This document shows, in pieces, positions 1 through 64,000 of a DNA stretch of 64,000 bases. The notes beneath the pieces are model-generated. The model saw nothing but the letters and a program-made list of their open reading frames with translations, had not been told where the DNA came from and searched no databases. The stretch's first letter is position 1; each line of letters starts with the position of its first letter. Location: the NCBI GenBank assembly GCA_009664345.1, contig CP043547.1, positions 1,984,001 to 2,048,000 on the forward strand, read 5' to 3'. A program made the position numbers and the translations under genes. This DNA is from Planctomycetales bacterium 10988. Its GTDB lineage: Bacteria > Planctomycetota > Planctomycetia > Pirellulales > Pb10988.

Positions 1-1
1 G

Positions 2-2248
2 GACTTGAAAAATGACTGGGGAATCCGCCCCGACCAGGTTCCTGACTTTCAAGGTCTCGTCGGAGACTCGGTTGATAATATTCCTGGCGTTCCGCTGATC
101 GGCCCGAAATTCGCCCGGCAGTTGATCGAAGAGCATGAGGATTTAGAAACCGTCCTGGCCAATGCCGATTCGGTTTCTGGGAAGAAGCGGAAAGAAAATC
201 TCGTTCAGTATGCCGACCAAGCCCGCGTTAGTCGTGAGTTGGCTTTGTTGAGAAAGGACTTGCCCTTTGAGTTCGATTGGCAATCGGCAGCCGTGGGACG
301 TTATGACTTAGAGCATGTGTTGGACCTCTTTCAGCAATACGGCTTTCGAAGTCATGGCACGCGGCTTGTTGCTCTTTCCAAGCAAACCTCGCAAGTCGCC
401 ATTCCTAAAGATGAACCCTGGGAAGCGGATTACAAGCTCATCGCGACGAAGGAAGACTTTGAATCTTTTCTCGAAAAACTCAAATCCCAAAAGCGGTTTT
501 CGTTTGATTTGGAAACAACGCACCTGATTGCACGTTGGGCGAAAATTGTCGGTTATGCAATCGCTTGGGAGGAAAAAGAAGCCTACTACGTTGCGGTTCG
601 TGCTCCCAAAGAGGACCCGCAACTTGACCCGGATTATGTCCGCGAGGCGATGCGGCCGATCTTGGAAGACCCAACGATTGCCAAAGTCGGACAGAATTTA
701 AAGTATGACATCGTCGTCATGCGTGCCGCCGGGGTGAATGTGCAAGGCGTTCAGTTCGACACGATGCTTGCCAGTTATCTGCTGGAGGCAGGCGAACGGA
801 ATCACAACCTGGACGATCTTTCCAAGCGATATCTGAACCATCCGATGATCCCGATTAAAGACTTGATCGGCACGGGGAAAAAACAGAAACGGATGGATGA
901 GGTCCCCCTCGATAAAGTTGCCGAATATGCCGGCGAAGATGCCGATGTTGCCTTGCGATTGGTGCCGCTATTGGACAGCCGCCTGAAGACGGAAACCTTG
1001 GAGTCGCTCTTTACTGATTTGGAACTTCCGGTGCTGGAAGTCTTGGCGGAGATGGAATATCACGGAATCCGCGTCGATCCCGAACGGCTTGCCGAACTCA
1101 GCAAGCTTTACGGCAAGGCGATGGAACAGCTTGAGATTGATATCTTCGAAATCGCTGGTAAGGAATTCAATATCAACTCGCCCAAGCAGTTGCAAACGAT
1201 TCTGTTCGAGGAGTTTGAACTTCCGGTGGTGAAGAAGACGAAAACCGGGCCAAGTACCGATGCGAGTGTCTTGGCGGAACTCGCCGCACATCATCCATTG
1301 CCAGCCAAAATCGTGGAGTGGCGACAATATTCGAAATTGAAAAACACCTACGTCGATGCCTTGCCGCTGTTGATTTTTGAAGAGACCGGCAGGGTCCATG
1401 CCTCATTCAATCAACATATTGCTGCGACCGGGCGACTCAGCTCCAGCGATCCGAACTTGCAAAATATCCCGGTGCGAACTTCCGGCGGTCGTGAAATCCG
1501 ATCCGCTTTTCTCCCTGGGGATGATGGCTGGGAGTTGTTGACGGCCGACTATTCGCAGATTGAACTTCGTGTCTTGGCCCATTTTAGTCAGGACAAAACG
1601 CTATGCGAAGCCTTTGCAAAGGATTGGGATATTCATGCTGCGGTCGCTAGCCAAGTGCAAGGCGTTCCGATTGACAAGGTCGATAAGGATATGCGGCGGC
1701 TGGCCAAGACGGTCAACTTCGGCGTCCTTTACGGGCAGTCTGCCCATGGCCTTGCTCAGAACCTAGGGATTTCCAAAAAAGAGGCCGAGCAGTTTATTCA
1801 AGAGTATTTCGCTGGCTATCCCGGCGTGGAAGAATTCTTGGAAGCGACGCTCGATGAAGCCAGAATGACGGGGTATGTGAAGACCATTCTTGATCGCCGT
1901 CGCAAGATTGATGGGGTTCGCAGCAAGCCGAGCCGCCACCGGAATTTGGCCGAGCGGACCGCTATTAATACGGTGATCCAAGGTTCTGCGGCGGATTTGA
2001 TCAAAAAAGCGATGGTCGCGATCCATCACCGTCTTCATGCGGAACCTTGGCAAGCTCGCATGCTCTTACAAATTCATGATGAACTTGTCTTTGAAGTCCC
2101 GCCGGAGGAAACCGCGAAGCTGGCCGAGATGGTTGTGCAAGAGATGACCGGGGTAATGCCTCTCCAAGTCCCGCTGAAGGTCGATGTTTCGGTGGGTCCA
2201 AATTGGTTCGATGTGCAACCTTTCGACATGAAACCGTCAACACCTTAA
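2..2248 (+). CDS. polA: DNA polymerase I, 5'-truncated by window edge
   Basis: DNA-repair and Okazaki-fragment polymerase. The reading frame is open to the first bases of the window, so the N-terminal part of the 5'-3' exonuclease lies upstream; about 748 codons remain of a family usually near 900-930. Counting from the TTG at position 5, residues 19-50 are the helix-hairpin-helix end of the 5' nuclease (GDSVDNIPG). Residues about 135-320 are a 3'-5' proofreading domain that keeps the DEDY residues: D168 and E170 in FDLETT, D235 in NLKYD, and Y308/D312 in YAGED. The polymerase part has motif A (DYSQIELR, about 513), motif B (RLAKTVNFGVLYGQ, about 565) and motif C (QIHDELVFEV, about 690). It should therefore be active in both synthesis and proofreading. 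The TTG at position 5 is not a real start. Confidence 0.97.
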   Translation, partial: DLKNDWGIRPDQVPDFQGLVGDSVDNIPGVPLIGPKFARQLIEEHEDLETVLANADSVSGKKRKENLVQYADQARVSRELALLRKDLPFEFDWQSAAVGRYDLEHVLDLFQQYGFRSHGTRLVALSKQTSQVAIPKDEPWEADYKLIATKEDFESFLEKLKSQKRFSFDLETTHLIARWAKIVGYAIAWEEKEAYYVAVRAPKEDPQLDPDYVREAMRPILEDPTIAKVGQNLKYDIVVMRAAGVNVQGVQFDTMLASYLLEAGERNHNLDDLSKRYLNHPMIPIKDLIGTGKKQKRMDEVPLDKVAEYAGEDADVALRLVPLLDSRLKTETLESLFTDLELPVLEVLAEMEYHGIRVDPERLAELSKLYGKAMEQLEIDIFEIAGKEFNINSPKQLQTILFEEFELPVVKKTKTGPSTDASVLAELAAHHPLPAKIVEWRQYSKLKNTYVDALPLLIFEETGRVHASFNQHIAATGRLSSSDPNLQNIPVRTSGGREIRSAFLPGDDGWELLTADYSQIELRVLAHFSQDKTLCEAFAKDWDIHAAVASQVQGVPIDKVDKDMRRLAKTVNFGVLYGQSAHGLAQNLGISKKEAEQFIQEYFAGYPGVEEFLEATLDEARMTGYVKTILDRRRKIDGVRSKPSRHRNLAERTAINTVIQGSAADLIKKAMVAIHHRLHAEPWQARMLLQIHDELVFEVPPEETAKLAEMVVQEMTGVMPLQVPLKVDVSVGPNWFDVQPFDMKPSTP

Positions 2249-2499
2249 TACGATTTTTATATTTTAAGAGTCATCGAAAACTTATATTTCTTCCTATTTT
2301 TTGCTGGAATACATGATCTATCTATGGTATGAAGAGAGAAATTTAAAATAAATTTTACAACTTTCCATTTGGTTCGTGACAAGCACCAAATCATTGGTTA
2401 TGATCAGGTCCAGATTGGAAGCGAACGAAAAAGGGGTTTCTTTCTAATGATCGTAGAAGATTGTGCGTTTTGCTCAATTTTTGCTGAGATTTAGAACCC

Positions 2500-3105
2500 A
2501 TGATCGTAATCGGACTTGTCGGTGGAATCGGAAGTGGCAAAAGTTTTGTTGCCGACCATCTGCAAGCTCTCGGAGCCGCCCGCTTTGATGCTGATCGAGC
2601 AGGGCATCAAGTACTCCACTTTCCCCGAGTAAAAGCCGCGTTAAAGGCCCGTTGGGGAGACGTGATTTTTGATGAGCAGGGAGAAGTTTCCCGTTCGGAA
2701 TTGGCAAAGTTTGTGTTTGCTCCACCTCCGAAGGGTCCCGAAGATTTGCTCTATCTCGAATCGATCACCCATCCTGAAATCGTCCGCTTGCTTCAACAAA
2801 CCATTGAAAAGTGTCATCAAGAGCAAATCCCTCTACTCGTAATTGATGCAGCTCTGCTTCTCAAAGCGGGCTGGCATATTCACTGCGACGAGGTTTGGTA
2901 TATCGACGCACCCGCTGAGGTCCGCTGGCAGCGAGTTCAACAACGGGGCTGGAATCAGGATCATTGGAAAAATCGAGAAAATTCTCAAACTCCTTTGGAC
3001 TTGAAAAAGAGAAAGGCAGACCGCATAATAGTCAATGCTGGAAAAGTAGAAGAAACCGTCGCACAAATTTCTCAGGCTTGGCAGGAACTGATCTCCTCCG
3101 GATAA
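2500..3105 (+). CDS. coaE: Dephospho-CoA kinase
   Basis: Catalyses the last step of coenzyme A synthesis, ATP-dependent phosphorylation of the 3'-hydroxyl of dephospho-CoA, in the cytosol. The 201-residue protein has the family length. A P-loop (GGIGSGKS) lies at residues 7-14, followed by the DADR segment that contacts substrate and a RITHPEI-like lid segment (ESITHPEI). The C-terminal part has the usual QRGWNQ and KRKADRIIVN segments. It follows polA after 251 bases of A+T-rich DNA, so it probably has its own promoter. The ATG at 2500 begins directly at the first beta strand (MIVIGLVGG), as expected; no strong Shine-Dalgarno is visible. A palindrome sits immediately after the stop codon. 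Confidence 0.95.
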   Translation: MIVIGLVGGIGSGKSFVADHLQALGAARFDADRAGHQVLHFPRVKAALKARWGDVIFDEQGEVSRSELAKFVFAPPPKGPEDLLYLESITHPEIVRLLQQTIEKCHQEQIPLLVIDAALLLKAGWHIHCDEVWYIDAPAEVRWQRVQQRGWNQDHWKNRENSQTPLDLKKRKADRIIVNAGKVEETVAQISQAWQELISSG

Positions 3106-3130
3106 GGCTTTCTAGAAAGCCCGGAGAGAT
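3091..3130 (+). terminator. Hairpin spanning the coaE stop codon
   Basis: A perfect 16-base palindrome, GGCTTTCTAGAAAGCC, occupies 3106-3121 directly after the coaE stop. It can fold as GGCTTT-CTAG-AAAGCC. Imperfectly matching outer arms (3091-3100 and 3122-3130) extend the stem over the stop codon. No U-run follows, so it is either a non-canonical terminator, an mRNA 3'-end stabiliser or a protein-binding palindrome. Confidence 0.45.
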
Positions 3131-3842
3131 TCCGACCTGAGCATTCCCGCCAACTTTTCTGGTCCATTCACTATTGGGTAGTCTTTCGATTCTCTGAGCT
3201 TTTCGAAAGCTCGCTCGATTGCCTGCTTTGTTCTTGACTTAAATCTCTTGTGCCCTCCTGGGGTTCTTATGAGATTGCTTCGGATCGAAAGTCCTAGGGC
3301 AAGCCGAATGGATAATAAGGGTACTTAACTATAAAGCCCATCTCGGGGTTTTGTCCTGCAACGAATTTGCTGTTAACCGTCTGGATTTCACATAACTCCT
3401 TTCTGAGTCTTCAGTCCGTTAGAGTTTGCGGAACTCCAAGTTCTTTTCCACGTAAATATCTTCAATAACCTCAGGGCAGGGGGATCTTTTTCATGTTTCT
3501 TGGGAAGTCTCATTGACTTCTGCAATCGTTTCGAGCAAGGCCACATCCTCAAGGTCTGCTTCCTTTCAACTGAATTCTTGACCTTTCAGATGAATCCTTT
3601 GCGACAGACACTCTTGCAGTAACCAATAAGTCTCCCGCCATTCCCGATTGGTAAGTTCTCTATCTTATCGTCACCCTTTATTTGTGAGATTTCTCGATCG
3701 GGGCGTGAGGAAATCCAACAAACCTAAGGGCATTTGAGAACTGATTTGCTTTTCCATTCCTTAATCAGGACCCGGGCAAACTCCCCACCGCTTCGACCTT
3801 CCGCGTCGCAGCTCCCGCGTTCTACTAGGAGCACCAACTACC
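3122..3842. other. Long gene-free region upstream of rho
   Basis: About 720 bases between coaE and rho without a convincing open reading frame on either strand. No tRNA, tmRNA, RNase P or SRP RNA signature was recognised. Stretches rich in T and C alternate with short G-rich pieces. rho genes in other bacteria often have long leaders through which Rho limits its own expression; a similar role here is an inference. The last 20 bases before the rho ATG contain TAGGAGC, a plausible ribosome binding site. Confidence 0.5.
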
Positions 3843-5318
3843 ATGTCAGACCCAAAAACGTCTAAGCCACAATCTATGAAACCGCGTCAAAGTCGCTCTC
3901 GTTCGAACAATCCATCCTCTCGGTCGCGATCCCACCATGATTCCGGCAACTCCAATGATGATCGCGAACCGCTCTCGATCGCCGAAGAAGCCCTCGCGGA
4001 AGAACTTTCCCAAGGGGATGAAACCAATCAACGCTATGAACGGGTCAAAAAAGGCGAAATTCATATCGCCGAATTGCAACGCATGGGAATGCCCGAACTG
4101 ATTGAACAAGCCCAAGCCGAAGGCATTCAAGATCATGCCGGCATGAAGAAACAAGACCTGATCTTCAAGATTTTGAAAGAGCGGGTCAAACTGAATGGCT
4201 TGATGTTCGGGGAAGGAACGCTGGAAGTCTTGCCGGACGGCTTCGGTTTTCTCCGCAGCCCAGACTATCATTATCTTTCTTGTCCTGACGATATCTATGT
4301 CTCACCCAGCCAGATTCGTCGTTTCGGTTTGCAAACCGGGGCCATTGTCGCCGGACAAATCCGTCCTCCGAAAGAGAACGAACGCTACTTTGCTCTGTTA
4401 CGTGTGGAAGCGATTAACTATCAAGACCCGAATTTGCTTTCAGAAAAGATCGCTTTTGACGACCTGACTCCGCTTCACCCAACTCGCCGTATTGTCTTGG
4501 AACGCGAACCGGAAACGGTCAGCATGCGAGTGGTTGACTTGGTCACGCCTCTCGGTTTTGGCCAACGTGCCTTGATCGTCAGCCCGCCGCGTGCCGGGAA
4601 AACGATCATGCTGCAACAAATGGCGAAGAGCGTGTTGCGAAATCACCCCGACAGTTATGTGATTATGCTGTTGATCGATGAGCGGCCCGAAGAAGTCACC
4701 GATATGGAACGGCAAGTCAAAGGGGCCAACTGTGAAGTGATCAGTTCCACTTTTGATGAATCGAGCAATCGCCACATTCAAGTTTCGGAAATGGTAATCG
4801 AAAAAGCGAAACGCATGGTGGAATATGGTCACGATGTCGTGATCTTCCTCGATTCGATCACCCGGCTCGCCCGAGCTTGGAACTCCGAGGTCCCCGCTTC
4901 CGGCAAAATCCTCACCGGGGGTGTGGATGCCAATGCCTTGCAACGTCCGAAACGCTTCTTCGGAGCAGCCCGCGCGGTGGAAGAAGGCGGGTCTTTGACG
5001 ATTATCTCCACGGCCTTGATCGAGACGGGAAGCCGGATGGATGATGTGATTTTCGAGGAATTCAAAGGGACAGGGAATATGGAACTCCACCTAGATCGTA
5101 AACTGGTGGATAAACGGATCTGGCCCGCAATCGACATCGGAGCGAGCGGAACGCGTCGCGAAGAGATTTTGATGGACCCTGAAGAACACCGCCGCGTTTG
5201 CATGCTTCGCCGGGTGTTGCATGATATGGGACCAGTCGAAGCGATGGAAATGCTCACCACGCGGCTTCGCTCTACCGGAAGCAATGCCGAATTCCTCATG
5301 AGCATGAAACTTACCTAG
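3843..5318 (+). CDS. rho: Transcription termination factor Rho
   Basis: Hexameric RNA-dependent ATPase that ends transcription at C-rich unstructured RNA. The 491-residue protein is about 70 residues longer than the E. coli form because of a Ser/Arg/Asp-rich, probably disordered N-terminal tail (residues 1-50). Then come the Rho N-terminal helical domain (about 70-115), the cold-shock-like primary RNA-binding domain (about 118-190, with [10 protein letters not shown]) and the ATPase core with P-loop PPRAGKT near 250. The core also has [26 protein letters not shown] and the Q/R-loop region [19 protein letters not shown]. The ATG at 3843 has TAGGAGC just upstream. It is a single-gene transcript by layout: a long leader before it and a strong terminator after it. 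Polar N-terminal tails are common in Rho of high-branching phyla and may bind RNA. Confidence 0.97.
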
Positions 5319-5357
5319 GTTCCCTGATCTTGTAATCCTGTTACAATTGAATCTTAT

Positions 5358-5402
5358 GAAAAGGTGAGAAGCAGATAGACCCTTCTCACCTTTACTTTTC
5401 CT
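5358..5402 (+). terminator. Intrinsic terminator after rho
   Basis: A 12-bp perfect stem, AAAGGTGAGAAG (5360-5371) with CTTCTCACCTTT (5382-5393), with a 10-base loop and a following T-rich run. It lies 40 bases after the rho stop. Confidence 0.85.
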
Positions 5403-5458
5403 CCTTCCTAAACGGGGCGTTTCTCGCTCGTTTCCCTTCCGCTTCTTTTGATTGAACT

Positions 5459-5980
5459 ATGTCTTCAGCTTCACCAACCATCATTGAGCCTGTTCAAGAA
5501 CTTTCACCAGAGAACCGCTACGCCATTGTGGTTGCTCGGTATAATGAATCGATTACCTCCAAGCTGCTGGATGGGGCAATCCAAACGTTTAAGGAAAAAG
5601 GAGTCTTGGATAGTCAAATCGAAGTCGCTTGGGTGCCCGGCTCTTTTGAGCTTCCTTTAATTGCCGAACAAATGTGCTCGCTGCATCGTTATGTAGCTGT
5701 CCTTTGTTTAGGAGCCGTGATTCGCGGGGAGACAACCCACGACCAACATATTAATCGTGCAGTGAGTGATTCCTTGATGCAGATTGGACTTCGCTGGCAA
5801 GTTCCGGTCCTCTTTGGGGTGCTGACTTGTCAAAATGTGGAACAAGCGATTGCCAGGGCAGGGGGGCGAGTTGGAAATAAAGGAAGTGAATGTGCCGATG
5901 CCGCGATTCAACTGGTGCAGACCTTGGAAGCGATCAACAATCTCTCCACGCTTCCGCCTCCGTTGACTTCCTCGGAGTAA
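5459..5980 (+). CDS. ribH: 6,7-dimethyl-8-ribityllumazine synthase
   Basis: Penultimate riboflavin enzyme; condenses a butanone phosphate with the ribitylamino-uracil to give lumazine. The 173-residue protein has an N-terminal extension of about 15 residues relative to the typical 155. Family landmarks are all present: RYNESIT near the start of the fold, VPGSFELP (about 59-66), GAVIRGETTHDQHIN with the catalytic His (about 82-96), PVLFGVLTCQN and GNKGSECADAA, which carries the phosphate-binding and catalytic residues. It begins with ATG at 5459 after the rho terminator and is followed by nusB. Lumazine synthase next to nusB is a conserved order in many bacteria, which supports both calls. No riboflavin (FMN) riboswitch was recognised in the 140 bases upstream. 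Confidence 0.96.
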   Translation: MSSASPTIIEPVQELSPENRYAIVVARYNESITSKLLDGAIQTFKEKGVLDSQIEVAWVPGSFELPLIAEQMCSLHRYVAVLCLGAVIRGETTHDQHINRAVSDSLMQIGLRWQVPVLFGVLTCQNVEQAIARAGGRVGNKGSECADAAIQLVQTLEAINNLSTLPPPLTSSE

Positions 5981-6153
5981 TGCCCAGACGCGGCTCTATC
6001 TCAATAGAAATTCGCCACGAATAGCAAGGATAGACTTGCCGATTTTCAGATTTATGGGATAACCAAGATAGATAGGATACTGGAACCATCCCCCCACGGC
6101 GTCCGCTACAGCCGGGTGTTTTTCTCCTCTTTCGAACAAAGCAACGAAATTTC

Positions 6154-6567
6154 ATGGCACGACGTAGTCGAGCACGCGAAGTCGCGCTCCAAGTACTTTT
6201 CCAAGACGATCTCAATCCGGGACTGAATCCGGCAAAGTCAGATCAATTCTTACAAGAGCGATTGCTTTTTGACAAGGAATTGGTGGAGTTTGCTAGGGAA
6301 CTCGTGGGAGGGGCTCGGCGGAATCGTCCCGAAATCGATCAGCGTCTCTCCGAGATCGCCAGCAATTGGTCCCTCGCTCGGATGGCGGCAACGGATCGGA
6401 ATGTCTTGCGGTTGGGTGCTTACGAGATTTTGTTCTCCGAAACGCCGAGTCGAGTGGCCATCAACGAAGCAGTTGAACTCGCCAAACGCTTCGGTACCGC
6501 GCAATCTTCCCAATTTGTGAATGGAATTCTCGATCGACTTCTTTCCGAACCGAAAGAGGCCTCCTGA
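6154..6567 (+). CDS. nusB: Transcription antitermination factor NusB
   Basis: All-helical RNA-binding factor that joins NusE (S10) on boxA in rRNA antitermination complexes. The 137-residue protein matches the family length. It opens with the basic ARRSRAREVALQVLFQ segment and has the conserved LARMAATDRNVLRLGAYE and PSRVAINEAVELAKRFG segments, ending in FVNGILDRLL. The ATG at 6154 gives the expected N-terminus. It lies 173 bases after ribH and 89 bases before ftsY on the same strand, and may be co-transcribed with either neighbour. Confidence 0.95.
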   Translation: MARRSRAREVALQVLFQDDLNPGLNPAKSDQFLQERLLFDKELVEFARELVGGARRNRPEIDQRLSEIASNWSLARMAATDRNVLRLGAYEILFSETPSRVAINEAVELAKRFGTAQSSQFVNGILDRLLSEPKEAS

Positions 6568-6656
6568 TCGAGTCCTATGTTCGTTCAAAAGGCATTATCT
6601 CCGAACCTGTCCTTGCCACACGTTTCCCTCCTTTCCATTCCTACAGGTAATGATTC

Positions 6657-7577
6657 ATGGGCTGGCTAGATTCCATCCGTCGCGGTTTGAAGAAAACCAA
6701 GAACGTTCTTTTTACGGATGTTCGCGACCTCTTTAAAAAAGAAGGCCGACTCGTTGATGAAGAGTTCATTGACGATTTGCTGGCGATTTTGGTCCGCACG
6801 GATATGGGAATCAAAGCCGCTCGGGCGATTACGAAGCGTATTCAAACGGACTTCCGCGGTCGCGTGGTTCACCTTGAAGAGATCATGCTCGTAATTCGGG
6901 AAGAGATCCAACAACGATTGGAAGCCCCAGGTGAACTCATTCGCTATGCGGAAGAAGGCCCTACCGTGATTATGGTGGAAGGGGTCAACGGAGCCGGAAA
7001 GACAACTTCGATTGCCAAGCTTGTCCGTTATTTTAAAGAAGAAGGCAAAAGCGTGCTTCTCGGTGCAGCGGATACCTTCCGTGCTGCGGCCACCGAACAG
7101 CTTCAAATCTGGGCTGGCCGCCTGGAAGTGCCGATCGTCACCGGACCGCCGAATAGCGATCCCGCCTCGGTTGCTCACCGTGCGGCCGTTCAGGCGAAAG
7201 AAGAAAACTTCGACGTCTGTATTGTAGATACCGCGGGAAGACAGCAAACCCAACACAACTTGATGCAGCAACTCAACAAAATCCACCGGGTTTTGGGCAA
7301 GCAAGTCCCCGATGCTCCTCACGAAGTCCTCCTTGTCTTGGATGCAACGACGGGACAAAGTGGCATTGCCCAAGCGGAAGGTTTTACGGAAGCCTCGCCG
7401 GTGACCGGGATTTTTCTTGCCAAACTAGATGGTACCGCGAAGGGGGGTGTCGTCGTAGCAATCCATGAGAAGTTCGATATCCCGGTGAAATTCGTCGGAG
7501 TCGGCGAACAAGCCGAAGACCTGGCGTTATTCGAACCTCAAGAGTACGTTGAGCAGCTCTTTCAAGGCTTGTTTTAA
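6657..7577 (+). CDS. ftsY: Signal recognition particle receptor FtsY
   Basis: GTPase that docks ribosome-SRP complexes at the membrane for co-translational insertion. The 306-residue protein is the short form: the acidic A-domain of E. coli FtsY is missing and it starts with an amphipathic segment (MGWLDSIRRGLKKTKNVL) that can bind lipid. The helical N domain covers about 1-100. The G domain has G1 GVNGAGKTTSIAKL (about 104-117), the insertion-box DTFRAAATEQL (about 137-147), G3 DTAGRQQTQHNLMQQL (about 193) and G4 AKLDGTAKGG (about 258). A weak AGGT element precedes the ATG at 6657. It is the last gene of the ribH-nusB-ftsY set and is followed by a long gene-free region. Confidence 0.96.
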   Translation: MGWLDSIRRGLKKTKNVLFTDVRDLFKKEGRLVDEEFIDDLLAILVRTDMGIKAARAITKRIQTDFRGRVVHLEEIMLVIREEIQQRLEAPGELIRYAEEGPTVIMVEGVNGAGKTTSIAKLVRYFKEEGKSVLLGAADTFRAAATEQLQIWAGRLEVPIVTGPPNSDPASVAHRAAVQAKEENFDVCIVDTAGRQQTQHNLMQQLNKIHRVLGKQVPDAPHEVLLVLDATTGQSGIAQAEGFTEASPVTGIFLAKLDGTAKGGVVVAIHEKFDIPVKFVGVGEQAEDLALFEPQEYVEQLFQGLF

Positions 7578-8420
7578 CTTCCCCCTCTGAGTAAGTATTC
7601 CTTTCTTCTCTCGAAAATCCGCCTATTCAGGCACTTGTAGATAACAAATGATCCTCATTGGTCAATTATTGATCAATGTTTATGGCAATTCAAACCCGAA
7701 TTATTGATCCAATCCGCAAATCCTACCTATCTTCTCAATATTTTCCTCCGAAGATCGGAATTTATGAGTTTTCTAAGAAGACTTGGGGAACCTGTTTGCC
7801 GATCCAATTGCAGAGACGTTTGCTGTCGATTTCTTCCATCTTCAAACAAAGGAACTTTTCACAAAGCTCAAACGAGTGAAACGAAAAGGTGTGAGAAGTG
7901 ACGAAGAACCGACAGAACACGCTCGCGTTCGTAGCACTATTTGCTGCTGGAACTTTTATCATTGGGTGATATTGGTTCCTAGTGCGGAAACGCCCATGGA
8001 TGGTCGTTTTCTATCGCTGGTCGGCCCGGCAGTGATAGGAAAGCCCTGCGGGGTTCCGCCAGGCAGGTTGCCTTCCCGTGCGGGGAAGTAGGAAGCGAAA
8101 CACTCTCGGAGAGGGTTTCATCCACCGAACGACGTTGTGAGCAACGAATTGATCCAACCTCAATGAGTTGAAGAGTTTTTAAGGAAATTCCAGAGAATAC
8201 GACTGAAAGATTGAAGTTAACTTCCGACGAATTCCGATGAAACTCAAGCACGAATGTCCTAAGTGGAAGCCCACCTTAACCCTCTCCTTCCGAGGCTAAC
8301 ACAACTTCCTATGGCCCCAGCCACCGTTCGTGTGCGTGCGTTATTATTCGAGACTGGTAATATTCATTTGTCGTATATTACAAAAGTCTAGAGCCGATTG
8401 TTCCTACCGAGCCAGGAGAA
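7578..8420. other. 843-base gene-free region between ftsY and porin
   Basis: Several short open frames overlap one another here on both strands, none with a recognisable product or a convincing ribosome binding site. The first 350 bases are A+T-rich and featureless. From about 8011 to 8146 there is a run of closely spaced hairpins, described separately. The remaining 270 bases up to the porin start must hold its promoter; no clear -35/-10 pair stands out. AGGAG at 8414-8418 is the ribosome binding site for the porin. Confidence 0.5.
8011..8146 (+). ncRNA. Candidate structured RNA, five hairpins in a row
   Basis: Five hairpins are packed into 136 bases outside any gene. Stem 1 pairs CTATC-G-CTG (8011-8019) with CAG-T-GATAG (8029-8037). 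Stem 2 pairs CCTGC (8045-8049) with GCAGG (8063-8067) around an inner GCGG/CCGC stem. Stem 3 is CTTCCC/GGGAAG (8072-8088). Stem 4 is GAAAC-A-CTCT with AGAG-G-GTTTC (8097-8119) and a CGG loop. Stem 5 is CGTTG/CAACG (8133-8146). I recognise no known RNA family in it. It could be an independent small RNA, the leader of the porin mRNA some 275 bases downstream, or a repeat-type element. Strand is assigned by the direction of the neighbouring genes only. Confidence 0.4.
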
Positions 8421-9707
8421 ATGGGGAAAATGGATTTCCGATTTCGAGAGTTTCTCGCGGCATTAGCCGCCGTAGGACTCGCAGGCACTGCGGCCTTGGC
8501 CCAACAGCCTGCTACGAGTGGTCAGTATGGTTATGCTGCTCAGTCGTCACAGGGGGTCTACCGCACCAGCTCGGCCTTGCTGGGCGATAGCTGTGAAACC
8601 TGCGGTCCTGTCGATGAATGTGGTGTTTGCGAAGAAGATATTTATGGATGCGATCCTGAAGTAGGATGTGATCCTTGTATTGGATGCGATCCTTGTAGCA
8701 GCTGCGATACCTGCTACTTGGCCGGTCCCGATGAAGCCTGGTCGCTGATGGGCGACTCGGATGCTCCGTTCACCGTCGGTGGATGGATTCAAGCCGGTTA
8801 TCATGATGGCAGCACCACGCTGTTCAATGATCGTCCGGATGAAATCAACCTGCATCAAGCTTGGGCTTACATCGAACGCGTTGCCGATGGTAGCTGCGGA
8901 CTTGACTTCGGTTTCCGTTTCGATGCCATGTACGGGATCGACGGTACCGATACGCAAGCCTTCGGGAATGTGCCCGGTCGTTGGGATTATCTCAACGGTT
9001 TCGATCACGGACCACAATCTTGGGCTTTACCCCAAGCTTACGTCGAAGCCGCTTACGGAGATTTGTCCGTCATCGCTGGTCACTTCTACACCCTCATCGG
9101 GTACGAAGTGGTGACCGCTCCGGATAACTTCTTCTACAGCCATGCTCTGACCATGTACAATGCAGAGCCCTTCACCCACACTGGTGCCCTCGCGACCTAC
9201 TCCGCTTCCGATGATTTGACCATCTATGGTGGTTACACCTTCGGTTGGGATACTGGTTTCGATGACTTCAACGGGGATGCCAGCAGCTTCCTCGGTGGTG
9301 CCAGCTACAGTGTCACCGAAGATGTCGCTTTGACCTACATCTTGACCGCCGGCGACTTCGGCTGGCGTGGAGAAGGTTACTCCCACAGTGTCGTTGCTGA
9401 CTGGAGTGTCACGGACAACCTGAACTATGTCATTCAAAGTGACTTGGTCAGAGCCGATGAGTTTGATGCCGTTGGCGTCAACCAGTACTTGTTCTACTCG
9501 ATCACCGACTGCTTGGCTGTTGGGGCTCGTGGCGAATGGTTCAAATCCGACGGGGTTTCTTTCTACGAAATCACCTACGGTGTGAACTACAGCCCGATTG
9601 CCAACATGACGATTCGACCTGAATATCGTCACCAATGGAGTCCTACCGACGCTGCTGACTTCGCTGATAACGATGTCTTCGGTGTTGACGCTTATGTGAC
9701 CTTCTAA
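8421..9707 (+). CDS. Outer-membrane beta-barrel porin with Cys-rich N-terminal segment
   Basis: Probable outer-membrane channel of the BBP2/OmpL-like group common in planctomycetes. The protein (428 residues) has a signal peptide (hydrophobic run about 11-26, cleavage likely after ALAQ). Next comes an unusual segment at about 58-98 with 11 cysteines, spaced as CxxC pairs and a GCDPC-type repeat. The barrel follows (about 115-428): alternating strands rich in aromatic residues, short Asp/Gly turns, and a final strand ending in VDAYVTF, the terminal-Phe signature recognised by BAM. Strand motifs include GGWIQAGYHDG and DFGFRFDAMYGIDG. AGGAG lies at 8414-8418; either the ATG at 8421 or the one at 8430 could start, the latter having better spacing. 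A strong terminator follows, so it is monocistronic. What it transports cannot be read from the sequence. Confidence 0.8.
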   Translation: MGKMDFRFREFLAALAAVGLAGTAALAQQPATSGQYGYAAQSSQGVYRTSSALLGDSCETCGPVDECGVCEEDIYGCDPEVGCDPCIGCDPCSSCDTCYLAGPDEAWSLMGDSDAPFTVGGWIQAGYHDGSTTLFNDRPDEINLHQAWAYIERVADGSCGLDFGFRFDAMYGIDGTDTQAFGNVPGRWDYLNGFDHGPQSWALPQAYVEAAYGDLSVIAGHFYTLIGYEVVTAPDNFFYSHALTMYNAEPFTHTGALATYSASDDLTIYGGYTFGWDTGFDDFNGDASSFLGGASYSVTEDVALTYILTAGDFGWRGEGYSHSVVADWSVTDNLNYVIQSDLVRADEFDAVGVNQYLFYSITDCLAVGARGEWFKSDGVSFYEITYGVNYSPIANMTIRPEYRHQWSPTDAADFADNDVFGVDAYVTF

Positions 9708-9746
9708 GCTCTTCTCGCCCAAAGAAGAACGACATAAAAGGTTATG

Positions 9747-9792
9747 CCTCCTCTTTCGCAACTTGCGGAAGAGGAGGTTTTTTTATTTTTTT
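9747..9792 (+). terminator. Strong intrinsic terminator after porin
   Basis: CCTCCTCTT (9747-9755) pairs with AAGAGGAGG (9769-9777), extended by CGC/GCG inside, and is followed by a run of seven T and then a second T-run. Confidence 0.92.
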
Positions 9793-10014
9793 CATCCCTT
9801 CTTCATCGAGAGCAGGAACGATTTGCTGGTTTCCCTGTTTCTCGAACTCTTCAAAAGTCATTTCTGTCTGCTACTGAAGCGTGCATCCGTGCGTAATTGC
9901 TATGCAGCTTTCTGAGCATTCCTCTTGAAAAACAGACGCCCCAGAAAAGAACTATTTTTTTAAGTCATTTTAAAACAACCACTTAAAAAGAATAATTCCA
10001 TTTAGAATCATTTC

Positions 10015-10031
10015 TTGGCACTTCACTTGCG
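10015..10031 (+). promoter_or_regulatory. Sigma-54 (RpoN) -24/-12 promoter
   Basis: TTGGCACTTCACTTGCG matches the consensus TGGCAC-N5-TTGC, with GG and GC exactly 10 bases apart. It points to the PII gene at 10360. The predicted transcript start near 10042 gives a leader of about 318 bases. Nitrogen-regulated PII genes are classic sigma-54 targets, so position and motif agree. RpoN and its activator are not in the window. Confidence 0.75.
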
Positions 10032-10171
10032 ATACATAGAAATCAAGTGAAGTGATTCTTTTTTGGGCCTTGCCTTGATGAAACGGATCACAAACGAGAA
10101 CAAAGAACAAAAAAACATTAGTGTATAACGTGGCCCTTGTGGCCTGTTCCCGTGTTCCCTTGCGTGTGGTT

Positions 10172-10250
10172 TGGCTCTCGCCTGAGCCAGAAGGATGCCC
10201 TTAGCCTGGGTGAGGGTCCCGCCTGAACTCACCTAGGCTCGGGCATTCTT
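10172..10250 (+). promoter_or_regulatory. Two stable hairpins in the PII leader
   Basis: Hairpin A pairs TGGCTC (10172-10177) with GAGCCA (10184-10189) around a six-base loop. Hairpin B is much larger: 10191-10200 pairs with 10241-10250 over ten base pairs including one G-U, then AGCCTGGGTGAG (10203-10214) pairs with CTCACCTAGGCT (10228-10239) with one G-U, leaving a 13-base loop. Both lie inside the leader that the sigma-54 promoter would produce but upstream of the sigma-70 start. No U-run follows hairpin B, so simple termination is unlikely. A riboswitch, an RNA-processing site or an operator are open options. Confidence 0.5.
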
Positions 10251-10258
10251 CAGAACTC

Positions 10259-10288
10259 TTGAGGATGATGAATTCTTCGCGTTATAAT
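10259..10288 (+). promoter_or_regulatory. Sigma-70-type promoter for PII gene
   Basis: TTGAGG (10259-10264) and a perfect TATAAT (10283-10288) are 18 bases apart. The predicted start lies about 65 bases before the PII start codon. It would supply basal expression independent of the upstream sigma-54 promoter. Confidence 0.55.
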
Positions 10289-10359
10289 CAACTTACTCGA
10301 TTATGCCTGGAGAGTAACACGTTGGAAAGAGTTTATGTGGGACGCGGAGCGAACGAGAA

Positions 10360-10707
10360 ATGAAACTTATTATCGCGTTAATTCAGCCCTCTAAATTAGA
10401 GGCCGTGAAATCAGCGCTGACGGAAGTCGCCGTCTTTCGATTAACCGTGATGGATGTGCAAGGCTTCGGCCGACAAAAAGGGCACATCGAAGTTTATCGA
10501 GGACATGAGTTCTCTGTGAACTTAGTCAGAAAAGTACAATTACAAATTGCTGTCAATGAAGAGTTCGTTGAACCGACCATTGAAGCAATTATCCGAGGAG
10601 GAAGAAGCGGAGAACACGGTGAGATCGGAGATGGGAAAATCTTTGTTGTTCCCCTTGATGATTGCATCCGAATTCGCACAGGAGAACGAGGAACTGAAGC
10701 GATTTAG
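10360..10707 (+). CDS. PII signal-transduction protein lacking the uridylylation tyrosine
   Basis: PII proteins are trimeric sensors of ATP/ADP and 2-oxoglutarate that control nitrogen uptake and assimilation. The 115-residue protein keeps the core: GFGRQKG before the T-loop, GDGKIFV in the B-loop and RIRTGE at the C-terminus for nucleotide binding. By direct count, position 51, the tyrosine that GlnD uridylylates, is Phe (YRGHEF), whereas the second PII in this window has Tyr51. The B-loop also has a small insertion (GGRSGEHGEIGDGK instead of the usual shorter stretch), and the T-loop is less acidic (NLVRKV). It therefore should sense metabolites but not be switched by GlnD. It stands alone, behind a sigma-54 promoter and structured leader, and is separated from amtB by tatC and manA. 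Confidence 0.93.
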   Translation: MKLIIALIQPSKLEAVKSALTEVAVFRLTVMDVQGFGRQKGHIEVYRGHEFSVNLVRKVQLQIAVNEEFVEPTIEAIIRGGRSGEHGEIGDGKIFVVPLDDCIRIRTGERGTEAI

Positions 10708-10772
10708 TTCCTTGTGAGTCTCTAAAAATTCTCAACAAGCCATCGATCTACCTAGCGCTGGGAGCTGGGGAG

Positions 10773-10833
10773 TAAGGGCATTTCCAGGAAAGCGGACGCT
10801 GTGGGGGCAGCAATTTCCTGGAAATGGCCCTTA
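10773..10833. terminator. Long inverted repeat between PII gene and tatC
   Basis: Arms of about 19 bases (10773-10791 and 10814-10833) match almost perfectly, with one bulged base; the core is GGGCATTTCCAGGAAA. The loop holds a small GCTG/CAGC stem. CACTTTTTATAG follows on the plus strand. The two genes converge here, so it probably ends both transcripts; its length also resembles a dispersed palindromic repeat, though no second copy is in the window. Confidence 0.6.
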
Positions 10834-10982
10834 CACTTTTTATAGACCTTGTCTTCTCAAAGTCCTTTAGATCTAAAACTTGTTTTAATTTGTCAGCAGG
10901 TAGGAATCAAATGATTTCTACCTTTTTTCATGCGCTGACGAAAACAAAGGTGCCACAGGAAAGAACAGGGTTAGATTCCTTC

Positions 10983-12410
10983 TTAAGCGGCGACTTCTTC
11001 GGGAAGTTCGAAGGGGCTGCGGCTTTTGGGGAAATACTGGCACATAATAATCCCAAAAACATAAAGGAAGCAAAGCGGAATCGCCATCAAGAGCATACTG
11101 GTAGGATCGGATGGGGTTAAAATCATCGAAGCAAAAAAGATCACCAGCACCGCCATCCGCCAGTTTTTGATATACGCTTCGACTTCAAAGATTCCGATTC
11201 GATTCAAAAAGAGCATGACTAACGGAAGTTGGAAAGCGATCCCAAAGCCAACTGGCAAAAAGAGCGCGAATCCCATCCACTCGCTGAAACGAATATCCGG
11301 ATTGACGCCAACCCAAGCATTAAAGCTTAGCAGGAAATCAAGCACTGGCTCAAACACAAAGAAGAAGGCCAAGGCGGCCCCTCCCAAAAAGAGCCCGATG
11401 CTGATCGGCAAAAAGACATAAATATAGCGTCGCTCATGCGGATAAAGTCCCGCGGCGACAAATTCCCAAATGAAATAGAAAATCACCGGGCTGACAAGAA
11501 TCCCCCCAAAAATCAGCGATGCCTTTAAATAAACGACAAACATTTCATGGGGGTTCAGCGACGTAATCCGCGAACGTTCGTCATCTTCCTGCAATTGCCA
11601 GAGCAGCAAGCGGGCCATGCGGCTTTTCCGGTCATAAGGGGCAATCAAGTCGGGATAGGCCATCGTCAGCAACTGCCGATTGAGCCGAGCCACTTCAAAG
11701 TTCGGTAAGTCTCCACTTCGCATCTTGGCCAGGGTATCCAATTCACTGGTCAAGGAAACATTTTCAAAATCGTCCACGCGATAGAAGTCGGATTGATGCA
11801 AAATTTTGTTGATCGCCGCGACAAAGGCAGACTTTTGCTCTTTTTTCCATTGATCCGTTTTCACTTCCAACAGGCTTTGCAGTTCCTTGGGGAGTAGGCT
11901 CGCCAAGCGTTTGGCGGGGCTTGCTTCGGAGGCTTTCTTGGCATCACTCAAAGTTTTTGCCAAGGCCGTAAAGTCTTCGATTTCGGACATTTGAAGCACC
12001 GGCTCTTGTCCTGTCAGAATTTCTTTTTGCTGCGAACCTGTTTGCGAATCATGCAGAACCGCAGCCAATTCATAAGGATCGATGTAGCGGAGTTGCGGGC
12101 TGATGCCGTCATTTTGAATGGTCTGCTTATAAAGAGCGATGTCAGAAGTCGTCGCCCCGGCTTGTCGCATTTCTTCCAAACGCTTCTCTAAATTACGTTG
12201 ATCTTGCTCTTGATAATATTCGGTCAGTGCCTTTTCCAAGGGGCTTTTGATGAACTGAACGACGTAGTTTCCTAAAAAAAGTCCGACGACAAAGCCCGCA
12301 ACGAGGGCAATCAAGGCACGAACCAAACAGGTTCGCAACTCTTCGATATGCTCCCCGAAGGACATGGTGGAACTATTAAAAAGGTCGTCAGAATCAGGCG
12401 AAAAGCTCAT
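10983..12410 (-). CDS. tatC: Twin-arginine translocase subunit TatC with large insertion
   Basis: Integral membrane receptor of the Tat pathway, which exports folded proteins. The family has six membrane helices and about 250 residues; this one has 475. It opens with the conserved cytoplasmic segment (SFGEHIEELRTCLVRAL) and helix 1. A hydrophilic insertion of roughly 220 residues follows, rich in Gln, Glu and Lys, where the first periplasmic loop should be. Then come the canonical segments LNPHEMFVVYLKASLIFG, helices 2-6 and the loop FSEWMGFALFLPVGFGIAFQLP. The ATG at 12410 is preferred over a TTG six codons upstream because it gives the usual N-terminus. TatA/B are not in the window. Extended first loops are known from planctomycete TatC proteins; their role is unclear. 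It converges with the PII gene. Confidence 0.93.
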   Translation of the reverse strand: MSFSPDSDDLFNSSTMSFGEHIEELRTCLVRALIALVAGFVVGLFLGNYVVQFIKSPLEKALTEYYQEQDQRNLEKRLEEMRQAGATTSDIALYKQTIQNDGISPQLRYIDPYELAAVLHDSQTGSQQKEILTGQEPVLQMSEIEDFTALAKTLSDAKKASEASPAKRLASLLPKELQSLLEVKTDQWKKEQKSAFVAAINKILHQSDFYRVDDFENVSLTSELDTLAKMRSGDLPNFEVARLNRQLLTMAYPDLIAPYDRKSRMARLLLWQLQEDDERSRITSLNPHEMFVVYLKASLIFGGILVSPVIFYFIWEFVAAGLYPHERRYIYVFLPISIGLFLGGAALAFFFVFEPVLDFLLSFNAWVGVNPDIRFSEWMGFALFLPVGFGIAFQLPLVMLFLNRIGIFEVEAYIKNWRMAVLVIFFASMILTPSDPTSMLLMAIPLCFLYVFGIIMCQYFPKSRSPFELPEEVAA

Positions 12411-12873
12411 GGGTGGTTTCCGTAGCAAGTATTTTTCTCAACAAAGTCGTTGGTTGAGAAGACGTTATGATTGATTGGGCATTTTCTCGCAAGGATCACG
12501 AATTGGCAATCCATCCGGCGAAAAGAAGGCCTGTTGCTTGATTTCTTTCCCAGAATAACCAGTTGCTGCTGGTTTTCGGTTTCTGCTTTAGAATCTACAA
12601 TGTTTCTAGAAGAAACCTACCGCAAGTAGGAAATTTTATTGTCTTTGGTCAAACATCTTTTAAGGAACTCAAAGGCATTTGACCACTGGCCTTTTAGAGT
12701 TCATGGACAAAATTTTCCTTTGTTCTCATTTGCCTAAGAATCTTGCAAGGTTCTGACGGCATTTGACCACCGACTATTATTCTGAACTAGCTTGGCAACT
12801 GTGTGAAGCGGCGGCTTTGCTCAATCTCTAATTTATCGCGAGACACGTTCCGCGGGGAGACCCTCAAGAGATC
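12411..12873. other. Divergent intergenic region tatC/manA
   Basis: About 460 A+T-rich bases between divergent genes with no credible open frame. It contains the paired 13-base repeat listed next and an inverted partial copy, TTGGTCAAA at 12645-12653. TCTAGAAGAAAC near 12606 and short A/T runs are the only other structure. Promoters for both genes must lie here; none is clear. Confidence 0.5.
12674..12770. repeat. Direct repeat GGCATTTGACCAC, two copies 84 bases apart
   Basis: The same 13 bases occur at 12674-12686 and 12758-12770. The 84-base period equals about eight helical turns, so both copies face the same side of the DNA. An inverted 9-base relative lies at 12645. This spacing suits binding sites of a looping regulator of manA or tatC, but chance duplication cannot be excluded. 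Confidence 0.45.
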
Positions 12874-13854
12874 ATGCAGAAACTCTATCCTTTACGCTTT
12901 GAACCGATGTTCCGTCAATATATTTGGGGAGGTCGCAAATTGGGCGATCTGCTCGGCAAGCCGATCGGAGAAGGGGAGCACTACGCCGAAAGCTGGGAAA
13001 TTTGTGATCATGACGAAGATCAAAGTAAGGTCGCTTTCGGTTCGCTGGCCGGTTCCACCTTGGGCTCCTTAGTGAAATCGCAGGGGGAGCAACTGTTTGG
13101 CCGCCATGCCCCGCAAAAACGTTTTCCTTTGTTGCTCAAGTTTTTAGATGCTCAACGAAACTTGAGCGTGCAAGTTCACCCCAACGATGCCCAGGCAGCT
13201 CAGCTCGATCCCCCGGATTTAGGAAAGACCGAAGCTTGGGTCGTCATGCGAGCCGAACCAGGGGCAAAAATCTATGCCGGACTCGAAGCCGGAGTCGATC
13301 AATCGGGTTTGGCTCAAGCGGTCGAAGAGGGAAAAAGCGAAGAATGCCTGGCCTCCTTCGAACCGAAAGAAGGCGATTGTGCATTCCTGACTGCCGGCAC
13401 GGTGCATGCCATCGGCGAAGGATTGGTCATTGCTGAAATTCAACAAGCCAGCGATGTTACCTATCGTCTGTATGACTGGAATCGAGTCGGAACCGATGGC
13501 AAGCCGCGGCCTTTACATATCGAACAAGGTCTGAAAGTCATTGACTATGAACGTGGTCCGGTCACTGCCCAAACGCCGAAACCGCTGGAAGGGTCGCCTG
13601 CCGAACGGCTGGTCGAATGCGATAAATTTATCTTGAATCGTTGGAAGATCGACGAGCCGGTTTCGATTGGGGGTTCCGATTGTTTTCATATTGTTTCGGT
13701 ACTCGCAGGCAGTGTTGAAGTTGAAGGCGATCCGAGTGGCGAGTCGCTGGAGCTTGCTAATTCGATGTTGATTCCGGCCTGCTGTGGGGAAGTGAAGATC
13801 ACCCCGAAAGAGCCTTCCATCTTGATGCATGTTCATTTGCCTATCGATCCGTAA
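12874..13854 (+). CDS. manA: Class I mannose-6-phosphate isomerase
   Basis: Zinc-dependent cupin enzyme that interconverts fructose-6-phosphate and mannose-6-phosphate, feeding mannose sugars for envelope glycans. The 326-residue protein is of the short bacterial class (about 315-330). Zinc ligands are visible: Gln and His in VQVHPND (about 96-102), Glu in KTEAW (about 114-118) and His in AGTVHAIG (about 170-177). The conserved RLYDWNR segment is also present. The ATG at 12874 yields MQKLYPLRFEP, a typical N-terminus. It is divergent from tatC and 90 bases ahead of amtB on the same strand, though a functional link to ammonium transport is not expected. Confidence 0.92.
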   Translation: MQKLYPLRFEPMFRQYIWGGRKLGDLLGKPIGEGEHYAESWEICDHDEDQSKVAFGSLAGSTLGSLVKSQGEQLFGRHAPQKRFPLLLKFLDAQRNLSVQVHPNDAQAAQLDPPDLGKTEAWVVMRAEPGAKIYAGLEAGVDQSGLAQAVEEGKSEECLASFEPKEGDCAFLTAGTVHAIGEGLVIAEIQQASDVTYRLYDWNRVGTDGKPRPLHIEQGLKVIDYERGPVTAQTPKPLEGSPAERLVECDKFILNRWKIDEPVSIGGSDCFHIVSVLAGSVEVEGDPSGESLELANSMLIPACCGEVKITPKEPSILMHVHLPIDP

Positions 13855-13944
13855 TCCATTGTCTAAAGATTCGTGCCATTCCAACTATTTTAATGAAGCT
13901 CAATTTTACTTCTTCTATTCTCCTTTTTCTGCTGCTGAAGATCG

Positions 13945-15462
13945 GTGGGTTGCTCTGTGGTGAACGTAGTTTCGTCGTCCTCTCTTTTTCACACTTTGAA
14001 TTCAACTCGGTATGCTCTGTGCTTTCTCCTCGTAGTTTTCTGCTGGAGCCTTGGAACAACCAGTAGTCTCGCCCAGCAATTTCCTCCCAAAGGGGATGAA
14101 ACCTTGACGGAAGATTCTACGGAAGTAGGGCTTGAAGGAAATGAAGGAACAGAAGCCTTTCGTCAAGAACCTTCGGCAAATGAAAAGATCAATCACGGCG
14201 ACCATGCTTGGGTGTTGATCGCCTCGGCCTTGGTGATGTTGATGACCGCACCGGGTTTGGCCCTGTTTTATTCGGGGTTGGTCCGGAAGAAAAATGTCTT
14301 GGCGACCATGATGCAATGCCTCGTTTTGCTCAGTTTGATGAGTATCATCTGGGCGGTGATCGGCTATTCCTTGGCCTTTGGTTCGCCGGGTTGGGTCTGG
14401 GGAGGCTTTGACTATTTCCTTCTTCAGAATGTGCAGCCGCACTGGGACCCGGAAGTGGGACAAGTAATTCCGATGGTCGGCGAAATCCCCCGCATGACGC
14501 ATTTACTCTTTCATGGAATGTTCTTTGTCATCGCTCCGGCCCTGATTTGTGGGGCCTTTGCCGAACGAATGCGATTTTCCGCGATGATTTTTTTCTCGCT
14601 CGGCTATGGAATCTTCGTTTATTGTCCTATTTGCCATTGGTTTTGGGGCAATGGTTTTCTACACTATGGAGTTCCCCATGCGTTGTTGGGCGGATCGTTG
14701 GATTTTGCCGGGGGAACGGTCGTTCATCTCAGTTCGGGGACGAGTGCCCTGGTCTGTGCCATGGTCTTAGGGAAGCGGCTCGGTTTCGGTCAGATGGCCA
14801 TGCCACCGCATAACTTGACCTATACTGCTTTAGGGGCTTCGCTCCTATGGTTCGGCTGGTTTGGATTCAATGCGGGAAGTGCCTTTCGGGCGGATGTCTT
14901 GGCTTCCCATGCGATGCTGGTGACGCATCTTTCCGCCTCGGCGGGAGCGTTGACTTGGGTCCTTTTTGATTTCCATTATCGCCGAAAACCGAGTATTCTA
15001 GGTACTTGTACCGGAGCGGTAGCGGGATTGGTCAGCATCACCCCGGCGGCTGGTTATGTGCTGCCACTTTCGGCGATGGCGTTCGGAGTTTGTGGAACGG
15101 TTGCCTGCTATTGGTCCTGTACCTGGCTGAAACGTCAGATTGGCTACGATGATTCTCTGGATGTCTTCGGCGTGCATGGAGTCGCGGGACTCGTCGGTGC
15201 TCTGTTGACGGGAGTTTTTGCCTCGCAGGCGGTCGTCGGACAAGCGGAACCACTGGGAATGATCGATGATTTCGCGGCTGGGGCTTGGCTGGTCCTGGCT
15301 CAATTGGTTTCCGCTTTGATCGCCATGGGATTTAGCGTGGTCGTATCTTATTTGTTGCTTAAGGGACTGGATTTAACCGTGGGTCTCCGGGTTTCCCAAG
15401 AAGAGGAAAATCGCGGACTAGACGTCAGCCAGCACGGTGAAGAAGGCTATATTATGGTATAA
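13945..15462 (+). CDS. amtB: Ammonium transporter Amt
   Basis: Trimeric inner-membrane channel for ammonium uptake. The protein has a predicted signal peptide (hydrophobic stretch near 26-44, cleavage near SLAQQ), as E. coli AmtB does, then a short acidic periplasmic stretch and eleven membrane helices. Landmarks are WVLIASALVMLMTAPG at helix 1, the pore histidines in GTVVHLSSGTSALV and FGVHGVAGLVGALLTG, and WFGWFGFNAGSA between them. The start is uncertain: GTG at 13945, 13957 or 13960 all fit and no ATG is in frame before the signal peptide. It is followed 156 bases later by a Tyr51 PII protein and then glnD. PII proteins of the GlnK type plug Amt pores under ammonium excess, so this gene pair is a regulatory unit. 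Confidence 0.94.
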   Translation: MGCSVVNVVSSSSLFHTLNSTRYALCFLLVVFCWSLGTTSSLAQQFPPKGDETLTEDSTEVGLEGNEGTEAFRQEPSANEKINHGDHAWVLIASALVMLMTAPGLALFYSGLVRKKNVLATMMQCLVLLSLMSIIWAVIGYSLAFGSPGWVWGGFDYFLLQNVQPHWDPEVGQVIPMVGEIPRMTHLLFHGMFFVIAPALICGAFAERMRFSAMIFFSLGYGIFVYCPICHWFWGNGFLHYGVPHALLGGSLDFAGGTVVHLSSGTSALVCAMVLGKRLGFGQMAMPPHNLTYTALGASLLWFGWFGFNAGSAFRADVLASHAMLVTHLSASAGALTWVLFDFHYRRKPSILGTCTGAVAGLVSITPAAGYVLPLSAMAFGVCGTVACYWSCTWLKRQIGYDDSLDVFGVHGVAGLVGALLTGVFASQAVVGQAEPLGMIDDFAAGAWLVLAQLVSALIAMGFSVVVSYLLLKGLDLTVGLRVSQEEENRGLDVSQHGEEGYIMV

Positions 15463-15618
15463 TTGTCTAGAAGCTATTTCAAAAAGGGTCCGGCAATCGC
15501 CGAGCCGAGCGGCTTGAAATGGTTTCCTGTTAGGGGAGTTGCGCTGGCGTCAATCTTCGCAACTTCCGCCGTGCTGTGAATCAAGTACGGTTTCGAATCA
15601 ATGCAAGGGATTCTGTTC

Positions 15619-15957
15619 ATGAAAAAATTAGAAGCCATCGTTCGTCATTTTAAACTGGAGGATGTGAAAAACGCCCTTCATGAATTGGACATTCACGGAA
15701 TGACCGTGGTGGAAGTCCGCGGATTTGGCCGTCAGAAAGGCCAAACGGAATCTTATCGTGGGGCCGAATATTCGGTCGATTTCGTCCCGAAAGTCAAATT
15801 GGAAATCGTCGTTCCGGAAGAAAAAATCAAAGGAGCGGTCGATGCTATTTTACGCAATGCCCAAACGGGGCAAATCGGTGACGGAAAAATCTTCATCAGC
15901 GATTTAAGCGAGGCGATTCGTATTCGCACCGGAGAAACCGGCTCGGACGCGCTTTAA
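15619..15957 (+). CDS. glnK: PII protein GlnK/GlnB with Tyr51
   Basis: Canonical 112-residue PII sensor, starting [17 protein letters not shown]. An upstream in-frame ATG at 15601 exists, but the one at 15619 gives the conserved start and has AAGGGA about ten bases before it. Tyr51, the uridylylation site, is present in [10 protein letters not shown]. The B-loop [10 protein letters not shown] and C-terminal RIRTGETG nucleotide-binding segments are intact. Position between amtB and glnD indicates that GlnD modifies it and that it gates AmtB. The contrast with the Phe51 paralogue at 10360 suggests a division of labour between a covalently switched and a purely ligand-driven PII. Confidence 0.95.
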
Positions 15958-15993
15958 CTCTTCGACCAGCCGACCTCCAGATCGGACCAATGA

Positions 15994-16057
15994 TCGGGGA
16001 GGAGTACGAAACTTGAAACGCCTTGTTGTTCGACTAGTTTCAATGCTCACTCCCCGA
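15994..16057 (+). terminator. Hairpin between PII gene and glnD
   Basis: TCGGGGAG (15994-16001) pairs with CTCCCCGA (16050-16057), and GAAACT pairs with AGTTTC inside. No U-run follows. It may terminate weakly or stabilise the upstream PII mRNA relative to glnD, which would suit their different protein needs. Confidence 0.4.
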
Positions 16058-16176
16058 GAAGATGTCTGCCGGAAAGCCTGAAAGCTTCACATGTAAATAA
16101 TTTCAACCCCAAGCAGATATCTTCCACAACCTTTCTTCGACAACCTCTGTACTTTCAACCAACGGTACAAAATCTT

Positions 16177-18861
16177 ATGATCCAGGGCACAAATCTCCCT
16201 TCTCGAATCCTGGAGGCCAAGGAGGACCTTCTTGCCGCGCGAGAAAAACTCCGAAAACAACATCAGGATGGTTCTCCAGGCATTCAAGTTTGCAATGCTT
16301 GGACGGATACCATCGACAAATTGATTGATGAACTGTTCCGAGCGGCGGTCGATGACTTGGCCGATGGAGAGGGACCGGACCTTCATCAGCATGTCGCTTT
16401 GATCGCCCATGGCGGTTACGGGCGTCGCGAGATGGCCCCGTTCTCGGACGTGGACCTCATGATCCTGCATACCCCGGCTGTCCAAGAAAAGATCGGACCG
16501 CTGGCAGGGCGGATTTTGCGGGATGTCGGCGATACCGGGATGATCGTCGGGCATAGCGTGCGAACGACGCGACAAGCCCTTGCCTTGACTGCTCAAGACG
16601 CTTCGATCTGCACGTCCTTGATGGAAAGCCGCCTGCTGACGGGAAACTCAGATCTCTTTAGCCACTTCATGAAGCGATTCCGCTTCCAGGTACAACGGCG
16701 ATTCTCCCGAATTTACGCGCAAATCATCGAAGCCCGCGAGAAGGAACAAAAGGAATATGGCGAAACGGTCTATCTTTTAGAACCGAATATCAAGCGATCT
16801 CGGGGGGGATTGCGGGACTTGCAGCTTATTCGCTGGATCGGCTTTGCCAAGCATGGAACCCCGGAACCCGACCAACTCCGCATGTGGGGAGCTTTGAGCA
16901 AGAGCGATCAACAAAAGCTGACCGAGGCCCGAGATTTTCTGTTGCATTTACGCAATGAACTGCATTTTCATGCCAAACGCGGACAAGATATGCTCCTACG
17001 TGATGAGCAATGGCGGATCGCGGAAGCCTTTGGGTTTAAAGAAATCACTGGGATTCCCATTGATGGATTTGTGGAAAATCGTCTCCCAGTCGAAGAATTC
17101 ATGGGGGAATATTTCCGCCATACTCAATCGATTAAAACAATCTCCGAACGCTTCGTCGAATCGCTTCGACCTGGTCGCTGGAAACGAACGCTTTTTGCTT
17201 TGATTTTCAGTCACCAAGTCGAAGGGGATTTCTTTGTCAGTCCCTTTGACATTCGGGCAACCAAGCGGGGCCTTCCCAAAATCAAACGTGATTTGACTGA
17301 AGTCATGCGACTGGCGGACCTAGCGAGTCTGTACGATAAGCCCATTGATTTTCATACGACCGAAGCCATTCGCGAGGCCGTTCCCAAGCTTTCCGATCAT
17401 CCCGATCCGCTGGTGGCCAAGCGTTTTCTTTCGATCCTCGATCATCCTGCCCACTTGGCTTCGTTACTGCGAGAATTGCATCAAATCGGGGTATTGGAAA
17501 AGATTATTCCACAAATGGCCCACGCCCGGAGCCTGATGCAATTCAATCAGTTTCATAAGTACACTGTCGATGAACATACCCTCTTGGCGGTGCAGCGGGC
17601 GACCGAATTCCGTGATGATCCCGACCTGTTGGGGAAAGTCTATCGGGCCTTGGATCAGAAGTGGCTCTTGCATTTGGCCTTGATTCTGCATGACTTGGGA
17701 AAAGGCTTCGAGGAAGATCATAGCATCGTCGGAGCGAAGTTTGCCGAGAAAATCGCCAGGCGATTGCGACTGACGGCGGAAGATAGTGAAACGCTCGTCT
17801 TCTTGGTTCGCTATCATTTGCAGATGACGCACTATGCCTTTTGGCGAGACATTTCCGATCCCGATTTAATCGTGAAATTTGCCGTGCAGGTCGGTTCGCC
17901 GGAACGTTTGCAACTGCTATTCTTATTGAGCGCGGCGGATATGATGGCCGTCGGCCCGGAAGTCTGGAACGGCTGGAAGGCCCAACTCCTGTACGATCTC
18001 TACAACAAAACGATGGAACATCTCTCGGCAGGCAAGAACGAATGGGCCGCCCAGGAAGAGATCGAATTTCTCCGCCAGCCGATTCGCGATTGTTTTTCGG
18101 AAGAATGGGACGAATGGTACGAACGCCAACTCAAGGCCTTCTCCGCAAGTCAATTGGGGAGCGAATCCCCGGATCGAATTCATCAACAGCTCAAACAACT
18201 CCGCCAGCTTGATCCAGAAGAAATTGTGATCGAACATCGGTGGCTTGCCGAGCAATCCGCTTGGGAAATCTTCTTGGCAACACGAGACCTCGTTCGCGAT
18301 GGGTTGGTTCACCGTGTCACGGGGGCTTTTGCCAGCAAAGGCATCGGCGTTCTGCGGGCACAAGTGGGCCGCTTCAAGGAAGGAATCACTCTCGATCGGT
18401 ATTGGGTCAGCGATCCCGATTACCAAGGCGAACCCCCGGAACACCGCAAAGAAGAGGTGACCGAAGCGATCAAGAAGGCGATCTACAATGACGATCCCCC
18501 CAAGGTTTCCCAACGTTTGCGGATTGGACAACGCCCCACGCGTACCGCCTTGCCGACGCTTCCCGCTCAGGTAAAAATCGACAACCACACTTGCGAAACG
18601 CATACGATTATTGAAATCTTCGCGACGGATCGTCCGGGCTTGCTCTATACGATTTCCCGAGCGTTAAATGATTTGAAGCTCTTAATCTCGGTCGCCAAGA
18701 TCGGGACGCATCTCGATCAGGCGGTCGATGTCTTCTATGTTTCCGATACGCAAGGAAATCGCATTGAAGACCAGGAAGAAATCAAGTCCATCAAAACTTA
18801 CATTGAAGAAGCAATTTCGGCTTTTGAGGAAGAAGCCCGTTCGAAGTTGACTTCGTACTAA
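16177..18861 (+). CDS. glnD: Bifunctional uridylyltransferase/uridylyl-removing enzyme GlnD
   Basis: Glutamine sensor that uridylylates PII at Tyr51 when glutamine is low and removes UMP when it is high. At 894 residues it has the full family length. The nucleotidyltransferase site is GGYGRREMAPFSDVDLM (about 79-96), with the metal-binding Asp pair in SDVDL. The HD hydrolase domain has DEHTLLAVQRATEF (about 463) and ILHDLGKG (about 502-509). Two C-terminal ACT domains lie at about 700-780 and 808-885 (the second with TDRPGLLYTISRAL), the glutamine-binding part. All active-site residues expected by eye are present. It is the third gene of the amtB-PII-glnD set; PII at 15619 is the obvious substrate, the Phe51 PII cannot be. 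Confidence 0.96.
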   Translation: MIQGTNLPSRILEAKEDLLAAREKLRKQHQDGSPGIQVCNAWTDTIDKLIDELFRAAVDDLADGEGPDLHQHVALIAHGGYGRREMAPFSDVDLMILHTPAVQEKIGPLAGRILRDVGDTGMIVGHSVRTTRQALALTAQDASICTSLMESRLLTGNSDLFSHFMKRFRFQVQRRFSRIYAQIIEAREKEQKEYGETVYLLEPNIKRSRGGLRDLQLIRWIGFAKHGTPEPDQLRMWGALSKSDQQKLTEARDFLLHLRNELHFHAKRGQDMLLRDEQWRIAEAFGFKEITGIPIDGFVENRLPVEEFMGEYFRHTQSIKTISERFVESLRPGRWKRTLFALIFSHQVEGDFFVSPFDIRATKRGLPKIKRDLTEVMRLADLASLYDKPIDFHTTEAIREAVPKLSDHPDPLVAKRFLSILDHPAHLASLLRELHQIGVLEKIIPQMAHARSLMQFNQFHKYTVDEHTLLAVQRATEFRDDPDLLGKVYRALDQKWLLHLALILHDLGKGFEEDHSIVGAKFAEKIARRLRLTAEDSETLVFLVRYHLQMTHYAFWRDISDPDLIVKFAVQVGSPERLQLLFLLSAADMMAVGPEVWNGWKAQLLYDLYNKTMEHLSAGKNEWAAQEEIEFLRQPIRDCFSEEWDEWYERQLKAFSASQLGSESPDRIHQQLKQLRQLDPEEIVIEHRWLAEQSAWEIFLATRDLVRDGLVHRVTGAFASKGIGVLRAQVGRFKEGITLDRYWVSDPDYQGEPPEHRKEEVTEAIKKAIYNDDPPKVSQRLRIGQRPTRTALPTLPAQVKIDNHTCETHTIIEIFATDRPGLLYTISRALNDLKLLISVAKIGTHLDQAVDVFYVSDTQGNRIEDQEEIKSIKTYIEEAISAFEEEARSKLTSY

Positions 18862-18881
18862 TCAGAAAACGAGACCCTTTC

Positions 18882-19916
18882 GTGCAGCCTTCGGTCTTTC
18901 AACTCGACGAGAGTGCCGATTCGATTTTGGTCGCCAGGAACCCTCATGCGGGCACCGGGAAGCGGGCCGCTACGCTCGATGCCTTGGTCGAAGCCTTACG
19001 GCAAGAAGGCTGGCGGGTCGAGATTTGCACGGACTTAGACCAAATCGGAAAACAGGCCGAAGATTGGCACCAGGCCGGACGTTTGAGGGCGTTGCTGGCA
19101 GCCGGAGGAGATGGAACCGTTGCCGAGTTGCTCAATCGGACTTCTCCAGGCATCACGATCTTGCCCTATCCGATGGGGACTGAAAATCTCCTTTCAAAGT
19201 ATTTGGGGCTGATGGGGACAACCGACGATTGGTTGGAAGTCATTCGTGAAGGCCATGTCGCCCGACTGGATGCCGGCAGGGCAGGGGATCGGCTCTTTTT
19301 GCTCATGCTCAGTTGTGGGCTGGATGCGGAAATTGTCCGTGAATTACATCAGCGACGCCAGGGGCATATACATCACTTGAGTTATGTCAAACCTTCTTGG
19401 TTGGCGATGCGTAATTATCAGTATCCCCAATTTACGATTCGCTATCTTCCGCCTCAGCAAGCGAAACAGGGCGAACTTCATTCAAGTGAAAAACCGGCTT
19501 CGAAGGAAGAATGGAAGACATTAGAGGCCCATTGGCTATTCTTATTCAATCTTCCCTGCTATGGTTTGGGTTTGCAGTTTGTCGAAGAAGCGAATCCGTG
19601 GGACGGGGCCTTTGATCTTTGTGTCTTTCAAGGAGGTTCCTTGACGGCTGGATTCCGCTATCTTTGGCAGGTTTTTTGGCGTCAGCATCGGCAATCCCCG
19701 GAATGCAAGGTAGTCCAAGCACGCCGTCTTCAAATTGAATGTACCGAACCGGTCGCGGCCCAATTCGATGGGGACCCCGGCGGCACGCTCCCTTTGGAAA
19801 TCGCAACGGTGCCCCAGCGGTTTCAGTGTATGGTGCCTCGCGGTTGGCTTCAGCGTCAACACGGGCTGGCAGCGGTCCTCCAACAAGAGTCTTCTGCCCC
19901 GGAATCATTGAAGTGA
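18882..19916 (+). CDS. Diacylglycerol/sphingosine-kinase-like lipid kinase
   Basis: Member of the DAGK-catalytic (YegS/LCB5-like) family, which phosphorylates lipid alcohols with ATP. The 344-residue protein has NPHAGTGKRA (about 22-31) and the nucleotide-binding GGDGTVAELLN (about 73-83), then PMGTENLLSKYLGL, all typical of the fold. The C-terminal beta-sandwich region contains QFDGDPGG, the family's conserved DGE-like segment in variant form. It begins with GTG at 18882, 20 bases after glnD, with no strong ribosome site, so it may be translated with glnD. Substrate cannot be deduced. The link to glnD is probably positional only. Confidence 0.82.
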   Translation: MQPSVFQLDESADSILVARNPHAGTGKRAATLDALVEALRQEGWRVEICTDLDQIGKQAEDWHQAGRLRALLAAGGDGTVAELLNRTSPGITILPYPMGTENLLSKYLGLMGTTDDWLEVIREGHVARLDAGRAGDRLFLLMLSCGLDAEIVRELHQRRQGHIHHLSYVKPSWLAMRNYQYPQFTIRYLPPQQAKQGELHSSEKPASKEEWKTLEAHWLFLFNLPCYGLGLQFVEEANPWDGAFDLCVFQGGSLTAGFRYLWQVFWRQHRQSPECKVVQARRLQIECTEPVAAQFDGDPGGTLPLEIATVPQRFQCMVPRGWLQRQHGLAAVLQQESSAPESLK

Positions 19917-19992
19917 TCCCTCGGCTTGGCAACGGGTGAGGATGAGAACGTTCGTAGGAAATTCATAACGGATAAGATAAAGGAATATTGAG

Positions 19993-20844
19993 ATGATCCG
20001 TTCAGTCGCCCAGGTCGGCCCGTATTCGGTAGGGACCGGGCACCCTTTGCTCATGATCGCCGGACCTTGTGTCTTGGAGACCGAATCCGCCGCCCTGCAG
20101 ATTGCCGAACGCTTACGCAAGATGGCCGAAGGGCTCCCCGTTTCGCTGGTTTTCAAGGCTTCCTTTGACAAGGCCAATCGCACCTCGCTCGATTCTTTCC
20201 GCGGTCCCGGTCTCGACGAAGGGCTTCGCATCTTAGAAAAAATTCGCGATGCCGTCGGCGTTCCGGTCACTACCGACATTCATGAATCGTATCAAGCCGA
20301 GATGGTCGGCGAAGTCTGTGAACTTTTGCAAATTCCCGCTTTTCTCGCCCGACAGACCGATCTCCTGGTGGCTGCCGCGGAAACCGGTCGAGCCGTGAAT
20401 GTAAAAAAGGGACAGTTCTTGGCCCCGGCGGATATGACACATGTTGTCAAAAAGCTAACCGAGTCCGGTTGCGAAAATACATTGCTTACCGAACGGGGAA
20501 CCTTCTTTGGCTATGGTCGCTTGGTCAATGACTTCAAGGGCCTTGTTGAAATGAAATCCTTGAACAAGCCGATTGTCTTCGATGCCACCCATAGCGTGCA
20601 AGAACCGGGCGGCCTCGGCAAAGCGACCGGTGGAAATCGAGCAATGGTTGAACCGCTTGCCAGAGCCGCGATTGCGATCGGCGTCGGGGGTCTCTTTATG
20701 GAAACGCATCCCGATCCCGATCAATCCCCCAGCGATGGACCGAACATGGTTCCCTTGGATCAAGTGGAAGACCTTTGGAAACGGTTGTTGGAACTCCGTG
20801 AATTGGTCGATGCTTGGGAAGCCGTTCCCGATCCCCAGCCTTGA
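19993..20844 (+). CDS. kdsA: 3-deoxy-D-manno-octulosonate-8-phosphate synthase, metal-dependent class
   Basis: Condenses phosphoenolpyruvate with arabinose-5-phosphate to Kdo-8-phosphate, the first committed step to the Kdo of LPS. The 283-residue protein has the IAGPCVLE segment; its Cys is a metal ligand and separates the metal-dependent class from the E. coli-type enzyme, which has Asn there. The other ligands fit: His in DATHSVQ (about 197), Glu in [10 protein letters not shown] (about 235) and Asp in [15 protein letters not shown] and TDIHESYQ are further family marks. AAAGGA lies about nine bases before the ATG at 19993. Its presence indicates that the organism makes a Kdo-containing outer membrane. 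Confidence 0.95.
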
Positions 20845-20884
20845 ACTATTTGAATCGTAGAAAGTAGAAAAATCAGGCGAACGC

Positions 20885-22588
20885 ATGAACAATCCAGCCC
20901 CCTCAATCCCTCACCTTTCTGCTCGATGGAAATGTTTTACTCCTCATTTCCTTTTGCTCGCCGGCAGCTTCGTGCTGATGGGTTGCACCGGTTGCGAGCC
21001 GGCACAGAACACCACTCCGCCTCCTACCCAAGAAGTACTGCAAGCCGAAGGTCTGTTCACGCGATCGCTTGATATCCTGAATGATGTCGAACGCTACAAC
21101 GAAGGATTTGAGAAAACCGTCGATGTGCAGGGGGAAATCGTTCGGCTTCCCGTGGAAAACTTCCGCAATCCCGAGATGCTTGACACGGTGGTGTTTCAGT
21201 CGAATCAATGGCTCCGCTCGCAGCCAGTGGAAGAAGGCTGGCAACCCGACCCGATTTTGCTGACGCTCCCCAGTGAGTTGCGAGAAGACCTCTTGGTATC
21301 GCAAACGATTAACGATCTGGAGAAACTCCGCTTTGCCCAAGATAACAAAGCCTGGACGTTTCACGATGGCTGGCATTTGCAAGAAGCGATCTGGCTCAAG
21401 GAAATCGCCGAACATGCCAAAGGGGAGCAAGCCGATCCGCTCGCTCGTGCCCGGCTCCTTTTCGACTGGACCATTCGCAATATCCAACTCGTCGAATCAC
21501 CAGAGAATCAACGCATTCTTCCTTTTCAACCTTGGCAAGTTCTGTTGTTAGGAAAAGGGGAGGTCTATCACCGTGCCCAAATTTTCACTTTGCTTGCGCG
21601 GCAATTGGGTCTTGATATCACCTATTTGACCTTTCCCGATCCACAAAATCCCAGCCTTCAGCGGTCCTGGGTGGTGGGGCTTTTGCACGATCAAGAACTC
21701 TATTTATTTGATCCCCAATTAGGCACCCCGATTCCTGGACCGGAAGGGCAGGGCATCGCCACGCTTTCGCAGGTGCAAAAAGACGATCAACTCCTCCGCC
21801 AACTCGATCTCCCGGAGCGGCCTTATCCCGTCGAGGCCGAGATGCTCGCTGGTGGTGTAACTGCGTTAGTGGAGGCTTCCCCTCACGCCCTCGCCCGCAG
21901 AATGCAGATCCTGCAAGCCTATTCTTCTGGGGAAAATCGTCTCGTTTTGACCGTCGATGCATCGGAACTTGCTAGCCGTCTGGAAAGGATCGAAGCGGTC
22001 AAAGAGGCAATCATTTGGCCTTTGCCTTATGAAAACATTCGCACCCTGTCGCTCTTTCCGGCGGCGATCGATCGGCTCAAGGATGCCCTTTACCCCTTTA
22101 TTTATCCCTTTGCGACGCTCTGGAATGCCCGCGTTGCTCATCTGAAAGGGAAGTATATTTCCGAAGTCGGCGACCATCGGGCCGATGCCAATCAACTCTA
22201 TCTTAAGGTTCGACTCAACGCCCGCGATCCGCGGTGGATCAATGCCTTGGGAAAACTCGGCGTGCAGATGGGTTTTAACGAAGAGAACAACCCGTTCCGC
22301 TTCACACTAGAGGAAGCTCGCCAGAATGCAAGTTATTGGCTGGGCCTCGTCGCTTATGAAACGAAGTCCTATTCAGCCTCTGTCAATCACCTCAATACAC
22401 GAACCCTCGCCGATTACCCCCAAGGGATTTGGGTCCGGGGTGCCCATTACAATCTCGGCCGGGCCTATGAACAATTGAATCAACCCGATCGCGCGAAGCA
22501 AGCCTATGAAAAGTTGAGCGACCCCATTTCTTATGCCGAACGGGCTTGGCGAATCAAACAGCTAAATCCCACCGAGAAGTCGGAATAA
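20885..22588 (+). CDS. Lipoprotein with degenerate transglutaminase-like domain and TPR-like C-terminus
   Basis: Not assignable to a named function. The 567-residue protein has a long signal peptide ending in a lipobox (LMGC near residue 34), so it should be a periplasm-facing lipoprotein. Residues about 175-280 resemble a transglutaminase-like fold: RARLLFDWTIRNIQLVE, then a helix ending TLLARQLGLDITYLTF, then WVVGLLHDQELYLFDPQLG. By eye, the position of the catalytic Cys is Val/Tyr and the His of the HAW-type motif is Ser; only the Asp-Pro remains, so enzyme activity is unlikely. The last 130 residues form TPR-like helices with a NLGRAYEQLNQPDRAKQAYE unit. It follows kdsA by 40 bases and could share its transcript. 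Confidence 0.65.
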   Translation: MNNPAPSIPHLSARWKCFTPHFLLLAGSFVLMGCTGCEPAQNTTPPPTQEVLQAEGLFTRSLDILNDVERYNEGFEKTVDVQGEIVRLPVENFRNPEMLDTVVFQSNQWLRSQPVEEGWQPDPILLTLPSELREDLLVSQTINDLEKLRFAQDNKAWTFHDGWHLQEAIWLKEIAEHAKGEQADPLARARLLFDWTIRNIQLVESPENQRILPFQPWQVLLLGKGEVYHRAQIFTLLARQLGLDITYLTFPDPQNPSLQRSWVVGLLHDQELYLFDPQLGTPIPGPEGQGIATLSQVQKDDQLLRQLDLPERPYPVEAEMLAGGVTALVEASPHALARRMQILQAYSSGENRLVLTVDASELASRLERIEAVKEAIIWPLPYENIRTLSLFPAAIDRLKDALYPFIYPFATLWNARVAHLKGKYISEVGDHRADANQLYLKVRLNARDPRWINALGKLGVQMGFNEENNPFRFTLEEARQNASYWLGLVAYETKSYSASVNHLNTRTLADYPQGIWVRGAHYNLGRAYEQLNQPDRAKQAYEKLSDPISYAERAWRIKQLNPTEKSE

Positions 22589-22674
22589 AGGGCTGACGCT
22601 CGCGTTCAGATTGCTATAACAAAGTGAACGAACAGCAAACAAAACGCGATTGATTTCCACTTGAGGAGACCCCC

Positions 22675-23358
22675 ATGGCCACGGAATTGACTTGGCTCGG
22701 ACACGGCACCTGGAGCATTACTTCCGGCGATCACAAGATCGTCCTCGATCCCTTTATCAATGACAATCCCTCCGCTCCTTGCAAGGCGGACGACGTGGAA
22801 GCGGACTTCATCTTGGTATCGCACGGCCACTTCGACCATGTTTCCGATTTGGTCTACTTGGCCAAAAAGACCGGAGCGAAAGTCATTGCCATCTTCGAGA
22901 TCGTCGATTGGCTCAAAAATCAAGGCGTCGATAATGCCCATCCGCTCAATATCGGCGGCGGGGTCTCGATGCCCTTTGGCCGTGTGCAAATGACGAATGC
23001 CATCCATAGTTCGGTCCTGCCCGATGGAACCTATGCAGGAAACCCCGGCGGTTTCTTAATCCAATTTCCCGAAGGGGAAGTCTATTTCGCCTGCGATACG
23101 GCTCTCTTTTCCGATATGAAATTGATTCCGAAAGAAGGACTGGAACTGGCAGTCTTGCCGATCGGAGATAACTTTACCATGGGACCTGATGATGCCGCCC
23201 GCGCGGTGCAGCTCCTTGAGCCAAAACGAGTCGCCCCGGCTCATTACAATACCTGGCCTCCTATCGAGCAAGATGCGGAAGCCTGGGCAAAATATGTCAA
23301 AGACACTACTTCCACCGAACCAATCGTCCTTCAACCCGGCGGAACAATCACCCTTTAA
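22675..23358 (+). CDS. UPF0173-type metal-dependent hydrolase
   Basis: Metallo-beta-lactamase-fold protein of the UlaG/UPF0173 group, 227 residues, the exact family size. It starts ELTWLGHGTWSI and carries the metal-binding SHGHFDHVSD (about 45-54). Later ligands are His in NAIHSSVLPDG, Asp in YFACDTALFSD and His in PAHYNTW. GAGGAGACC precedes the ATG at 22675. The biological substrate of this group is unknown; a predicted phosphodiester or lactone hydrolase. It is 87 bases after the lipoprotein gene and ends at a clear terminator. Confidence 0.88.
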   Translation: MATELTWLGHGTWSITSGDHKIVLDPFINDNPSAPCKADDVEADFILVSHGHFDHVSDLVYLAKKTGAKVIAIFEIVDWLKNQGVDNAHPLNIGGGVSMPFGRVQMTNAIHSSVLPDGTYAGNPGGFLIQFPEGEVYFACDTALFSDMKLIPKEGLELAVLPIGDNFTMGPDDAARAVQLLEPKRVAPAHYNTWPPIEQDAEAWAKYVKDTTSTEPIVLQPGGTITL

Positions 23359-23385
23359 ACACAAAGCGATTTTATGACCAAAAAG

Positions 23386-23418
23386 AAAAAGCCCGGCAAA
23401 CCGTCGGGCTTTTTTATT
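23386..23418 (+). terminator. Intrinsic terminator after UPF0173 gene
   Basis: AAAAAGCCCG (23386-23395) pairs with CGGGCTTTTT (23405-23414) and is followed by more T. The A-run on the other strand makes it usable for the converging Rieske gene too. Confidence 0.9.
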
Positions 23419-23439
23419 TGGAAAGCTTGGAGAAATGTC

Positions 23440-23775
23440 CTAACTCGGCATTCGAATTTGAATCTCATCGCCTTGCACACGAACTTCATAAGTAGGGACT
23501 TTCACATTCGGATTATCGATCCAACATCCGTCGGAAAGGGCAAACCGCCAACCATGCCAAGGGCACGTTACCAGCCCTTTACGAACCATCCCCGGTGTAA
23601 GCGGTGCCCCTTGGTGAGGGCATTGATCGTCCATCGCGAAATAGGTCCCTTGATGCAGAAAAATCCCGATGTATTTCCCTTGCACCTGGACGGCGGTTCC
23701 TTGGCCTTCAAGGATGGAACCAACTTTCGCCACGGTGATAAATTCCTCGGCGTTCGTCTCTTCTTCCTGACTCAT
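23440..23775 (-). CDS. Rieske [2Fe-2S] ferredoxin
   Basis: Small soluble electron carrier. The 111-residue protein is one Rieske domain: CPHQGAPL (first Cys-His pair) and CPWHGWRF (second pair) bind the cluster, and there are no membrane helices. It resembles NirD or the ferredoxin of ring-hydroxylating dioxygenases, but no partner reductase or oxygenase is nearby, so its role stays open. The ATG at 23775 is preferred to a TTG six codons upstream because GAGGGG sits just before it. It lies between a converging hydrolase and a divergent aldolase gene. Confidence 0.9.
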   Translation of the reverse strand: MSQEEETNAEEFITVAKVGSILEGQGTAVQVQGKYIGIFLHQGTYFAMDDQCPHQGAPLTPGMVRKGLVTCPWHGWRFALSDGCWIDNPNVKVPTYEVRVQGDEIQIRMPS

Positions 23776-23994
23776 CAGCCCCTCACTTCCCAATCAACCG
23801 GCGGTTTTCAAGTCGTGTGCAATTCGTTTGGTGGATTCAATAATTTTAGAGAAAAGCCCTCAGTTCGAATACCCCTCGGTTTCGCCGGGCACCGGGTTGT
23901 CAGAACCCGACTTGCCTGCCAAACTGAAAACAAAGCGTTTCTGGCAGGAATCGCCCTGCAACCCGTCCCAGCAAAGTATTAATGAAAGAGAACC

Positions 23995-24798
23995 ATGAGA
24001 ACGAATCCAGTCAAAGCGAAACTCAAAGCCGGTGAACCTTCTTTCGGAACCTGGTTGAGCCTCGGGGATTATTACGCCACGCGAACCCTCGCCCGCTTGG
24101 GCTTCGACTGGCTCACCCTGGATATGGAACATTCTTCGATTGACTGGAATCAAGCCGCGACGATCTTCGGAGCCGTGGCGGATGCTGGTTGTGTTCCGCT
24201 GGCCCGCGTTCCGCAAGGCAGCCATGACTACATCAAACGTGTCCTCGATGCCGGGGCCTGGGGCATTGTCGTGCCGATGGTGAATACCGTAGAACAAGCC
24301 AAAATCGCCATCGCCGCCGCCAAATATCCCCCCACGGGCAATCGAAGTCTCGGCGGTGGGATGCACGCCATGAACTTCGACGCACAACCTTTTGACTACT
24401 ATAAAAAGGCGAACGACGAAATCCTCGTCATTTTGCAAACGGAAAGTCCCGAAGGCGTCCGCAACGCCGAAGAGATTTATTCCTTGCCTGGTTGTGATGG
24501 AATTTTTGTCGGCCCGGTGGACTTACGAGCCCAAATGCGAGCACCCGACGGAACTGAAGCGACGGACGAAGAATTTGAAAACATGCTGCAACAAGTGATC
24601 GACACCGGCAAGAAAGTCGGAACCCCAACCGGCATGCATGTGATGGACCTCGACACCGCCAAACGTCGAGCAGAGCAAGGGATGCAATTCATCGCGATTG
24701 GAAGCGATTTGCGTTTGATGACCGACAAAGCCCGCGAGGTGTTGCAAGGTTTGAGTGAAGAATCCACTTCCGACCAACCACAAGTCGCTACTTATTAA
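23995..24798 (+). CDS. HpcH/HpaI-family aldolase
   Basis: Metal-dependent class II pyruvate aldolase of the HpcH/GarL/RhmA family, 267 residues as expected. It has FGTWLSLGD at the N-terminus, [10 protein letters not shown], the LARVP segment, [10 protein letters not shown] and [27 protein letters not shown] provides the late metal/phosphate-site segment, and the conserved Glu and Asp metal ligands are in the latter two. Such enzymes cleave 2-keto-3-deoxy sugar acids or aromatic catabolites; the exact substrate cannot be read. It ends at a bidirectional terminator shared with the oxidoreductase gene. A sugar-acid role would fit the neighbouring oxidoreductase and sugar-type regulator, but that is inference. 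Confidence 0.88.
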
Positions 24799-24825
24799 AA
24801 TTATTATATCTATTGGAATTAATAA

Positions 24826-24859
24826 AAGCCTACAAAGTTTTACATAACTTTGTAGGCTT
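24826..24859. terminator. Bidirectional terminator
   Basis: A perfect 14-bp stem, AAGCCTACAAAGTT (24826-24839) with AACTTTGTAGGCTT (24846-24859), with a six-base loop. A/T-rich flanks on both sides serve the converging aldolase and oxidoreductase genes. Confidence 0.88.
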
Positions 24860-24881
24860 ATTCTAATCTGACACTTTCACA

Positions 24882-26000
24882 TTACCCTAAAGTAAACTTA
24901 GGTAGCTGTATAATCTCTCCACCTTTCATTGCGGATTGATGGGCACAAATTCCTACACAAGTCCAATTCGCACTCGTCACCGCATTCGGCCAAGGGTCAC
25001 GATCTTCAACCAAGGCACTGACAAATTCATGGACTAAATGAGGATGCGATCCGCCATGCCCACCACCTTGTACAAACGATAAATGTTGGGCATCGTGAAT
25101 TTCCGCTGGTTGGGTAAAGCGTTGAATCGGCTCCGGCAACAAGTGAGCAAAGTCGGGAACTTCAATCTTCTCGGGAATTTCCGGTTCCGGCTTATTCGCA
25201 GTATGTAAAACGTGAGGCTCGTTTTCAATCAACGTCCATTCAAAACTTTTCTTTGTTCCATAAACATCAAAGCTTTCACGATACTGGCGGGCCACATCAT
25301 AGAGAAATCGCCAAATATGCGCCGTTACATCACTTTCTTTTAATTTAATATGACAGCTTTCCACCGCAAAACGATTGCCTGACTTCGCCGCGATATCCTC
25401 TCGCACGGTTCCCGAACCAAAACAACTGACCGACTCCGCCAGTTTATCCATTAATCCCAAACAAGGGCTGACAACATGGGTGGCATAGTGCATAGGAATC
25501 ATCTCTTCCCAATAACTGGGCCAACCGTCCATATCTTGTGGATGCGAAGCAGCCAAGTGTTGAATTTTTCCTAGCTCTCCCTTTTGATATAAATCTTTAA
25601 TAAACAAAAACTCACGACTATAAACAACCGTTTCGGCCATCATATATTTTAAGCCGGTCTCTTTTACTTTATTGACAATCGCCTCACAGTCTTCAATCGT
25701 CGTCGCCATCGGAACGGTACACATTACATGCTTTCCCGCATCCAATGCTTTTAACGTCATCCAAGCATGATCAGGAATCGGGCTATTGATATGTACAAAA
25801 TCAACATCTGAGTCCGTTAAAACTTCTTCGTAGTCAGTATATCTTTTATCAATACCAAACTGATCGCCGACCTTATTTAATTCCACTTCATTCCGACGGC
25901 AGATAGCATAGGCATTCGCCTGAGGATGTTGTTGATAAATGGGTAGGAATTCGGTTCCAAATCCAAGTCCGATCATGGCTACATTTACTGACTTCGACAT
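24882..26000 (-). CDS. Gfo/Idh/MocA-family oxidoreductase lacking the EKP motif
   Basis: NAD(P)-binding sugar-dehydrogenase-like protein of 372 residues. The Rossmann part starts NVAMIGLGFGTEF, with the GxGxG variant GLGFG. In typical members the next landmark is CEKP, whose Lys takes part in catalysis; here the segment reads GKHVMCTVPMA, so both Glu and Lys are replaced. The C-terminal substrate domain is full length and has HYATHVVSPCLGLMDKL in place of the usual His-containing helix. It may therefore be a non-classical reductase or a binding protein. The ATG at 26000 has TAGGTG upstream; a GTG three codons earlier is possible. It is divergent from the AraC-type regulator at 26288, which probably controls it. 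Confidence 0.85.
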   Translation of the reverse strand: MSKSVNVAMIGLGFGTEFLPIYQQHPQANAYAICRRNEVELNKVGDQFGIDKRYTDYEEVLTDSDVDFVHINSPIPDHAWMTLKALDAGKHVMCTVPMATTIEDCEAIVNKVKETGLKYMMAETVVYSREFLFIKDLYQKGELGKIQHLAASHPQDMDGWPSYWEEMIPMHYATHVVSPCLGLMDKLAESVSCFGSGTVREDIAAKSGNRFAVESCHIKLKESDVTAHIWRFLYDVARQYRESFDVYGTKKSFEWTLIENEPHVLHTANKPEPEIPEKIEVPDFAHLLPEPIQRFTQPAEIHDAQHLSFVQGGGHGGSHPHLVHEFVSALVEDRDPWPNAVTSANWTCVGICAHQSAMKGGEIIQLPKFTLG

Positions 26001-26287
26001 TACAATCACCTACTTCTCAGGGGGAATACTGGGAACATTGCATCATTATCAAGTGTTAAGTCATTCTAAAAAAATTTCTCTCAGCATTCTATTTTGAAAG
26101 TGGGATAGCAATCCTGTCCATGAGAAGTTACGCTGAATATTTGAGATATTTTACATCCATCAGGTTACGAAAATATTCCTCACTTCAAACCAAAATCCCG
26201 TATAAAAGTTCATAGAGAAAAATTTTCGATTGAAAGCAAAAAATCCAAGCTTTTCTCAATGACAAATTTTGCAAATAGAATCTATTC

Positions 26288-27463
26288 ATGAAAAAGCCAC
26301 GTCGAAGTGTTGCCTTATTGATTGAGACATCAAATGCCTACGCGCGGGGATTGTTGTCAGGCATCATTAGCTACATTCAAGAACATGCAAGCTGGTCGAT
26401 CTTTCTGCCGGAACAAGAAAGAGGAGCGACCCCGCCACGTTGGTTGTTAAATTGGAAGGGTGACGGCATCATCGCACGAATCGAAACCGATGCCATTGCT
26501 CAAGCGGTACGAAAAACAAAGCTACCGACCGTTGATCTGAGCGCGGCTCGCTATCTTCCAGACATCCCCTGGGTGGAAACCGACGATCATGCCATCGCGG
26601 AACTTGCCGCGGAACATCTACTTGAGCGAGGCTATCGGCATCTTGGCTATTGTGGAGACCCCGGCTTTAATTGGTCTGTGTGGAGATGTGAAATTTTTAC
26701 AGAACTGATTCAACAAAAAGGAGGAAAGTGTCATATTCATCAATCGCTTGCTCGTTACAATCCCCGCTATTCTTGGAATCGGGAAAAGACTCGGCTCTCA
26801 AAATGGCTTTCCAATTTACCGAAGCCGATTGCAATTTTTGCTTGTTATGACATTAAAGCCCAGCAACTATTAGATGTTTGTCGAGAATTAAATATCTCCG
26901 TGCCGGAAGAAGTTGCGGTATTAGGAGTGGATAACGATCCGATCTTGTGTGAGCTATGTACTCCACCGCTTTCAAGTGTCATTCCAAACACCCATCAAGC
27001 AGGTTATGAAGCGGCAGCTTTGTTAGAAGAAATGATGTCCGGCGAGAAGGTTTCCAACGAACCTTTGTTGATTAAACCTTTAGGAATTCACACTCGACAA
27101 TCGACCGATTTACTCGCGATCGAAGACCCTGACATTGCCAAAGCCTTCCGGTATATTCGCGAACAGGCCACCGCCAACATTCGCGTGCAAGATGTATTGG
27201 AGCAAGTGCCACTTTCCAGAAGAATGTTGGAACACCGGTTTGTAAAATATTTAGGCAGAACCCCGCATCAAGAAATTCAACGGCAGCGAATTAAACGCGT
27301 AAAAGAATTGTTGACACAATCCGATCTTTCTTTGACAGAAATCGCAATTCGCTCAGGCTTTGAACATACCGAATATATGTCGGTCGCTTTTAAAAGAGAA
27401 ACCGGCCAAACCCCAAGTCGCTATCGCCAAGAAACAGGGACGAACCGCGGCAAAGAGTTTTAA
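26288..27463 (+). CDS. XylR-like transcription regulator, LacI-type sensor fused to AraC DNA-binding domain
   Basis: Sugar-responsive regulator of 391 residues. Residues about 5-275 form a periplasmic-binding-protein-like sensor of the LacI/GalR kind: LLIETSNAYARGLLSGI, GDGIIARIET, WVETDDHAIAELAAEHLLERGYRHLGYCG and VAVLGVDNDPILCELCTPPLSSV. The C-terminal 105 residues are an AraC-type pair of helix-turn-helix units, with LSRRMLEHRFVKYLGRTPHQ and SLTEIAIRSGFEHTEYMSVAFKR. This is the E. coli XylR architecture, expanded in planctomycetes. It is divergent from the oxidoreductase at 24882 across 287 A+T-rich bases that should contain its operators; none could be defined. Confidence 0.9.
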   Translation: MKKPRRSVALLIETSNAYARGLLSGIISYIQEHASWSIFLPEQERGATPPRWLLNWKGDGIIARIETDAIAQAVRKTKLPTVDLSAARYLPDIPWVETDDHAIAELAAEHLLERGYRHLGYCGDPGFNWSVWRCEIFTELIQQKGGKCHIHQSLARYNPRYSWNREKTRLSKWLSNLPKPIAIFACYDIKAQQLLDVCRELNISVPEEVAVLGVDNDPILCELCTPPLSSVIPNTHQAGYEAAALLEEMMSGEKVSNEPLLIKPLGIHTRQSTDLLAIEDPDIAKAFRYIREQATANIRVQDVLEQVPLSRRMLEHRFVKYLGRTPHQEIQRQRIKRVKELLTQSDLSLTEIAIRSGFEHTEYMSVAFKRETGQTPSRYRQETGTNRGKEF

Positions 27464-27473
27464 AGATAGTTTC

Positions 27474-28415
27474 TTAAGAAGTAATGCCTTTCGTTAAGTA
27501 CATAAAGGCCGTTTCCAAATCTGGTTCATCTTCCACAATCTGTAGAAGTTTATATTTATTTTCAATCAATAGCTCGGCTAACGGACTATAGTCTTCTACA
27601 CCCGATGCCAGAGTGAGCATAATAACATTTTCTTGGACATCGACTTGATCGACCAAATCATGGTCTTCTAATAATTTAACCGCCTCCTCCTGCCGATCGA
27701 CAAGGCGTATCTTTAACAAAGTCTGCAACCGTACCTGTTTCATGACACTCGCGACATCGGTATTTACTAACAATTCGCCCCGCTCAATAATCCCAACTTT
27801 ATTACAAATATTTTTTAATTCTGGCAAGATATGGCTACTAATCATAATTGTCTTGCCCATGTTACGAAGCTCTTTCAACAAGCCTCGAATTTCAATCCGT
27901 GCCCGAGGATCAAGACCACTGGCAGGTTCATCTAATAGTAAAACTTGTGGATCATGTAACAACACGCGAGCCAAACCTAAACGTTGTGTCATCCCGCGAG
28001 AAAGACTCGTAACAAGGGCATCGCGTTTATATCCCAAATCAACTAATTCTAAAACTTGGTCACAAATCTTTCTGCGTTTTTCTCCACGAATCCGATAGGC
28101 TGCCGCAAAGAATTCTAAATATTCAATCACTTTCATATCATCATATACACCGAAAAAGTCGGGCATATAACCGATGACACGGCGAATCTCTTTAGGATGG
28201 CTATAAATAGAATATCCGCAAACAGAAGCCTCTCCATAAGTCGGAGTTAGCAAGGTTGCCAAGATCCGCATCGTCGTTGTTTTCCCAGCACCATTTGGTC
28301 CGATAAATCCAAAAACATCTCCTTCTTTCAGATCGAGATTCAACTCTTTAATCGCATAGAGATCACCATAAGTTTTTGTTAAGTCTTTTGTCTCGATCAC
28401 GGGTTTTCCTATCAT
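27474..28415 (-). CDS. ABC transporter ATP-binding protein (ABC-2 type)
   Basis: Cytosolic ATPase subunit, 313 residues. Walker A is GPNGAGKTT (about 39-47), the signature motif reads LSRGM rather than LSGGQ, Walker B is VLLLDEPASGLDPR and the switch His is in MISSHILPEL. The variant signature and the roughly 90-residue C-terminal extension are typical of ATPases that pair with ABC-2/GldF-like permeases. No permease lies next to it; the preceding gene encodes a large membrane protein with two helices. It is the last gene of the minus-strand cluster that begins at 34034, with a 68-base gap before it. Cargo is unknown. Confidence 0.9.
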   Translation of the reverse strand: MIGKPVIETKDLTKTYGDLYAIKELNLDLKEGDVFGFIGPNGAGKTTTMRILATLLTPTYGEASVCGYSIYSHPKEIRRVIGYMPDFFGVYDDMKVIEYLEFFAAAYRIRGEKRRKICDQVLELVDLGYKRDALVTSLSRGMTQRLGLARVLLHDPQVLLLDEPASGLDPRARIEIRGLLKELRNMGKTIMISSHILPELKNICNKVGIIERGELLVNTDVASVMKQVRLQTLLKIRLVDRQEEAVKLLEDHDLVDQVDVQENVIMLTLASGVEDYSPLAELLIENKYKLLQIVEDEPDLETAFMYLTKGITS

Positions 28416-28483
28416 TCGCTAACTAGAAATGGACTATAAATGTCAAATAGACTTCAGGTTGTCAAATGTTTAAACAATCGTCT

Positions 28484-30802
28484 CTACTCTTCCTCGTTTT
28501 GAGTCGTTAAGACAAAACGAAAATAGGTATAATGATCTCGTTTTAAATTCCGTGATTCAAGCCCTTGTTCTTGATCTTTCAAAACCAATTCAGGCTGATC
28601 AGAAAAACCACTTAAGATCGCCTTCTTGGCTTGCAGCTGGTTATCCATATTTAACGATTGGTAGATGACATTCCCTATATTGAATTGCGTTCTCTCGTCA
28701 ACCTGTGAAAGCCTGCTGGGTGAGAGAGTCTTTTGCAGTAATCGATAGAGGCTCGCTTCAGGCGAACGGCTGGTAACGCCTCGAGCGTCAAACTTTACTG
28801 AAGGATCACCATCAAAATTCTGACTCACCACTTCGTCGAATTGTTGAGTCATCGCACTAGATAAACTTACGCGACGGCTCGGGTCGATTTCAAACTCCGT
28901 CTCTGAAGCAAGCTCGATATCCCCTAGAAAGTAAGCAGAGGTCTTATAAGCAAGCACGGCAGCCTTTAAAGAAATTTTCCGCGTTGACTGAATTGAAACC
29001 CTCGCGGGTTCTTCCTTTTCAAGGTAAACATTGCCTTGAAAGATGTCCTTCTCTTGACTTTGTAAACAGGCTTGAAAGGTTTTGGTAGACCACACTTGAA
29101 GCGGAACCTGTTGTAACCTTGCCTCTGTCAGATTCATTCGATAACCAGATCGAAAAAGCGAGCCCCCGGATCGGTTTGCCGCAAACTGATTATTGAGTGA
29201 GAAATCACTATTACTAAATAAACGTGAAGTTGCATCGTCTGAAGAATGATCTGTCGAAGTTTTAGATTCAATTGATAAATTATAATCTTCAGTCAGAGGA
29301 CTAAAAATTGTAAACCAACTGTTTGTACGTTTTGTCCCCGTTTCACTATCGTAGTCAACCAAGGAAACTTGATTTAAACGGGCCTCTCTCCCTTTTAAAT
29401 AGACTGCTAAATAGTAAGCTCCGATACTAACGACAATGACCATGATTGGAAAAGTAATCCAAGTTAACTCCATCTTTTTAAAGACTTTCTTTACCAAAAA
29501 GTAGTCCCCTGGGCCTATCAATAGCACGTAGAGAAAAATCAAACCAGCCACCCAGGCAAAAGGGACTAGTTTCACTCCAGGGAACTGTTCAATATTGCGA
29601 TGAAGCTCGCTTCCCCATTCCAGCTGAGGGCTTTGATAGTTATTGTTGTTAGCGTCTTCAGACGACTCTACAAGATTTTCCCACTGGAGTAGTTTGGAAT
29701 AGAAAGCAAGTCTCCCTTTCCAATTAGTAAATGTTTGTAACTCCAAGTCACCTGCAATAAAACGAACAGTCCCGAAGCCGTAAGTATTATGAATAATTAG
29801 TGGAAGATCATTCCCTTCCGCGGCGAGAACTTCTCCCTCTACATCATTTAATTGAGGAACAAGTAAAGGGCTTCCGTTGGAGATATTCAAGGCTTCGGAG
29901 GCATTGACCGAAGCGAACCGTTCGAAAGTTTCACCTGAGCTCAAAGTAAATAATTTTTCAAACTCCCCTGGAACTAATTGCGTAAGTGGATGATCCGGCT
30001 GATTCAAAATACTTGAAGAACCTTCGCCTCCACTAAACAACACTTTTCCACCCATTCGAATCCAGGTTAACAGGGCTTCGCGTTGTGCATCTGACATTGA
30101 TTCATAAAGCTGTGGTCTTTCCGTAGAAAGAAGCAACCAATCAACGGCATCATATCCATACCATCGTGTAGGGAGTTGAGAAGTCTCTGTAAACACTGCC
30201 ACTTCCGGACGTGTGTTTTGTTCCCAGTTGAGCCGATTAACCACATCGATCATTTGAAAACTAGTGCCAATTCCTACGCATATTGGAGATTGATAATGAA
30301 GAGGGATCGGCAATTTCTCTGCATAGACTTTATTGGCGTAGGTTCTTCCGCTACGAGCATCAATAAAACGCACATCCAACGCAAGTCCCGCGTGCCCAGG
30401 TTTTAAATAGATTGGGTTGCTTGTTAAGACCTGTCCTGGAGAAAGTTGATAAAGGGAAGACTCGACTTGATAAAGTGCGTTGTCGCTATCTTCGGTTTGA
30501 ACAACGAAACGACCTTGTAAAGGTCCATGATCATCGCCCCCTTTAATCGTAAGACGTAGTGATGTCCATTTCCCTGTCTTATATAGCCCGGCTATTCCAA
30601 ACTCGATGGAATCGGAAAATTGAGGCGGTCCCGCAAAAGCATTCGTATAGAGAAGACTAGCAATCGTCAAACAATATAATAATAGTGCCTTAGAAAAAAG
30701 CGGAGAACTTTGAAGACGATCAGTAGAAAATAAATAGAGATTTGAAAGCCGACTATGTATAAATTTCACTTTAAACCTACACTTCAACCATGGTGCGTTC
30801 AT
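28484..30802 (-). CDS. Large membrane protein with GATase-like extracytoplasmic domain
   Basis: Function not known. The 772-residue protein has an N-terminal hydrophobic segment (about 40-56, possibly a signal peptide with a basic N-region) followed by an extracytoplasmic beta-rich part. Residues about 180-300 resemble the glutamine-amidotransferase-like fold found in GldG/IFT52-type proteins (YDAVDWLLLS, then REALLTWIRMGGKVLFSGGEG). Two membrane helices follow (about 415-440 and 445-470), then a long soluble C-terminal part. GldG-like proteins work with ABC ATPases, and an ATPase gene follows 68 bases downstream, so the two may form one complex. The ATG at 30802 shares one base with the stop codon of the MazG-like gene (TAATG), supporting translational coupling and this start. 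Confidence 0.7.
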   Translation of the reverse strand: MNAPWLKCRFKVKFIHSRLSNLYLFSTDRLQSSPLFSKALLLYCLTIASLLYTNAFAGPPQFSDSIEFGIAGLYKTGKWTSLRLTIKGGDDHGPLQGRFVVQTEDSDNALYQVESSLYQLSPGQVLTSNPIYLKPGHAGLALDVRFIDARSGRTYANKVYAEKLPIPLHYQSPICVGIGTSFQMIDVVNRLNWEQNTRPEVAVFTETSQLPTRWYGYDAVDWLLLSTERPQLYESMSDAQREALLTWIRMGGKVLFSGGEGSSSILNQPDHPLTQLVPGEFEKLFTLSSGETFERFASVNASEALNISNGSPLLVPQLNDVEGEVLAAEGNDLPLIIHNTYGFGTVRFIAGDLELQTFTNWKGRLAFYSKLLQWENLVESSEDANNNNYQSPQLEWGSELHRNIEQFPGVKLVPFAWVAGLIFLYVLLIGPGDYFLVKKVFKKMELTWITFPIMVIVVSIGAYYLAVYLKGREARLNQVSLVDYDSETGTKRTNSWFTIFSPLTEDYNLSIESKTSTDHSSDDATSRLFSNSDFSLNNQFAANRSGGSLFRSGYRMNLTEARLQQVPLQVWSTKTFQACLQSQEKDIFQGNVYLEKEEPARVSIQSTRKISLKAAVLAYKTSAYFLGDIELASETEFEIDPSRRVSLSSAMTQQFDEVVSQNFDGDPSVKFDARGVTSRSPEASLYRLLQKTLSPSRLSQVDERTQFNIGNVIYQSLNMDNQLQAKKAILSGFSDQPELVLKDQEQGLESRNLKRDHYTYFRFVLTTQNEEE

Positions 30803-31146
30803 TAGGGTTTCTCCGCTTGATCACAGGTGCAGACAAATTGCTGACAACCAGGACAACCTGAGCCATACTTTTCTTTCATCGCACCAGCTAGGTCGACACC
30901 TGCAACGTTTGCGATCGTTGTTAACCAAGCAATGACATCCGCAAATTCACCTTCACACTCGTTCAACGTTCCTGAACGTAAAGCAGCGGCAAGCTCACCA
31001 ATTTCTTCCATCAACCACATGAAGGTTCCATCGACACCACGTGCTAAATCTTTTTCAAGATACATGTCATGGATCAGTTTTTGAAACTCGTGGAAACCCA
31101 CATCGGATTGTTCAAAAGCCTCGGGATTCCAGGGGGTTCGTTTCAA
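30802..31146 (-). CDS. MazG-like nucleotide pyrophosphohydrolase-fold protein
   Basis: Small all-alpha protein of 114 residues with the MazG/all-alpha NTP pyrophosphohydrolase pattern. The metal-binding Glu/Asp residues are visible: EEIGELAAALR (about 46-56) and ECEGEFADVIAWLTTIANVAG (about 64-84), the usual ExxE plus ExxD arrangement. The C-terminus adds CPGCQQFVCTC, a possible metal-binding cysteine cluster not needed for catalysis. Family members hydrolyse NTPs or their damaged forms. It appears to start at TTG (31146) within TTGA, which overlaps the stop codon of the TPR gene, and it overlaps the next gene by one base. This very tight packing argues for one operon with a shared function. 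Confidence 0.75.
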   Translation of the reverse strand: MKRTPWNPEAFEQSDVGFHEFQKLIHDMYLEKDLARGVDGTFMWLMEEIGELAAALRSGTLNECEGEFADVIAWLTTIANVAGVDLAGAMKEKYGSGCPGCQQFVCTCDQAEKP

Positions 31147-34034
31147 GGTTCTATCTCCCTCAACAGATTATTTGCTGTAAGATGAGTAGGGTCTTCGCGA
31201 AGAATTTTATTTAATTTCTCTTTGGCTCGATTATTTTTATTCAGTTTAATATAAACACGAGCTAAAGCGATTGTCAGCATTTCTGTTTCGGGAGTGAGCT
31301 TCGCGGCGGACTCCCAGGCGAGCTCAGCCATCTGCCAATGTTCAAGCTCATACTCTGCTTGACCTAACCAGAGATGCACTTCCGGATCGGTCAATTTAAC
31401 ATAGATCGCTTCGCGTGCCCACTTGGCGGCCTGCGAATAATCTTTTTGAAGGATTGCCAACTGAGCTAGCTTCTTTCTTGTCAGAAAATCATCAGCATCC
31501 AAAGAGGCAATCGTTTCCAAGGCATGCGCCAGCTTTTGTTGATTTCCTGACATTAAATAAACACGTGCGAGTTGTCTTGCCCAGAGCGGGTCATTCGAGT
31601 GGTGCGATTGTGCCCAGCGATAACATTCTTCCGCTTTTTGATATTGTTTTTGTTTTAAATAGATCGCTGCCAACAACTGAACCGCTTCGGGATAGGGCTT
31701 ATCCTCTCCAACCGTTTTATTTAATCGGATCACCGCGGCGGAAACATCCCCTTCGGCAAGCTCAATGCGTGCGAGTAAATATTGAGCAAATGGGAAAGAA
31801 GGCTTGGTCTGTAAAGCGTGGATTAAAAGTTCGCGAGCCTCTTGATAGCGTTTGGTTTTGAGATATAGATTCGCAAGCTGCGTGGCAACGAGAGGATCAT
31901 CGGGGCGTTCCGTTTTTAAACGGAGTAGTTTGGCATAGTTTTGATCGCCATAGTCAAACTCGTAGGACGATTCGTTCTGGATAATTTTTTCTAAATAGTT
32001 TTGAAAGTTTTGATCAAATTCATCTTCAGAGATATGAAAGACTTCGTGAATCGCTTCTGGTGTATCTAAGTTTAAATACAGTGCATTCAACAACTTTCCA
32101 GGCGTCTTTTCCCCAAAGTTTTCTTTGATGAATTGAAAGTAAAGTTCCGATTGACAATAGGCCATCAACCAATCACTTTTCCCTTGGGGTCGAATGAAGC
32201 CAAAGTTGATCGATTCCAAGTTAAACAGACTATTTGAACGATATCGTTGTTTTAAAAGAGCATTCCATTCGGGTGGACGGGGATAGCCTTCATTATCAAC
32301 TGCAATTCCTTCGGCTAACCAATGCGGTAGATTGAACCGAGTTTGTTGTAAATTAATGACATGAATAAGCTCGTGCTTTAATACTCTCGACCAGTTGTAA
32401 GGAACCTCTGATGGGGAAGTGATGGCAACGACTTGACCTGCACAGGCCCCGACGGTGCTAATGTAAGGAATCCCCGCCATGCGAGCACTAAACCAACCAT
32501 GGCCAGGCGTTTTTCCTTTTTGACTGAAAATTTCAATCAATACTTTCGAGTCGACTTCATATTGAAATTGTTTCGCTAACTCAGGATAGATTTCTTCTAA
32601 ATACACCCCGGCATAGCGGGCTAAAATTTCATCTGAGGTTCCACGGTAGCGAATGAAAAAGTGTTCTGTTTCTAAGGTTTTGTAGAATGCAAGCGTCTCT
32701 ATAACTTGTAACATATTGTGGACGCGTACATGGAAAGGATCGAGTTGAAAAGCCCGATTCAACACCTCGGCAGCTTCTTCCTCGTTTCCCATTCTCATCA
32801 ACAATAAACCCAAGTCCGCTAAGATATCTGCTCGATTCGGCTGACACTCATTGGCTTTTCGGAAGTAGGGTTCAGAATCGAAGTAGCGTCTTCGCCGATC
32901 AAGTGTCGAAGCCAGGGAATAATAGAATTCTCCACAATGGGGATTTCTACTTTCGACACTCTCCATCAATTCCAAAGCATTGGTTGAGGGTTGCTCTGGT
33001 CTACTTTCCAACAAGACATAACAGGCAGCAATTTTTCCTAACAAAGCTTCAGAAGTGGGATAGCGTTCTTTGATTTTATTTAATCGCTCCAAGGCATCTT
33101 GTGTGCGAAAGTTCGCTAGGTCGATTTCCGTGAGTGATAGATTTACTGCTAAATCAAGGGGGCTAATTTCAATTGCACGGTCAAGTTGTCGTTTCGCCTC
33201 ATCGAGATCGAAGTCAAGAAGATAAACCTCCGCAAGAGAGGTATAAGCGGAAACGGCATTGGGATTGATAGACAGTGCTTGTTGGAAGTGACGCACTGCC
33301 TCGGGTTTATTGAATTTCTTTAAATAAAGATTCCCCGCAGCAACCAGAGCAGGCCAATAGTTCGGGTTTCTTTCAAGCTGCTGTTGTTTTAAATCGTTGA
33401 CAAGAAATTTAAAAAGTTCCGACTGAGGATGCCGGAGAAGATAATCATTTAAAATAAGATGATAGGTGTGAAGTTGCTCAACTTCCTGGAAAGGCTGCTG
33501 TTCATATTGTTGTTGAATGCGTCGAGCCAGCGAATCGGCCTCTTCAAGTTTCCCGGTATCTCGCAAAAGCCGAATCTTGAGCCATTGGGCTTTTATATTT
33601 AATGGGTCCGTCTTAAGGATCTTTTCTGTTAAGGCTTCCGCTTTATTCAACTTTCCTGAAATGTAATTAATTTCAGCGAGAGCGAGATCGATTTCTATCG
33701 AAGCAAAATTCTGTTGATCCGCTTGTTCGAAAAGTTCCAAGGAGGCCTCTCGATTTCCACGAGCAAGCAGACATCGCACTTGACCGAGTAAACCTTCGAT
33801 CGGGTATTCAGCGGCCAGCAATGTATAATTCGCACGGGCCTCCGCATATTTACCCGTCAGTTCCATCTGCTTGGCTCTTTCCAAAGCAGCGTTTTTTTCT
33901 TGGGCAAATACTAGTCCGGCTGACAATGCAAGCATGAAACGGAACCCTACACAGCATAGGAAGATCACTTGCTTGCCGCATCTAGACTGAGGCAACATGT
34001 AACACTTCCGCTGAACAAGGTAGGGCAAGCCCAT
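31143..34034 (-). CDS. Exported TPR protein with gluzincin metallopeptidase domain
   Basis: A 963-residue protein with a signal peptide (hydrophobic segment about 24-44, ending VFAQE; start at residue 1 or at Met12). Tetratricopeptide units cover about 50-440 and again about 690-960, with clear examples such as AEARANYTLLAAEYP and AVRHFQQALSINPNAVSAYT. Between them, about 460-680, is a peptidase-MA-like domain with the zinc site KHELIHVINLQ (HExxH near 550) and the downstream Glu in LPHWLAEGIAV. The active site looks intact. It should act outside the cytoplasm on a protein recruited by the TPRs. It heads a four-gene minus-strand cluster with overlapping ends. An A+T-rich 118-base gap upstream presumably holds the promoter. 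Confidence 0.85.
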   Translation of the reverse strand: MGLPYLVQRKCYMLPQSRCGKQVIFLCCVGFRFMLALSAGLVFAQEKNAALERAKQMELTGKYAEARANYTLLAAEYPIEGLLGQVRCLLARGNREASLELFEQADQQNFASIEIDLALAEINYISGKLNKAEALTEKILKTDPLNIKAQWLKIRLLRDTGKLEEADSLARRIQQQYEQQPFQEVEQLHTYHLILNDYLLRHPQSELFKFLVNDLKQQQLERNPNYWPALVAAGNLYLKKFNKPEAVRHFQQALSINPNAVSAYTSLAEVYLLDFDLDEAKRQLDRAIEISPLDLAVNLSLTEIDLANFRTQDALERLNKIKERYPTSEALLGKIAACYVLLESRPEQPSTNALELMESVESRNPHCGEFYYSLASTLDRRRRYFDSEPYFRKANECQPNRADILADLGLLLMRMGNEEEAAEVLNRAFQLDPFHVRVHNMLQVIETLAFYKTLETEHFFIRYRGTSDEILARYAGVYLEEIYPELAKQFQYEVDSKVLIEIFSQKGKTPGHGWFSARMAGIPYISTVGACAGQVVAITSPSEVPYNWSRVLKHELIHVINLQQTRFNLPHWLAEGIAVDNEGYPRPPEWNALLKQRYRSNSLFNLESINFGFIRPQGKSDWLMAYCQSELYFQFIKENFGEKTPGKLLNALYLNLDTPEAIHEVFHISEDEFDQNFQNYLEKIIQNESSYEFDYGDQNYAKLLRLKTERPDDPLVATQLANLYLKTKRYQEARELLIHALQTKPSFPFAQYLLARIELAEGDVSAAVIRLNKTVGEDKPYPEAVQLLAAIYLKQKQYQKAEECYRWAQSHHSNDPLWARQLARVYLMSGNQQKLAHALETIASLDADDFLTRKKLAQLAILQKDYSQAAKWAREAIYVKLTDPEVHLWLGQAEYELEHWQMAELAWESAAKLTPETEMLTIALARVYIKLNKNNRAKEKLNKILREDPTHLTANNLLREIEP

Positions 34035-34152
34035 ACGACAACCTCAGAATCTTCTGTTAGATTTTGTCAACTTTAAACTAGGAATCAACTCTCTAAAACG
34101 TGTTAGTTTTTTTAAAGTTAATCATGCATTTTATATAAAGAGTATCATTTTA

Positions 34153-34992
34153 TTAAGTTGAAAGGACCCAAGCGGCGACTTCTTGTAACCCGTCTTCATC
34201 ATGTGGCGGAGCAATGCGGTCCGCGATTTCTTTGACACAATCGACGGCATTTCCCATCGCCACCCCCAGGCCCGCAGCGGCGATCATTGGGAGATCATTG
34301 ACATCGTCGCCGACGGCACAAATTTCTTCATCTTTAATCCCCCACTTGTCTGCCAGGGAACGAATGCCGGACCATTTTGTAATGCCAAAACGGGCAACTT
34401 CACACATCCATCCTTTATACATAGGACTTCTTAAAACATGAAGTTGTAGTTGTTCCGGCAGGGCTTCATGTAGATGTTGTTCCGCTTTTAGCATTTGCGT
34501 TTCCGAACCCATCAAGAAACCACCAAAGATATTGGAGGGCAGGGTCGTTGTCCAATCTTCCCAAATGGAACCCTGAGTATGATTGCGATGTAAATATTCA
34601 GAGACCGGGTCGGTCATGGCTCGATCCCCGCGGTAGTAGAAATCAAAGCCTTGATCGAAGGTGTCTCCGTGAAGAATCGCCTCATGCGTTAACACGTCTG
34701 CGACTTCCAACCAAGCACGCAGTTGTTCTTCGGTAAACGTCGCGGCATGGTAGGTGCGATGATCTTCGCCAGGATGTTTAATTAATGCTCCGCTACAGGT
34801 AATAATAGGAACATTGAGTTTTAATTTTTCCACAAAAGGAAGCACGGTGCGGTAACGCCGTCCGGTTGCTAAAACCACTTGAATCCCCGCCGATTGGACT
34901 TCGGCAAGGACTTCGATGGTACGATCGGTTAATTGATCTTTACTGTTCAGTAGGGTTCCATCCACGTCTAAAGCAAGTAAACGATAGGGCAT
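34153..34992 (-). CDS. Cof-type HAD hydrolase
   Basis: Haloacid-dehalogenase-superfamily phosphatase of the Cof/SupH (type IIB cap) group, 279 residues. Motif I is ALDVDGTLL (nucleophile Asp9 and Asp11), motif II is VLATGRRY, the motif III Lys is in FGITKWSGI and motif IV is VGDDVNDLPMIAAAG. The cap lies between motifs II and III. Such enzymes dephosphorylate sugar phosphates, FMN or similar small molecules, and substrate cannot be predicted. The ATG at 34992 starts the first strand (MPYRLLALDVDG). It lies between the radical SAM gene and the TPR operon on the same strand. Confidence 0.92.
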   Translation of the reverse strand: MPYRLLALDVDGTLLNSKDQLTDRTIEVLAEVQSAGIQVVLATGRRYRTVLPFVEKLKLNVPIITCSGALIKHPGEDHRTYHAATFTEEQLRAWLEVADVLTHEAILHGDTFDQGFDFYYRGDRAMTDPVSEYLHRNHTQGSIWEDWTTTLPSNIFGGFLMGSETQMLKAEQHLHEALPEQLQLHVLRSPMYKGWMCEVARFGITKWSGIRSLADKWGIKDEEICAVGDDVNDLPMIAAAGLGVAMGNAVDCVKEIADRIAPPHDEDGLQEVAAWVLST

Positions 34993-35022
34993 CGCTTTAT
35001 TTATCCATTTTTATATATAGTT

Positions 35023-35076
35023 TGAAGTGTCATAACGCAGTTCATGTAGAAACAAAAACTTTTTTCTGACACTTCA
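35023..35076 (-). terminator. Inverted repeat after the radical SAM gene
   Basis: TGAAGTGTCA (35023-35032) and TGACACTTCA (35067-35076) are perfect inverted copies around a 34-base A/T-rich loop. It lies directly after the radical SAM stop and before the HAD gene. The loop is long for an intrinsic terminator, so an operator function is also possible. Confidence 0.4.
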
Positions 35077-35087
35077 CTTAAATCATT

Positions 35088-36935
35088 TTATTCGGCATCG
35101 GCCATTTGTGTTAATTGAACAACGGCTTTATTTTGTTCGCGTTCCAAGAACGTGCGACCTTTTTTCACATTCACATGATCCCAAGGGAGGCGTTCGCCAA
35201 GGGGACGTTGTCGGTGAACACAATCGTCTAGATCGATCTGTTGTTCAGCAATGGTTTCCCACCAGAGTTCGGGTTTCGCATGTTCATGCCAAGCATCGAG
35301 CCTGGCTCCTTTTCGCCAACCGGCTTCAATGACTTTGCCTAAGCGACGATCTCCACGGGTAAAGACACCTTCTAGGAGACTGGTTTCAATCGGATGGCAT
35401 TTGATATTGACACTTTTGATCGTGCGACGGGACCAAAGATAACGGTGTGCCCAATCAAAATATTCGCGATTTTGCATCCCATTCCATTGATAAGGGGTAT
35501 GCGGCTTAGGAACAAAGTTGGAAACACTTGCGGTCACCTGGGCGTTGCGGCCCAACTCTTCTTTGCCGATGCGGGCGATGGTTTCGGCCATTTCCACAAT
35601 CCCATCGAGATCGACTTTCCGTTCCCCAGGGAGGCCGCACATGAAGTAAAGTTTGACCTTTCGCCAGCCGTTTCGGAAGGCATTGCGACAGCCTTCGAAG
35701 AGCGTTTCATTTTTGATTCGTTTGCGAATTTGCATCCGCATATCATCTCGGGCGACTTCCGGAGCGAGCGTGAGGCCGGATTTCTTTTCACTCTGATTCA
35801 TCAGTTCGGCAACGGATTTCAGTTGCTCGTTCACGCGAAGACTCGGAAGAGAAATATTCACTCCCAGCGGACGAAAGACTTTTTCCAGTTCTTCAATCAA
35901 GTCGCGGAAGAGTGGATAGTCACTGGAAGAGAGCGAAAGAAGCGAAATTTCCTTGAAACCCGTGTTTCGATACGATTCGAGAGCAGATTCAACAATCGTT
36001 TCGACTCGACGATAGCGGACAGGCCGCTTGATGACGGTGCTTTGACAGAAGCGACATTGCCAAGGACAGCCTCGCATGATTTCAATGGCAATGCGATCAT
36101 GAACACATTCGGTATAGGGAACGATGGGCTTGGTTGGGAGGGGAATGCCGTCCAAGTCGCGAATCATGGAAGGTTCGATCGTGGCGGGGACCTCCGGATC
36201 GGTCCGGTTCAGGGTAGCGAAACGACCTTCGCGATAATCGGGCTGATAAAAACGGGGGACATACGCAAAGGGCAGGCTTTTGCAGAGTTCCAACAGAACC
36301 TGCTCGCGTTGTTGTTGTCCGGCGACTCCCGTGGCGAGGCCGGTTGATTCGGCAAGATGCTTCTTCTTTTCAAGCCATAGATCGCAAATCATGGGCAAGG
36401 CAGGTTCGCCATCGCCCGTCACAAAGAGATCAATGAAGTCCGCCAGCGGTTCCGGGTTTTGGGCACATGGCCCCCCGGCGATAATCAGCGGGTCATGCAT
36501 GGTTCGCTCTTCGACGTGCAACGGAATCCCGCCCAGGTCGAGCATGGTCAAAATATTGGAATAGCAAAGCTCATATTGTAAGGTAAAGCCGAGAATATCG
36601 AACTCGGAAAGCGGGGTAAAACTCTCCCAAGCGTACAACGGCTTGCAATGCTCACGGAGGAGATTTTCAAAATCGGGCTGAGGGGCAAAGGCCCGTTCGC
36701 AAACCCAATCACTCCGACTATTCATCAAAGTATAAAGCACTTGCAAACCATGATGACTCATACCAATGGTGTAAGCATCTGGAAAGGCCATGCATAGTTT
36801 GCCGGAAACAGTTCGATGATCCTTTCGCACCACATTCAATTCATTGCCAAGGTATTGGGCAGGGGATTGAACCTGAGAGAGCAGGTGATTCAAAACATAC
36901 TCTTTAAGTGGCTGATTGAGCATGAAGGAGTCCAT
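35088..36935 (-). CDS. Radical SAM protein of the TIGR03960 type
   Basis: Iron-sulfur radical SAM protein of 615 residues. The N-terminal 200 residues form a B12-binding-like Rossmann domain (AFPDAYTIGMSHHGLQVLYTLMN). The radical SAM core has the cluster motif CPWQCRFCQ (CxxxCxxC) near 290, then EISLLSLSSSDYP and a VNEQLKSVAELMN segment. This matches the family that in many bacteria is fused to, or sits beside, a DUF2344 partner. No DUF2344 gene is visible here. The reaction is unknown; a role in RNA or cofactor modification has been guessed for relatives. Met1 and Met5 are both possible starts. It is divergent from the exported methyltransferase. Confidence 0.88.
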   Translation of the reverse strand: MDSFMLNQPLKEYVLNHLLSQVQSPAQYLGNELNVVRKDHRTVSGKLCMAFPDAYTIGMSHHGLQVLYTLMNSRSDWVCERAFAPQPDFENLLREHCKPLYAWESFTPLSEFDILGFTLQYELCYSNILTMLDLGGIPLHVEERTMHDPLIIAGGPCAQNPEPLADFIDLFVTGDGEPALPMICDLWLEKKKHLAESTGLATGVAGQQQREQVLLELCKSLPFAYVPRFYQPDYREGRFATLNRTDPEVPATIEPSMIRDLDGIPLPTKPIVPYTECVHDRIAIEIMRGCPWQCRFCQSTVIKRPVRYRRVETIVESALESYRNTGFKEISLLSLSSSDYPLFRDLIEELEKVFRPLGVNISLPSLRVNEQLKSVAELMNQSEKKSGLTLAPEVARDDMRMQIRKRIKNETLFEGCRNAFRNGWRKVKLYFMCGLPGERKVDLDGIVEMAETIARIGKEELGRNAQVTASVSNFVPKPHTPYQWNGMQNREYFDWAHRYLWSRRTIKSVNIKCHPIETSLLEGVFTRGDRRLGKVIEAGWRKGARLDAWHEHAKPELWWETIAEQQIDLDDCVHRQRPLGERLPWDHVNVKKGRTFLEREQNKAVVQLTQMADAE

Positions 36936-37260
36936 TTCCGAGAGGAGATATCAAATTCAAATCGTCGTCGTACGCCCTTTCTATTGTGGCAAATACCCCC
37001 TAGGGCCGACAACCATCTTGGCAACCTTTTTTCGATCTGTCTAAGAAAAGAGCTTTTTCCAGTTCGGTGTCAAAGATATCAGATGTTTTATTTATAACTG
37101 GCGGTAGGGCAGGGGAGAGGCTCGCGAGCACTGCGATTCCCATGATGGTTGATTTCCGGTTACATTGCGGATCGGCAAGAAAATTAGCATCGCGACGGAA
37201 ACATGATCTACAATGGAAGCAGAAACTCAACGGAACGAATGGGACACGAGAGGCGGACTC
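36936..37260. other. Divergent intergenic region
   Basis: 325 bases between the radical SAM gene and the PCMT gene. It is of ordinary composition with no clear hairpin, repeat or promoter pair. An in-frame ATG at 37213 extends the PCMT frame but has no ribosome binding site. Nothing else is supported. Confidence 0.4.
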
Positions 37261-38508
37261 ATGCAAAAACAATCGAGAAAACGGGACCAAGTTTGCGGAT
37301 TGGCACTTACGATCGGCCTGATCTTTTCGGCCAACCTTGTCCAAGCCCAGGCGCTTCAAGTTTTTCAACAGCGACGCCATCAGATGGTGGCCGAGGAAGT
37401 CGCCGCGGCCGGGGTGGAAAACCCTCGCGTGTTGGAATCGATGCGGAATACGCCTCGCCATGAGTTTGTTCCTTTCCATCGGCGGAGTCTGGCTTATTAC
37501 GATATGGCCGTTCCGATCGGGCATGGACAAACGATTTCGCCTCCGTTTGTGGTTGCGTATATGACAGAGCAACTCGATCCGCAGGCTGGAGATAAGGTGC
37601 TGGAAATCGGAACGGGTAGCGGGTATCAAGCAGCGGTCCTCAGTCCTTTGGTGGCGGAAGTTTATTCGATTGAAATTGTCGAACCTCTTGGGAAGCAGGC
37701 CGCTCGCACGTTGAAATCGTTGCGATATCAAAATGTCCATACAAAGGTCGGCGATGGCTTTCTTGGCTGGCCGGAGGAAGCTCCTTTTGACAAAATTATT
37801 GTGACTTGTTCGCCGGAAAGGGTGCCTCGTCCCTTGGTGGAACAACTGAAGGAAGGCGGCCGCCTCGTGGTTCCGTTGGGCGAGCGATATCAACAAACGC
37901 TCTATCTATATACGAAGAAAGATGGGGAGTTGGTCCGCGAAGGGTTGCGTCCGACGCTCTTTGTTCCGATGACCGGCCGGGCCGAGGAACTTCGCGAAGT
38001 TTTCCCCGAAGGCGAAGCCCCCGCCATTCTCAACGGAGGTTTTGAAGAGGCGGGAAAAGAAGAGTTTTGGCCGAAGAATTGGCATTATCTCCGTCGCGGC
38101 AAGCGGACGACCGATCCGCGTACGCCCCATGAGGATTGGGTCCTCGAATTTGAAAACAACATCCCCGGCCGCGGAGCAAGGGCGGTGCAGGCCTTTGCGC
38201 TGGATGGTTCAGAAGTCTCGCAATTGCTCGTGACTGCTTACGTACGATGTGAAAGCGTTCGGCAAGGGCAGCAATTGAATCAACGTCCGGCGATTCGCTT
38301 CACCTATTATGATGAAGAACATCAACCGATCGGCGAGGATTGGATCGGCCCGTGGTTTGGGACATTTGACTGGGCTCCGCAACGCGGGGTGATCAAAGTA
38401 CCGCGGAATGCGAAATCAGCGATCGTCACCGTCGGGCTTTTGGGAGGGGTTGGAAAGGCCGCCTTCGATGGACTACAAATTCAGGCACCTCGGGAAAAGC
38501 GAAACTAG
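37261..38508 (+). CDS. Exported PCMT-like methyltransferase with C-terminal beta-sandwich domain
   Basis: Protein-L-isoaspartate O-methyltransferase family protein, 415 residues from the ATG at 37261, which has AGAGGCGG before it. Residues about 10-30 form a signal peptide (GLALTIGLIFSANLVQAQA). The methyltransferase part (about 35-240) is canonical: RHEFVPFHRRSLAYYDMAVP, GHGQTISPPFVVAYM, the SAM motif VLEIGTGSGYQAAVL (about 112-126) and FDKIIVTCSPERVPRPL. From about 254 a second domain of 155 residues begins ILNGGFEEAG, as carbohydrate-binding-like beta sandwiches do. Cytosolic PCMTs repair aged proteins with SAM; an exported one raises the question of its SAM supply. The domain boundary and signal peptide are clear; the extracytoplasmic role is inference. 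Confidence 0.85.
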   Translation: MQKQSRKRDQVCGLALTIGLIFSANLVQAQALQVFQQRRHQMVAEEVAAAGVENPRVLESMRNTPRHEFVPFHRRSLAYYDMAVPIGHGQTISPPFVVAYMTEQLDPQAGDKVLEIGTGSGYQAAVLSPLVAEVYSIEIVEPLGKQAARTLKSLRYQNVHTKVGDGFLGWPEEAPFDKIIVTCSPERVPRPLVEQLKEGGRLVVPLGERYQQTLYLYTKKDGELVREGLRPTLFVPMTGRAEELREVFPEGEAPAILNGGFEEAGKEEFWPKNWHYLRRGKRTTDPRTPHEDWVLEFENNIPGRGARAVQAFALDGSEVSQLLVTAYVRCESVRQGQQLNQRPAIRFTYYDEEHQPIGEDWIGPWFGTFDWAPQRGVIKVPRNAKSAIVTVGLLGGVGKAAFDGLQIQAPREKRN

Positions 38509-38541
38509 CTAGTCCGTTCTCTCCGAAGATGGGGCCCTAGC

Positions 38542-40107
38542 TTAGCTCTCTTTCTCCGAAGAAGGGGCCGGAGTGGATTGATCACTCTCTTCCACCCGAA
38601 CGCGAATGGCATCGGCTTGCTTTCGATCAAGGACGATCTCTTGTTCCTCCGAAAGCTGCAACGTCCATTGAGGGGGATTTTCCTGACGCGGCCCCACTCG
38701 GAATCGCATACCAATTTGCAACGGTTGCACTTCGAGCAACTCCGGCAAGTGCTGAACTGTCGCCCAGTATCCCTCCCGCAAGAGGCTGAGCTTGACCTCG
38801 TTTCCTGGCACGAGATGAACAAAATCCTCGGGAATTTCCGAACCGTGCGGATCGTAGAGGGGATGTCCCAACTTGGAATCTAAATAATCGACGGCATCCT
38901 CGTCATGCACATGCTGCAAGATTTCCGCATGGGAATGAAGCTCGTTCGAAGGCATCCCGACATGATCGAGATAAGTCTCCCAAAGTCGGTGGGCTCGCAG
39001 AATCCGCCGGGCTTCATGCAGTCCTTCCGCAGTCAGCCGAACGTTCTGTTCTTCAGTTTCAACCAATTCCTTTTTGTGCATCTGTTTGAGGGCTTTGCGG
39101 ACTTCTTCGCCGGGAGCATCGACCAACTCTTGCACCTGTTGAGCGGTCACGTGAATCGATTGCTCTTGTTCCCGCAACAATGCTCGCAGTACTTTTTCTA
39201 CCGTTTGCTGAGGCACTCGATTGCGAATCCGCAGCCATTCCGCCAACAGACCATAGCGGGGAGCAACTGCCAACACGCCAAGAAATTGAACCGTGCAAAA
39301 CAAGACAATCGCCGAACCGCCTGCCACATTGATCCATTGGGCGAGATAAAGACCTCCCAGTACGCTGGTCACGCCAAACACACCGGCTAGCACCAGCATA
39401 CGACTCAGTCGGTCACAGAGTAAATAAGCACTCGCCGCCGGAGTAATCAACAACCCAACGACCAGCACGACGCCGACCATGCTCACCCCACTGACAACCA
39501 CAAACGATGTGCAGATCGTTAGCAGGTAATCAACCGCCACAATCGGAATCCCAATCGAAGCCGCCATCAAGGGATCGAAAGTCGTCAGTTGTAATGGTCG
39601 GAAAAAGAGGAGGATCAGCGACAAGACCGACGAACAAACAATCGCCGCCACCCAAAGATCGGTGTCCGCGACCGCCAGCACATTTCCCATAAAGAAATGG
39701 AGCAAGTCGATATGAATCTGATCCGCAAAGAGTGAAACGAGAACCCCACCTGCGGCAAAAACCCCGGTATACATAATCCCGATGGAAGTATCTTCCTTCA
39801 GCCGAGAGACCCGAGAGACGAACCCTACCAGTCCCACGGTCACGACCGCGGCGATCACCGCTCCGATCAGCATTGAACCGGCATGGGCTCGAATGCCAAA
39901 AACGAGTTGCATAAAGAGATAGCCGGAGGAAATCCCTGCCAGCATCGCGTGGGAGAGGGCATCTCCCAAGAAGGCCATTCGCCGGAGAATCACAAAACAG
40001 CCGATCACCCCGCAGACCGCAGCGATCAAGCTTCCTCCCAAAAGTGCTTTTTGAAAGTACACATGAGTCAACGGTTCGGCAAAGGTCAAATAAATCCACT
40101 CGTTCAT
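38542..40107 (-). CDS. Metal ABC permease fused to a DtxR/MntR-like repressor
   Basis: A 521-residue fusion. Residues 1 to about 285 form a ZnuB/MntB-type permease with eight or nine helices (CFVILRRMAFLGDALSHAML, STGVSMVG-like segment and VVGLLITPAASAYLL). From about 295 a complete metalloregulator follows: a winged helix (TAQQVQELVDAPGEEVRKAL), the metal-binding and dimer part (HRLWETYLDHVGM, HAEILQHVHDEDA, PHGSEIP), then a FeoA/SH3-like domain to about 500. By eye the DtxR ligand positions are His, Glu, Gln and His, so one usual acidic ligand is changed. The repressor domain would sit on the membrane's inner face. The start codon overlaps the ATPase stop (ATGA). It may sense cytosolic metal and gate transport, or bind DNA from the membrane. 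Confidence 0.9.
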   Translation of the reverse strand: MNEWIYLTFAEPLTHVYFQKALLGGSLIAAVCGVIGCFVILRRMAFLGDALSHAMLAGISSGYLFMQLVFGIRAHAGSMLIGAVIAAVVTVGLVGFVSRVSRLKEDTSIGIMYTGVFAAGGVLVSLFADQIHIDLLHFFMGNVLAVADTDLWVAAIVCSSVLSLILLFFRPLQLTTFDPLMAASIGIPIVAVDYLLTICTSFVVVSGVSMVGVVLVVGLLITPAASAYLLCDRLSRMLVLAGVFGVTSVLGGLYLAQWINVAGGSAIVLFCTVQFLGVLAVAPRYGLLAEWLRIRNRVPQQTVEKVLRALLREQEQSIHVTAQQVQELVDAPGEEVRKALKQMHKKELVETEEQNVRLTAEGLHEARRILRAHRLWETYLDHVGMPSNELHSHAEILQHVHDEDAVDYLDSKLGHPLYDPHGSEIPEDFVHLVPGNEVKLSLLREGYWATVQHLPELLEVQPLQIGMRFRVGPRQENPPQWTLQLSEEQEIVLDRKQADAIRVRVEESDQSTPAPSSEKES

Positions 40108-40997
40108 GCTTCCCCTCCCATGGGTCGAAGTTGATCCGCGGAGAGTCTTGGTCCGACAGTATCATCCCGATGGCGGCCAGAGGCGGACTTTGTAGATTGC
40201 TCCGTTTGAGAAATCTTTCTCCGCTGGGCCTGCTTCTCGGTTTCGTCGGGGATCAGGTCTTGGAAAGATTTTAGTTTTCCTTCGTACACTTCACTGAGGA
40301 GTTCTGGATGGAGCACTGCTTGAGGAGTCCCGATACCATACAAGCGTTGTTTCAATAATATAAGTTGATCGAAGTATTCCGCCGCAGTCGCTAAGTCATG
40401 ATGGACCACCACCAGGGTCTTTCCGGAAACCTTCGTCCTATAAAGAACATCGAGGATGGCACGTTCGGTTGCGGCATCGACTCCGGCGAAAGGTTCATCC
40501 AAAAGGAGAATCTCTGCCCCTTGGGCCATCGCTCGAGCCATGAACACCCGCTGCTGCTGTCCACCGGAGAGTTGCCCAATCTGCCGGTGCGCGAAATCGG
40601 TCATCCTCACCATTTCCAAGGCATTCATGGCGATTTGCCGATCTTTTTTGCTAGGGTCCCGCCACCACGAAAGCTGCCCATAACGGCCCATCATGGCGAC
40701 TTCCAAGACGGTAATCGGGAAATCCCAATCAACGGCACCCCGCTGAGGAACATACGCAACTTTGCCAATCGCTTTGTCGGCAGATTCCCCAAAGATCTTG
40801 ACTTTTCCAAAATCCGCTTTTTGAAATCCCAAGATCGATTTAATCAGCGTGGATTTCCCAGACCCGTTGGGGCCAATCACTCCGACCAATTGCCCGGCTT
40901 CGATCGAAAAGGAAACATCAAGTAAAGCGGGCGTCGGCCCGTAGCTCACGGTGAGATGTTCGACTTCGATGGCCGGCACAGAGTTTTGCTCATTCAT
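40104..40997 (-). CDS. Metal ABC transporter ATP-binding protein
   Basis: ATPase of the ZnuC/MntA-type metal importer, about 297 residues. Walker A is GPNGSGKST, the Q-loop segment YVPQRGAVDWDFP is characteristic of metal importers, the signature is LSGGQQQR, Walker B is ILLLDEPFAGVD and the switch His is in VVHHDL. A polar C-terminal tail of about 60 residues has no family counterpart. The ATG at 40997 is preferred to one four codons upstream because of spacing to GGAAG. It overlaps the stop of the preceding 186-residue gene by eight bases and is overlapped by the permease gene by four, so the three are translated together. Confidence 0.93.
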   Translation of the reverse strand: MNEQNSVPAIEVEHLTVSYGPTPALLDVSFSIEAGQLVGVIGPNGSGKSTLIKSILGFQKADFGKVKIFGESADKAIGKVAYVPQRGAVDWDFPITVLEVAMMGRYGQLSWWRDPSKKDRQIAMNALEMVRMTDFAHRQIGQLSGGQQQRVFMARAMAQGAEILLLDEPFAGVDAATERAILDVLYRTKVSGKTLVVVHHDLATAAEYFDQLILLKQRLYGIGTPQAVLHPELLSEVYEGKLKSFQDLIPDETEKQAQRRKISQTEQSTKSASGRHRDDTVGPRLSADQLRPMGGEA

Positions 40998-41550
40998 GAT
41001 GGTCTGCATCTTCCACAGCTAGGGAAGCCTCGCTGAGTTCAAAACGGAAAGAGGCGACTAAACGCTCGCCCGGTCCACTCCAAAAGGTTTCCTCCTGCAG
41101 GAGATTGTCCTCTCGAAGTAACTTGATCCGAACGGCTTGGCTCTGGGATGCCTGATCTGAGGGGGGAGTGGCGACGACTAAAAGTTCATTTTTTCCGAGA
41201 ATCGCTTGGGGGAGCGAATCGACGGCAAAGGGAACGCCGGGTTGAATCGTATCCGCATTTTCCTCGGTGATCTGAAAAACTTCCTCTCCATTGAACTGAA
41301 CCGAGAGCAGGGCAGGGCTGTTTCCATTCTCCTCAGGGAGCGAGAAAGGGTCCGATCCCAAGGCAAAAGGATCAACTTGCGGGGAAAAAGTTACGGTCAA
41401 CTCCGCAGAAAGACGTTCGACAGGCTTTTCCTCCGTTGCGAATGAATGCGTCGAAGGATCAGCCTTCTCCAAATTGATCGTATGAAGATACCAGCCGACT
41501 CCTCCTAAGATAACCACTTGGATAATGGCGACCCCGACAAAACGAAACAA
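40990..41550 (-). CDS. Membrane-anchored hypothetical protein of metal-uptake operon
   Basis: No family recognised. The 186-residue protein has one N-terminal hydrophobic segment (about 4-22) and then a soluble, beta-rich, probably periplasmic part with no cysteines and few histidines except the terminal DADHHE. It lies between the binding-protein gene and the ATPase gene and overlaps the latter, so it is part of the metal-uptake operon. It could help the binding protein dock or hold metal. That assignment rests on position only. Confidence 0.6.
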   Translation of the reverse strand: MFRFVGVAIIQVVILGGVGWYLHTINLEKADPSTHSFATEEKPVERLSAELTVTFSPQVDPFALGSDPFSLPEENGNSPALLSVQFNGEEVFQITEENADTIQPGVPFAVDSLPQAILGKNELLVVATPPSDQASQSQAVRIKLLREDNLLQEETFWSGPGERLVASFRFELSEASLAVEDADHHE

Positions 41551-41688
41551 TACTTTCTCCTTCGCGTGAGTACTCGTTGGGCGTTAATGAAACAGTAGAG
41601 CAATAGAGCCTATCCGATCCTTAAAATGTTTTGCTTTTGAAGAGCAAGCTCAACGCTGAATGAAGTTTAATGTCGACTTCTATTTCCT

Positions 41689-42612
41689 TTATTTCAAGCC
41701 CACCACAATTGTCAAAACATTTTCTCGCATCATCCCCAGATAGGTTTCTCCGGCGGAACCAGGCACTCCCATCGAATCCGCGTAGAGCGTTCCGCCAATT
41801 TTCACCCCTGCTTCTTGAGCAATCTCGCGAATGACCCGCGGCCCGACACTTGTTTCGAGAAAGACAGCACGCACACCACTTTGTTGGATGGAACGCACGA
41901 CCATTTGTCGCCGCTCGGGAGTGATGCCGCCGCCGATTTCCGAACCCGTCGACCAACCGACCGGAGCCGCCGCCTTGAACCCATAGGCATCGCAGAAGTA
42001 GTTAAACGCATCATGACTGGTAACCAAAATTCGCTGCGATGGCGGAATTTCGCTCACGGTGACATTGATCCACTGATGTAAGGTGCGGAGCTGCTGCAAA
42101 TAAAGCTGTGTCCGAAGGCGATAAATAGATGCCTTTTCCGGATCAATTTTCACCACCCCGTTGAGGATATTTTTTACATAGATGGAAGCATTGATCGGAC
42201 TGAACCAAGCATGGGGATCGTCTACCGTTACGGTTTTCTGCCCATCTTCCTCCTCGACTCGCAACGGCTGAATTCCTGCAGTGCAGGTAATCAAGGGCTT
42301 TTCGGCGTTTGCCGCCAAGGTTTTCATCCAATCTTTTCCCTCTAGATGAAGTCCGTTGTCGAAGCACAGATCGGCCTTCGCGACTTTCCCGTTATCTTGA
42401 GGGCGAATCTCATAAAGGTGCGGGTCTTGCCCAGGAGCCAAAATTGAAAGAACCTCCATATCATCACCCACGACTTGCCGGGCAAAGTCAGCCACTTGGG
42501 TCGTCGAGCAAACGAGCACCTTCTTCTTGCCGCTTTCCTGAGCCGCTACCGGCAGGACCATCCCCAAACAATAGAAGAGGGAAAAGCCAGCGATTATCCA
42601 AGATTTCATCAT
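41689..42612 (-). CDS. Metal ABC transporter substrate-binding protein (ZnuA/MntC/TroA-like)
   Basis: Cluster A-I periplasmic binding protein for zinc or manganese, about 307 residues. It has a signal peptide ending LPVAAQE and starts the mature domain with VLVCSTTQVADFARQVVGDD. The four metal ligands are clear: His in DPHLYEIRP, His in DDPHAWFSP, His in VTSHDAFNYF and Asp in LYADSMG. The last, Asp, and the absence of a His-rich loop lean towards manganese or iron rather than zinc. The start is set at the ATG at 42612, six bases after TGGGA; a longer open frame upstream is not needed. It is the first gene of the operon, and the palindrome at 42713 lies about 100 bases before it. Confidence 0.9.
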   Translation of the reverse strand: MMKSWIIAGFSLFYCLGMVLPVAAQESGKKKVLVCSTTQVADFARQVVGDDMEVLSILAPGQDPHLYEIRPQDNGKVAKADLCFDNGLHLEGKDWMKTLAANAEKPLITCTAGIQPLRVEEEDGQKTVTVDDPHAWFSPINASIYVKNILNGVVKIDPEKASIYRLRTQLYLQQLRTLHQWINVTVSEIPPSQRILVTSHDAFNYFCDAYGFKAAAPVGWSTGSEIGGGITPERRQMVVRSIQQSGVRAVFLETSVGPRVIREIAQEAGVKIGGTLYADSMGVPGSAGETYLGMMRENVLTIVVGLK

Positions 42613-43116
42613 ATCCATTCCCAAATGGCAGGAGGTATCAACGACTATAGCAATCAGACAAGATTGTCCCGATCTTAACGCGAAAATTTTAAGCAGCCTA
42701 GCGGCATTAAAATTTTGAGTACTCAAAAAATCTTATCCCGTACAGTTATCGAAAGTCAAGCGGATGAGCTTCACTATTTTTAGATTAATCAAAAAATTAA
42801 CCACATCCTTAACTTTTCTCTGATTCGCCATAGATATAGTGGCCATATCTCCCCCTTCCCGTCTAAACTACCAATATAAAATCTTCTTTCTAGATTGCCG
42901 AGATTGTAGGTATGCAGCAGAAACTTCCAGACATCGCAATCATTTTCAGTATAAAATTTTACCTAAATTACTTGAATTACCAAAACGCTTGAATTATTCT
43001 GCGACGAGAAGGTTCTGCTTGAAAGCAACGTCTCAGCCCTGAACGTTTTGGGGCGGTTGCCTTACAAGCCTTTAGTTTTGATACCTGCTTTTTGAAGGTA
43101 GGGGGGTACGAAGTCG
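42613..43116. other. Divergent region, metal-uptake operon/TIGR03000 gene
   Basis: About 500 bases, A+T-rich, without a credible gene. Besides the palindromes at 42683-42728, nothing was defined. The part next to the TIGR03000 gene has GAAGGTAGGGGGG at about 43096-43108, a purine-rich stretch that can serve as ribosome binding site. Confidence 0.45.
42713..42728. promoter_or_regulatory. Perfect 16-bp palindrome upstream of metal-uptake operon
   Basis: TTTTGAGTACTCAAAA is fully symmetric with 8-base half-sites, the geometry of DtxR/MntR-type operators though not their known consensus. It overlaps a second inverted repeat, AAAATTTTAA (42683-42692) with TTAAAATTTT (42707-42716). It lies about 100 bases before the binding-protein start codon. 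The operon itself encodes a DtxR-like domain, which makes it a candidate operator. Confidence 0.55.
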
Positions 43117-44163
43117 ATGAAGTTGACTCTCAAACGTACATTGGGCTTGGCTGCGGTTTGCGTCGCGCTGAGCGCTTGGAGTGCCACGCCCGCGATGGCC
43201 GGCCATGGTTCTTCGGGTTCGAGTGGTTCCTCGGGCTCCTGGGGATCGCATGGTAGCAGCGGTTCGAGTGGTTCGAGCGGCTCCAGTGGTTCTTGGGGAT
43301 CGCACGGGTCTTCCGGTTCCTCGGGCTCGCATGGCAAGGTTCACTATTCCTCTTATGGAAGCAGTGGATCGAGCGGTTCGAGCGGCTCTTGGGGAAGCTC
43401 GGGCAGCTCCGGTTCTTATGGAACAACCCATTACTGGGGAAGCCCTGGTAGCTATGGTTCCTACGGCGGTGGCGTGATCTACTCCACCGAATCCTATGAT
43501 GGTGATGCTTATCGTCCGGAAATTCCCGATGGAGAAGCTCCTCCGAAGCCTGTGCCCAACGAAGCCCGTCTTCACCCGGCTTATGGTGCCGATCGCACTC
43601 AAGTCATGTTGACCGTCGAAGTTCCTGAAGAAGCCAAAGTTTACGTCAATGGGGCGTTGACCCGTAGCGAAGGCTCCGTTCGTCGCTATCGTTCCAATGG
43701 CGTTGAAGAAGGAAAAGCTTATCTCTACGAAATCCGTGCCGAATTCGAACGTGATGGCCAATTGGTCACCGAAGAGAAATCGGTCCAGGTGATCGCTGGA
43801 GAAGAAGCAACCTTGCAATTCGAAGGAACTTCGCAAATCGCACGACAACCCAATCCGCGAACCGCCGCCAAGCCGGAACGCACTCGCGAATTGAGCCGTC
43901 AAACCTCGCTGATCTTGCAAGTGCCGGATCATGCCAAGGTCTATTTGGCCGGGCAATTGACGACCAGCACCGGAACGGAACGCCATTTCTCGACCCAATC
44001 GCTTCCCAATGGACAACGTTGGGCGGAATATCCCGTGCGAGTGGAAGTTGAAGAAAACGGCCGAACGCTCGTCGCTGAAAAGACCGTGACTTTAGTCGCT
44101 GGAACCACCAAGCGTCTTTCATTGAATCAAAATGAAGTCGCCTACCTGGCTTCGCGTAACTAG
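43117..44163 (+). CDS. Exported Gly/Ser-repeat protein with two TIGR03000 domains
   Basis: Planctomycete-specific secreted protein, 348 residues. A signal peptide (1-28, cleavage after AMA) is followed by about 95 residues made almost only of Gly and Ser with regular Trp, His and Tyr, in GSSGSSGSSGSW-type repeats. Then come two TIGR03000-type domains: about 165-235 (TVEVPEEAKVYVNGALT to QVIAGEEATLQF) and about 265-340 (LQVPDHAKVYLAGQLT to TLVAGTTKRL). TIGR03000 occurs in many copies in Planctomycetota and has no known function, but is thought to be structural and extracellular. The flexible repeat suggests a cell-surface or matrix protein. It is monocistronic, ending at a strong terminator. 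Codon use in the repeat varies among Ser and Gly codons, so it is a real protein repeat. Confidence 0.9.
   Translation: MKLTLKRTLGLAAVCVALSAWSATPAMAGHGSSGSSGSSGSWGSHGSSGSSGSSGSSGSWGSHGSSGSSGSHGKVHYSSYGSSGSSGSSGSWGSSGSSGSYGTTHYWGSPGSYGSYGGGVIYSTESYDGDAYRPEIPDGEAPPKPVPNEARLHPAYGADRTQVMLTVEVPEEAKVYVNGALTRSEGSVRRYRSNGVEEGKAYLYEIRAEFERDGQLVTEEKSVQVIAGEEATLQFEGTSQIARQPNPRTAAKPERTRELSRQTSLILQVPDHAKVYLAGQLTTSTGTERHFSTQSLPNGQRWAEYPVRVEVEENGRTLVAEKTVTLVAGTTKRLSLNQNEVAYLASRN
43203..43430 (+). repeat. Imperfect Gly-Ser-Ser coding repeat
   Basis: Degenerate 9- to 24-base tandem repeat inside the gene at 43117, encoding GSSGSSGSW units. Near-identical blocks are interrupted by a HGKVHYSSYG spacer. Such a repeat can change length by slippage. 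Confidence 0.8.
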
Positions 44164-44247
44164 CCGATAAAATGCCTCTGCCAAAGAGGTTAAATCTAAC
44201 CATAGCAAACGTGTACCTGTCTCGTTTGGTTGGGATAGATGCCTAAG

Positions 44248-44284
44248 TCCTTGTACGGTCTCTTGCCGTACAAGGATTTTTTTA
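44248..44284 (+). terminator. Intrinsic terminator after TIGR03000 gene
   Basis: CCTTGTACGG (44249-44258) pairs perfectly with CCGTACAAGG (44266-44275), followed by A and a run of seven or more T. Confidence 0.92.
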
Positions 44285-44392
44285 TGGAATTCTCTGGAAA
44301 AAATTTTGCCTGCCTTCCCAGGAAAAAGCTATCTTTCAAACAGAATCGACAAGTGAAATTTGAACGAAAGCCGTTTTCTGTGAGGTCTTCGC

Positions 44393-45088
44393 ATGGCGCC
44401 ACCCTCTGAATCAACCCCCACTTCTCGCAAGAGAAAAAAGAAGCAACAAGCACCATCTCCCTATCAATGGAGCCCCTGGTTTCGCGGAGTGGTCACTCTC
44501 TTCTTACTCTGGCACTGCGGAGCCGTGCTGCTGGGTCCGACGACTGTATGGCCGGCTCCACGCTTGTTTCGCACTGATTTGGTTCAGCTTTACCAGCCGT
44601 ATTTGGAATGCTTCTACTTAACGAATGGCTATCGCTTTTTTGCCCCGAATCCTGGTCCGAGCCATCTTTTGCACTGGGAATTGACCAAGGCCGATGGGAG
44701 TCAAGAAACTGGTTTTCTGCCCGATAAAGAGAAACATTGGCCCCGCTTGTTTTATCACCGTCATTTTATGCTGAGTGAAAAAGTCGAAGGCGGCCCTCCT
44801 CTTTGGCGAGAAAGTTATGCCCGGCATCTCTTGCTGAAACACGATGCCCAAGAGGTGAAGCTTTCGCTGGAACGGCATTACCTTCCACGGATGCATGAGA
44901 TTCGCGAAGGGCTCGATCCGAACGATGCCTCCTATTACGAACGAATCTCACTGGGCAATTTTCGGGTCAATGAAGATCAGGAAGCCGTCCTCCTTCCCCC
45001 CGAAGAAGACCTCCCCACCCAGCCACCAGCGACTAGCTCCAACCAGGAATCGAACGACCAACCAGAGCAAGAAGGGGAAGCAGAATGA
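44393..45088 (+). CDS. Membrane-anchored partner of HTTM protein
   Basis: A 231-residue protein with a basic N-terminus (RKRKKKQQ), one or two hydrophobic segments near 34-52, then a soluble part and an acidic, Gln/Pro-rich tail. I recognise no named family. The middle part (NGYRFFAPNPGPSHLLHWEL, then FYHRHFMLSE) resembles the region found next to HTTM proteins in other genomes, where one gene supplies a membrane-linked soluble companion. Its last codons overlap the start of the HTTM gene by four bases (ATGA), so the two products are made together. A function in processing or transporting the same substrate is plausible but unproven. Confidence 0.65.
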   Translation: MAPPSESTPTSRKRKKKQQAPSPYQWSPWFRGVVTLFLLWHCGAVLLGPTTVWPAPRLFRTDLVQLYQPYLECFYLTNGYRFFAPNPGPSHLLHWELTKADGSQETGFLPDKEKHWPRLFYHRHFMLSEKVEGGPPLWRESYARHLLLKHDAQEVKLSLERHYLPRMHEIREGLDPNDASYYERISLGNFRVNEDQEAVLLPPEEDLPTQPPATSSNQESNDQPEQEGEAE

Positions 45089-46239
45089 ACGTGATCCTCC
45101 AATATTTTCGCGATCTCAAAGAGAATACGGTCAGCGGTTGGAATCGCTTTTGGTTTACTCCGACCGATCCGGCCACATTAGGCATGATTCGTATTTTCAC
45201 TGGAATGATGCTTGTCTATACGCATCTTGTCTGGGGAATCGCGATGGCGGATTTCTTTGGCCCCGAAGGTTGGCTCTCTGTCGATGCCGTCGATGCCTTC
45301 CGAGTCCGAGTGAATTATGAAACCGCCGATAGTTCTTTCTTCCCCATCAATCCCACGGTCGCCGGTACGCCGGCCGCGGAAGAGGCCACTCCTGGTTTGG
45401 GGCTAACCCCTTCGCCGTTTCTTATCTGGGATTCCCCGGCGGTCATGTGGAGCGTGCATGTCTTTTCCATTGTTGCCATGCTCCTCTTTACGCTGGGTCT
45501 GTGGACCCGTGTGACAAGTGTGCTGGCCTTTGCTTGTGCCTTGTTTTATGTGCATCGCGTCCCGGCAGCGACCTTTGGCCTCGATCAAATTAATGTGATG
45601 CTCACGATGTATTTGATGCTTGGCCCGAGTGGTGCGGCTTATTCTTTGGATCGTCTCTTTGCTAGACGACGTTGGGTTCGACAAGGCAACGATATTGAAA
45701 GTTTCCCCAATCCGCCGCTGACCGGGGCGAACTTTTCCATTCGCCTGATGCAGTTCCATATGTGCGTGATATATTTCTTCGCAGGTACTGCCAAGCTGGC
45801 CGGGGAGAATTGGTGGGATGGGACCGCGATTTGGATGGCCATGGCCAACGGTGAATACTCAACGCTCAATATGTTCTGGATCGCGTGGTATCCCTGGATT
45901 AGTGATCTACTCACAGAAGGAACCGTGTGGTGGGAACTTTCCTATTGTGTTCTCATCTGGCCGCGATTGACCCGCCCGATCGTCTTGTTCTTCGGCGTGT
46001 TGATGCACATCGGCATCGGTATCGGGATGGGCATGATGACCTTTGCTCTGATCATGATCATCGGCAATGGAGCCTTTGTTTCACCGGCTTTGGTGCGTGG
46101 TTGTCTGGAATGGCTAAAAGCACTTTTTGGAAGATCTCAAACAAGCGGAGTACAAGAAGAAACTCTCCTCTCCGAAAGCCCTTCGCAGAAATCCCCCAAA
46201 GCCGGCAAAAAGAATGCAGCCTTAGCCAACGCCCAGTAA
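45085..46239 (+). CDS. HTTM-domain membrane protein
   Basis: Polytopic membrane protein of 384 residues in the HTTM family, the membrane part related to vitamin K-dependent gamma-carboxylase. About eight helices are visible. Landmarks are LGMIRIFTGMMLVYTHLVWG, LGLWTRVTSVLAFACALFYVHR, LMLGPSGAAYSLDR, and RLMQFHMCVIYFFAGTAKLAGENWWDGTAIW with the family-typical KL and W residues. The C-terminal 50 residues are polar and cytoplasmic. Bacterial HTTM proteins are mostly uncharacterised. It starts inside the end of the partner gene at 44393 and converges with the HEAT-like gene. A 12-base palindrome AAAAGTACTTTT (46252-46263) lies between the two stops. Confidence 0.85.
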   Translation: MNVILQYFRDLKENTVSGWNRFWFTPTDPATLGMIRIFTGMMLVYTHLVWGIAMADFFGPEGWLSVDAVDAFRVRVNYETADSSFFPINPTVAGTPAAEEATPGLGLTPSPFLIWDSPAVMWSVHVFSIVAMLLFTLGLWTRVTSVLAFACALFYVHRVPAATFGLDQINVMLTMYLMLGPSGAAYSLDRLFARRRWVRQGNDIESFPNPPLTGANFSIRLMQFHMCVIYFFAGTAKLAGENWWDGTAIWMAMANGEYSTLNMFWIAWYPWISDLLTEGTVWWELSYCVLIWPRLTRPIVLFFGVLMHIGIGIGMGMMTFALIMIIGNGAFVSPALVRGCLEWLKALFGRSQTSGVQEETLLSESPSQKSPKAGKKNAALANAQ

Positions 46240-46268
46240 ACAAGAAAATCTAAAAGTACTTTTCGAGA

Positions 46269-47933
46269 TTACGAAGTCACTTCGGATCGGAAGAACAAAT
46301 CTTCCTCTGGATTGAATTGACGTAGGATTTTGAGCCCGACATGCATGGCCACCATCTGATCGGGCTCAAAGTGCTTCCAGCTTCCGCTTTGCGGTTTCCA
46401 GAGAATTTGCCCATCTTCATCGAGAATCAAATAGCCCGGCTCCTCTTCGTAAACGGCTCCGAAAAGATAAAAGATCTGCCCAAAGAAGTCCACCACTCGT
46501 AACAGGGCAGGGGACTTGTAACCTTTCTCAATCAGCCACACTTCGGACTCTTGGATCTGCTGACGATATTGTTCCGCGACCTCTTGCGGTTTGAAGCTTT
46601 GAATTTCGTCATGTTCGGTCTGCCAGCCACAATACAGCCCGTAGAGTTCGGCAAGCGAAAGATCATCGACCGGCATTCGCAAACTGTAGGTCAACGGCCC
46701 GACGATGCCGACGCGATTCAACTCGCCTTGCGGAAATTGATAGGTATAATCAAAGAGAAAACATTCGGTCGCCATCTCACTCCCCGGCCAACGGAGCGTG
46801 CGTTGATCGAGGCAATCGAACTGTGTCGGCGGAAAACCATACTGCGAAGGTTGCGAGAGAAAGAGGGCCAATTCGCCCTCCGCCCGAGCCACCGGGCTGC
46901 GATGCTCTTCGGGAATCTCGTCCGCTTTCTCTAACTCTTCCAAGTAAGAAATCGCCCGGAGACGACTTCCGGGGTCGGCGGACAACTCAAGTAAAATCTC
47001 CACCCCGGTGTTTTCTTCAAGACGACCCAAGGCCACGGCGGCCTCCGCTCGCAAGCGTCGATGACCGATATCGAGGGCTTTTCGCAAGACGCCGACGTGT
47101 TCTTTTTTCCCGAGCCAACCCAAGGCATCCGCGGTCGCGACTCCCAAACCGACGGCATGGGCAACCATCTCACTGAGTTGTTGGGCGTTGTCAGCATACT
47201 CGGTGGGGTGTTCTTCCAGCCGCCTCATATGCTCAGCAAGTTCGGAAAAGAGCGAGGCCAACTGATCCGCTCGCCCCGCGGCAGGGTGGTTCTCGACTTG
47301 CCCGGTCCTTCGCAGATGATTGGCGAGGTCCAACACCGGCGTGGCGACTCTCTCATGGGCAAGGGCCCCGAACAAGGCCGGATAGAGACAATCGACAGGA
47401 AGGTCCTTTTGCTGAAAAAGTGGCGTGAACGACAAATCCACCTGGGCATCTTTCGCTGGCGGATCGCTGACGATCAAGTCCACGAAAGTCTTCAATGCGA
47501 AGGTCGTTCCGCAACCCGCAAGCAATGCGAGAATCTGATGTCGCTCTGGATGTTCTTTCCCGAGGCTGCGATAAATCTCCGCCAAGCGAGCGATCGTCGC
47601 TTCGAGCTGTGCGGTGTATTCGTTCTTTTGCTCAAGCGTCTGCCGCAAATGCTGCGGAACTCGCTGAAGTTGGGCCACAATCGGGCGAATCAACGCGGAC
47701 AACACCACCGAACGCTGCTCAGACTCCGCCGGCCACTTGGCCAATAATTCCCCCAGTCCAGCAAGCAGATCATTCCACAAGGGCAGGGGAGGGGCCGAAA
47801 GCTGAGGCAAGACATGGACCAGGGCTTTGCGTCGTTCAGGATCAAGATCGGTAAAAATGGAGATGCCGGCCAAGACACTCTCCCAAGGAGTCGCCACGGG
47901 TTCCCTCGAATTCGAATTAGGGTAGTCGGTCAA
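46269..47933 (-). CDS. HEAT-repeat-like protein
   Basis: Function unknown. The 554-residue protein has no signal peptide or membrane helix. The middle (about 250-340) contains HEAT/PBS-lyase-like helical repeats with Ala-Leu-Gly patterns (GVLRKALDIGHRRLRAEAAVALGRLEE). The C-terminal third is a mixed alpha/beta part that ends in a WKPQSG-type segment. It lies 22 bases after the binding-lipoprotein gene on the same strand and is likely the last gene of the agu operon. HEAT repeats bind proteins, so a scaffold role is possible. No homologous named protein is recognised. Confidence 0.65.
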   Translation of the reverse strand: MTDYPNSNSREPVATPWESVLAGISIFTDLDPERRKALVHVLPQLSAPPLPLWNDLLAGLGELLAKWPAESEQRSVVLSALIRPIVAQLQRVPQHLRQTLEQKNEYTAQLEATIARLAEIYRSLGKEHPERHQILALLAGCGTTFALKTFVDLIVSDPPAKDAQVDLSFTPLFQQKDLPVDCLYPALFGALAHERVATPVLDLANHLRRTGQVENHPAAGRADQLASLFSELAEHMRRLEEHPTEYADNAQQLSEMVAHAVGLGVATADALGWLGKKEHVGVLRKALDIGHRRLRAEAAVALGRLEENTGVEILLELSADPGSRLRAISYLEELEKADEIPEEHRSPVARAEGELALFLSQPSQYGFPPTQFDCLDQRTLRWPGSEMATECFLFDYTYQFPQGELNRVGIVGPLTYSLRMPVDDLSLAELYGLYCGWQTEHDEIQSFKPQEVAEQYRQQIQESEVWLIEKGYKSPALLRVVDFFGQIFYLFGAVYEEEPGYLILDEDGQILWKPQSGSWKHFEPDQMVAMHVGLKILRQFNPEEDLFFRSEVTS

Positions 47934-47955
47934 TGAATTTATTAAAAAGTGCTTT

Positions 47956-49002
47956 TTATGAGCCCGTTGTAAAGTGATCAGTCAGGAAGGTCGCGGTTTC
48001 GTCCCAGTAATCGGCGGCCTCCGAAAAATTGACTTCCATCGCTTTGACGGTGCGAGGCGTCTCAATGCGAACGGGAATTGCCTCCGGCTCAAAGAGCGGA
48101 ATCTGAGCACTTGGGCCTTCCGCCAATTTCGCTTCGACCTCGGGACTCAGCAAATAATCCACGAGCTTACGGGCGGCTTCGGGGTGCGGGCCGCCTTCGA
48201 TGATCGCCAGGGTATTGGGAATAAAGAGAGTGCCGAGTTCGCCTTCTTCCCGATCAAGATAGATAATTTCTACCGGCTGGCCTGCTTCCAGGACCCCGAT
48301 GGCGTCATCAGTATCAGTCAGCCCCATCGGAACTTTTCCTTGAGCGACGGCCAGAGCAACTTGTTTATTTCCTGAAAGGACTTGCACTTCGTTTTCTTTC
48401 AAACTTGTAAAAAACGCTTTTGCCTTTTCCGGTCCCCAAGCCGCGAACAAGCAAGCCGCATGCGTCGCAGTCGTTCCAAAAAGTGGTTTTGCGATTGCAA
48501 CTTGGCCTTTATATTCCGGCTTGATTAAATCTTCGATCGAGCTTGGTCGAGCCTCTTCGGCAAGTTGATCACGATTGACAATCAATATTCTCGCCCGAGC
48601 GGCGAAGCCATGCCACGTGCCATCTTCCGCCTGAAAAGCTTCCGGATAATCTTCCGCTTGGACAGGTCGATAAGAAGCCAACAGTTCCCGCTGATGCAAC
48701 CGCAAGGTATTGAGAATCTCATTATTCCAAAAAACATCCGCGCGGGGGCGGTCTGCTTCGGCAATCAAACTGTTCGCCAAACCGACGGTCTTCGTCGCTT
48801 CGGTATCGTATCGCGGCAAAACCACAATGCCGGTCTCTGCGGTAAAGTCCTCGAAGATCGGCTCAGAGAACTCGGTATCGAGGGCGGTATAAACCACCAC
48901 CTCTTCGGTTTGCGGCGTCCAACAACCAATGGAAAGCAAACTAAAAAATCCGCAAATGATCAGGCCGGCTCTTGTTGCGTAATGCAATGGAAAGCTCCAC
49001 AT
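47956..49002 (-). CDS. Iron(III)-type ABC substrate-binding lipoprotein
   Basis: Periplasmic binding protein of the FbpA/AfuA/PotD-like superfamily, 348 residues, with a lipobox LSIGC near residue 27. The mature part starts EVVVYTALDTEFSEPIFEDF and has DVFWNNEILNTLRLHQ, DLIKPEYKGQVAIAKP and TDTDDAIGVLEAG. The tyrosine pair that binds iron in FbpA is not obvious, so the ligand could be another compound such as a polyamine-like or anionic molecule. Its start codon overlaps the end of the agmatine deiminase gene by 43 bases. No permease or ATPase for it is in the window. The overlap places it in the putrescine operon, which hints at a polyamine-related ligand. Confidence 0.8.
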   Translation of the reverse strand: MWSFPLHYATRAGLIICGFFSLLSIGCWTPQTEEVVVYTALDTEFSEPIFEDFTAETGIVVLPRYDTEATKTVGLANSLIAEADRPRADVFWNNEILNTLRLHQRELLASYRPVQAEDYPEAFQAEDGTWHGFAARARILIVNRDQLAEEARPSSIEDLIKPEYKGQVAIAKPLFGTTATHAACLFAAWGPEKAKAFFTSLKENEVQVLSGNKQVALAVAQGKVPMGLTDTDDAIGVLEAGQPVEIIYLDREEGELGTLFIPNTLAIIEGGPHPEAARKLVDYLLSPEVEAKLAEGPSAQIPLFEPEAIPVRIETPRTVKAMEVNFSEAADYWDETATFLTDHFTTGS

Positions 49003-49997
49003 CCGTAAACGAGTTCTCTGGCTGGGAGAAGGAAAACAGCGTGCTGGGGAAATAATCGTTGCAAAATTTCTCCCGCGACCGCATCCGCGGGGTCCTCGAA
49101 AGAAGGAACGATCACCACACTCTTTCCAATATAAAAGTTTGCGTAACTGGCGGGAAGGCGGTGGCCCTCAGGAGCGAAGATCGGCCGCGGCATCGGCAAC
49201 GGAATCACTTCCAAGGCACGACCCCGGGCATCCGACAGTTGCATGAGATGTTGATAGTTGTCTTTTAATGCCTGGTAATTTTCATCTTGAGGGTCTTCCT
49301 CTAAGGCCGTTACGACCACACCGGGACAAACGAATCGCGTCAATTGATCGATGTGGCCGTCGGTATCATCGCCGGCTATTTCTCCTTGCAGCCAAATGAT
49401 TTTGTCAACCGAGAGATATTCTCGCAGGATCTCTTCAATCTCCTCCCGTTTGAGGTGTGGATTTCGATTGGGATTCAAAAGGCAATTCTCTGTTGTCAAC
49501 AATGTCCCTTCGCCATCGGTTTCGACAGAACCACCTTCCATGACAATCCCTGGTTCAAATCGGCGATAATTCCCGAATCGGGCAATATATTTGGGAATGG
49601 CATCATCCGCATCATAGGGAGGAAACTTTTCACCCCAAGCATTGTACTTCCAATCAATCAAGGCCGCGGGAAGTCCGGCGTGACCTTTGAGAAAAGTCGG
49701 CCCACAATCCCGAAGCCAAGCATCGTTGGTCGGACATTTATGGAAAATGATATTTTGGCGAATGATTTTGACCTGACCGTACGGCATCGGATGGCGGTTG
49801 TATTCTTCCTCGCTCACCAAGACCGAAACCCGTTCACTCCCCGATAGTGTATCCATCAACAGCCACCACAATCGCTGGATTGCCTCCAACGAATGCGGCC
49901 AGGTTTCGCGGTTATGCGGCCAAGAAAGCCAGGTCGCCTTGCGTTCCTCCCACTCGGCAGGAAAGCGGTAACCAAGTTCACGCGGAGTTGGAGGCAT
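48960..49997 (-). CDS. aguA: Agmatine deiminase
   Basis: Converts agmatine to N-carbamoylputrescine and ammonia. The 345-residue protein has the family's landmarks: ELGYRFPAEWEERKATWLSWP near the start, NDAWLRDCGPTFL with the substrate Asp residues, EGGSVETDGEGTLLTTENCLLN, GDDTDGHIDQLTRFV with catalytic His and Asp, and CGAFHCITQQEP with the nucleophilic Cys. The N-terminus PPTPRELGYRFPAEW fits the family. It follows aguB by 33 bases on the same strand and overlaps the next gene by 43. Together with aguB it forms a two-step agmatine-to-putrescine route, so arginine decarboxylase must be encoded elsewhere. Confidence 0.95.
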   Translation of the reverse strand: MPPTPRELGYRFPAEWEERKATWLSWPHNRETWPHSLEAIQRLWWLLMDTLSGSERVSVLVSEEEYNRHPMPYGQVKIIRQNIIFHKCPTNDAWLRDCGPTFLKGHAGLPAALIDWKYNAWGEKFPPYDADDAIPKYIARFGNYRRFEPGIVMEGGSVETDGEGTLLTTENCLLNPNRNPHLKREEIEEILREYLSVDKIIWLQGEIAGDDTDGHIDQLTRFVCPGVVVTALEEDPQDENYQALKDNYQHLMQLSDARGRALEVIPLPMPRPIFAPEGHRLPASYANFYIGKSVVIVPSFEDPADAVAGEILQRLFPQHAVFLLPARELVYGCGAFHCITQQEPA

Positions 49998-50030
49998 AGG
50001 TTTCTCGGCAACGATTGAACAATAAAAGAC

Positions 50031-50912
50031 TTATTTGTTGGAATCACCAAAGCGGTGGGCAAGTTGTTGATAGGCATCAATGCGGCGATCTCGCCAAAAG
50101 GGCCAATGTCGGCGGGCTTGTTCAATTTCTGGGCGAGAGCAGCGAACAACCAGCGTTGTCTCTTCGTGATGCGGGGCTTTCGCCAAGACATTCCCGTAAG
50201 GATCACTGACAAAAGAACCGCCCCAAAAGTCGATGGATTCTTCCTTCCCGACGCGGTTCACCGCGGCGACGAACATGCCGTTGGCAATGGCATGACTCCG
50301 CATCATCGTTTCCCAGGCGTTGTGCTGACTCTCCCCCAAGGGGCCTTTTTCCTCTTCTTCCCAGCCGATCGCGGTTGGATAGAAGACCATTTCAGCTCCC
50401 TGCATGGCAGTTAAGCGGGCCGCTTCGGGAAACCATTGATCCCAACAAACGCACATTCCGACCTTGCCCACCGGCGTCGAAAACGCCTGAAATCCAAGAT
50501 CGCCCGGGGTAAAATAAAACTTCTCGTAATAAAGTGGATCGTCGGGAATGTGCATCTTGCGATATCGCCCCGCCAGCTTGCCATCGGGACAAAGCAAAAT
50601 CGACGTATTGTGATAAATCCCGGCGGTACGGCGTTCAAACAGAGAGGCAACGATCGTGATCTTGAGATGTTTCGCCAACGTTGCCAAGCGATCGGAAATC
50701 GGACCGGGGATCGATTCCGCCTCGTTGAAACGGTCGTAATCCTCATGCTGGCAAGGATAGGTCGAAAGAAACAACTCCGGCAAGCAAACAATCTCCGCTC
50801 CCCGTTCGGCTGCATCTTGAAGGCCATGTTCCGCCCGCGCAAAGTTTTCCTCGCGATCGTTTGTACATCGCATCTGCACAAGCCCAAGGGAAAAAGTGGC
50901 GTCGTCCTTCAC
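50031..50912 (-). CDS. aguB: N-carbamoylputrescine amidohydrolase
   Basis: Nitrilase-superfamily enzyme that hydrolyses N-carbamoylputrescine to putrescine, CO2 and ammonia. The catalytic triad is visible: Glu in CLPELFLS, Lys in YRKMHIPDDP and Cys in CVCWDQWFPE. RSHAIANGMFVAAVNRVG is a family mark. The GTG at 50912 is chosen because it gives about 293 residues, the usual length, and starts just before the first strand (FSLGLVQM). A longer open frame reaches 51059 but would run into bioD and encodes no conserved sequence. It heads the minus-strand aguB-aguA-lipoprotein-HEAT cluster and is divergent from bioD by 140 bases. Confidence 0.94.
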   Translation of the reverse strand: MKDDATFSLGLVQMRCTNDREENFARAEHGLQDAAERGAEIVCLPELFLSTYPCQHEDYDRFNEAESIPGPISDRLATLAKHLKITIVASLFERRTAGIYHNTSILLCPDGKLAGRYRKMHIPDDPLYYEKFYFTPGDLGFQAFSTPVGKVGMCVCWDQWFPEAARLTAMQGAEMVFYPTAIGWEEEEKGPLGESQHNAWETMMRSHAIANGMFVAAVNRVGKEESIDFWGGSFVSDPYGNVLAKAPHHEETTLVVRCSRPEIEQARRHWPFWRDRRIDAYQQLAHRFGDSNK

Positions 50913-51052
50913 GTTGCTGCTTTCTTTGAGAAATTTCGCTGGATTGCCGGAAAAGGGAAGTCCTTTATTATAAAGAGTGAGGGGATTGCCGGAATGGGGC
51001 AAATGCGAAAAGATTGAGAGCTTTTCCCAAAGAACAAAACAAAGGAAGCTGA

Positions 51053-51757
<705 letters not shown>

Positions 51758-51793
51758 GTTGTTTTTCAAAAACTACTTTTTAGCTTTGTAGTC

Positions 51794-53968
51794 TCAAGTC
51801 GTCGCGGAAACTTCCTTCGCGGCGAGATCGCGTTTTTCCGCTAACGAAGTGTCGAGTCGGAGTTCCATCGAAACCGACCATTTCCCTTCGGCATTCCCTT
51901 GCAAAATCCAGTGAGGTTGAAGGGCAACGGATTGATGGACCAGTTCGAAACCGGCCTCCGATTGACTGACCGTTTCGATAGGGAACGTCCAAATGCCACT
52001 CGGTCGCGAAAGATGCAACTCAACCCCGAGGCCGAGCCATTCATCCCGCAATCCGATGCCAGGGCATTTCACCAAATCGAGATGACTCCCCAATTGCCCG
52101 AGCCGCTCGTCTTGTTGATTGAAGAAATAACGATCATCGGCCCCCGACGGCATGGCGGCGAAATTGAACTCAACGCCGAAGTGCAGAGGATGATTCGGCG
52201 GCAAATCGGTGAGTTCATAATCGATCCGCAGCAAGGCTTCTTCACGCGGCAAGGTGATTCGCTTGGTCACCGTGAAGGGATGGCCCCAAGCGTTCCCTTT
52301 GCGAGACATTTCGATTTGCACATGCTCGGCACTACGCCGCATCCGGGTTTCATAAACCCCACCGGCAAAATCGCCGCGTTCCATCGCCGAACAGTCCGCG
52401 ACCGACATCTGCGAAATCTCGGTATCATAAAAATGATCGACGAGCGATTTGCGGGGATAGGTATCATAGAGCAACTTCTGATCGAGGCCCTCTTGTTTGA
52501 AGACCACGCGATCATGAATGCTGGCGACTTCACCTTGGTTCGCATTCGGTCCCGCCAAAACCTTTTGGTGATAAGCCTCCGGGTGACGGGTAAGGGAGGC
52601 CAGCAGATTGAGGCAAATCGAACGGATGTCGAGTTCGTACATCATCCCGCCTTGCGATGGGGCGAAGAAGGCGATCAACTTTTGATTGGCCAATTTCACT
52701 TCTTGACGGGCATCGTGATTGTAGTCACCCGCTTCAATCGTGACGCGGCTCTCTTCGCGAATGCCTTCCACTTGATCTAAGATATTTTCGGCGGCGATCA
52801 AGTGATTGAAGACGGCGTTCCGCAAATGCGGCAGATACATTCCGCCGAAAGCTCCGTGCCAGTAGCCGCAATTACATTGTCCGCGATAAAGTTCTTGCCG
52901 AGCAGAATCGACCAGTTCGCCTTGATATCCTTGGCGTTCCAGGGCTTCCAGGCGTTGGCTGATCATCAGCATCCGCGAATACATTTCATCGGTTTCAGGA
53001 TACTTGATTTTGAAGTTCCGCCACAAGCCACCGCGGGTGAATTTGGAAATCGTCGCCCAACGGTGATCGTGTTCCATATCATGATGGAGATGTTCGTACT
53101 CCATCAGGCGTTCCGCGGGGAGACTCCATTCGGTCATCTCACGATAGCTGGCATTCGGAATATAAACTTTCCCAACTGGCGGCAGGTGATCAATCGATTC
53201 CGCCAAGGTGGTGACTTTGAGCCATTCTTTTTGAGCAAGCAAGGCTTGGCAGAAATGATGCAGCCAGCGATCTTCGTAAACGTGTTGCTTCGTATCGGGC
53301 CAAGTGCCGAACTTTTCACCATCATCCCCGAAGACCATCACGGCACCGGGTTGCTGTTCGGCGATGCCTCGCAGATAGTCAACGGTCGCTTCCGGCGAGC
53401 CGAACGGAATGAGATAACGCAGGCGTTCGCTGCCGGGAAAAACCTTTAGCAAACGGCCTTCATCTTCAGTGACATAATAACCGTGCAGGTCTTTATCTTC
53501 TAAACCCGCTCCGCGAAGATGAAAGTCGTCAAGGATAATATATTCAATGCCAGCATCAACCAAGTCGCTGACGAGGCCCGGTTCCCAGACCCGTTCGGGA
53601 ATCCACATCCCCCGCACCCGGGCACCGAGGTGTTCTTCCAACCAATCACTATAACTGCGGATTTGCCCAATGCGATCGCGACGGGGAAGCATCGTCAAAA
53701 TGGCTTCGAAGTGCGAACCGCCGACGATTTCGCAACGGCCATCGATGACCATTTGGGCGAGCCGCTCGACATATTCCGGATGATGCACCACCAGCCATTC
53801 CATCAAGGAACCACTGGTATGCAAGGCCACCGGCAAGGTGGGATACTCATCCAACACATCGAGGAAAGGAAGGTAACTGTCTTGGTAAGACTGTTCGAAA
53901 ACCCCATCAAAGTTGCCTATCGGCTGATGATTGTGGAGCGTCAGGACAAAGCGGATGGTATGTGGCAT
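51794..53968 (-). CDS. GH57 glycoside hydrolase (alpha-amylase / 4-alpha-glucanotransferase)
   Basis: Retaining alpha-glucan enzyme of family GH57, 724 residues. It opens with HNHQPIGNFD (motif 1), has EIVGGSHFEAI (motif 2) and WIPERVWEP (motif 3) with the nucleophile Glu near 125. VFGDDGEKFG (motif 4) near 212-221 holds the acid/base Asp. The C-terminal half is a beta-rich DUF1926-like domain (about 430-724). Both active-site residues match the positions in archaeal 4-alpha-glucanotransferases, so the enzyme should be active on glycogen or malto-oligosaccharides in the cytosol. No signal peptide. The start at ATG 53968 gives the family N-terminus; a GTG ten codons earlier is possible. The gene precedes, in the opposite sense to bioD, galT-type sugar metabolism. 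Confidence 0.9.
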   Translation of the reverse strand: MPHTIRFVLTLHNHQPIGNFDGVFEQSYQDSYLPFLDVLDEYPTLPVALHTSGSLMEWLVVHHPEYVERLAQMVIDGRCEIVGGSHFEAILTMLPRRDRIGQIRSYSDWLEEHLGARVRGMWIPERVWEPGLVSDLVDAGIEYIILDDFHLRGAGLEDKDLHGYYVTEDEGRLLKVFPGSERLRYLIPFGSPEATVDYLRGIAEQQPGAVMVFGDDGEKFGTWPDTKQHVYEDRWLHHFCQALLAQKEWLKVTTLAESIDHLPPVGKVYIPNASYREMTEWSLPAERLMEYEHLHHDMEHDHRWATISKFTRGGLWRNFKIKYPETDEMYSRMLMISQRLEALERQGYQGELVDSARQELYRGQCNCGYWHGAFGGMYLPHLRNAVFNHLIAAENILDQVEGIREESRVTIEAGDYNHDARQEVKLANQKLIAFFAPSQGGMMYELDIRSICLNLLASLTRHPEAYHQKVLAGPNANQGEVASIHDRVVFKQEGLDQKLLYDTYPRKSLVDHFYDTEISQMSVADCSAMERGDFAGGVYETRMRRSAEHVQIEMSRKGNAWGHPFTVTKRITLPREEALLRIDYELTDLPPNHPLHFGVEFNFAAMPSGADDRYFFNQQDERLGQLGSHLDLVKCPGIGLRDEWLGLGVELHLSRPSGIWTFPIETVSQSEAGFELVHQSVALQPHWILQGNAEGKWSVSMELRLDTSLAEKRDLAAKEVSATT

Positions 53969-54173
53969 GGGAAAACCGCGTTCGTAGATAGAGTTCACTA
54001 GCCTGACTTCTTACCAAGAATTCAGGACACCCAACTTGAAAAATTCGTATTCCGTTCGATCGTTCGCTGGGATCAAGCACGGGCAAAAGACCACGGATCA
54101 TAGGGGGGATATCTCGTGGGCGCTTCCTGCGTCGTGGCCGCTCGTGTTGAAGGGGTCGTTACTTCATCCGTTT

Positions 54174-55277
54174 TTAAGAAGAATTCACATTCGAAACTTG
54201 GCAACTCATCTGCTCGCGAAGCAGTGCCGCGGCGGTTTCAGGAGCGAGGGCATTGAGGGTCATGCCTCCTCCCAATTCAAAGCCGGCAATCGTCTGCGCG
54301 AGTCGGGGGATGATTTCTATATGCCAGTGATAATGCTTTTGCTCCCATGTGTCAAAAGGTCCGCTATGGATCACCCAATTATAAGCGACTTCGCCAAACT
54401 TCCGCTCGATGCCACGGATCACCGCTTTAACTAATTCGGCTAGCTCACCCGTTTGCTCTTGGGGGAGAAACTCAAAATGGCTCGCGTGCTCTCGCGGCAA
54501 GATACAAATCTCGCCAGGGTAGCGACTGGCAAAAGGACAATACGCCACAAAGCGATCCGTTGCCGAAATCCACCGCTGTTCCGCTTGTTCTTCGAAAGCC
54601 AAGACCTCACAAAAACCACATTTACCGTAGTTTTTATAATACTTCTCCGCTCCGATTTGCTCCATCTGCAATTGAGGAGGCATTTCGGGAAGCGAAAGGA
54701 TTTGGCTATGACTGTGTGCGAGCGAGGCACCCGCCATTCGCCCGACATTTTTAAAGACAACGCTTTGTTGCCATCGCTGTTGTTTTCGTAATTCTTGAAG
54801 CCGCTGAGTATAAACCCAAAAGACTTGGGCCAATTCCTCCTGCGAGCATTCCGTCACACTTCGCACATGCCGGGGGGTTTCGATGACGACTTCGTGTTCG
54901 CCTTCCCCCTCTTGCAGAAAGTAAGGGCCTCCCAATGTCTCCGAGTGTCCTTCTAAAAACTCCCCTTGAGAAGGGCGAACGGCCGGATATTTATTCGGGA
55001 CCACGCGAACTTGCCACCCTCTGGAACCATTATGTTCTTTGGAAAGAGCAAGGGATTCCAAAATCGCCGGCGGGGTCTGATGCTCTTCGCCAGGGCAAAA
55101 AGGACAAGTCCCTTCTTCGACCGGCTCCGCACATGCCGCCTTCTTGGCTTTAGAACCATTTGCTTGTTGATAGGCACTCAAACCGCCTCCGGGTCGGGCG
55201 AATCGGCTGGGAGCCACAAAGACGGGTTGTCCAGAGATCGGGTCTCGCCGCAATTGGGAAGGTTGATTCAAGCCCAT
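54174..55277 (-). CDS. galT: Galactose-1-phosphate uridylyltransferase family
   Basis: HIT-superfamily nucleotidyltransferase, 367 residues. It has CPFCPGEE (zinc-like CxxC) near 65, KYPAVRPSQ, ASLAHSHSQILSLP with the catalytic HxHxQ motif, a second CGFC zinc site (YGKCGFCEV) and the C-terminal EQKHYHWHIEIIPRL segment. It transfers a nucleotidyl group between hexose-1-phosphates and UDP- or ADP-sugars. GalT is the closest named family, though ADP-glucose:phosphate adenylyltransferase cannot be excluded. The ATG at 55277 has AGG six bases upstream; a TTG six codons earlier extends the frame. It is followed on the same strand by the GH57 gene, suggesting shared carbohydrate use. Confidence 0.85.
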   Translation of the reverse strand: MGLNQPSQLRRDPISGQPVFVAPSRFARPGGGLSAYQQANGSKAKKAACAEPVEEGTCPFCPGEEHQTPPAILESLALSKEHNGSRGWQVRVVPNKYPAVRPSQGEFLEGHSETLGGPYFLQEGEGEHEVVIETPRHVRSVTECSQEELAQVFWVYTQRLQELRKQQRWQQSVVFKNVGRMAGASLAHSHSQILSLPEMPPQLQMEQIGAEKYYKNYGKCGFCEVLAFEEQAEQRWISATDRFVAYCPFASRYPGEICILPREHASHFEFLPQEQTGELAELVKAVIRGIERKFGEVAYNWVIHSGPFDTWEQKHYHWHIEIIPRLAQTIAGFELGGGMTLNALAPETAAALLREQMSCQVSNVNSS

Positions 55278-55602
55278 TCCGTACCTGGTTTCCAAGACGT
55301 TGCAAACACGCCATCACGAGAGAACATCTCCCCATTTGGGGAACGCGAAGTCGAGGCTATTATATGGAGGAATCGATTTTGGGAATAGGTCTTTTCTGGC
55401 GAAATCCAAACGACTTACGCCAACAAGAACTTCTTGAGAAAAAGAGTACCTATCTTGCGGATTGGATTGAACTTTTGCGAACGCCCATGTCACTCAGTTC
55501 TTAGAAGAAACAGGCCAACGCAAACGGCTATCCAGCAAAAACCAGGGGAAACCGCATTAGGATTTTTCCACCAGGGAGTCTATAATCGAACAAGAAGTTT
55601 TG
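55278..55602. other. Divergent region galT/ECF sigma
   Basis: 325 bases with no credible gene. A perfect TATAAT at 55581-55586 lies 17 bases before the sigma-factor start codon; a good -35 partner is not clear. Nothing else was found. Confidence 0.4.
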
Positions 55603-56190
55603 ATGCTGGACTCTTTTGAGGACGCCCTTGTGCCTGACTTGGATGTGCAACAAATAACGGAAGATTACTTCCCGCGGATTCGCCATGCAGCCTTTTTGCT
55701 CACGGGGAATCCTTGGGATGCCGATGATTTAGCCCAAGAAACTTTTTTGGAATTCGCCCGATGCTCCCAGCGATTTGAGGGTAGAAGCTCCATCTATTCC
55801 TGGATTTACGGCATTCTCATCAATGTCGAACGGCAACATCGACGACGCCAAGGAATGCAACGCGAAAAGTTGAAAGTGTGGCAAGGGAAACAACCGGACG
55901 ATGCCCAGCAGACCTCCGGACCCGTCAAACACTTAGAGCAACAAGAACGAAAACAGAACCTTTGGGCGGAAGTGGCCGAGTTGCCGGACGGACAGCGGCA
56001 TGCCTTGGTACTGCGATTCAATGACCACTTGAGCTACGCCGACATCGCCAAAGCCCTTGATTGCCCGGTCGGGACGGCCAAGAGTCGTGTCTTCCACGGA
56101 TTAGCCAGTTTAAAAGAACGCCTTGAACGCAAACAACAAACCAGCGATCTCCCCCCAACGAACGCAAAAGGACCCTCTCATGCCAGCTAG
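55603..56190 (+). CDS. ECF sigma factor
   Basis: RNA polymerase sigma-70 factor of the extracytoplasmic-function class, 195 residues from the ATG at 55603 (AAGAAG upstream). Region 2 covers about 20-88, with DADDLAQETFLEFARC for core binding and SSIYSWIYGILINVERQHRRR for -10 recognition. Region 4 covers about 130-180, with LPDGQRHALVLRFNDHLSYADIA and GTAKSRVFHGLASLKER binding -35. It overlaps the following membrane-protein gene by 11 bases. The set ECF factor, membrane partner, HtrA-like protein resembles rpoE-rseA-degQ arrangements that respond to envelope stress. Confidence 0.93.
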   Translation: MLDSFEDALVPDLDVQQITEDYFPRIRHAAFLLTGNPWDADDLAQETFLEFARCSQRFEGRSSIYSWIYGILINVERQHRRRQGMQREKLKVWQGKQPDDAQQTSGPVKHLEQQERKQNLWAEVAELPDGQRHALVLRFNDHLSYADIAKALDCPVGTAKSRVFHGLASLKERLERKQQTSDLPPTNAKGPSHAS

Positions 56191-56836
56191 ATTCCGCGTG
56201 ATCCGACCTGCCGAAGCTCAGCAGGAAGCCACCGCATCGGAAGACCTGGCCTCTCTTGAGGAGTCGCTGACGGAGGAGTTGGAATCTCCCGAGTTGCAAG
56301 CGTTGGGAAAAGAGCTGATGCTGCAAGCTGAGGAACAATGGCAACTTACGAAGGATTTACCCCTTCCCGCCGGCCTCGATTTGGCTCAACCTGCGGAAGC
56401 CGATGCGATCCGTCCAGCAGAAACGCCGCAGCAACCGAACCGTTCAAAAGCATCGACGCTTCAAGGCAAAACCCTGTGGCTCTCGGCCATGCTAGTTGGC
56501 ATCATTGGAGTGGGGGCAGGGGGGTGGTTCTCCATTTCGCCCGCAGCCAAGAATCCTTCCCATACTCAACAGGACCAAGAAAACTCGCTTTCAATCAACC
56601 AAGAAAGTCCCACCCAACCGAGTTCTGAAGACTTGCCCCCGGTGGAAACCTTGGCCGTTCATCAACCGAACCCTGAGCAGCAATCAACCAAAGCAATCAC
56701 CGTAAGTCATACCAAGAAGATGGCTTACGATACAAAACTTGTTGAAATGTATTTGCAACTCGATGGACCTTTGCGGGAAGCGATGGTGGATCTCGAAGCA
56801 AAGGGGGAACTTGATCGTCCCCGTTTGTCGTTCTGA
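56180..56836 (+). CDS. Single-pass membrane partner of ECF sigma factor
   Basis: Probable anti-sigma factor or signal relay, 218 residues from the ATG at 56180, which has AAAGGA seven bases before it and overlaps the sigma gene. Residues 1-75 are acidic and helical (EDLASLEESLTEELESPELQ), one membrane helix lies near 93-114 (WLSAMLVGIIGVGAGGWFSI), then a polar Gln/Pro-rich stretch and an acidic end. No zinc-binding HxxxCxxC motif, so not a classical ZAS anti-sigma. The assignment is by position next to the sigma gene. Confidence 0.7.
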   Translation: MPARFRVIRPAEAQQEATASEDLASLEESLTEELESPELQALGKELMLQAEEQWQLTKDLPLPAGLDLAQPAEADAIRPAETPQQPNRSKASTLQGKTLWLSAMLVGIIGVGAGGWFSISPAAKNPSHTQQDQENSLSINQESPTQPSSEDLPPVETLAVHQPNPEQQSTKAITVSHTKKMAYDTKLVEMYLQLDGPLREAMVDLEAKGELDRPRLSF

Positions 56837-56905
56837 GGTTTTCCAGAAGCTCAACCTTTACCTTTATCTGCCAAATTCGAGACAGGCAAGAGCAGGGCAC
56901 TCCCC

Positions 56906-58282
56906 ATGTTTTTCCGGCTAGGGCACTTTATCTCTTTGATCTGCATTCTTTTGCTGAGTGCCGCCTCGCTCTTCGCCGAACCTCCTTCTTCGACAGAAGC
57001 ACCCCAGCAGAAAACACCCGCTGCGTTTGCCGATTTCGTGGCAGCCTCGCAGAAAGTCGCCAAGCAACTCAATGCCGCCACGGTGACCGTTCGGGTGACC
57101 TTGCCTCCTCCATCGCACAAACCCCTCGATCCCCAACCCCCTGCTGAACAGCGTGAAATTCAAGTCCAAACCGGCGTCTGTGTCGGGGAAGGGTGGATCG
57201 TCACCTTGGCCACGATTCAAGAAGAAGCCGAAATCTCGATCACGCTCCCTCCGGATGGCACTTCTTGCTCGGCCCAACTTCGTGTGGTCGATGAATACTC
57301 GGGCTTGTGTCTCTTGCAACTTTCCGAAAAGGCAGACCTTTCCCCACTCACGCTCGCTGAGGAAGTTCCCGCCATCGGTTCCCCCCTCTTCACCGCAGCC
57401 GCAGCCGGGGTTGAGTCTCCCTACCTATCCTTTGGCCTCTTGAGCGGAACCGAGCGGTCCGTCGACCCGATTCTGCCACCACTTTTTCCTTGTGATTTGA
57501 AGGGAACAAGTTGCTCGCTCGGGGCCGCGATCGTCAACCTCGATGGTAAGCTTGTCGGCATTTTGCGATCCGCCGAACAAACGCCGAAAGGCCTCGGCTG
57601 GACCTATGCGATTCCGATTCGTTATGTCCACCGCCTTATTCGCTGCCAACCGAATCCTTCCACCGAAGGCATTCTCTGCCTCAAACGCCGCCGCCCGACT
57701 CTTGGACTCGCGATGCGAACTTCTGAAAAACAAGACGTTCGCGTGGAGTTCATCGCCGCCGGAGGACCTGCCGAGAAGGCTGGCCTCAAAGTAGGCGATC
57801 GGGTACTTGAAGTCGAAGGGAAAAAAATTCGAAGTGTTTACCAAGTCATCGGCATCACGTTTCGGAAAGAGCCGCAAGATCAAATGACCATGATCATCGA
57901 AAGAGAAGGGAAGCAGCAGACCGTTCAGATCACCCTCGGCGGCGGTCCGATTCTCCCTCGGGATCGCGATTGGGCAACGGCTTTTGAAGGGGATTCCAAG
58001 AACAAAGTCGTTTCTCGCGGCCCCCGCAAGGTGGAAGTCGTCGAAATGAATTTCCCCGGCGATCAGGATTCAAAAGAAGAAAAGAACACCACCGAAGCCG
58101 AGATCGCCGAGCAAACCGCCATCAAAATGCAAGCCCAATCCGCCGAGCTAGAACTCCTACGTCGGCAACTTGAAGGCTGGGCCACGCTCATCGAAAAGCT
58201 TCAAGAAGACCTCAAAGAACGGGCAAATCGCATTGAGGCCCTTGAGCGACAGCTTCAACTTCTCAAGCAAGAAGCTCGATAG
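56906..58282 (+). CDS. HtrA-like pseudo-protease with PDZ domain and coiled coil
   Basis: Exported protein of 458 residues with a signal peptide (about 5-24). Residues about 45-240 follow the trypsin fold of HtrA: GVCVGEGWIVTLATI, DEYSGLCLLQLSE and CSLGAAIVNLDGKLVGI. The last would carry the catalytic Ser in GNSGGP, but reads SLGAA. The His and Asp positions are also replaced (ATI for NHV; SGL for DLA). All three catalytic residues thus seem lost. A PDZ domain (about 262-340; LGLAMRT, GPAEKAGLKVGDRVLEVEGK) and a C-terminal coiled coil (about 400-458) follow. It may sense or hold misfolded envelope proteins. It lies 70 bases after the membrane partner of the ECF factor. Confidence 0.85.
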   Translation: MFFRLGHFISLICILLLSAASLFAEPPSSTEAPQQKTPAAFADFVAASQKVAKQLNAATVTVRVTLPPPSHKPLDPQPPAEQREIQVQTGVCVGEGWIVTLATIQEEAEISITLPPDGTSCSAQLRVVDEYSGLCLLQLSEKADLSPLTLAEEVPAIGSPLFTAAAAGVESPYLSFGLLSGTERSVDPILPPLFPCDLKGTSCSLGAAIVNLDGKLVGILRSAEQTPKGLGWTYAIPIRYVHRLIRCQPNPSTEGILCLKRRRPTLGLAMRTSEKQDVRVEFIAAGGPAEKAGLKVGDRVLEVEGKKIRSVYQVIGITFRKEPQDQMTMIIEREGKQQTVQITLGGGPILPRDRDWATAFEGDSKNKVVSRGPRKVEVVEMNFPGDQDSKEEKNTTEAEIAEQTAIKMQAQSAELELLRRQLEGWATLIEKLQEDLKERANRIEALERQLQLLKQEAR

Positions 58283-58330
58283 TCGTCATCACTTTCAGGC
58301 CTCGTTCAATACTTCACAATTCGCGATAAA

Positions 58331-59542
58331 CTACTGGGCCGATTTCAAAAAAGCTTCCAAGCGATCGAAGCCCGCCTCTAAAATATCCATGCTGGTCGCA
58401 TAAGAAATTCGCACATATCCTTCCGCTCCAAAGGCCGATCCCATCACCGTCGCGACTTGCTGTTGCTCCAGTAGTTGCAAACAGAAGGTCTCGCTATCGT
58501 CAACCTGTGTGCCACCAAAGCTCTTGCCAAAATAAGACGAGATGTTGATAAAGGCATAAAACGCCCCATCCATGTCGGTATTGGTGAGCCTAGGAATGTT
58601 GGCGATGCGTCCCTGCACGTAACTTCGACGCTTGGCGAATTGCTCCAACATCTCCTCGACACAGTCTTGCGAACTGGTCAACGCAGCCACCGAAGCCGCC
58701 TGAGCGATGCTGCTGGGGCCTGAGGTCTGTTGGCTTTGCAACTTCGACATCCCTTTGGCAATCGCCTCCGGTGCCAAGGCCCAACCAATTCGCCAACCGG
58801 TCATGGCATAGGCTTTACTTACGCCGTTGACCACGATCGTACGATCAACCAGTTGCGGATCGACCGTGGGGAAGCTGACAAACTTCCGCCCTTCATAAAC
58901 GAGCTTTTCGTAAATCTCATCGGTGATAACCAAGAGAGAATGTTTGAGAACAACTTCCGCCAAGCCCTTCAACGCCGCTTCGTCGTACATACTCCCGGTC
59001 GGATTCGATGGGGAACAGAGCATCAAAACTTTCGTCCGTTCATTGATCGCCGCTTCGAGGGTTTCCGGCTTCAACAGGAAGTTCTCTTCTTGTTTGGTCT
59101 CCAAGATCACTGGCGTTGCCCCGGTCAGTTCAACCAAAGCCGCATAGCTGACCCAATACGGAGCCGGGATGATCACCTCATCGCCAGGATTGCAGAGGGT
59201 TGCCAAGACGTTGTGCAAACTATGTTTGGCTCCATTGGAAACAACGACTTGCGAAGGGGCATAGCTGATGCCATGGGTCTTTTGATAGTCTTCCGAAATC
59301 GCCGCCCGCAGCTCCACCGTTCCCGCCGCTGGCGTATAATGGGTTTTTCCTTCCTTCATCGCCTGCGTGGCGGCCGCACAGATATGATCCGGGGTCGTGA
59401 AGTCCGGCTCGCCCAAGCTGAAATCATAGACCTTTGCCCCGGTCGCCTTCAGCTCCTTCGCCTTGGTTGCCATCGCAATGGTGGCGGAAGGTTGAATCGA
59501 TTGGACACGCTGACTTAACTCAATGGAAGATGCGGTAGACAT
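58331..59542 (-). CDS. Aspartate aminotransferase (class I)
   Basis: PLP-dependent aminotransferase, 403 residues, of the aspartate/prephenate type widespread in bacteria. PLP Lys is in VNGVSKAYAMTGWRIGW near 240. Other marks are SLGEPDFTTPDHI, YTPAAGTVELR, SNGAKHSLHNVLATLCNPGDEVIIPAPYWVSY, CSPSNPTGSMY and the C-terminal Arg in GYVRISYA. Transfers amino groups between aspartate or related acids and 2-oxoglutarate. It converges with the PDZ gene; only 48 bases separate the stop codons. asd, another aspartate-family gene, is nearby on the other strand. Confidence 0.93.
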   Translation of the reverse strand: MSTASSIELSQRVQSIQPSATIAMATKAKELKATGAKVYDFSLGEPDFTTPDHICAAATQAMKEGKTHYTPAAGTVELRAAISEDYQKTHGISYAPSQVVVSNGAKHSLHNVLATLCNPGDEVIIPAPYWVSYAALVELTGATPVILETKQEENFLLKPETLEAAINERTKVLMLCSPSNPTGSMYDEAALKGLAEVVLKHSLLVITDEIYEKLVYEGRKFVSFPTVDPQLVDRTIVVNGVSKAYAMTGWRIGWALAPEAIAKGMSKLQSQQTSGPSSIAQAASVAALTSSQDCVEEMLEQFAKRRSYVQGRIANIPRLTNTDMDGAFYAFINISSYFGKSFGGTQVDDSETFCLQLLEQQQVATVMGSAFGAEGYVRISYATSMDILEAGFDRLEAFLKSAQ

Positions 59543-59748
59543 TCATCCCGCTCCGGTGGGCAAAAGGGAAGAAAAAGGAAGGCTCTCCAAACTCGGCCAG
59601 GGAAAACCAGCATCGGCCTCTCGATCAATGTTTGGAAATTCAGTAAGTCGAAACAGTGGATTTTATTATTTTTACACTTAGAATCCAAGTGCCAAACGAC
59701 AGAAACCACTTCCCTTAGAGCAATTCTTTCGCACAAAGGTTCGATCAA

Positions 59749-60258
59749 ATGTCGCCGCTCCCTCGTGGTTTTTCTAAAAAGTTAGATATATATGCCCAAG
59801 TCGGTCGCTTGGTTTGGATCGGCTTACGCACCGAACGCCGCGGCCCCATCGAAGTGGTTTCCCAAGTCGAAGTGACTGAAGAAGCTGGATTGATCGGGGA
59901 TCGCTTCAAAGGACGCCCCGGCAGCAAACGCCAAATCACCCTCATTCAAGCGGAACATTTGCCGGTGGTCGCCTCCTTACTAAACGTTCCCGAAGTGAAA
60001 CCGGAACAACTTCGCCGCAATCTTGTCGTGTCTGGAATCAATCTACTGGCCCTCAAAGGCGAGCGTTTTTTCATTGGCGAAGCTGAACTGGAGGGAACCG
60101 GGCCTTGTCCTCCTTGTTCACGGATGGAGAAAACATTAGGCCACGGCGGCTATCAAGCAATGCGTGGCCATGGAGGAATCACCGCCAGAGTCCTTCGTGG
60201 AGGGACGATTCACTCCCTCGATCCGGTCACTCCCACCGAGACAACAAGCGAGGCATAG
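59749..60258 (+). CDS. MOSC-domain protein
   Basis: Sulfur-carrier-type MOSC domain protein, 169 residues. Landmarks are GDRFKGRPGSKRQITLIQAEHL, the RRNLVVSGINLLAL segment and GTGPCPPCSRM, where the conserved Cys that may carry sulfur or molybdenum cofactor lies. GYQAMRGHGGI completes the domain. Free-standing MOSC proteins (YiiM-like) reduce N-hydroxylated compounds or move sulfur. No molybdenum cofactor genes are nearby, so the substrate is open. It starts 206 bases from the divergent aminotransferase gene. Confidence 0.88.
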   Translation: MSPLPRGFSKKLDIYAQVGRLVWIGLRTERRGPIEVVSQVEVTEEAGLIGDRFKGRPGSKRQITLIQAEHLPVVASLLNVPEVKPEQLRRNLVVSGINLLALKGERFFIGEAELEGTGPCPPCSRMEKTLGHGGYQAMRGHGGITARVLRGGTIHSLDPVTPTETTSEA

Positions 60259-60351
60259 TTGCAGTTTTTCCGCAGAAAACGTAAGCTATGAGTTGATTTT
60301 TGAAACACCCACACCATGAATTGCACTCTTTGAGTTATAAAAGGACGTCGT

Positions 60352-61368
60352 ATGTATGAATCAATCGCCGTGGTCGGGGCGACCGGAGCCGTCGGCCGCA
60401 TCATTCTAGATCAAATCGAATCCCGCAAGCTCCCCTTTCGCAAGCTTACCCTCCTGGCCTCCGCTCGGAGTACCGGCAAAAAAATCCAAGTCGGAAGTCA
60501 AGAATATACGGTCCAACCGCTTGTTCCCGAGGCGTTTGAGGACATCGACCTCGCGATTTGTAGCACTCCCGATGACATCGCCAAATGGCTTGTCCCCGAG
60601 GCCCTCAAACGAAATTGCACCGTGATTGATGAAAGTGGTGCCTGGCGAATGGATGACCGGGCCGCCTTGGTCGTTCCCGAAGTGAACCCGGAAGCCTTGA
60701 AAAATCACCAAGGTTTGATCGCCAGCCCGAACTGCTCGACCACCCAAATGGTCGTCGCTCTCAAACCTCTGCACGATGCCGCTCGCGTCAAAAGGGTGAT
60801 TGTCAGTACCTACCAAGCCGCCAGTGGCGCCGGCCTCGGTGGAAGTCGCGAGCTAGAGGAATGCACCCAAGCCGTGCTGCAAAAAAAAGAGTTCACCCCC
60901 GAGGTCTTCTCGCACCAGCTTGCTTTTAATGCGATTCCGCAAATCGGTTCGCATAAAGAACAGGGCTATACCTCTGAAGAGATGAAAATGGTCTACGAGA
61001 CGCAAAAAATCTTCGGAGATAAGTCGATTCGCGTCTCGCCCACCTGCGTCCGCATTCCCGTGACCAACTGTCATAGTGAAACGATTCTCGTCGAAACCGA
61101 ACGCAAGCTGAGTGTCGAAGAAGCCCGTAAATGCTTCGAAGAGTTCCCCGGCATTCGCGTGATTGATGATCTCGATCAAAAGCTTTATCCGCTCCCCAAT
61201 GAATGCACCGGGCAAGACGAAGTCTTTATCGGTCGAATTCGTGAAGACCTGTCTTGCGGAAATGGCCTGAACTTTTGGTGCGTCAGTGATAATCTCCGCA
61301 AAGGAGCAGCGACGAATGCCGTACAAATTGCCGAAGCGCTGCTGAAGGAAACCCCTGTTTCCTCTTAA
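60352..61368 (+). CDS. asd: Aspartate-semialdehyde dehydrogenase
   Basis: NADPH-dependent reduction of aspartyl phosphate to the semialdehyde, the branch point to Lys, Met, Thr and diaminopimelate. The 338-residue protein has the Rossmann motif GATGAVGR (about 8-15), the catalytic Cys128 in SPNCSTTQ, STYQAASGAG, the substrate segment VRIPVTNCHSE and GQDEVFIGRIRED. This is the usual Gram-negative/Gram-positive short class. GGACG precedes the ATG at 60352. A nested inverted repeat follows 30 bases after the stop. Diaminopimelate synthesis implies a peptidoglycan wall. Confidence 0.95.
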   Translation: MYESIAVVGATGAVGRIILDQIESRKLPFRKLTLLASARSTGKKIQVGSQEYTVQPLVPEAFEDIDLAICSTPDDIAKWLVPEALKRNCTVIDESGAWRMDDRAALVVPEVNPEALKNHQGLIASPNCSTTQMVVALKPLHDAARVKRVIVSTYQAASGAGLGGSRELEECTQAVLQKKEFTPEVFSHQLAFNAIPQIGSHKEQGYTSEEMKMVYETQKIFGDKSIRVSPTCVRIPVTNCHSETILVETERKLSVEEARKCFEEFPGIRVIDDLDQKLYPLPNECTGQDEVFIGRIREDLSCGNGLNFWCVSDNLRKGAATNAVQIAEALLKETPVSS

Positions 61369-61398
61369 AACCGAAGAGTAATTTGAAGAATAACCCAT

Positions 61399-61455
61399 CT
61401 GGTAATACCAACTGAAAATCGCGAACTTCACAAACTCGCGAATTGGTATTACCAG
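61399..61455. terminator. Nested inverted repeat after asd
   Basis: CTGGTAATACCAA (61399-61411) and TTGGTATTACCAG (61443-61455) are perfect 13-base inverted copies. Inside, TCGCGAA occurs twice at 61419 and 61436, giving a GCGA/TCGC inner pair. A T-rich run follows, so this works as a terminator. Because it lies just before a tyrosine recombinase gene, an attachment-like site is an alternative reading. Confidence 0.6.
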
Positions 61456-61566
61456 TTTTCTTTTCACTTGTTCTTTGGAACTGCCTCTGGCAAAATGAAG
61501 AACAATCGACCTGCGCAAAATTGATTGATATTGAACACAATCATTCTCCCTCAAAAGCAAGAACTT

Positions 61567-62211
61567 ATGGCGACTCCCGATTGGCAACTCACCCGAGAAA
61601 TGTTTCTTTCCGCGGAGGAAGTTGAAAATCTCCTCTATGGACTGCGTTCTCGACTGGCAAGCATGCAAGGGGGAATGCAAGAAGTTGCTCGCTTGGAACA
61701 ATTGCTGATTGAAGGTTTGCTCTTTTCAGGCTTGCGGAATTCGGAATTTTGTCGTTTGAAACTGGCGGATACTTCCCTCGCCCACGGCAAGTCGGCCCTC
61801 GAAGTTCGCCACGCAAAAAAAGACAATCGAACAGTCTATCTCCCAACTCATGTCAACGACTTGATCGAGCGGTATATTTCACAAACCCGTCCGCGTTTCC
61901 TTCCCGAAACAATCGATCCCCATGACTTAGAACAACCGCTTCTCTTTCATGAACGCAAAAGGGCCTTCGACCGCACAACGCTATACCGTCGTGTCGTGCG
62001 GATTTTAAGTCAGTTCGGCTTGGAAGATCGGGCAAGCGTTCAGCTTCTGCGACATACTTATGGGTTCCTGGCTTATCAGCGATCCGGTGGTAATCTCCTG
62101 TTTGTTCAACGCCAATTGGGGCATGCTCACCCGATGATCACCTCGGTCTATGCCCAATTTGTCGAGGAATCGTACGCTCAACTTGCCGAAAGAGTCTTCC
62201 TCTCCAAATAG
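61567..62211 (+). CDS. Single-domain tyrosine recombinase
   Basis: Site-specific recombinase/integrase catalytic domain, 214 residues from the ATG at 61567. Active-site residues are R57 (SGLRNSEF), a Lys in the HAKK hairpin (84-85), R162 and H163 (VQLLRHTYG), H186 (QLGHAHP) and the nucleophile Y195 (SVYAQF). The first His of the HxLRH box is Gln (Q159). The N-terminal core-binding SAM-like domain of about 90 residues is missing, so either it is a minimal recombinase or an eroded one. It sits between asd and truA with no other mobile genes. Spacing H186 to Y195 is normal, so it may still cut DNA. Confidence 0.85.
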   Translation: MATPDWQLTREMFLSAEEVENLLYGLRSRLASMQGGMQEVARLEQLLIEGLLFSGLRNSEFCRLKLADTSLAHGKSALEVRHAKKDNRTVYLPTHVNDLIERYISQTRPRFLPETIDPHDLEQPLLFHERKRAFDRTTLYRRVVRILSQFGLEDRASVQLLRHTYGFLAYQRSGGNLLFVQRQLGHAHPMITSVYAQFVEESYAQLAERVFLSK

Positions 62212-62270
62212 AGATCGATCACCGCAAACCCTTTTTATATAGAAACTTAAGCATATAGCCAACTTACCCA

Positions 62271-63014
62271 ATGAACGAAGAACGCACCTACAAAATGACC
62301 TTGGCTTACGACGGGACGGACTTTGCCGGATGGCAGGTTCAGCCTGATCAGCCAACAATCCAAGGGGCCTTGCAAGCGGCTTTGAAAAGGATCACAGGTG
62401 AAGTGCGTTCCGTGATTGGCAGTGGCAGAACGGATGCCGGCGTTCATGCTTACGGCCAAGTGGCCAGCTTCCGAAGTTGTACCGAGATTCCTACCCGAAG
62501 GCTCCACCGTGCCCTAAATGCCCAGACCCCCGAGACGATTCAAATCTTGGAATTAGAACAAGTCGACTCCGAATTTCATGCCTTGGCAAGTGCGAAAAGG
62601 AAACGCTATCGCTACGTAATTCATGATGGCTCGCATCCAGATGTGTTTCATTTACGCACCAGTTGGCATATCCATCGTCGTTTAGACGACACTTTGATTC
62701 AGCAATCCGCTCAACTTTTGACGGGCACCCATGATTTCAGCAGTTTCGAAAGCCAGGGCGCTCCCCGAAAAACAAGTATCAGAACGGTTTACGATTTTCA
62801 AATTACCAGAGCAGGGGACTTCGTCTGGTTTGAGGTCGAAGCAAACGGCTTCCTCTATAATATGGTTCGTAGCTTGGTAGGAACGATCGAGAGAGTAGGG
62901 CGGGGAAAGGAAAGTATTGAATGGCCGTTTGAAGTGCTTCAAGCGAAAGACCGGAATGTCGCCGGTCCGACTGCGCCCGCTCAAGGTCTTTTTCTACTTT
63001 GGGTTCATTACTGA
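62271..63014 (+). CDS. truA: tRNA pseudouridine synthase A
   Basis: Forms pseudouridine at positions 38-40 of tRNA anticodon stems. The 247-residue protein has the family start KMTLAYDGTDFAGWQVQ, the catalytic Asp in GSGRTDAGVHA near residue 55, the helix RLHRALNAQTP, the segment FHALASAKRKRYRYV, and FLYNMVRSLVGTIERVGRG in the second half. Length is normal. It follows the recombinase by 59 bases on the same strand. Confidence 0.95.
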   Translation: MNEERTYKMTLAYDGTDFAGWQVQPDQPTIQGALQAALKRITGEVRSVIGSGRTDAGVHAYGQVASFRSCTEIPTRRLHRALNAQTPETIQILELEQVDSEFHALASAKRKRYRYVIHDGSHPDVFHLRTSWHIHRRLDDTLIQQSAQLLTGTHDFSSFESQGAPRKTSIRTVYDFQITRAGDFVWFEVEANGFLYNMVRSLVGTIERVGRGKESIEWPFEVLQAKDRNVAGPTAPAQGLFLLWVHY

Positions 63015-63228
63015 TATCATTTTGATCTTAACTTGGAATTGGAAACGTCAGAGAATCTTTCCCAATCCCCCAACACACAAAGCAGGGCATTCCTCAGAGT
63101 TTACGAAATCGCTTTCGTTGTCTTCACAGCTCGTGGTGATTAAAATAAATGTTTTGCCTGAGATAGAAATGACAATGCGTAAAGCCTGGCGAACTTTTGC
63201 GATGGCATGAGTAAAGGAGATCGTGCCC

Positions 63229-64000
63229 GTGGCTGAATATATTGGGTCCTATCGGGTCCTTCGAGTGCTGACGAGTGGGCAAACCAGCCAGATTTGTGCG
63301 GTGATCCATAATCAATCGGTGCAACGATTCGCGATTAAAAGGCTCTTGCCTGCGTGGCGAAAAGATCGATCGCAAGTGGCCGCTTTGAAGAAGGAATACA
63401 AAATCGCCAGCAGCCTTCAGCACCCTGGCGTCTTGAATATGTTCGAGTTCGATTATCACGACGGCTATCCTTATTTCGTAATGGAACTCTTTACAGCACC
63501 TACCTTTAAGGAAATTTTAGTTCATTCCTCAGTGACCGAACTTTCCGCGAGAATTCAACCGCTTCTCATTCAAGCGGCCGAGGCACTAAACCATCTGCAT
63601 GATCAAGGGTGGGTTCATCGCGATATCAAATCAGAAAATTATCTTTGCAATGATCAAGAGCGGGTCAAGCTGATCGACTTTGGAATTTCCATTGCCAAAC
63701 CGAAGGGGATTTTTAAGTTCTTCGGGGGCAAAACCAAGCCGCAAGGAACACGTAACTATATGTCACCAGAGCAGATACGCGGTGATTCCCTGGATGAGCG
63801 AGCCGACATTTACAGCTTCGGCTGCATGATGTTTGAAATGCTGACCGGCAATTTTCCATACAATGCCAGCGATCCGCAGGCCATTTTACGTTGCCATCTG
63901 AAGGACCCTGTGCCGATACTTCGATCATCGGAAATCGTTTTCAGTAAAGAACTTGAGAAGCTTGTCTATCGGATGCTGCAAAAGAAACGAGAGGCCCGGC
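63229..64000 (+). CDS. Eukaryotic-type Ser/Thr protein kinase, 3' end outside window
   Basis: Hanks-type kinase, at least 257 residues, running off the window. The GTG at 63229 has AGGAG nine bases upstream and is preferred over an in-frame GTG at 63223. The Gly-rich loop is poor (LTSGQTSQICAV), but the Lys in FAIKRLL, the Glu in the C-helix, HRDIKSENYL (catalytic loop), IDFGIS (DFG) and GTRNYMSPEQIRG (APE-like) are all present, followed by DIYSFGCMMFEML. It should be catalytically competent. Membrane or sensor parts, if any, would lie beyond the window. Such kinases are numerous in planctomycetes. Confidence 0.93.
   Translation, partial: MAEYIGSYRVLRVLTSGQTSQICAVIHNQSVQRFAIKRLLPAWRKDRSQVAALKKEYKIASSLQHPGVLNMFEFDYHDGYPYFVMELFTAPTFKEILVHSSVTELSARIQPLLIQAAEALNHLHDQGWVHRDIKSENYLCNDQERVKLIDFGISIAKPKGIFKFFGGKTKPQGTRNYMSPEQIRGDSLDERADIYSFGCMMFEMLTGNFPYNASDPQAILRCHLKDPVPILRSSEIVFSKELEKLVYRMLQKKREAR

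What the first reader, a model, noticed from the sequence alone, without database searches (positions are those of the whole stretch)
10360..10707. PII paralogue with Phe51 beside a Tyr51 copy and GlnD
Direct count puts Phe at residue 51, where GlnD adds UMP in normal PII proteins; the copy at 15619 has Tyr51. The window thus holds a switched PII beside its modifying enzyme and a nearby unswitched PII with an altered B-loop. This suggests two arms of nitrogen sensing, one covalent and one purely ligand-driven. PII variants without this Tyr are known in other bacteria (for example phospho-Ser forms), but this pairing in one window deserves a look.
Basis: partly seen in the sequence, partly recalled or inferred. 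Interest (0 to 1): 0.62.

Follow-up and report, generated by a model that had tools for sequence, protein, structure and literature searches.

The report
Nitrogen sensor without its uridylylation site
A nitrogen-sensing PII protein found across one group of planctomycete bacteria has lost the tyrosine that the enzyme GlnD would tag, while a sister protein beside GlnD keeps it, and a conserved hairpin sequence of no known RNA family lies in front of its gene.

Summary
In detail: 10360-10707 encodes a 115-aa PII with Phe51, and amt-glnB(Tyr51)-glnD lie 3-8 kb downstream. It is not a sequencing error: 53 of 56 order-mates have the orthologue (71-88% identical); over the 54 copies residue 51 is F28 I17 V3 L3 Y3, while ligand-site residues and Arg47 are nearly invariant. 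Orthologues in other classes keep Tyr51. Over 118 genomes Tyr51 goes with GlnD having no separate GlnB-type PII (31 of 33); with a GlnB-type PII, or without GlnD, the residue is nearly always hydrophobic (81 of 85). Independent events are few, so this rule is suggestive only. Best reading: a GlnK-like PII released from GlnD and driven by ATP/ADP/2-oxoglutarate, probably gating an ammonium channel (target inferred). The longer B-loop is older than the loss. PII proteins without Tyr51 are known, so this is a variant of a known kind. The freshest result lies outside the given coordinates: a covarying hairpin (10186-10250) upstream of this PII in 35 of 53 order-mates, repeated about 20 times after amt in one genome with its loop ACCGCCTG constant while the stems vary; no Rfam match. 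Its function is unknown.

The parts
10360..10707 (+). GlnK-like PII with Phe51 (the finding)
   Evidence: P-II Pfam 91.7 bits; Phe51 by count; orthologue in 53 of 56 order-mates
10186..10250 (+). conserved hairpin element (candidate structured RNA) 109 bp upstream of the PII start; stem-loop with CCGCC in the apical loop
   Evidence: RNA fold z -5.5; covariation; covariance-model match 64 bits; no Rfam match
10173..10188 (+). small preceding hairpin P1, present in about half of the copies
   Evidence: all five pairs formed in 25 of 53 copies, 0.45 expected from shuffled 5' arms
8421..9710 (+). BBP2 porin, upstream neighbour kept in many order-mates
   Evidence: Pfam PF07642 231.9 bits
13945..15462 (+). 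ammonium transporter of the GlnB-GlnD cluster (a different Amt clade from those beside the Phe51-type PII)
   Evidence: PF00909 375.8 bits; Amt tree
15619..15957 (+). GlnB-type PII with Tyr51 (ORF opens at 15601)
   Evidence: Pfam 112.4 bits; sequence
16177..18861 (+). GlnD, PII uridylyltransferase/uridylyl-removing enzyme
   Evidence: TIGR01693 611 bits, over cut-off; nucleotidyltransferase motif GGYGRREMAPFSDVD and HD motif HDLGKG read (motifs recalled)

Best explanation
The protein is a GlnK-like PII trimer that descends from a Tyr51 PII which was the only PII candidate for GlnD in other planctomycete classes. In the window's class GlnD either works beside a separate GlnB-type PII or is absent, and this paralogue then lost Tyr51, which was replaced only by hydrophobic residues (F, I, V, L, M). 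Shown here: the loss, its clade-wide spread, the conserved ligand-site residues and Arg47, and the presence of GlnD and a Tyr51 GlnB in the same genomes. Inferred: it senses ATP/ADP and 2-oxoglutarate without covalent modification and blocks an ammonium channel through its T-loop when nitrogen is plentiful, while GlnB-GlnD is the covalent, glutamine-sensing arm. The likely channels in this genome are the Amt at C1:4623538 or the one at C1:2720126, not the window's own Amt. Its expression is probably tied to a conserved hairpin element upstream (function unknown).
For: Residue 51 over 54 copies F28 I17 V3 L3 Y3, against K58 54/54, T29 54/54, R104 and R106 54/54, GDGK 54/54, Q39 53/54, R47 53/54 (roles recalled from E. 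coli numbering). Control: 57 of 60 other PII regions of the same genomes have Tyr at 51, and 39 of 39 GlnB-type (one of the three exceptions is the broken G053 orthologue). Orthologues of other classes are Tyr51 with the same long B-loop, several beside GlnD. Over 118 genomes: GlnD+ without GlnB-type, 31 Tyr of 33; GlnD+ with GlnB-type, 3 Tyr of 65; GlnD- with GlnB-type, 0 of 3; neither, 1 of 17. G060, the one genome of 32 outgroup genomes with a GlnB-type PII, has Phe51 in its long-B-loop PII. Among 148 class genomes all 73 with GlnD are among the 75 with a GlnB-type PII. An Amt is the nearest upstream neighbour in 11 of 53 order loci, and own Amts OWN2 and OWN3 fall in those Amt clades. E. 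coli GlnK Tyr51Ala still binds and leaves AmtB (PMC4274968, passages).
Against: Tyr51 persists in G040, G026 and G016 although GlnB-type PII and GlnD are there; G022 and G049 have Phe51 with GlnD but no GlnB-type PII found (G049's GlnD starts 184 nt from a contig end, G022 is unexplained). The phylogeny gives only 1 well-supported (5 in all) independent pairs, so no significance, and 82 of 140 inner branches of the PII tree are unresolved. In this genome no Amt adjoins the PII; in 25 of 53 order loci neither an Amt nor the porin was found within 2.5 kb upstream. Glu62 of E. coli PII is Gln in 45 of 54. Target, ligand affinity and modification state were not measured.
Confidence: 0.6

Rival explanations
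1. The PII acts on a soluble enzyme, for instance glutamine synthetase, rather than on an ammonium channel; its stand-alone position reflects this.
For: Its best sequence match among solved structures is Methanosarcina mazei GlnK1 (E 1.6e-36, entry 8tge), which binds glutamine synthetase through its T-loops (PMC10651883, passages). In 25 of 53 order loci neither Amt nor porin lies within 2.5 kb upstream.
Against: Amt is the nearest upstream neighbour in 11 of 53 order loci and the Amts concerned form clades of their own; Arg47, the T-loop tip residue that enters the AmtB pore, is kept in 53 of 54. Similarity to GlnK1 is over the whole PII fold and says little on the target.
Confidence: 0.2
2. 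Loss of Tyr51 is functionally neutral drift: the residue was released from constraint, and nothing changed in signalling because ligand control dominates anyway.
For: E. coli GlnK Tyr51Ala is nearly wild type in AmtB control (PMC4274968 passages; PMC4285133 passages). At least 30 changes among residues at this site on the tree.
Against: The site is not free: among the own copy and 53 order-mates only F, I, V, L and Y occur, M once more in a wider draw, and no polar or charged residue; spirochaete and other distant GlnKs by contrast show E, T, H, A, S. So a hydrophobic contact is kept.
Confidence: 0.25
3. GlnD modifies this PII at another residue, for instance Tyr46.
For: Tyr46 is present in the window copy and in 44 of 54.
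Against: It is Phe in 10 of 54; Tyr46 is also present in E. coli PII, where Tyr51 is the site (recalled; review PMC4285133, passages).
Confidence: 0.04
4. The upstream hairpin is only a transcription terminator or a DNA-level repeat and has nothing to do with PII regulation.
For: Terminator-like shape, U-rich 3' side in part of the copies (22 of 53 with at least 5 T in the 10 nt closing the stem); promoter-like matches lie just downstream in the window (10259-10288) and in the second own copy.
Against: The porin has its own terminator-like hairpin at 9746-9778. The apical loop CCGCC is identical in 53 of 53 aligned copies and in 21 of 21 and 9 of 9 tandem copies while stems vary, which a plain terminator does not need. 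It was found only at amt/PII loci in the sequence searched.
Confidence: 0.4

Closest known systems
GlnK of the glnK-amtB pair (E. coli and others)
   Same: PII fold, R47 at the T-loop tip, ligand residues, Amt next to the gene in part of the relatives
   Different: no Tyr51, longer B-loop, often stands alone; modification by GlnD at 51 impossible
PII proteins without Tyr51: Archaeoglobus fulgidus PII (PMC10714827, passage) and Arabidopsis PII
   Same: residue 51 not Tyr; Arabidopsis has Phe aligned to Tyr51 of Aquifex PII
   Different: no GlnD in those organisms (archaea: PMC10714827; plants: recalled); here GlnD and a Tyr51 PII are in the same genome
Methanosarcina mazei GlnK1
   Same: best solved-structure match by sequence, lengthened B-loop
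   Different: has Tyr51 (PMC10714827, passage) and binds glutamine synthetase (PMC10651883, passages)
glnA / glutamine riboswitch candidates (PMC2864571, passages)
   Same: structured RNA beside PII and ammonium transporter genes, sometimes in tandem
   Different: no match of our element to any Rfam 15 family; single hairpin, not a junction (shape of glnA recalled)
CsrB/RsmZ-type RNAs, arrays of hairpins with a constant loop that bind a protein (recalled)
   Same: many hairpins with a constant loop and varying stems
   Different: loop ACCGCCTG instead of GGA; beside amt/PII genes; no binding protein known

Membership tests
PII (P-II, PF00543) | P-II domain over the curated cut-off | tested here: met
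   91.7 bits, cut-off 25
PII (P-II, PF00543) | ferredoxin-like PII fold | tested here: met
   AlphaFold2 model, Foldseek top 50 rows are PII/GlnK entries
PII (P-II, PF00543) | ATP and 2-oxoglutarate site residues | tested here: met
   T29, G37, Q39, K58, GDGK, both C-terminal Arg kept (roles recalled); Glu62 is Gln here; binding itself not measured
GlnD-modified PII (GlnB/GlnK of proteobacteria) | Tyr at residue 51 | tested here: not met
   Phe51; 51 of 54 copies not Tyr
GlnD-modified PII (GlnB/GlnK of proteobacteria) | GlnD in the genome | tested here: met
   GlnD 16177-18861; 46 of 57 genomes over the cut-off, further partial ones
phospho-Ser49 PII (cyanobacteria) | Ser at residue 49 | tested here: not met
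   His49 in 49 of 54, Arg or Lys in the rest
GlnK (amt-linked PII) | amt adjacent | tested here: inconclusive
   not in this genome; nearest upstream neighbour in 11 of 53 order loci
GlnK (amt-linked PII) | binds and blocks an ammonium channel | not testable with these tools
   needs protein work
known RNA family for the upstream hairpin | match to an Rfam 15 model | tested here: not met
   no match at the element with E up to 1 in window 9700-16300, L084, L053, L037, L108, L395 12800-15300
Rhodopirellula-1 motif (PMC2864571 table) | same consensus | not testable with these tools
   only the table row was seen, with no Rfam number; its alignment is not in the text

The most novel reading that the evidence does not exclude
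This planctomycete order runs nitrogen sensing on two PII arms: a GlnB-GlnD covalent arm, and a Tyr51-less PII plus its ammonium channel controlled instead through a new structured RNA. The RNA is a hairpin, single or in arrays of up to about 20, whose constant ACCGCCTG loop is presented on varying stems between amt and the PII gene, and which would be read by a loop-binding protein or act as a sponge or attenuator.
Probability: 0.3. Interest if true: 0.75.

Novelty: new variant of a known kind. Interest (0 to 1): 0.52.

Why it matters
It offers a natural experiment on what PII uridylylation is for: the same protein with and without its target tyrosine, sorted by whether GlnD has another PII. 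If the upstream hairpin is a real regulator, it would be a new RNA element tied to ammonium uptake in planctomycetes, where nitrogen control is little studied (the searches gave no paper on PII control in this group beyond listings for anammox and other bacteria).

Tried and rejected
Sequencing error or pseudogene: rejected, 51 of 54 copies lack Tyr and the rest of the protein is highly conserved. One order-mate (G053) does carry a degenerate copy with a broken T-loop (L089/L256).

Linking the long B-loop to the loss of Tyr51: rejected, Tyr51 orthologues in other classes have it too.

Viral relatives of the PII: none. Plasmid relatives: 99 records, all under 60% identity, not followed.

A conserved small protein gene (sP36-like) beside the PII: all-against-all comparison of small ORFs around the gene gave shadow frames of the PII, traces of neighbouring genes and the upstream nucleotide element, no convincing separate small gene. 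sP36 itself was not searched for; I did not have its sequence. PMC10714827 (passages) reports sP36 in Isosphaeraceae without GlnD, which agrees with the GlnD-less family f111 here; the copy in G409 is identical to that of Tautonia sociabilis.

Phylogenetic test of the Tyr51/GlnB rule: not significant, too few independent events.

Full report
What is there. The ORF at 10360-10707 encodes a 115-residue PII protein whose residue 51 is Phe. About 3 to 8 kb downstream lie an ammonium transporter (13945), a second PII with Tyr51 (15619) and GlnD (16177-18861). The genome (6.65 Mb, one contig) has five PII genes and four ammonium transporters. A predicted structure has the PII fold.

Conservation. 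A search of 57 genomes (own and 56 of the same order) found an orthologue at 71-88% identity in 53 of the 56, with a gap down to 59% before the next paralogues. Across the 54 copies residue 51 is F28 I17 V3 L3 Y3, while K58, T29, the GDGK motif and both C-terminal arginines are the same in 54 of 54, Q39 and R47 in 53 of 54. Ser49 is absent too (His in 49 of 54), so the cyanobacterial phosphorylation site is missing as well. As a control I read 60 other PII regions from the same genomes: 57 have Tyr at this place, and 39 of 39 of GlnB type. The exceptions are L246 (His), L265 (Val) and L256, which is the broken orthologue of G053.

Where the tyrosine went. In other classes of the phylum orthologues carry Tyr51 with an otherwise equal T-loop (YRGHEYTVNLLRKV) and the same long B-loop; several lie next to GlnD or an Amt. 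In the window's class the residue is F, I, V, L or M, with few Tyr. On a tree of 143 PII sequences, with column 51 left out, at least 6 changes between Tyr and not-Tyr and 30 changes among residues are needed; many branches are unresolved. Tyr in G040, G026 and G016 looks like reversion.

A rule for the tyrosine. Of 32 outgroup genomes with this PII, GlnD was found in 32 (23 over the cut-off, 6 at 491-516 bits, 3 as fragments); only G060 has a GlnB-type PII (next to its GlnD), and its long-B-loop PII, a long branch of the tree, is the only one of the 32 with Phe51. In 148 genomes of the window's class GlnD was found in 73 and a GlnB-type PII in 75, the 73 being among the 75. The families without either include f111, whose member G409 has the same PII gene as Tautonia sociabilis. 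Combining the 118 genomes whose copy I had read: GlnD without GlnB-type, 31 Tyr of 33; GlnD with GlnB-type, 3 of 65; GlnB-type alone, 0 of 3; neither, 1 of 17. For some genomes with two copies only one was read (for example G415 and G409). The pattern reads as: the tyrosine is kept where GlnD has no other PII. But the tree gives only 5 independent pairs (1 on well-supported branches), so there is no statistical proof.

Mechanism. That this PII cannot be uridylylated at residue 51 follows from its sequence. That it still senses ATP, ADP and 2-oxoglutarate is inferred from conserved residues. In E. coli a Tyr51Ala GlnK still binds and leaves AmtB with nitrogen status and binds somewhat faster after ammonium shock (PMC4274968, passages; PMC4285133, passages), so a ligand-only GlnK works. 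The target is not known. An Amt is the nearest upstream neighbour in 11 of 53 order loci, the BBP2 porin in 15, neither within 2.5 kb in 25, and 2 were cut short. In an Amt tree two own transporters (C1:2720126 and C1:4623538) group with the Amts that sit before this PII in relatives, while the window's Amt belongs to another group. I therefore think this PII lost its neighbour but may still serve those channels.

A hairpin in front of the gene. A 650-bp gap separates the porin from the PII. In it, 10186-10250 matches the upstream regions of the same PII in relatives: 55 of 139 upstream regions examined, all of the order or of named relatives that group with it. The window copy folds at -52.8 kcal/mol, z -5.5, none of 200 shuffles as low. 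On 48 sequences (53 less five near-copies) 14 of 17 predicted pairs have changes on both sides; with a 23-pair structure of my own 90.4% of cells pair, 79 cells have double changes against 22.4 in shuffles, and slid versions reach at most 61.6% paired. The structure was read from the same alignment, which favours it. A second, smaller hairpin before it forms in 25 of 53 copies. CCGCC in the apical loop is invariant in the 53 aligned copies.

Where the hairpin occurs. With a covariance model it lies on the PII's strand 69-460 nt upstream of the start in 35 of 53 order loci, in 11 of 11 where an Amt comes first. It is repeated: 9 copies in L084 and 4 in L079 between Amt and PII, and 20 copies (21 with a weak one) in L395 directly after an Amt (77% identical to that of L084) whose PII gene lies 21 kb away. 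In those arrays the stems differ while the loop keeps CCGCC in 21 of 21 and 9 of 9. In 439,704 bases of the own genome there are two clear copies: this one, and one between another Amt and the second GlnB-type PII, with a loop that lacks CCGCC. None was found in 60 GlnB-type PII regions of 0.8-3.3 kb, in 39 loci of other families of the class and of other classes, or in 50 loci of other phyla. No Rfam family matches it in the stretches scanned. A motif called Rhodopirellula-1 is listed in PMC2864571 (one table row seen) and could not be compared. Constant loop on varying stems suggests that a protein or RNA reads the loop; a terminator or DNA element remains possible, since promoter-like matches lie downstream of the hairpin in both own copies.

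Known or new. PII proteins without Tyr51 are known (A. fulgidus, PMC10714827 passage; Arabidopsis has Phe there). A Tyr-less paralogue kept across an order beside a Tyr51 GlnB and GlnD I did not find in the papers searched, a library that lacks most subscription journals. I file it as a new variant of a known kind.

Noticed in passing
window 10186-10250: Conserved covarying hairpin upstream of the PII, no Rfam match; described in the report as the most novel lead.
   Followed up: partly
L395:13029-15074 (-): About 20 tandem hairpins with constant ACCGCCTG loop directly after an ammonium transporter gene in G005; 9 copies in L084:6853-7809.
   Followed up: partly
L089 / L256 (G053): Degenerate orthologue of this PII with a broken T-loop and B-loop.
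   Followed up: no
L005 (G000:C1:3171230-3171514): Fifth PII gene of the genome, short C-terminus and T-loop DYSNSEY; no nitrogen gene seen beside it.
   Followed up: no
L004 (G000:C1:2251931): Lone PII with Tyr51 and long B-loop; a divergent ammonium transporter lies about 3.6 kb away.
   Followed up: no
L125-L150: GlnKs of spirochaetes, Phycisphaerae, Omnitrophota and others beside amt show many residues at 51 (I, M, V, E, T, A, H), so Tyr51-less GlnKs are common there.
   Followed up: no
window 9746-9778: Strong terminator-like hairpin after the BBP2 porin gene.
   Followed up: no
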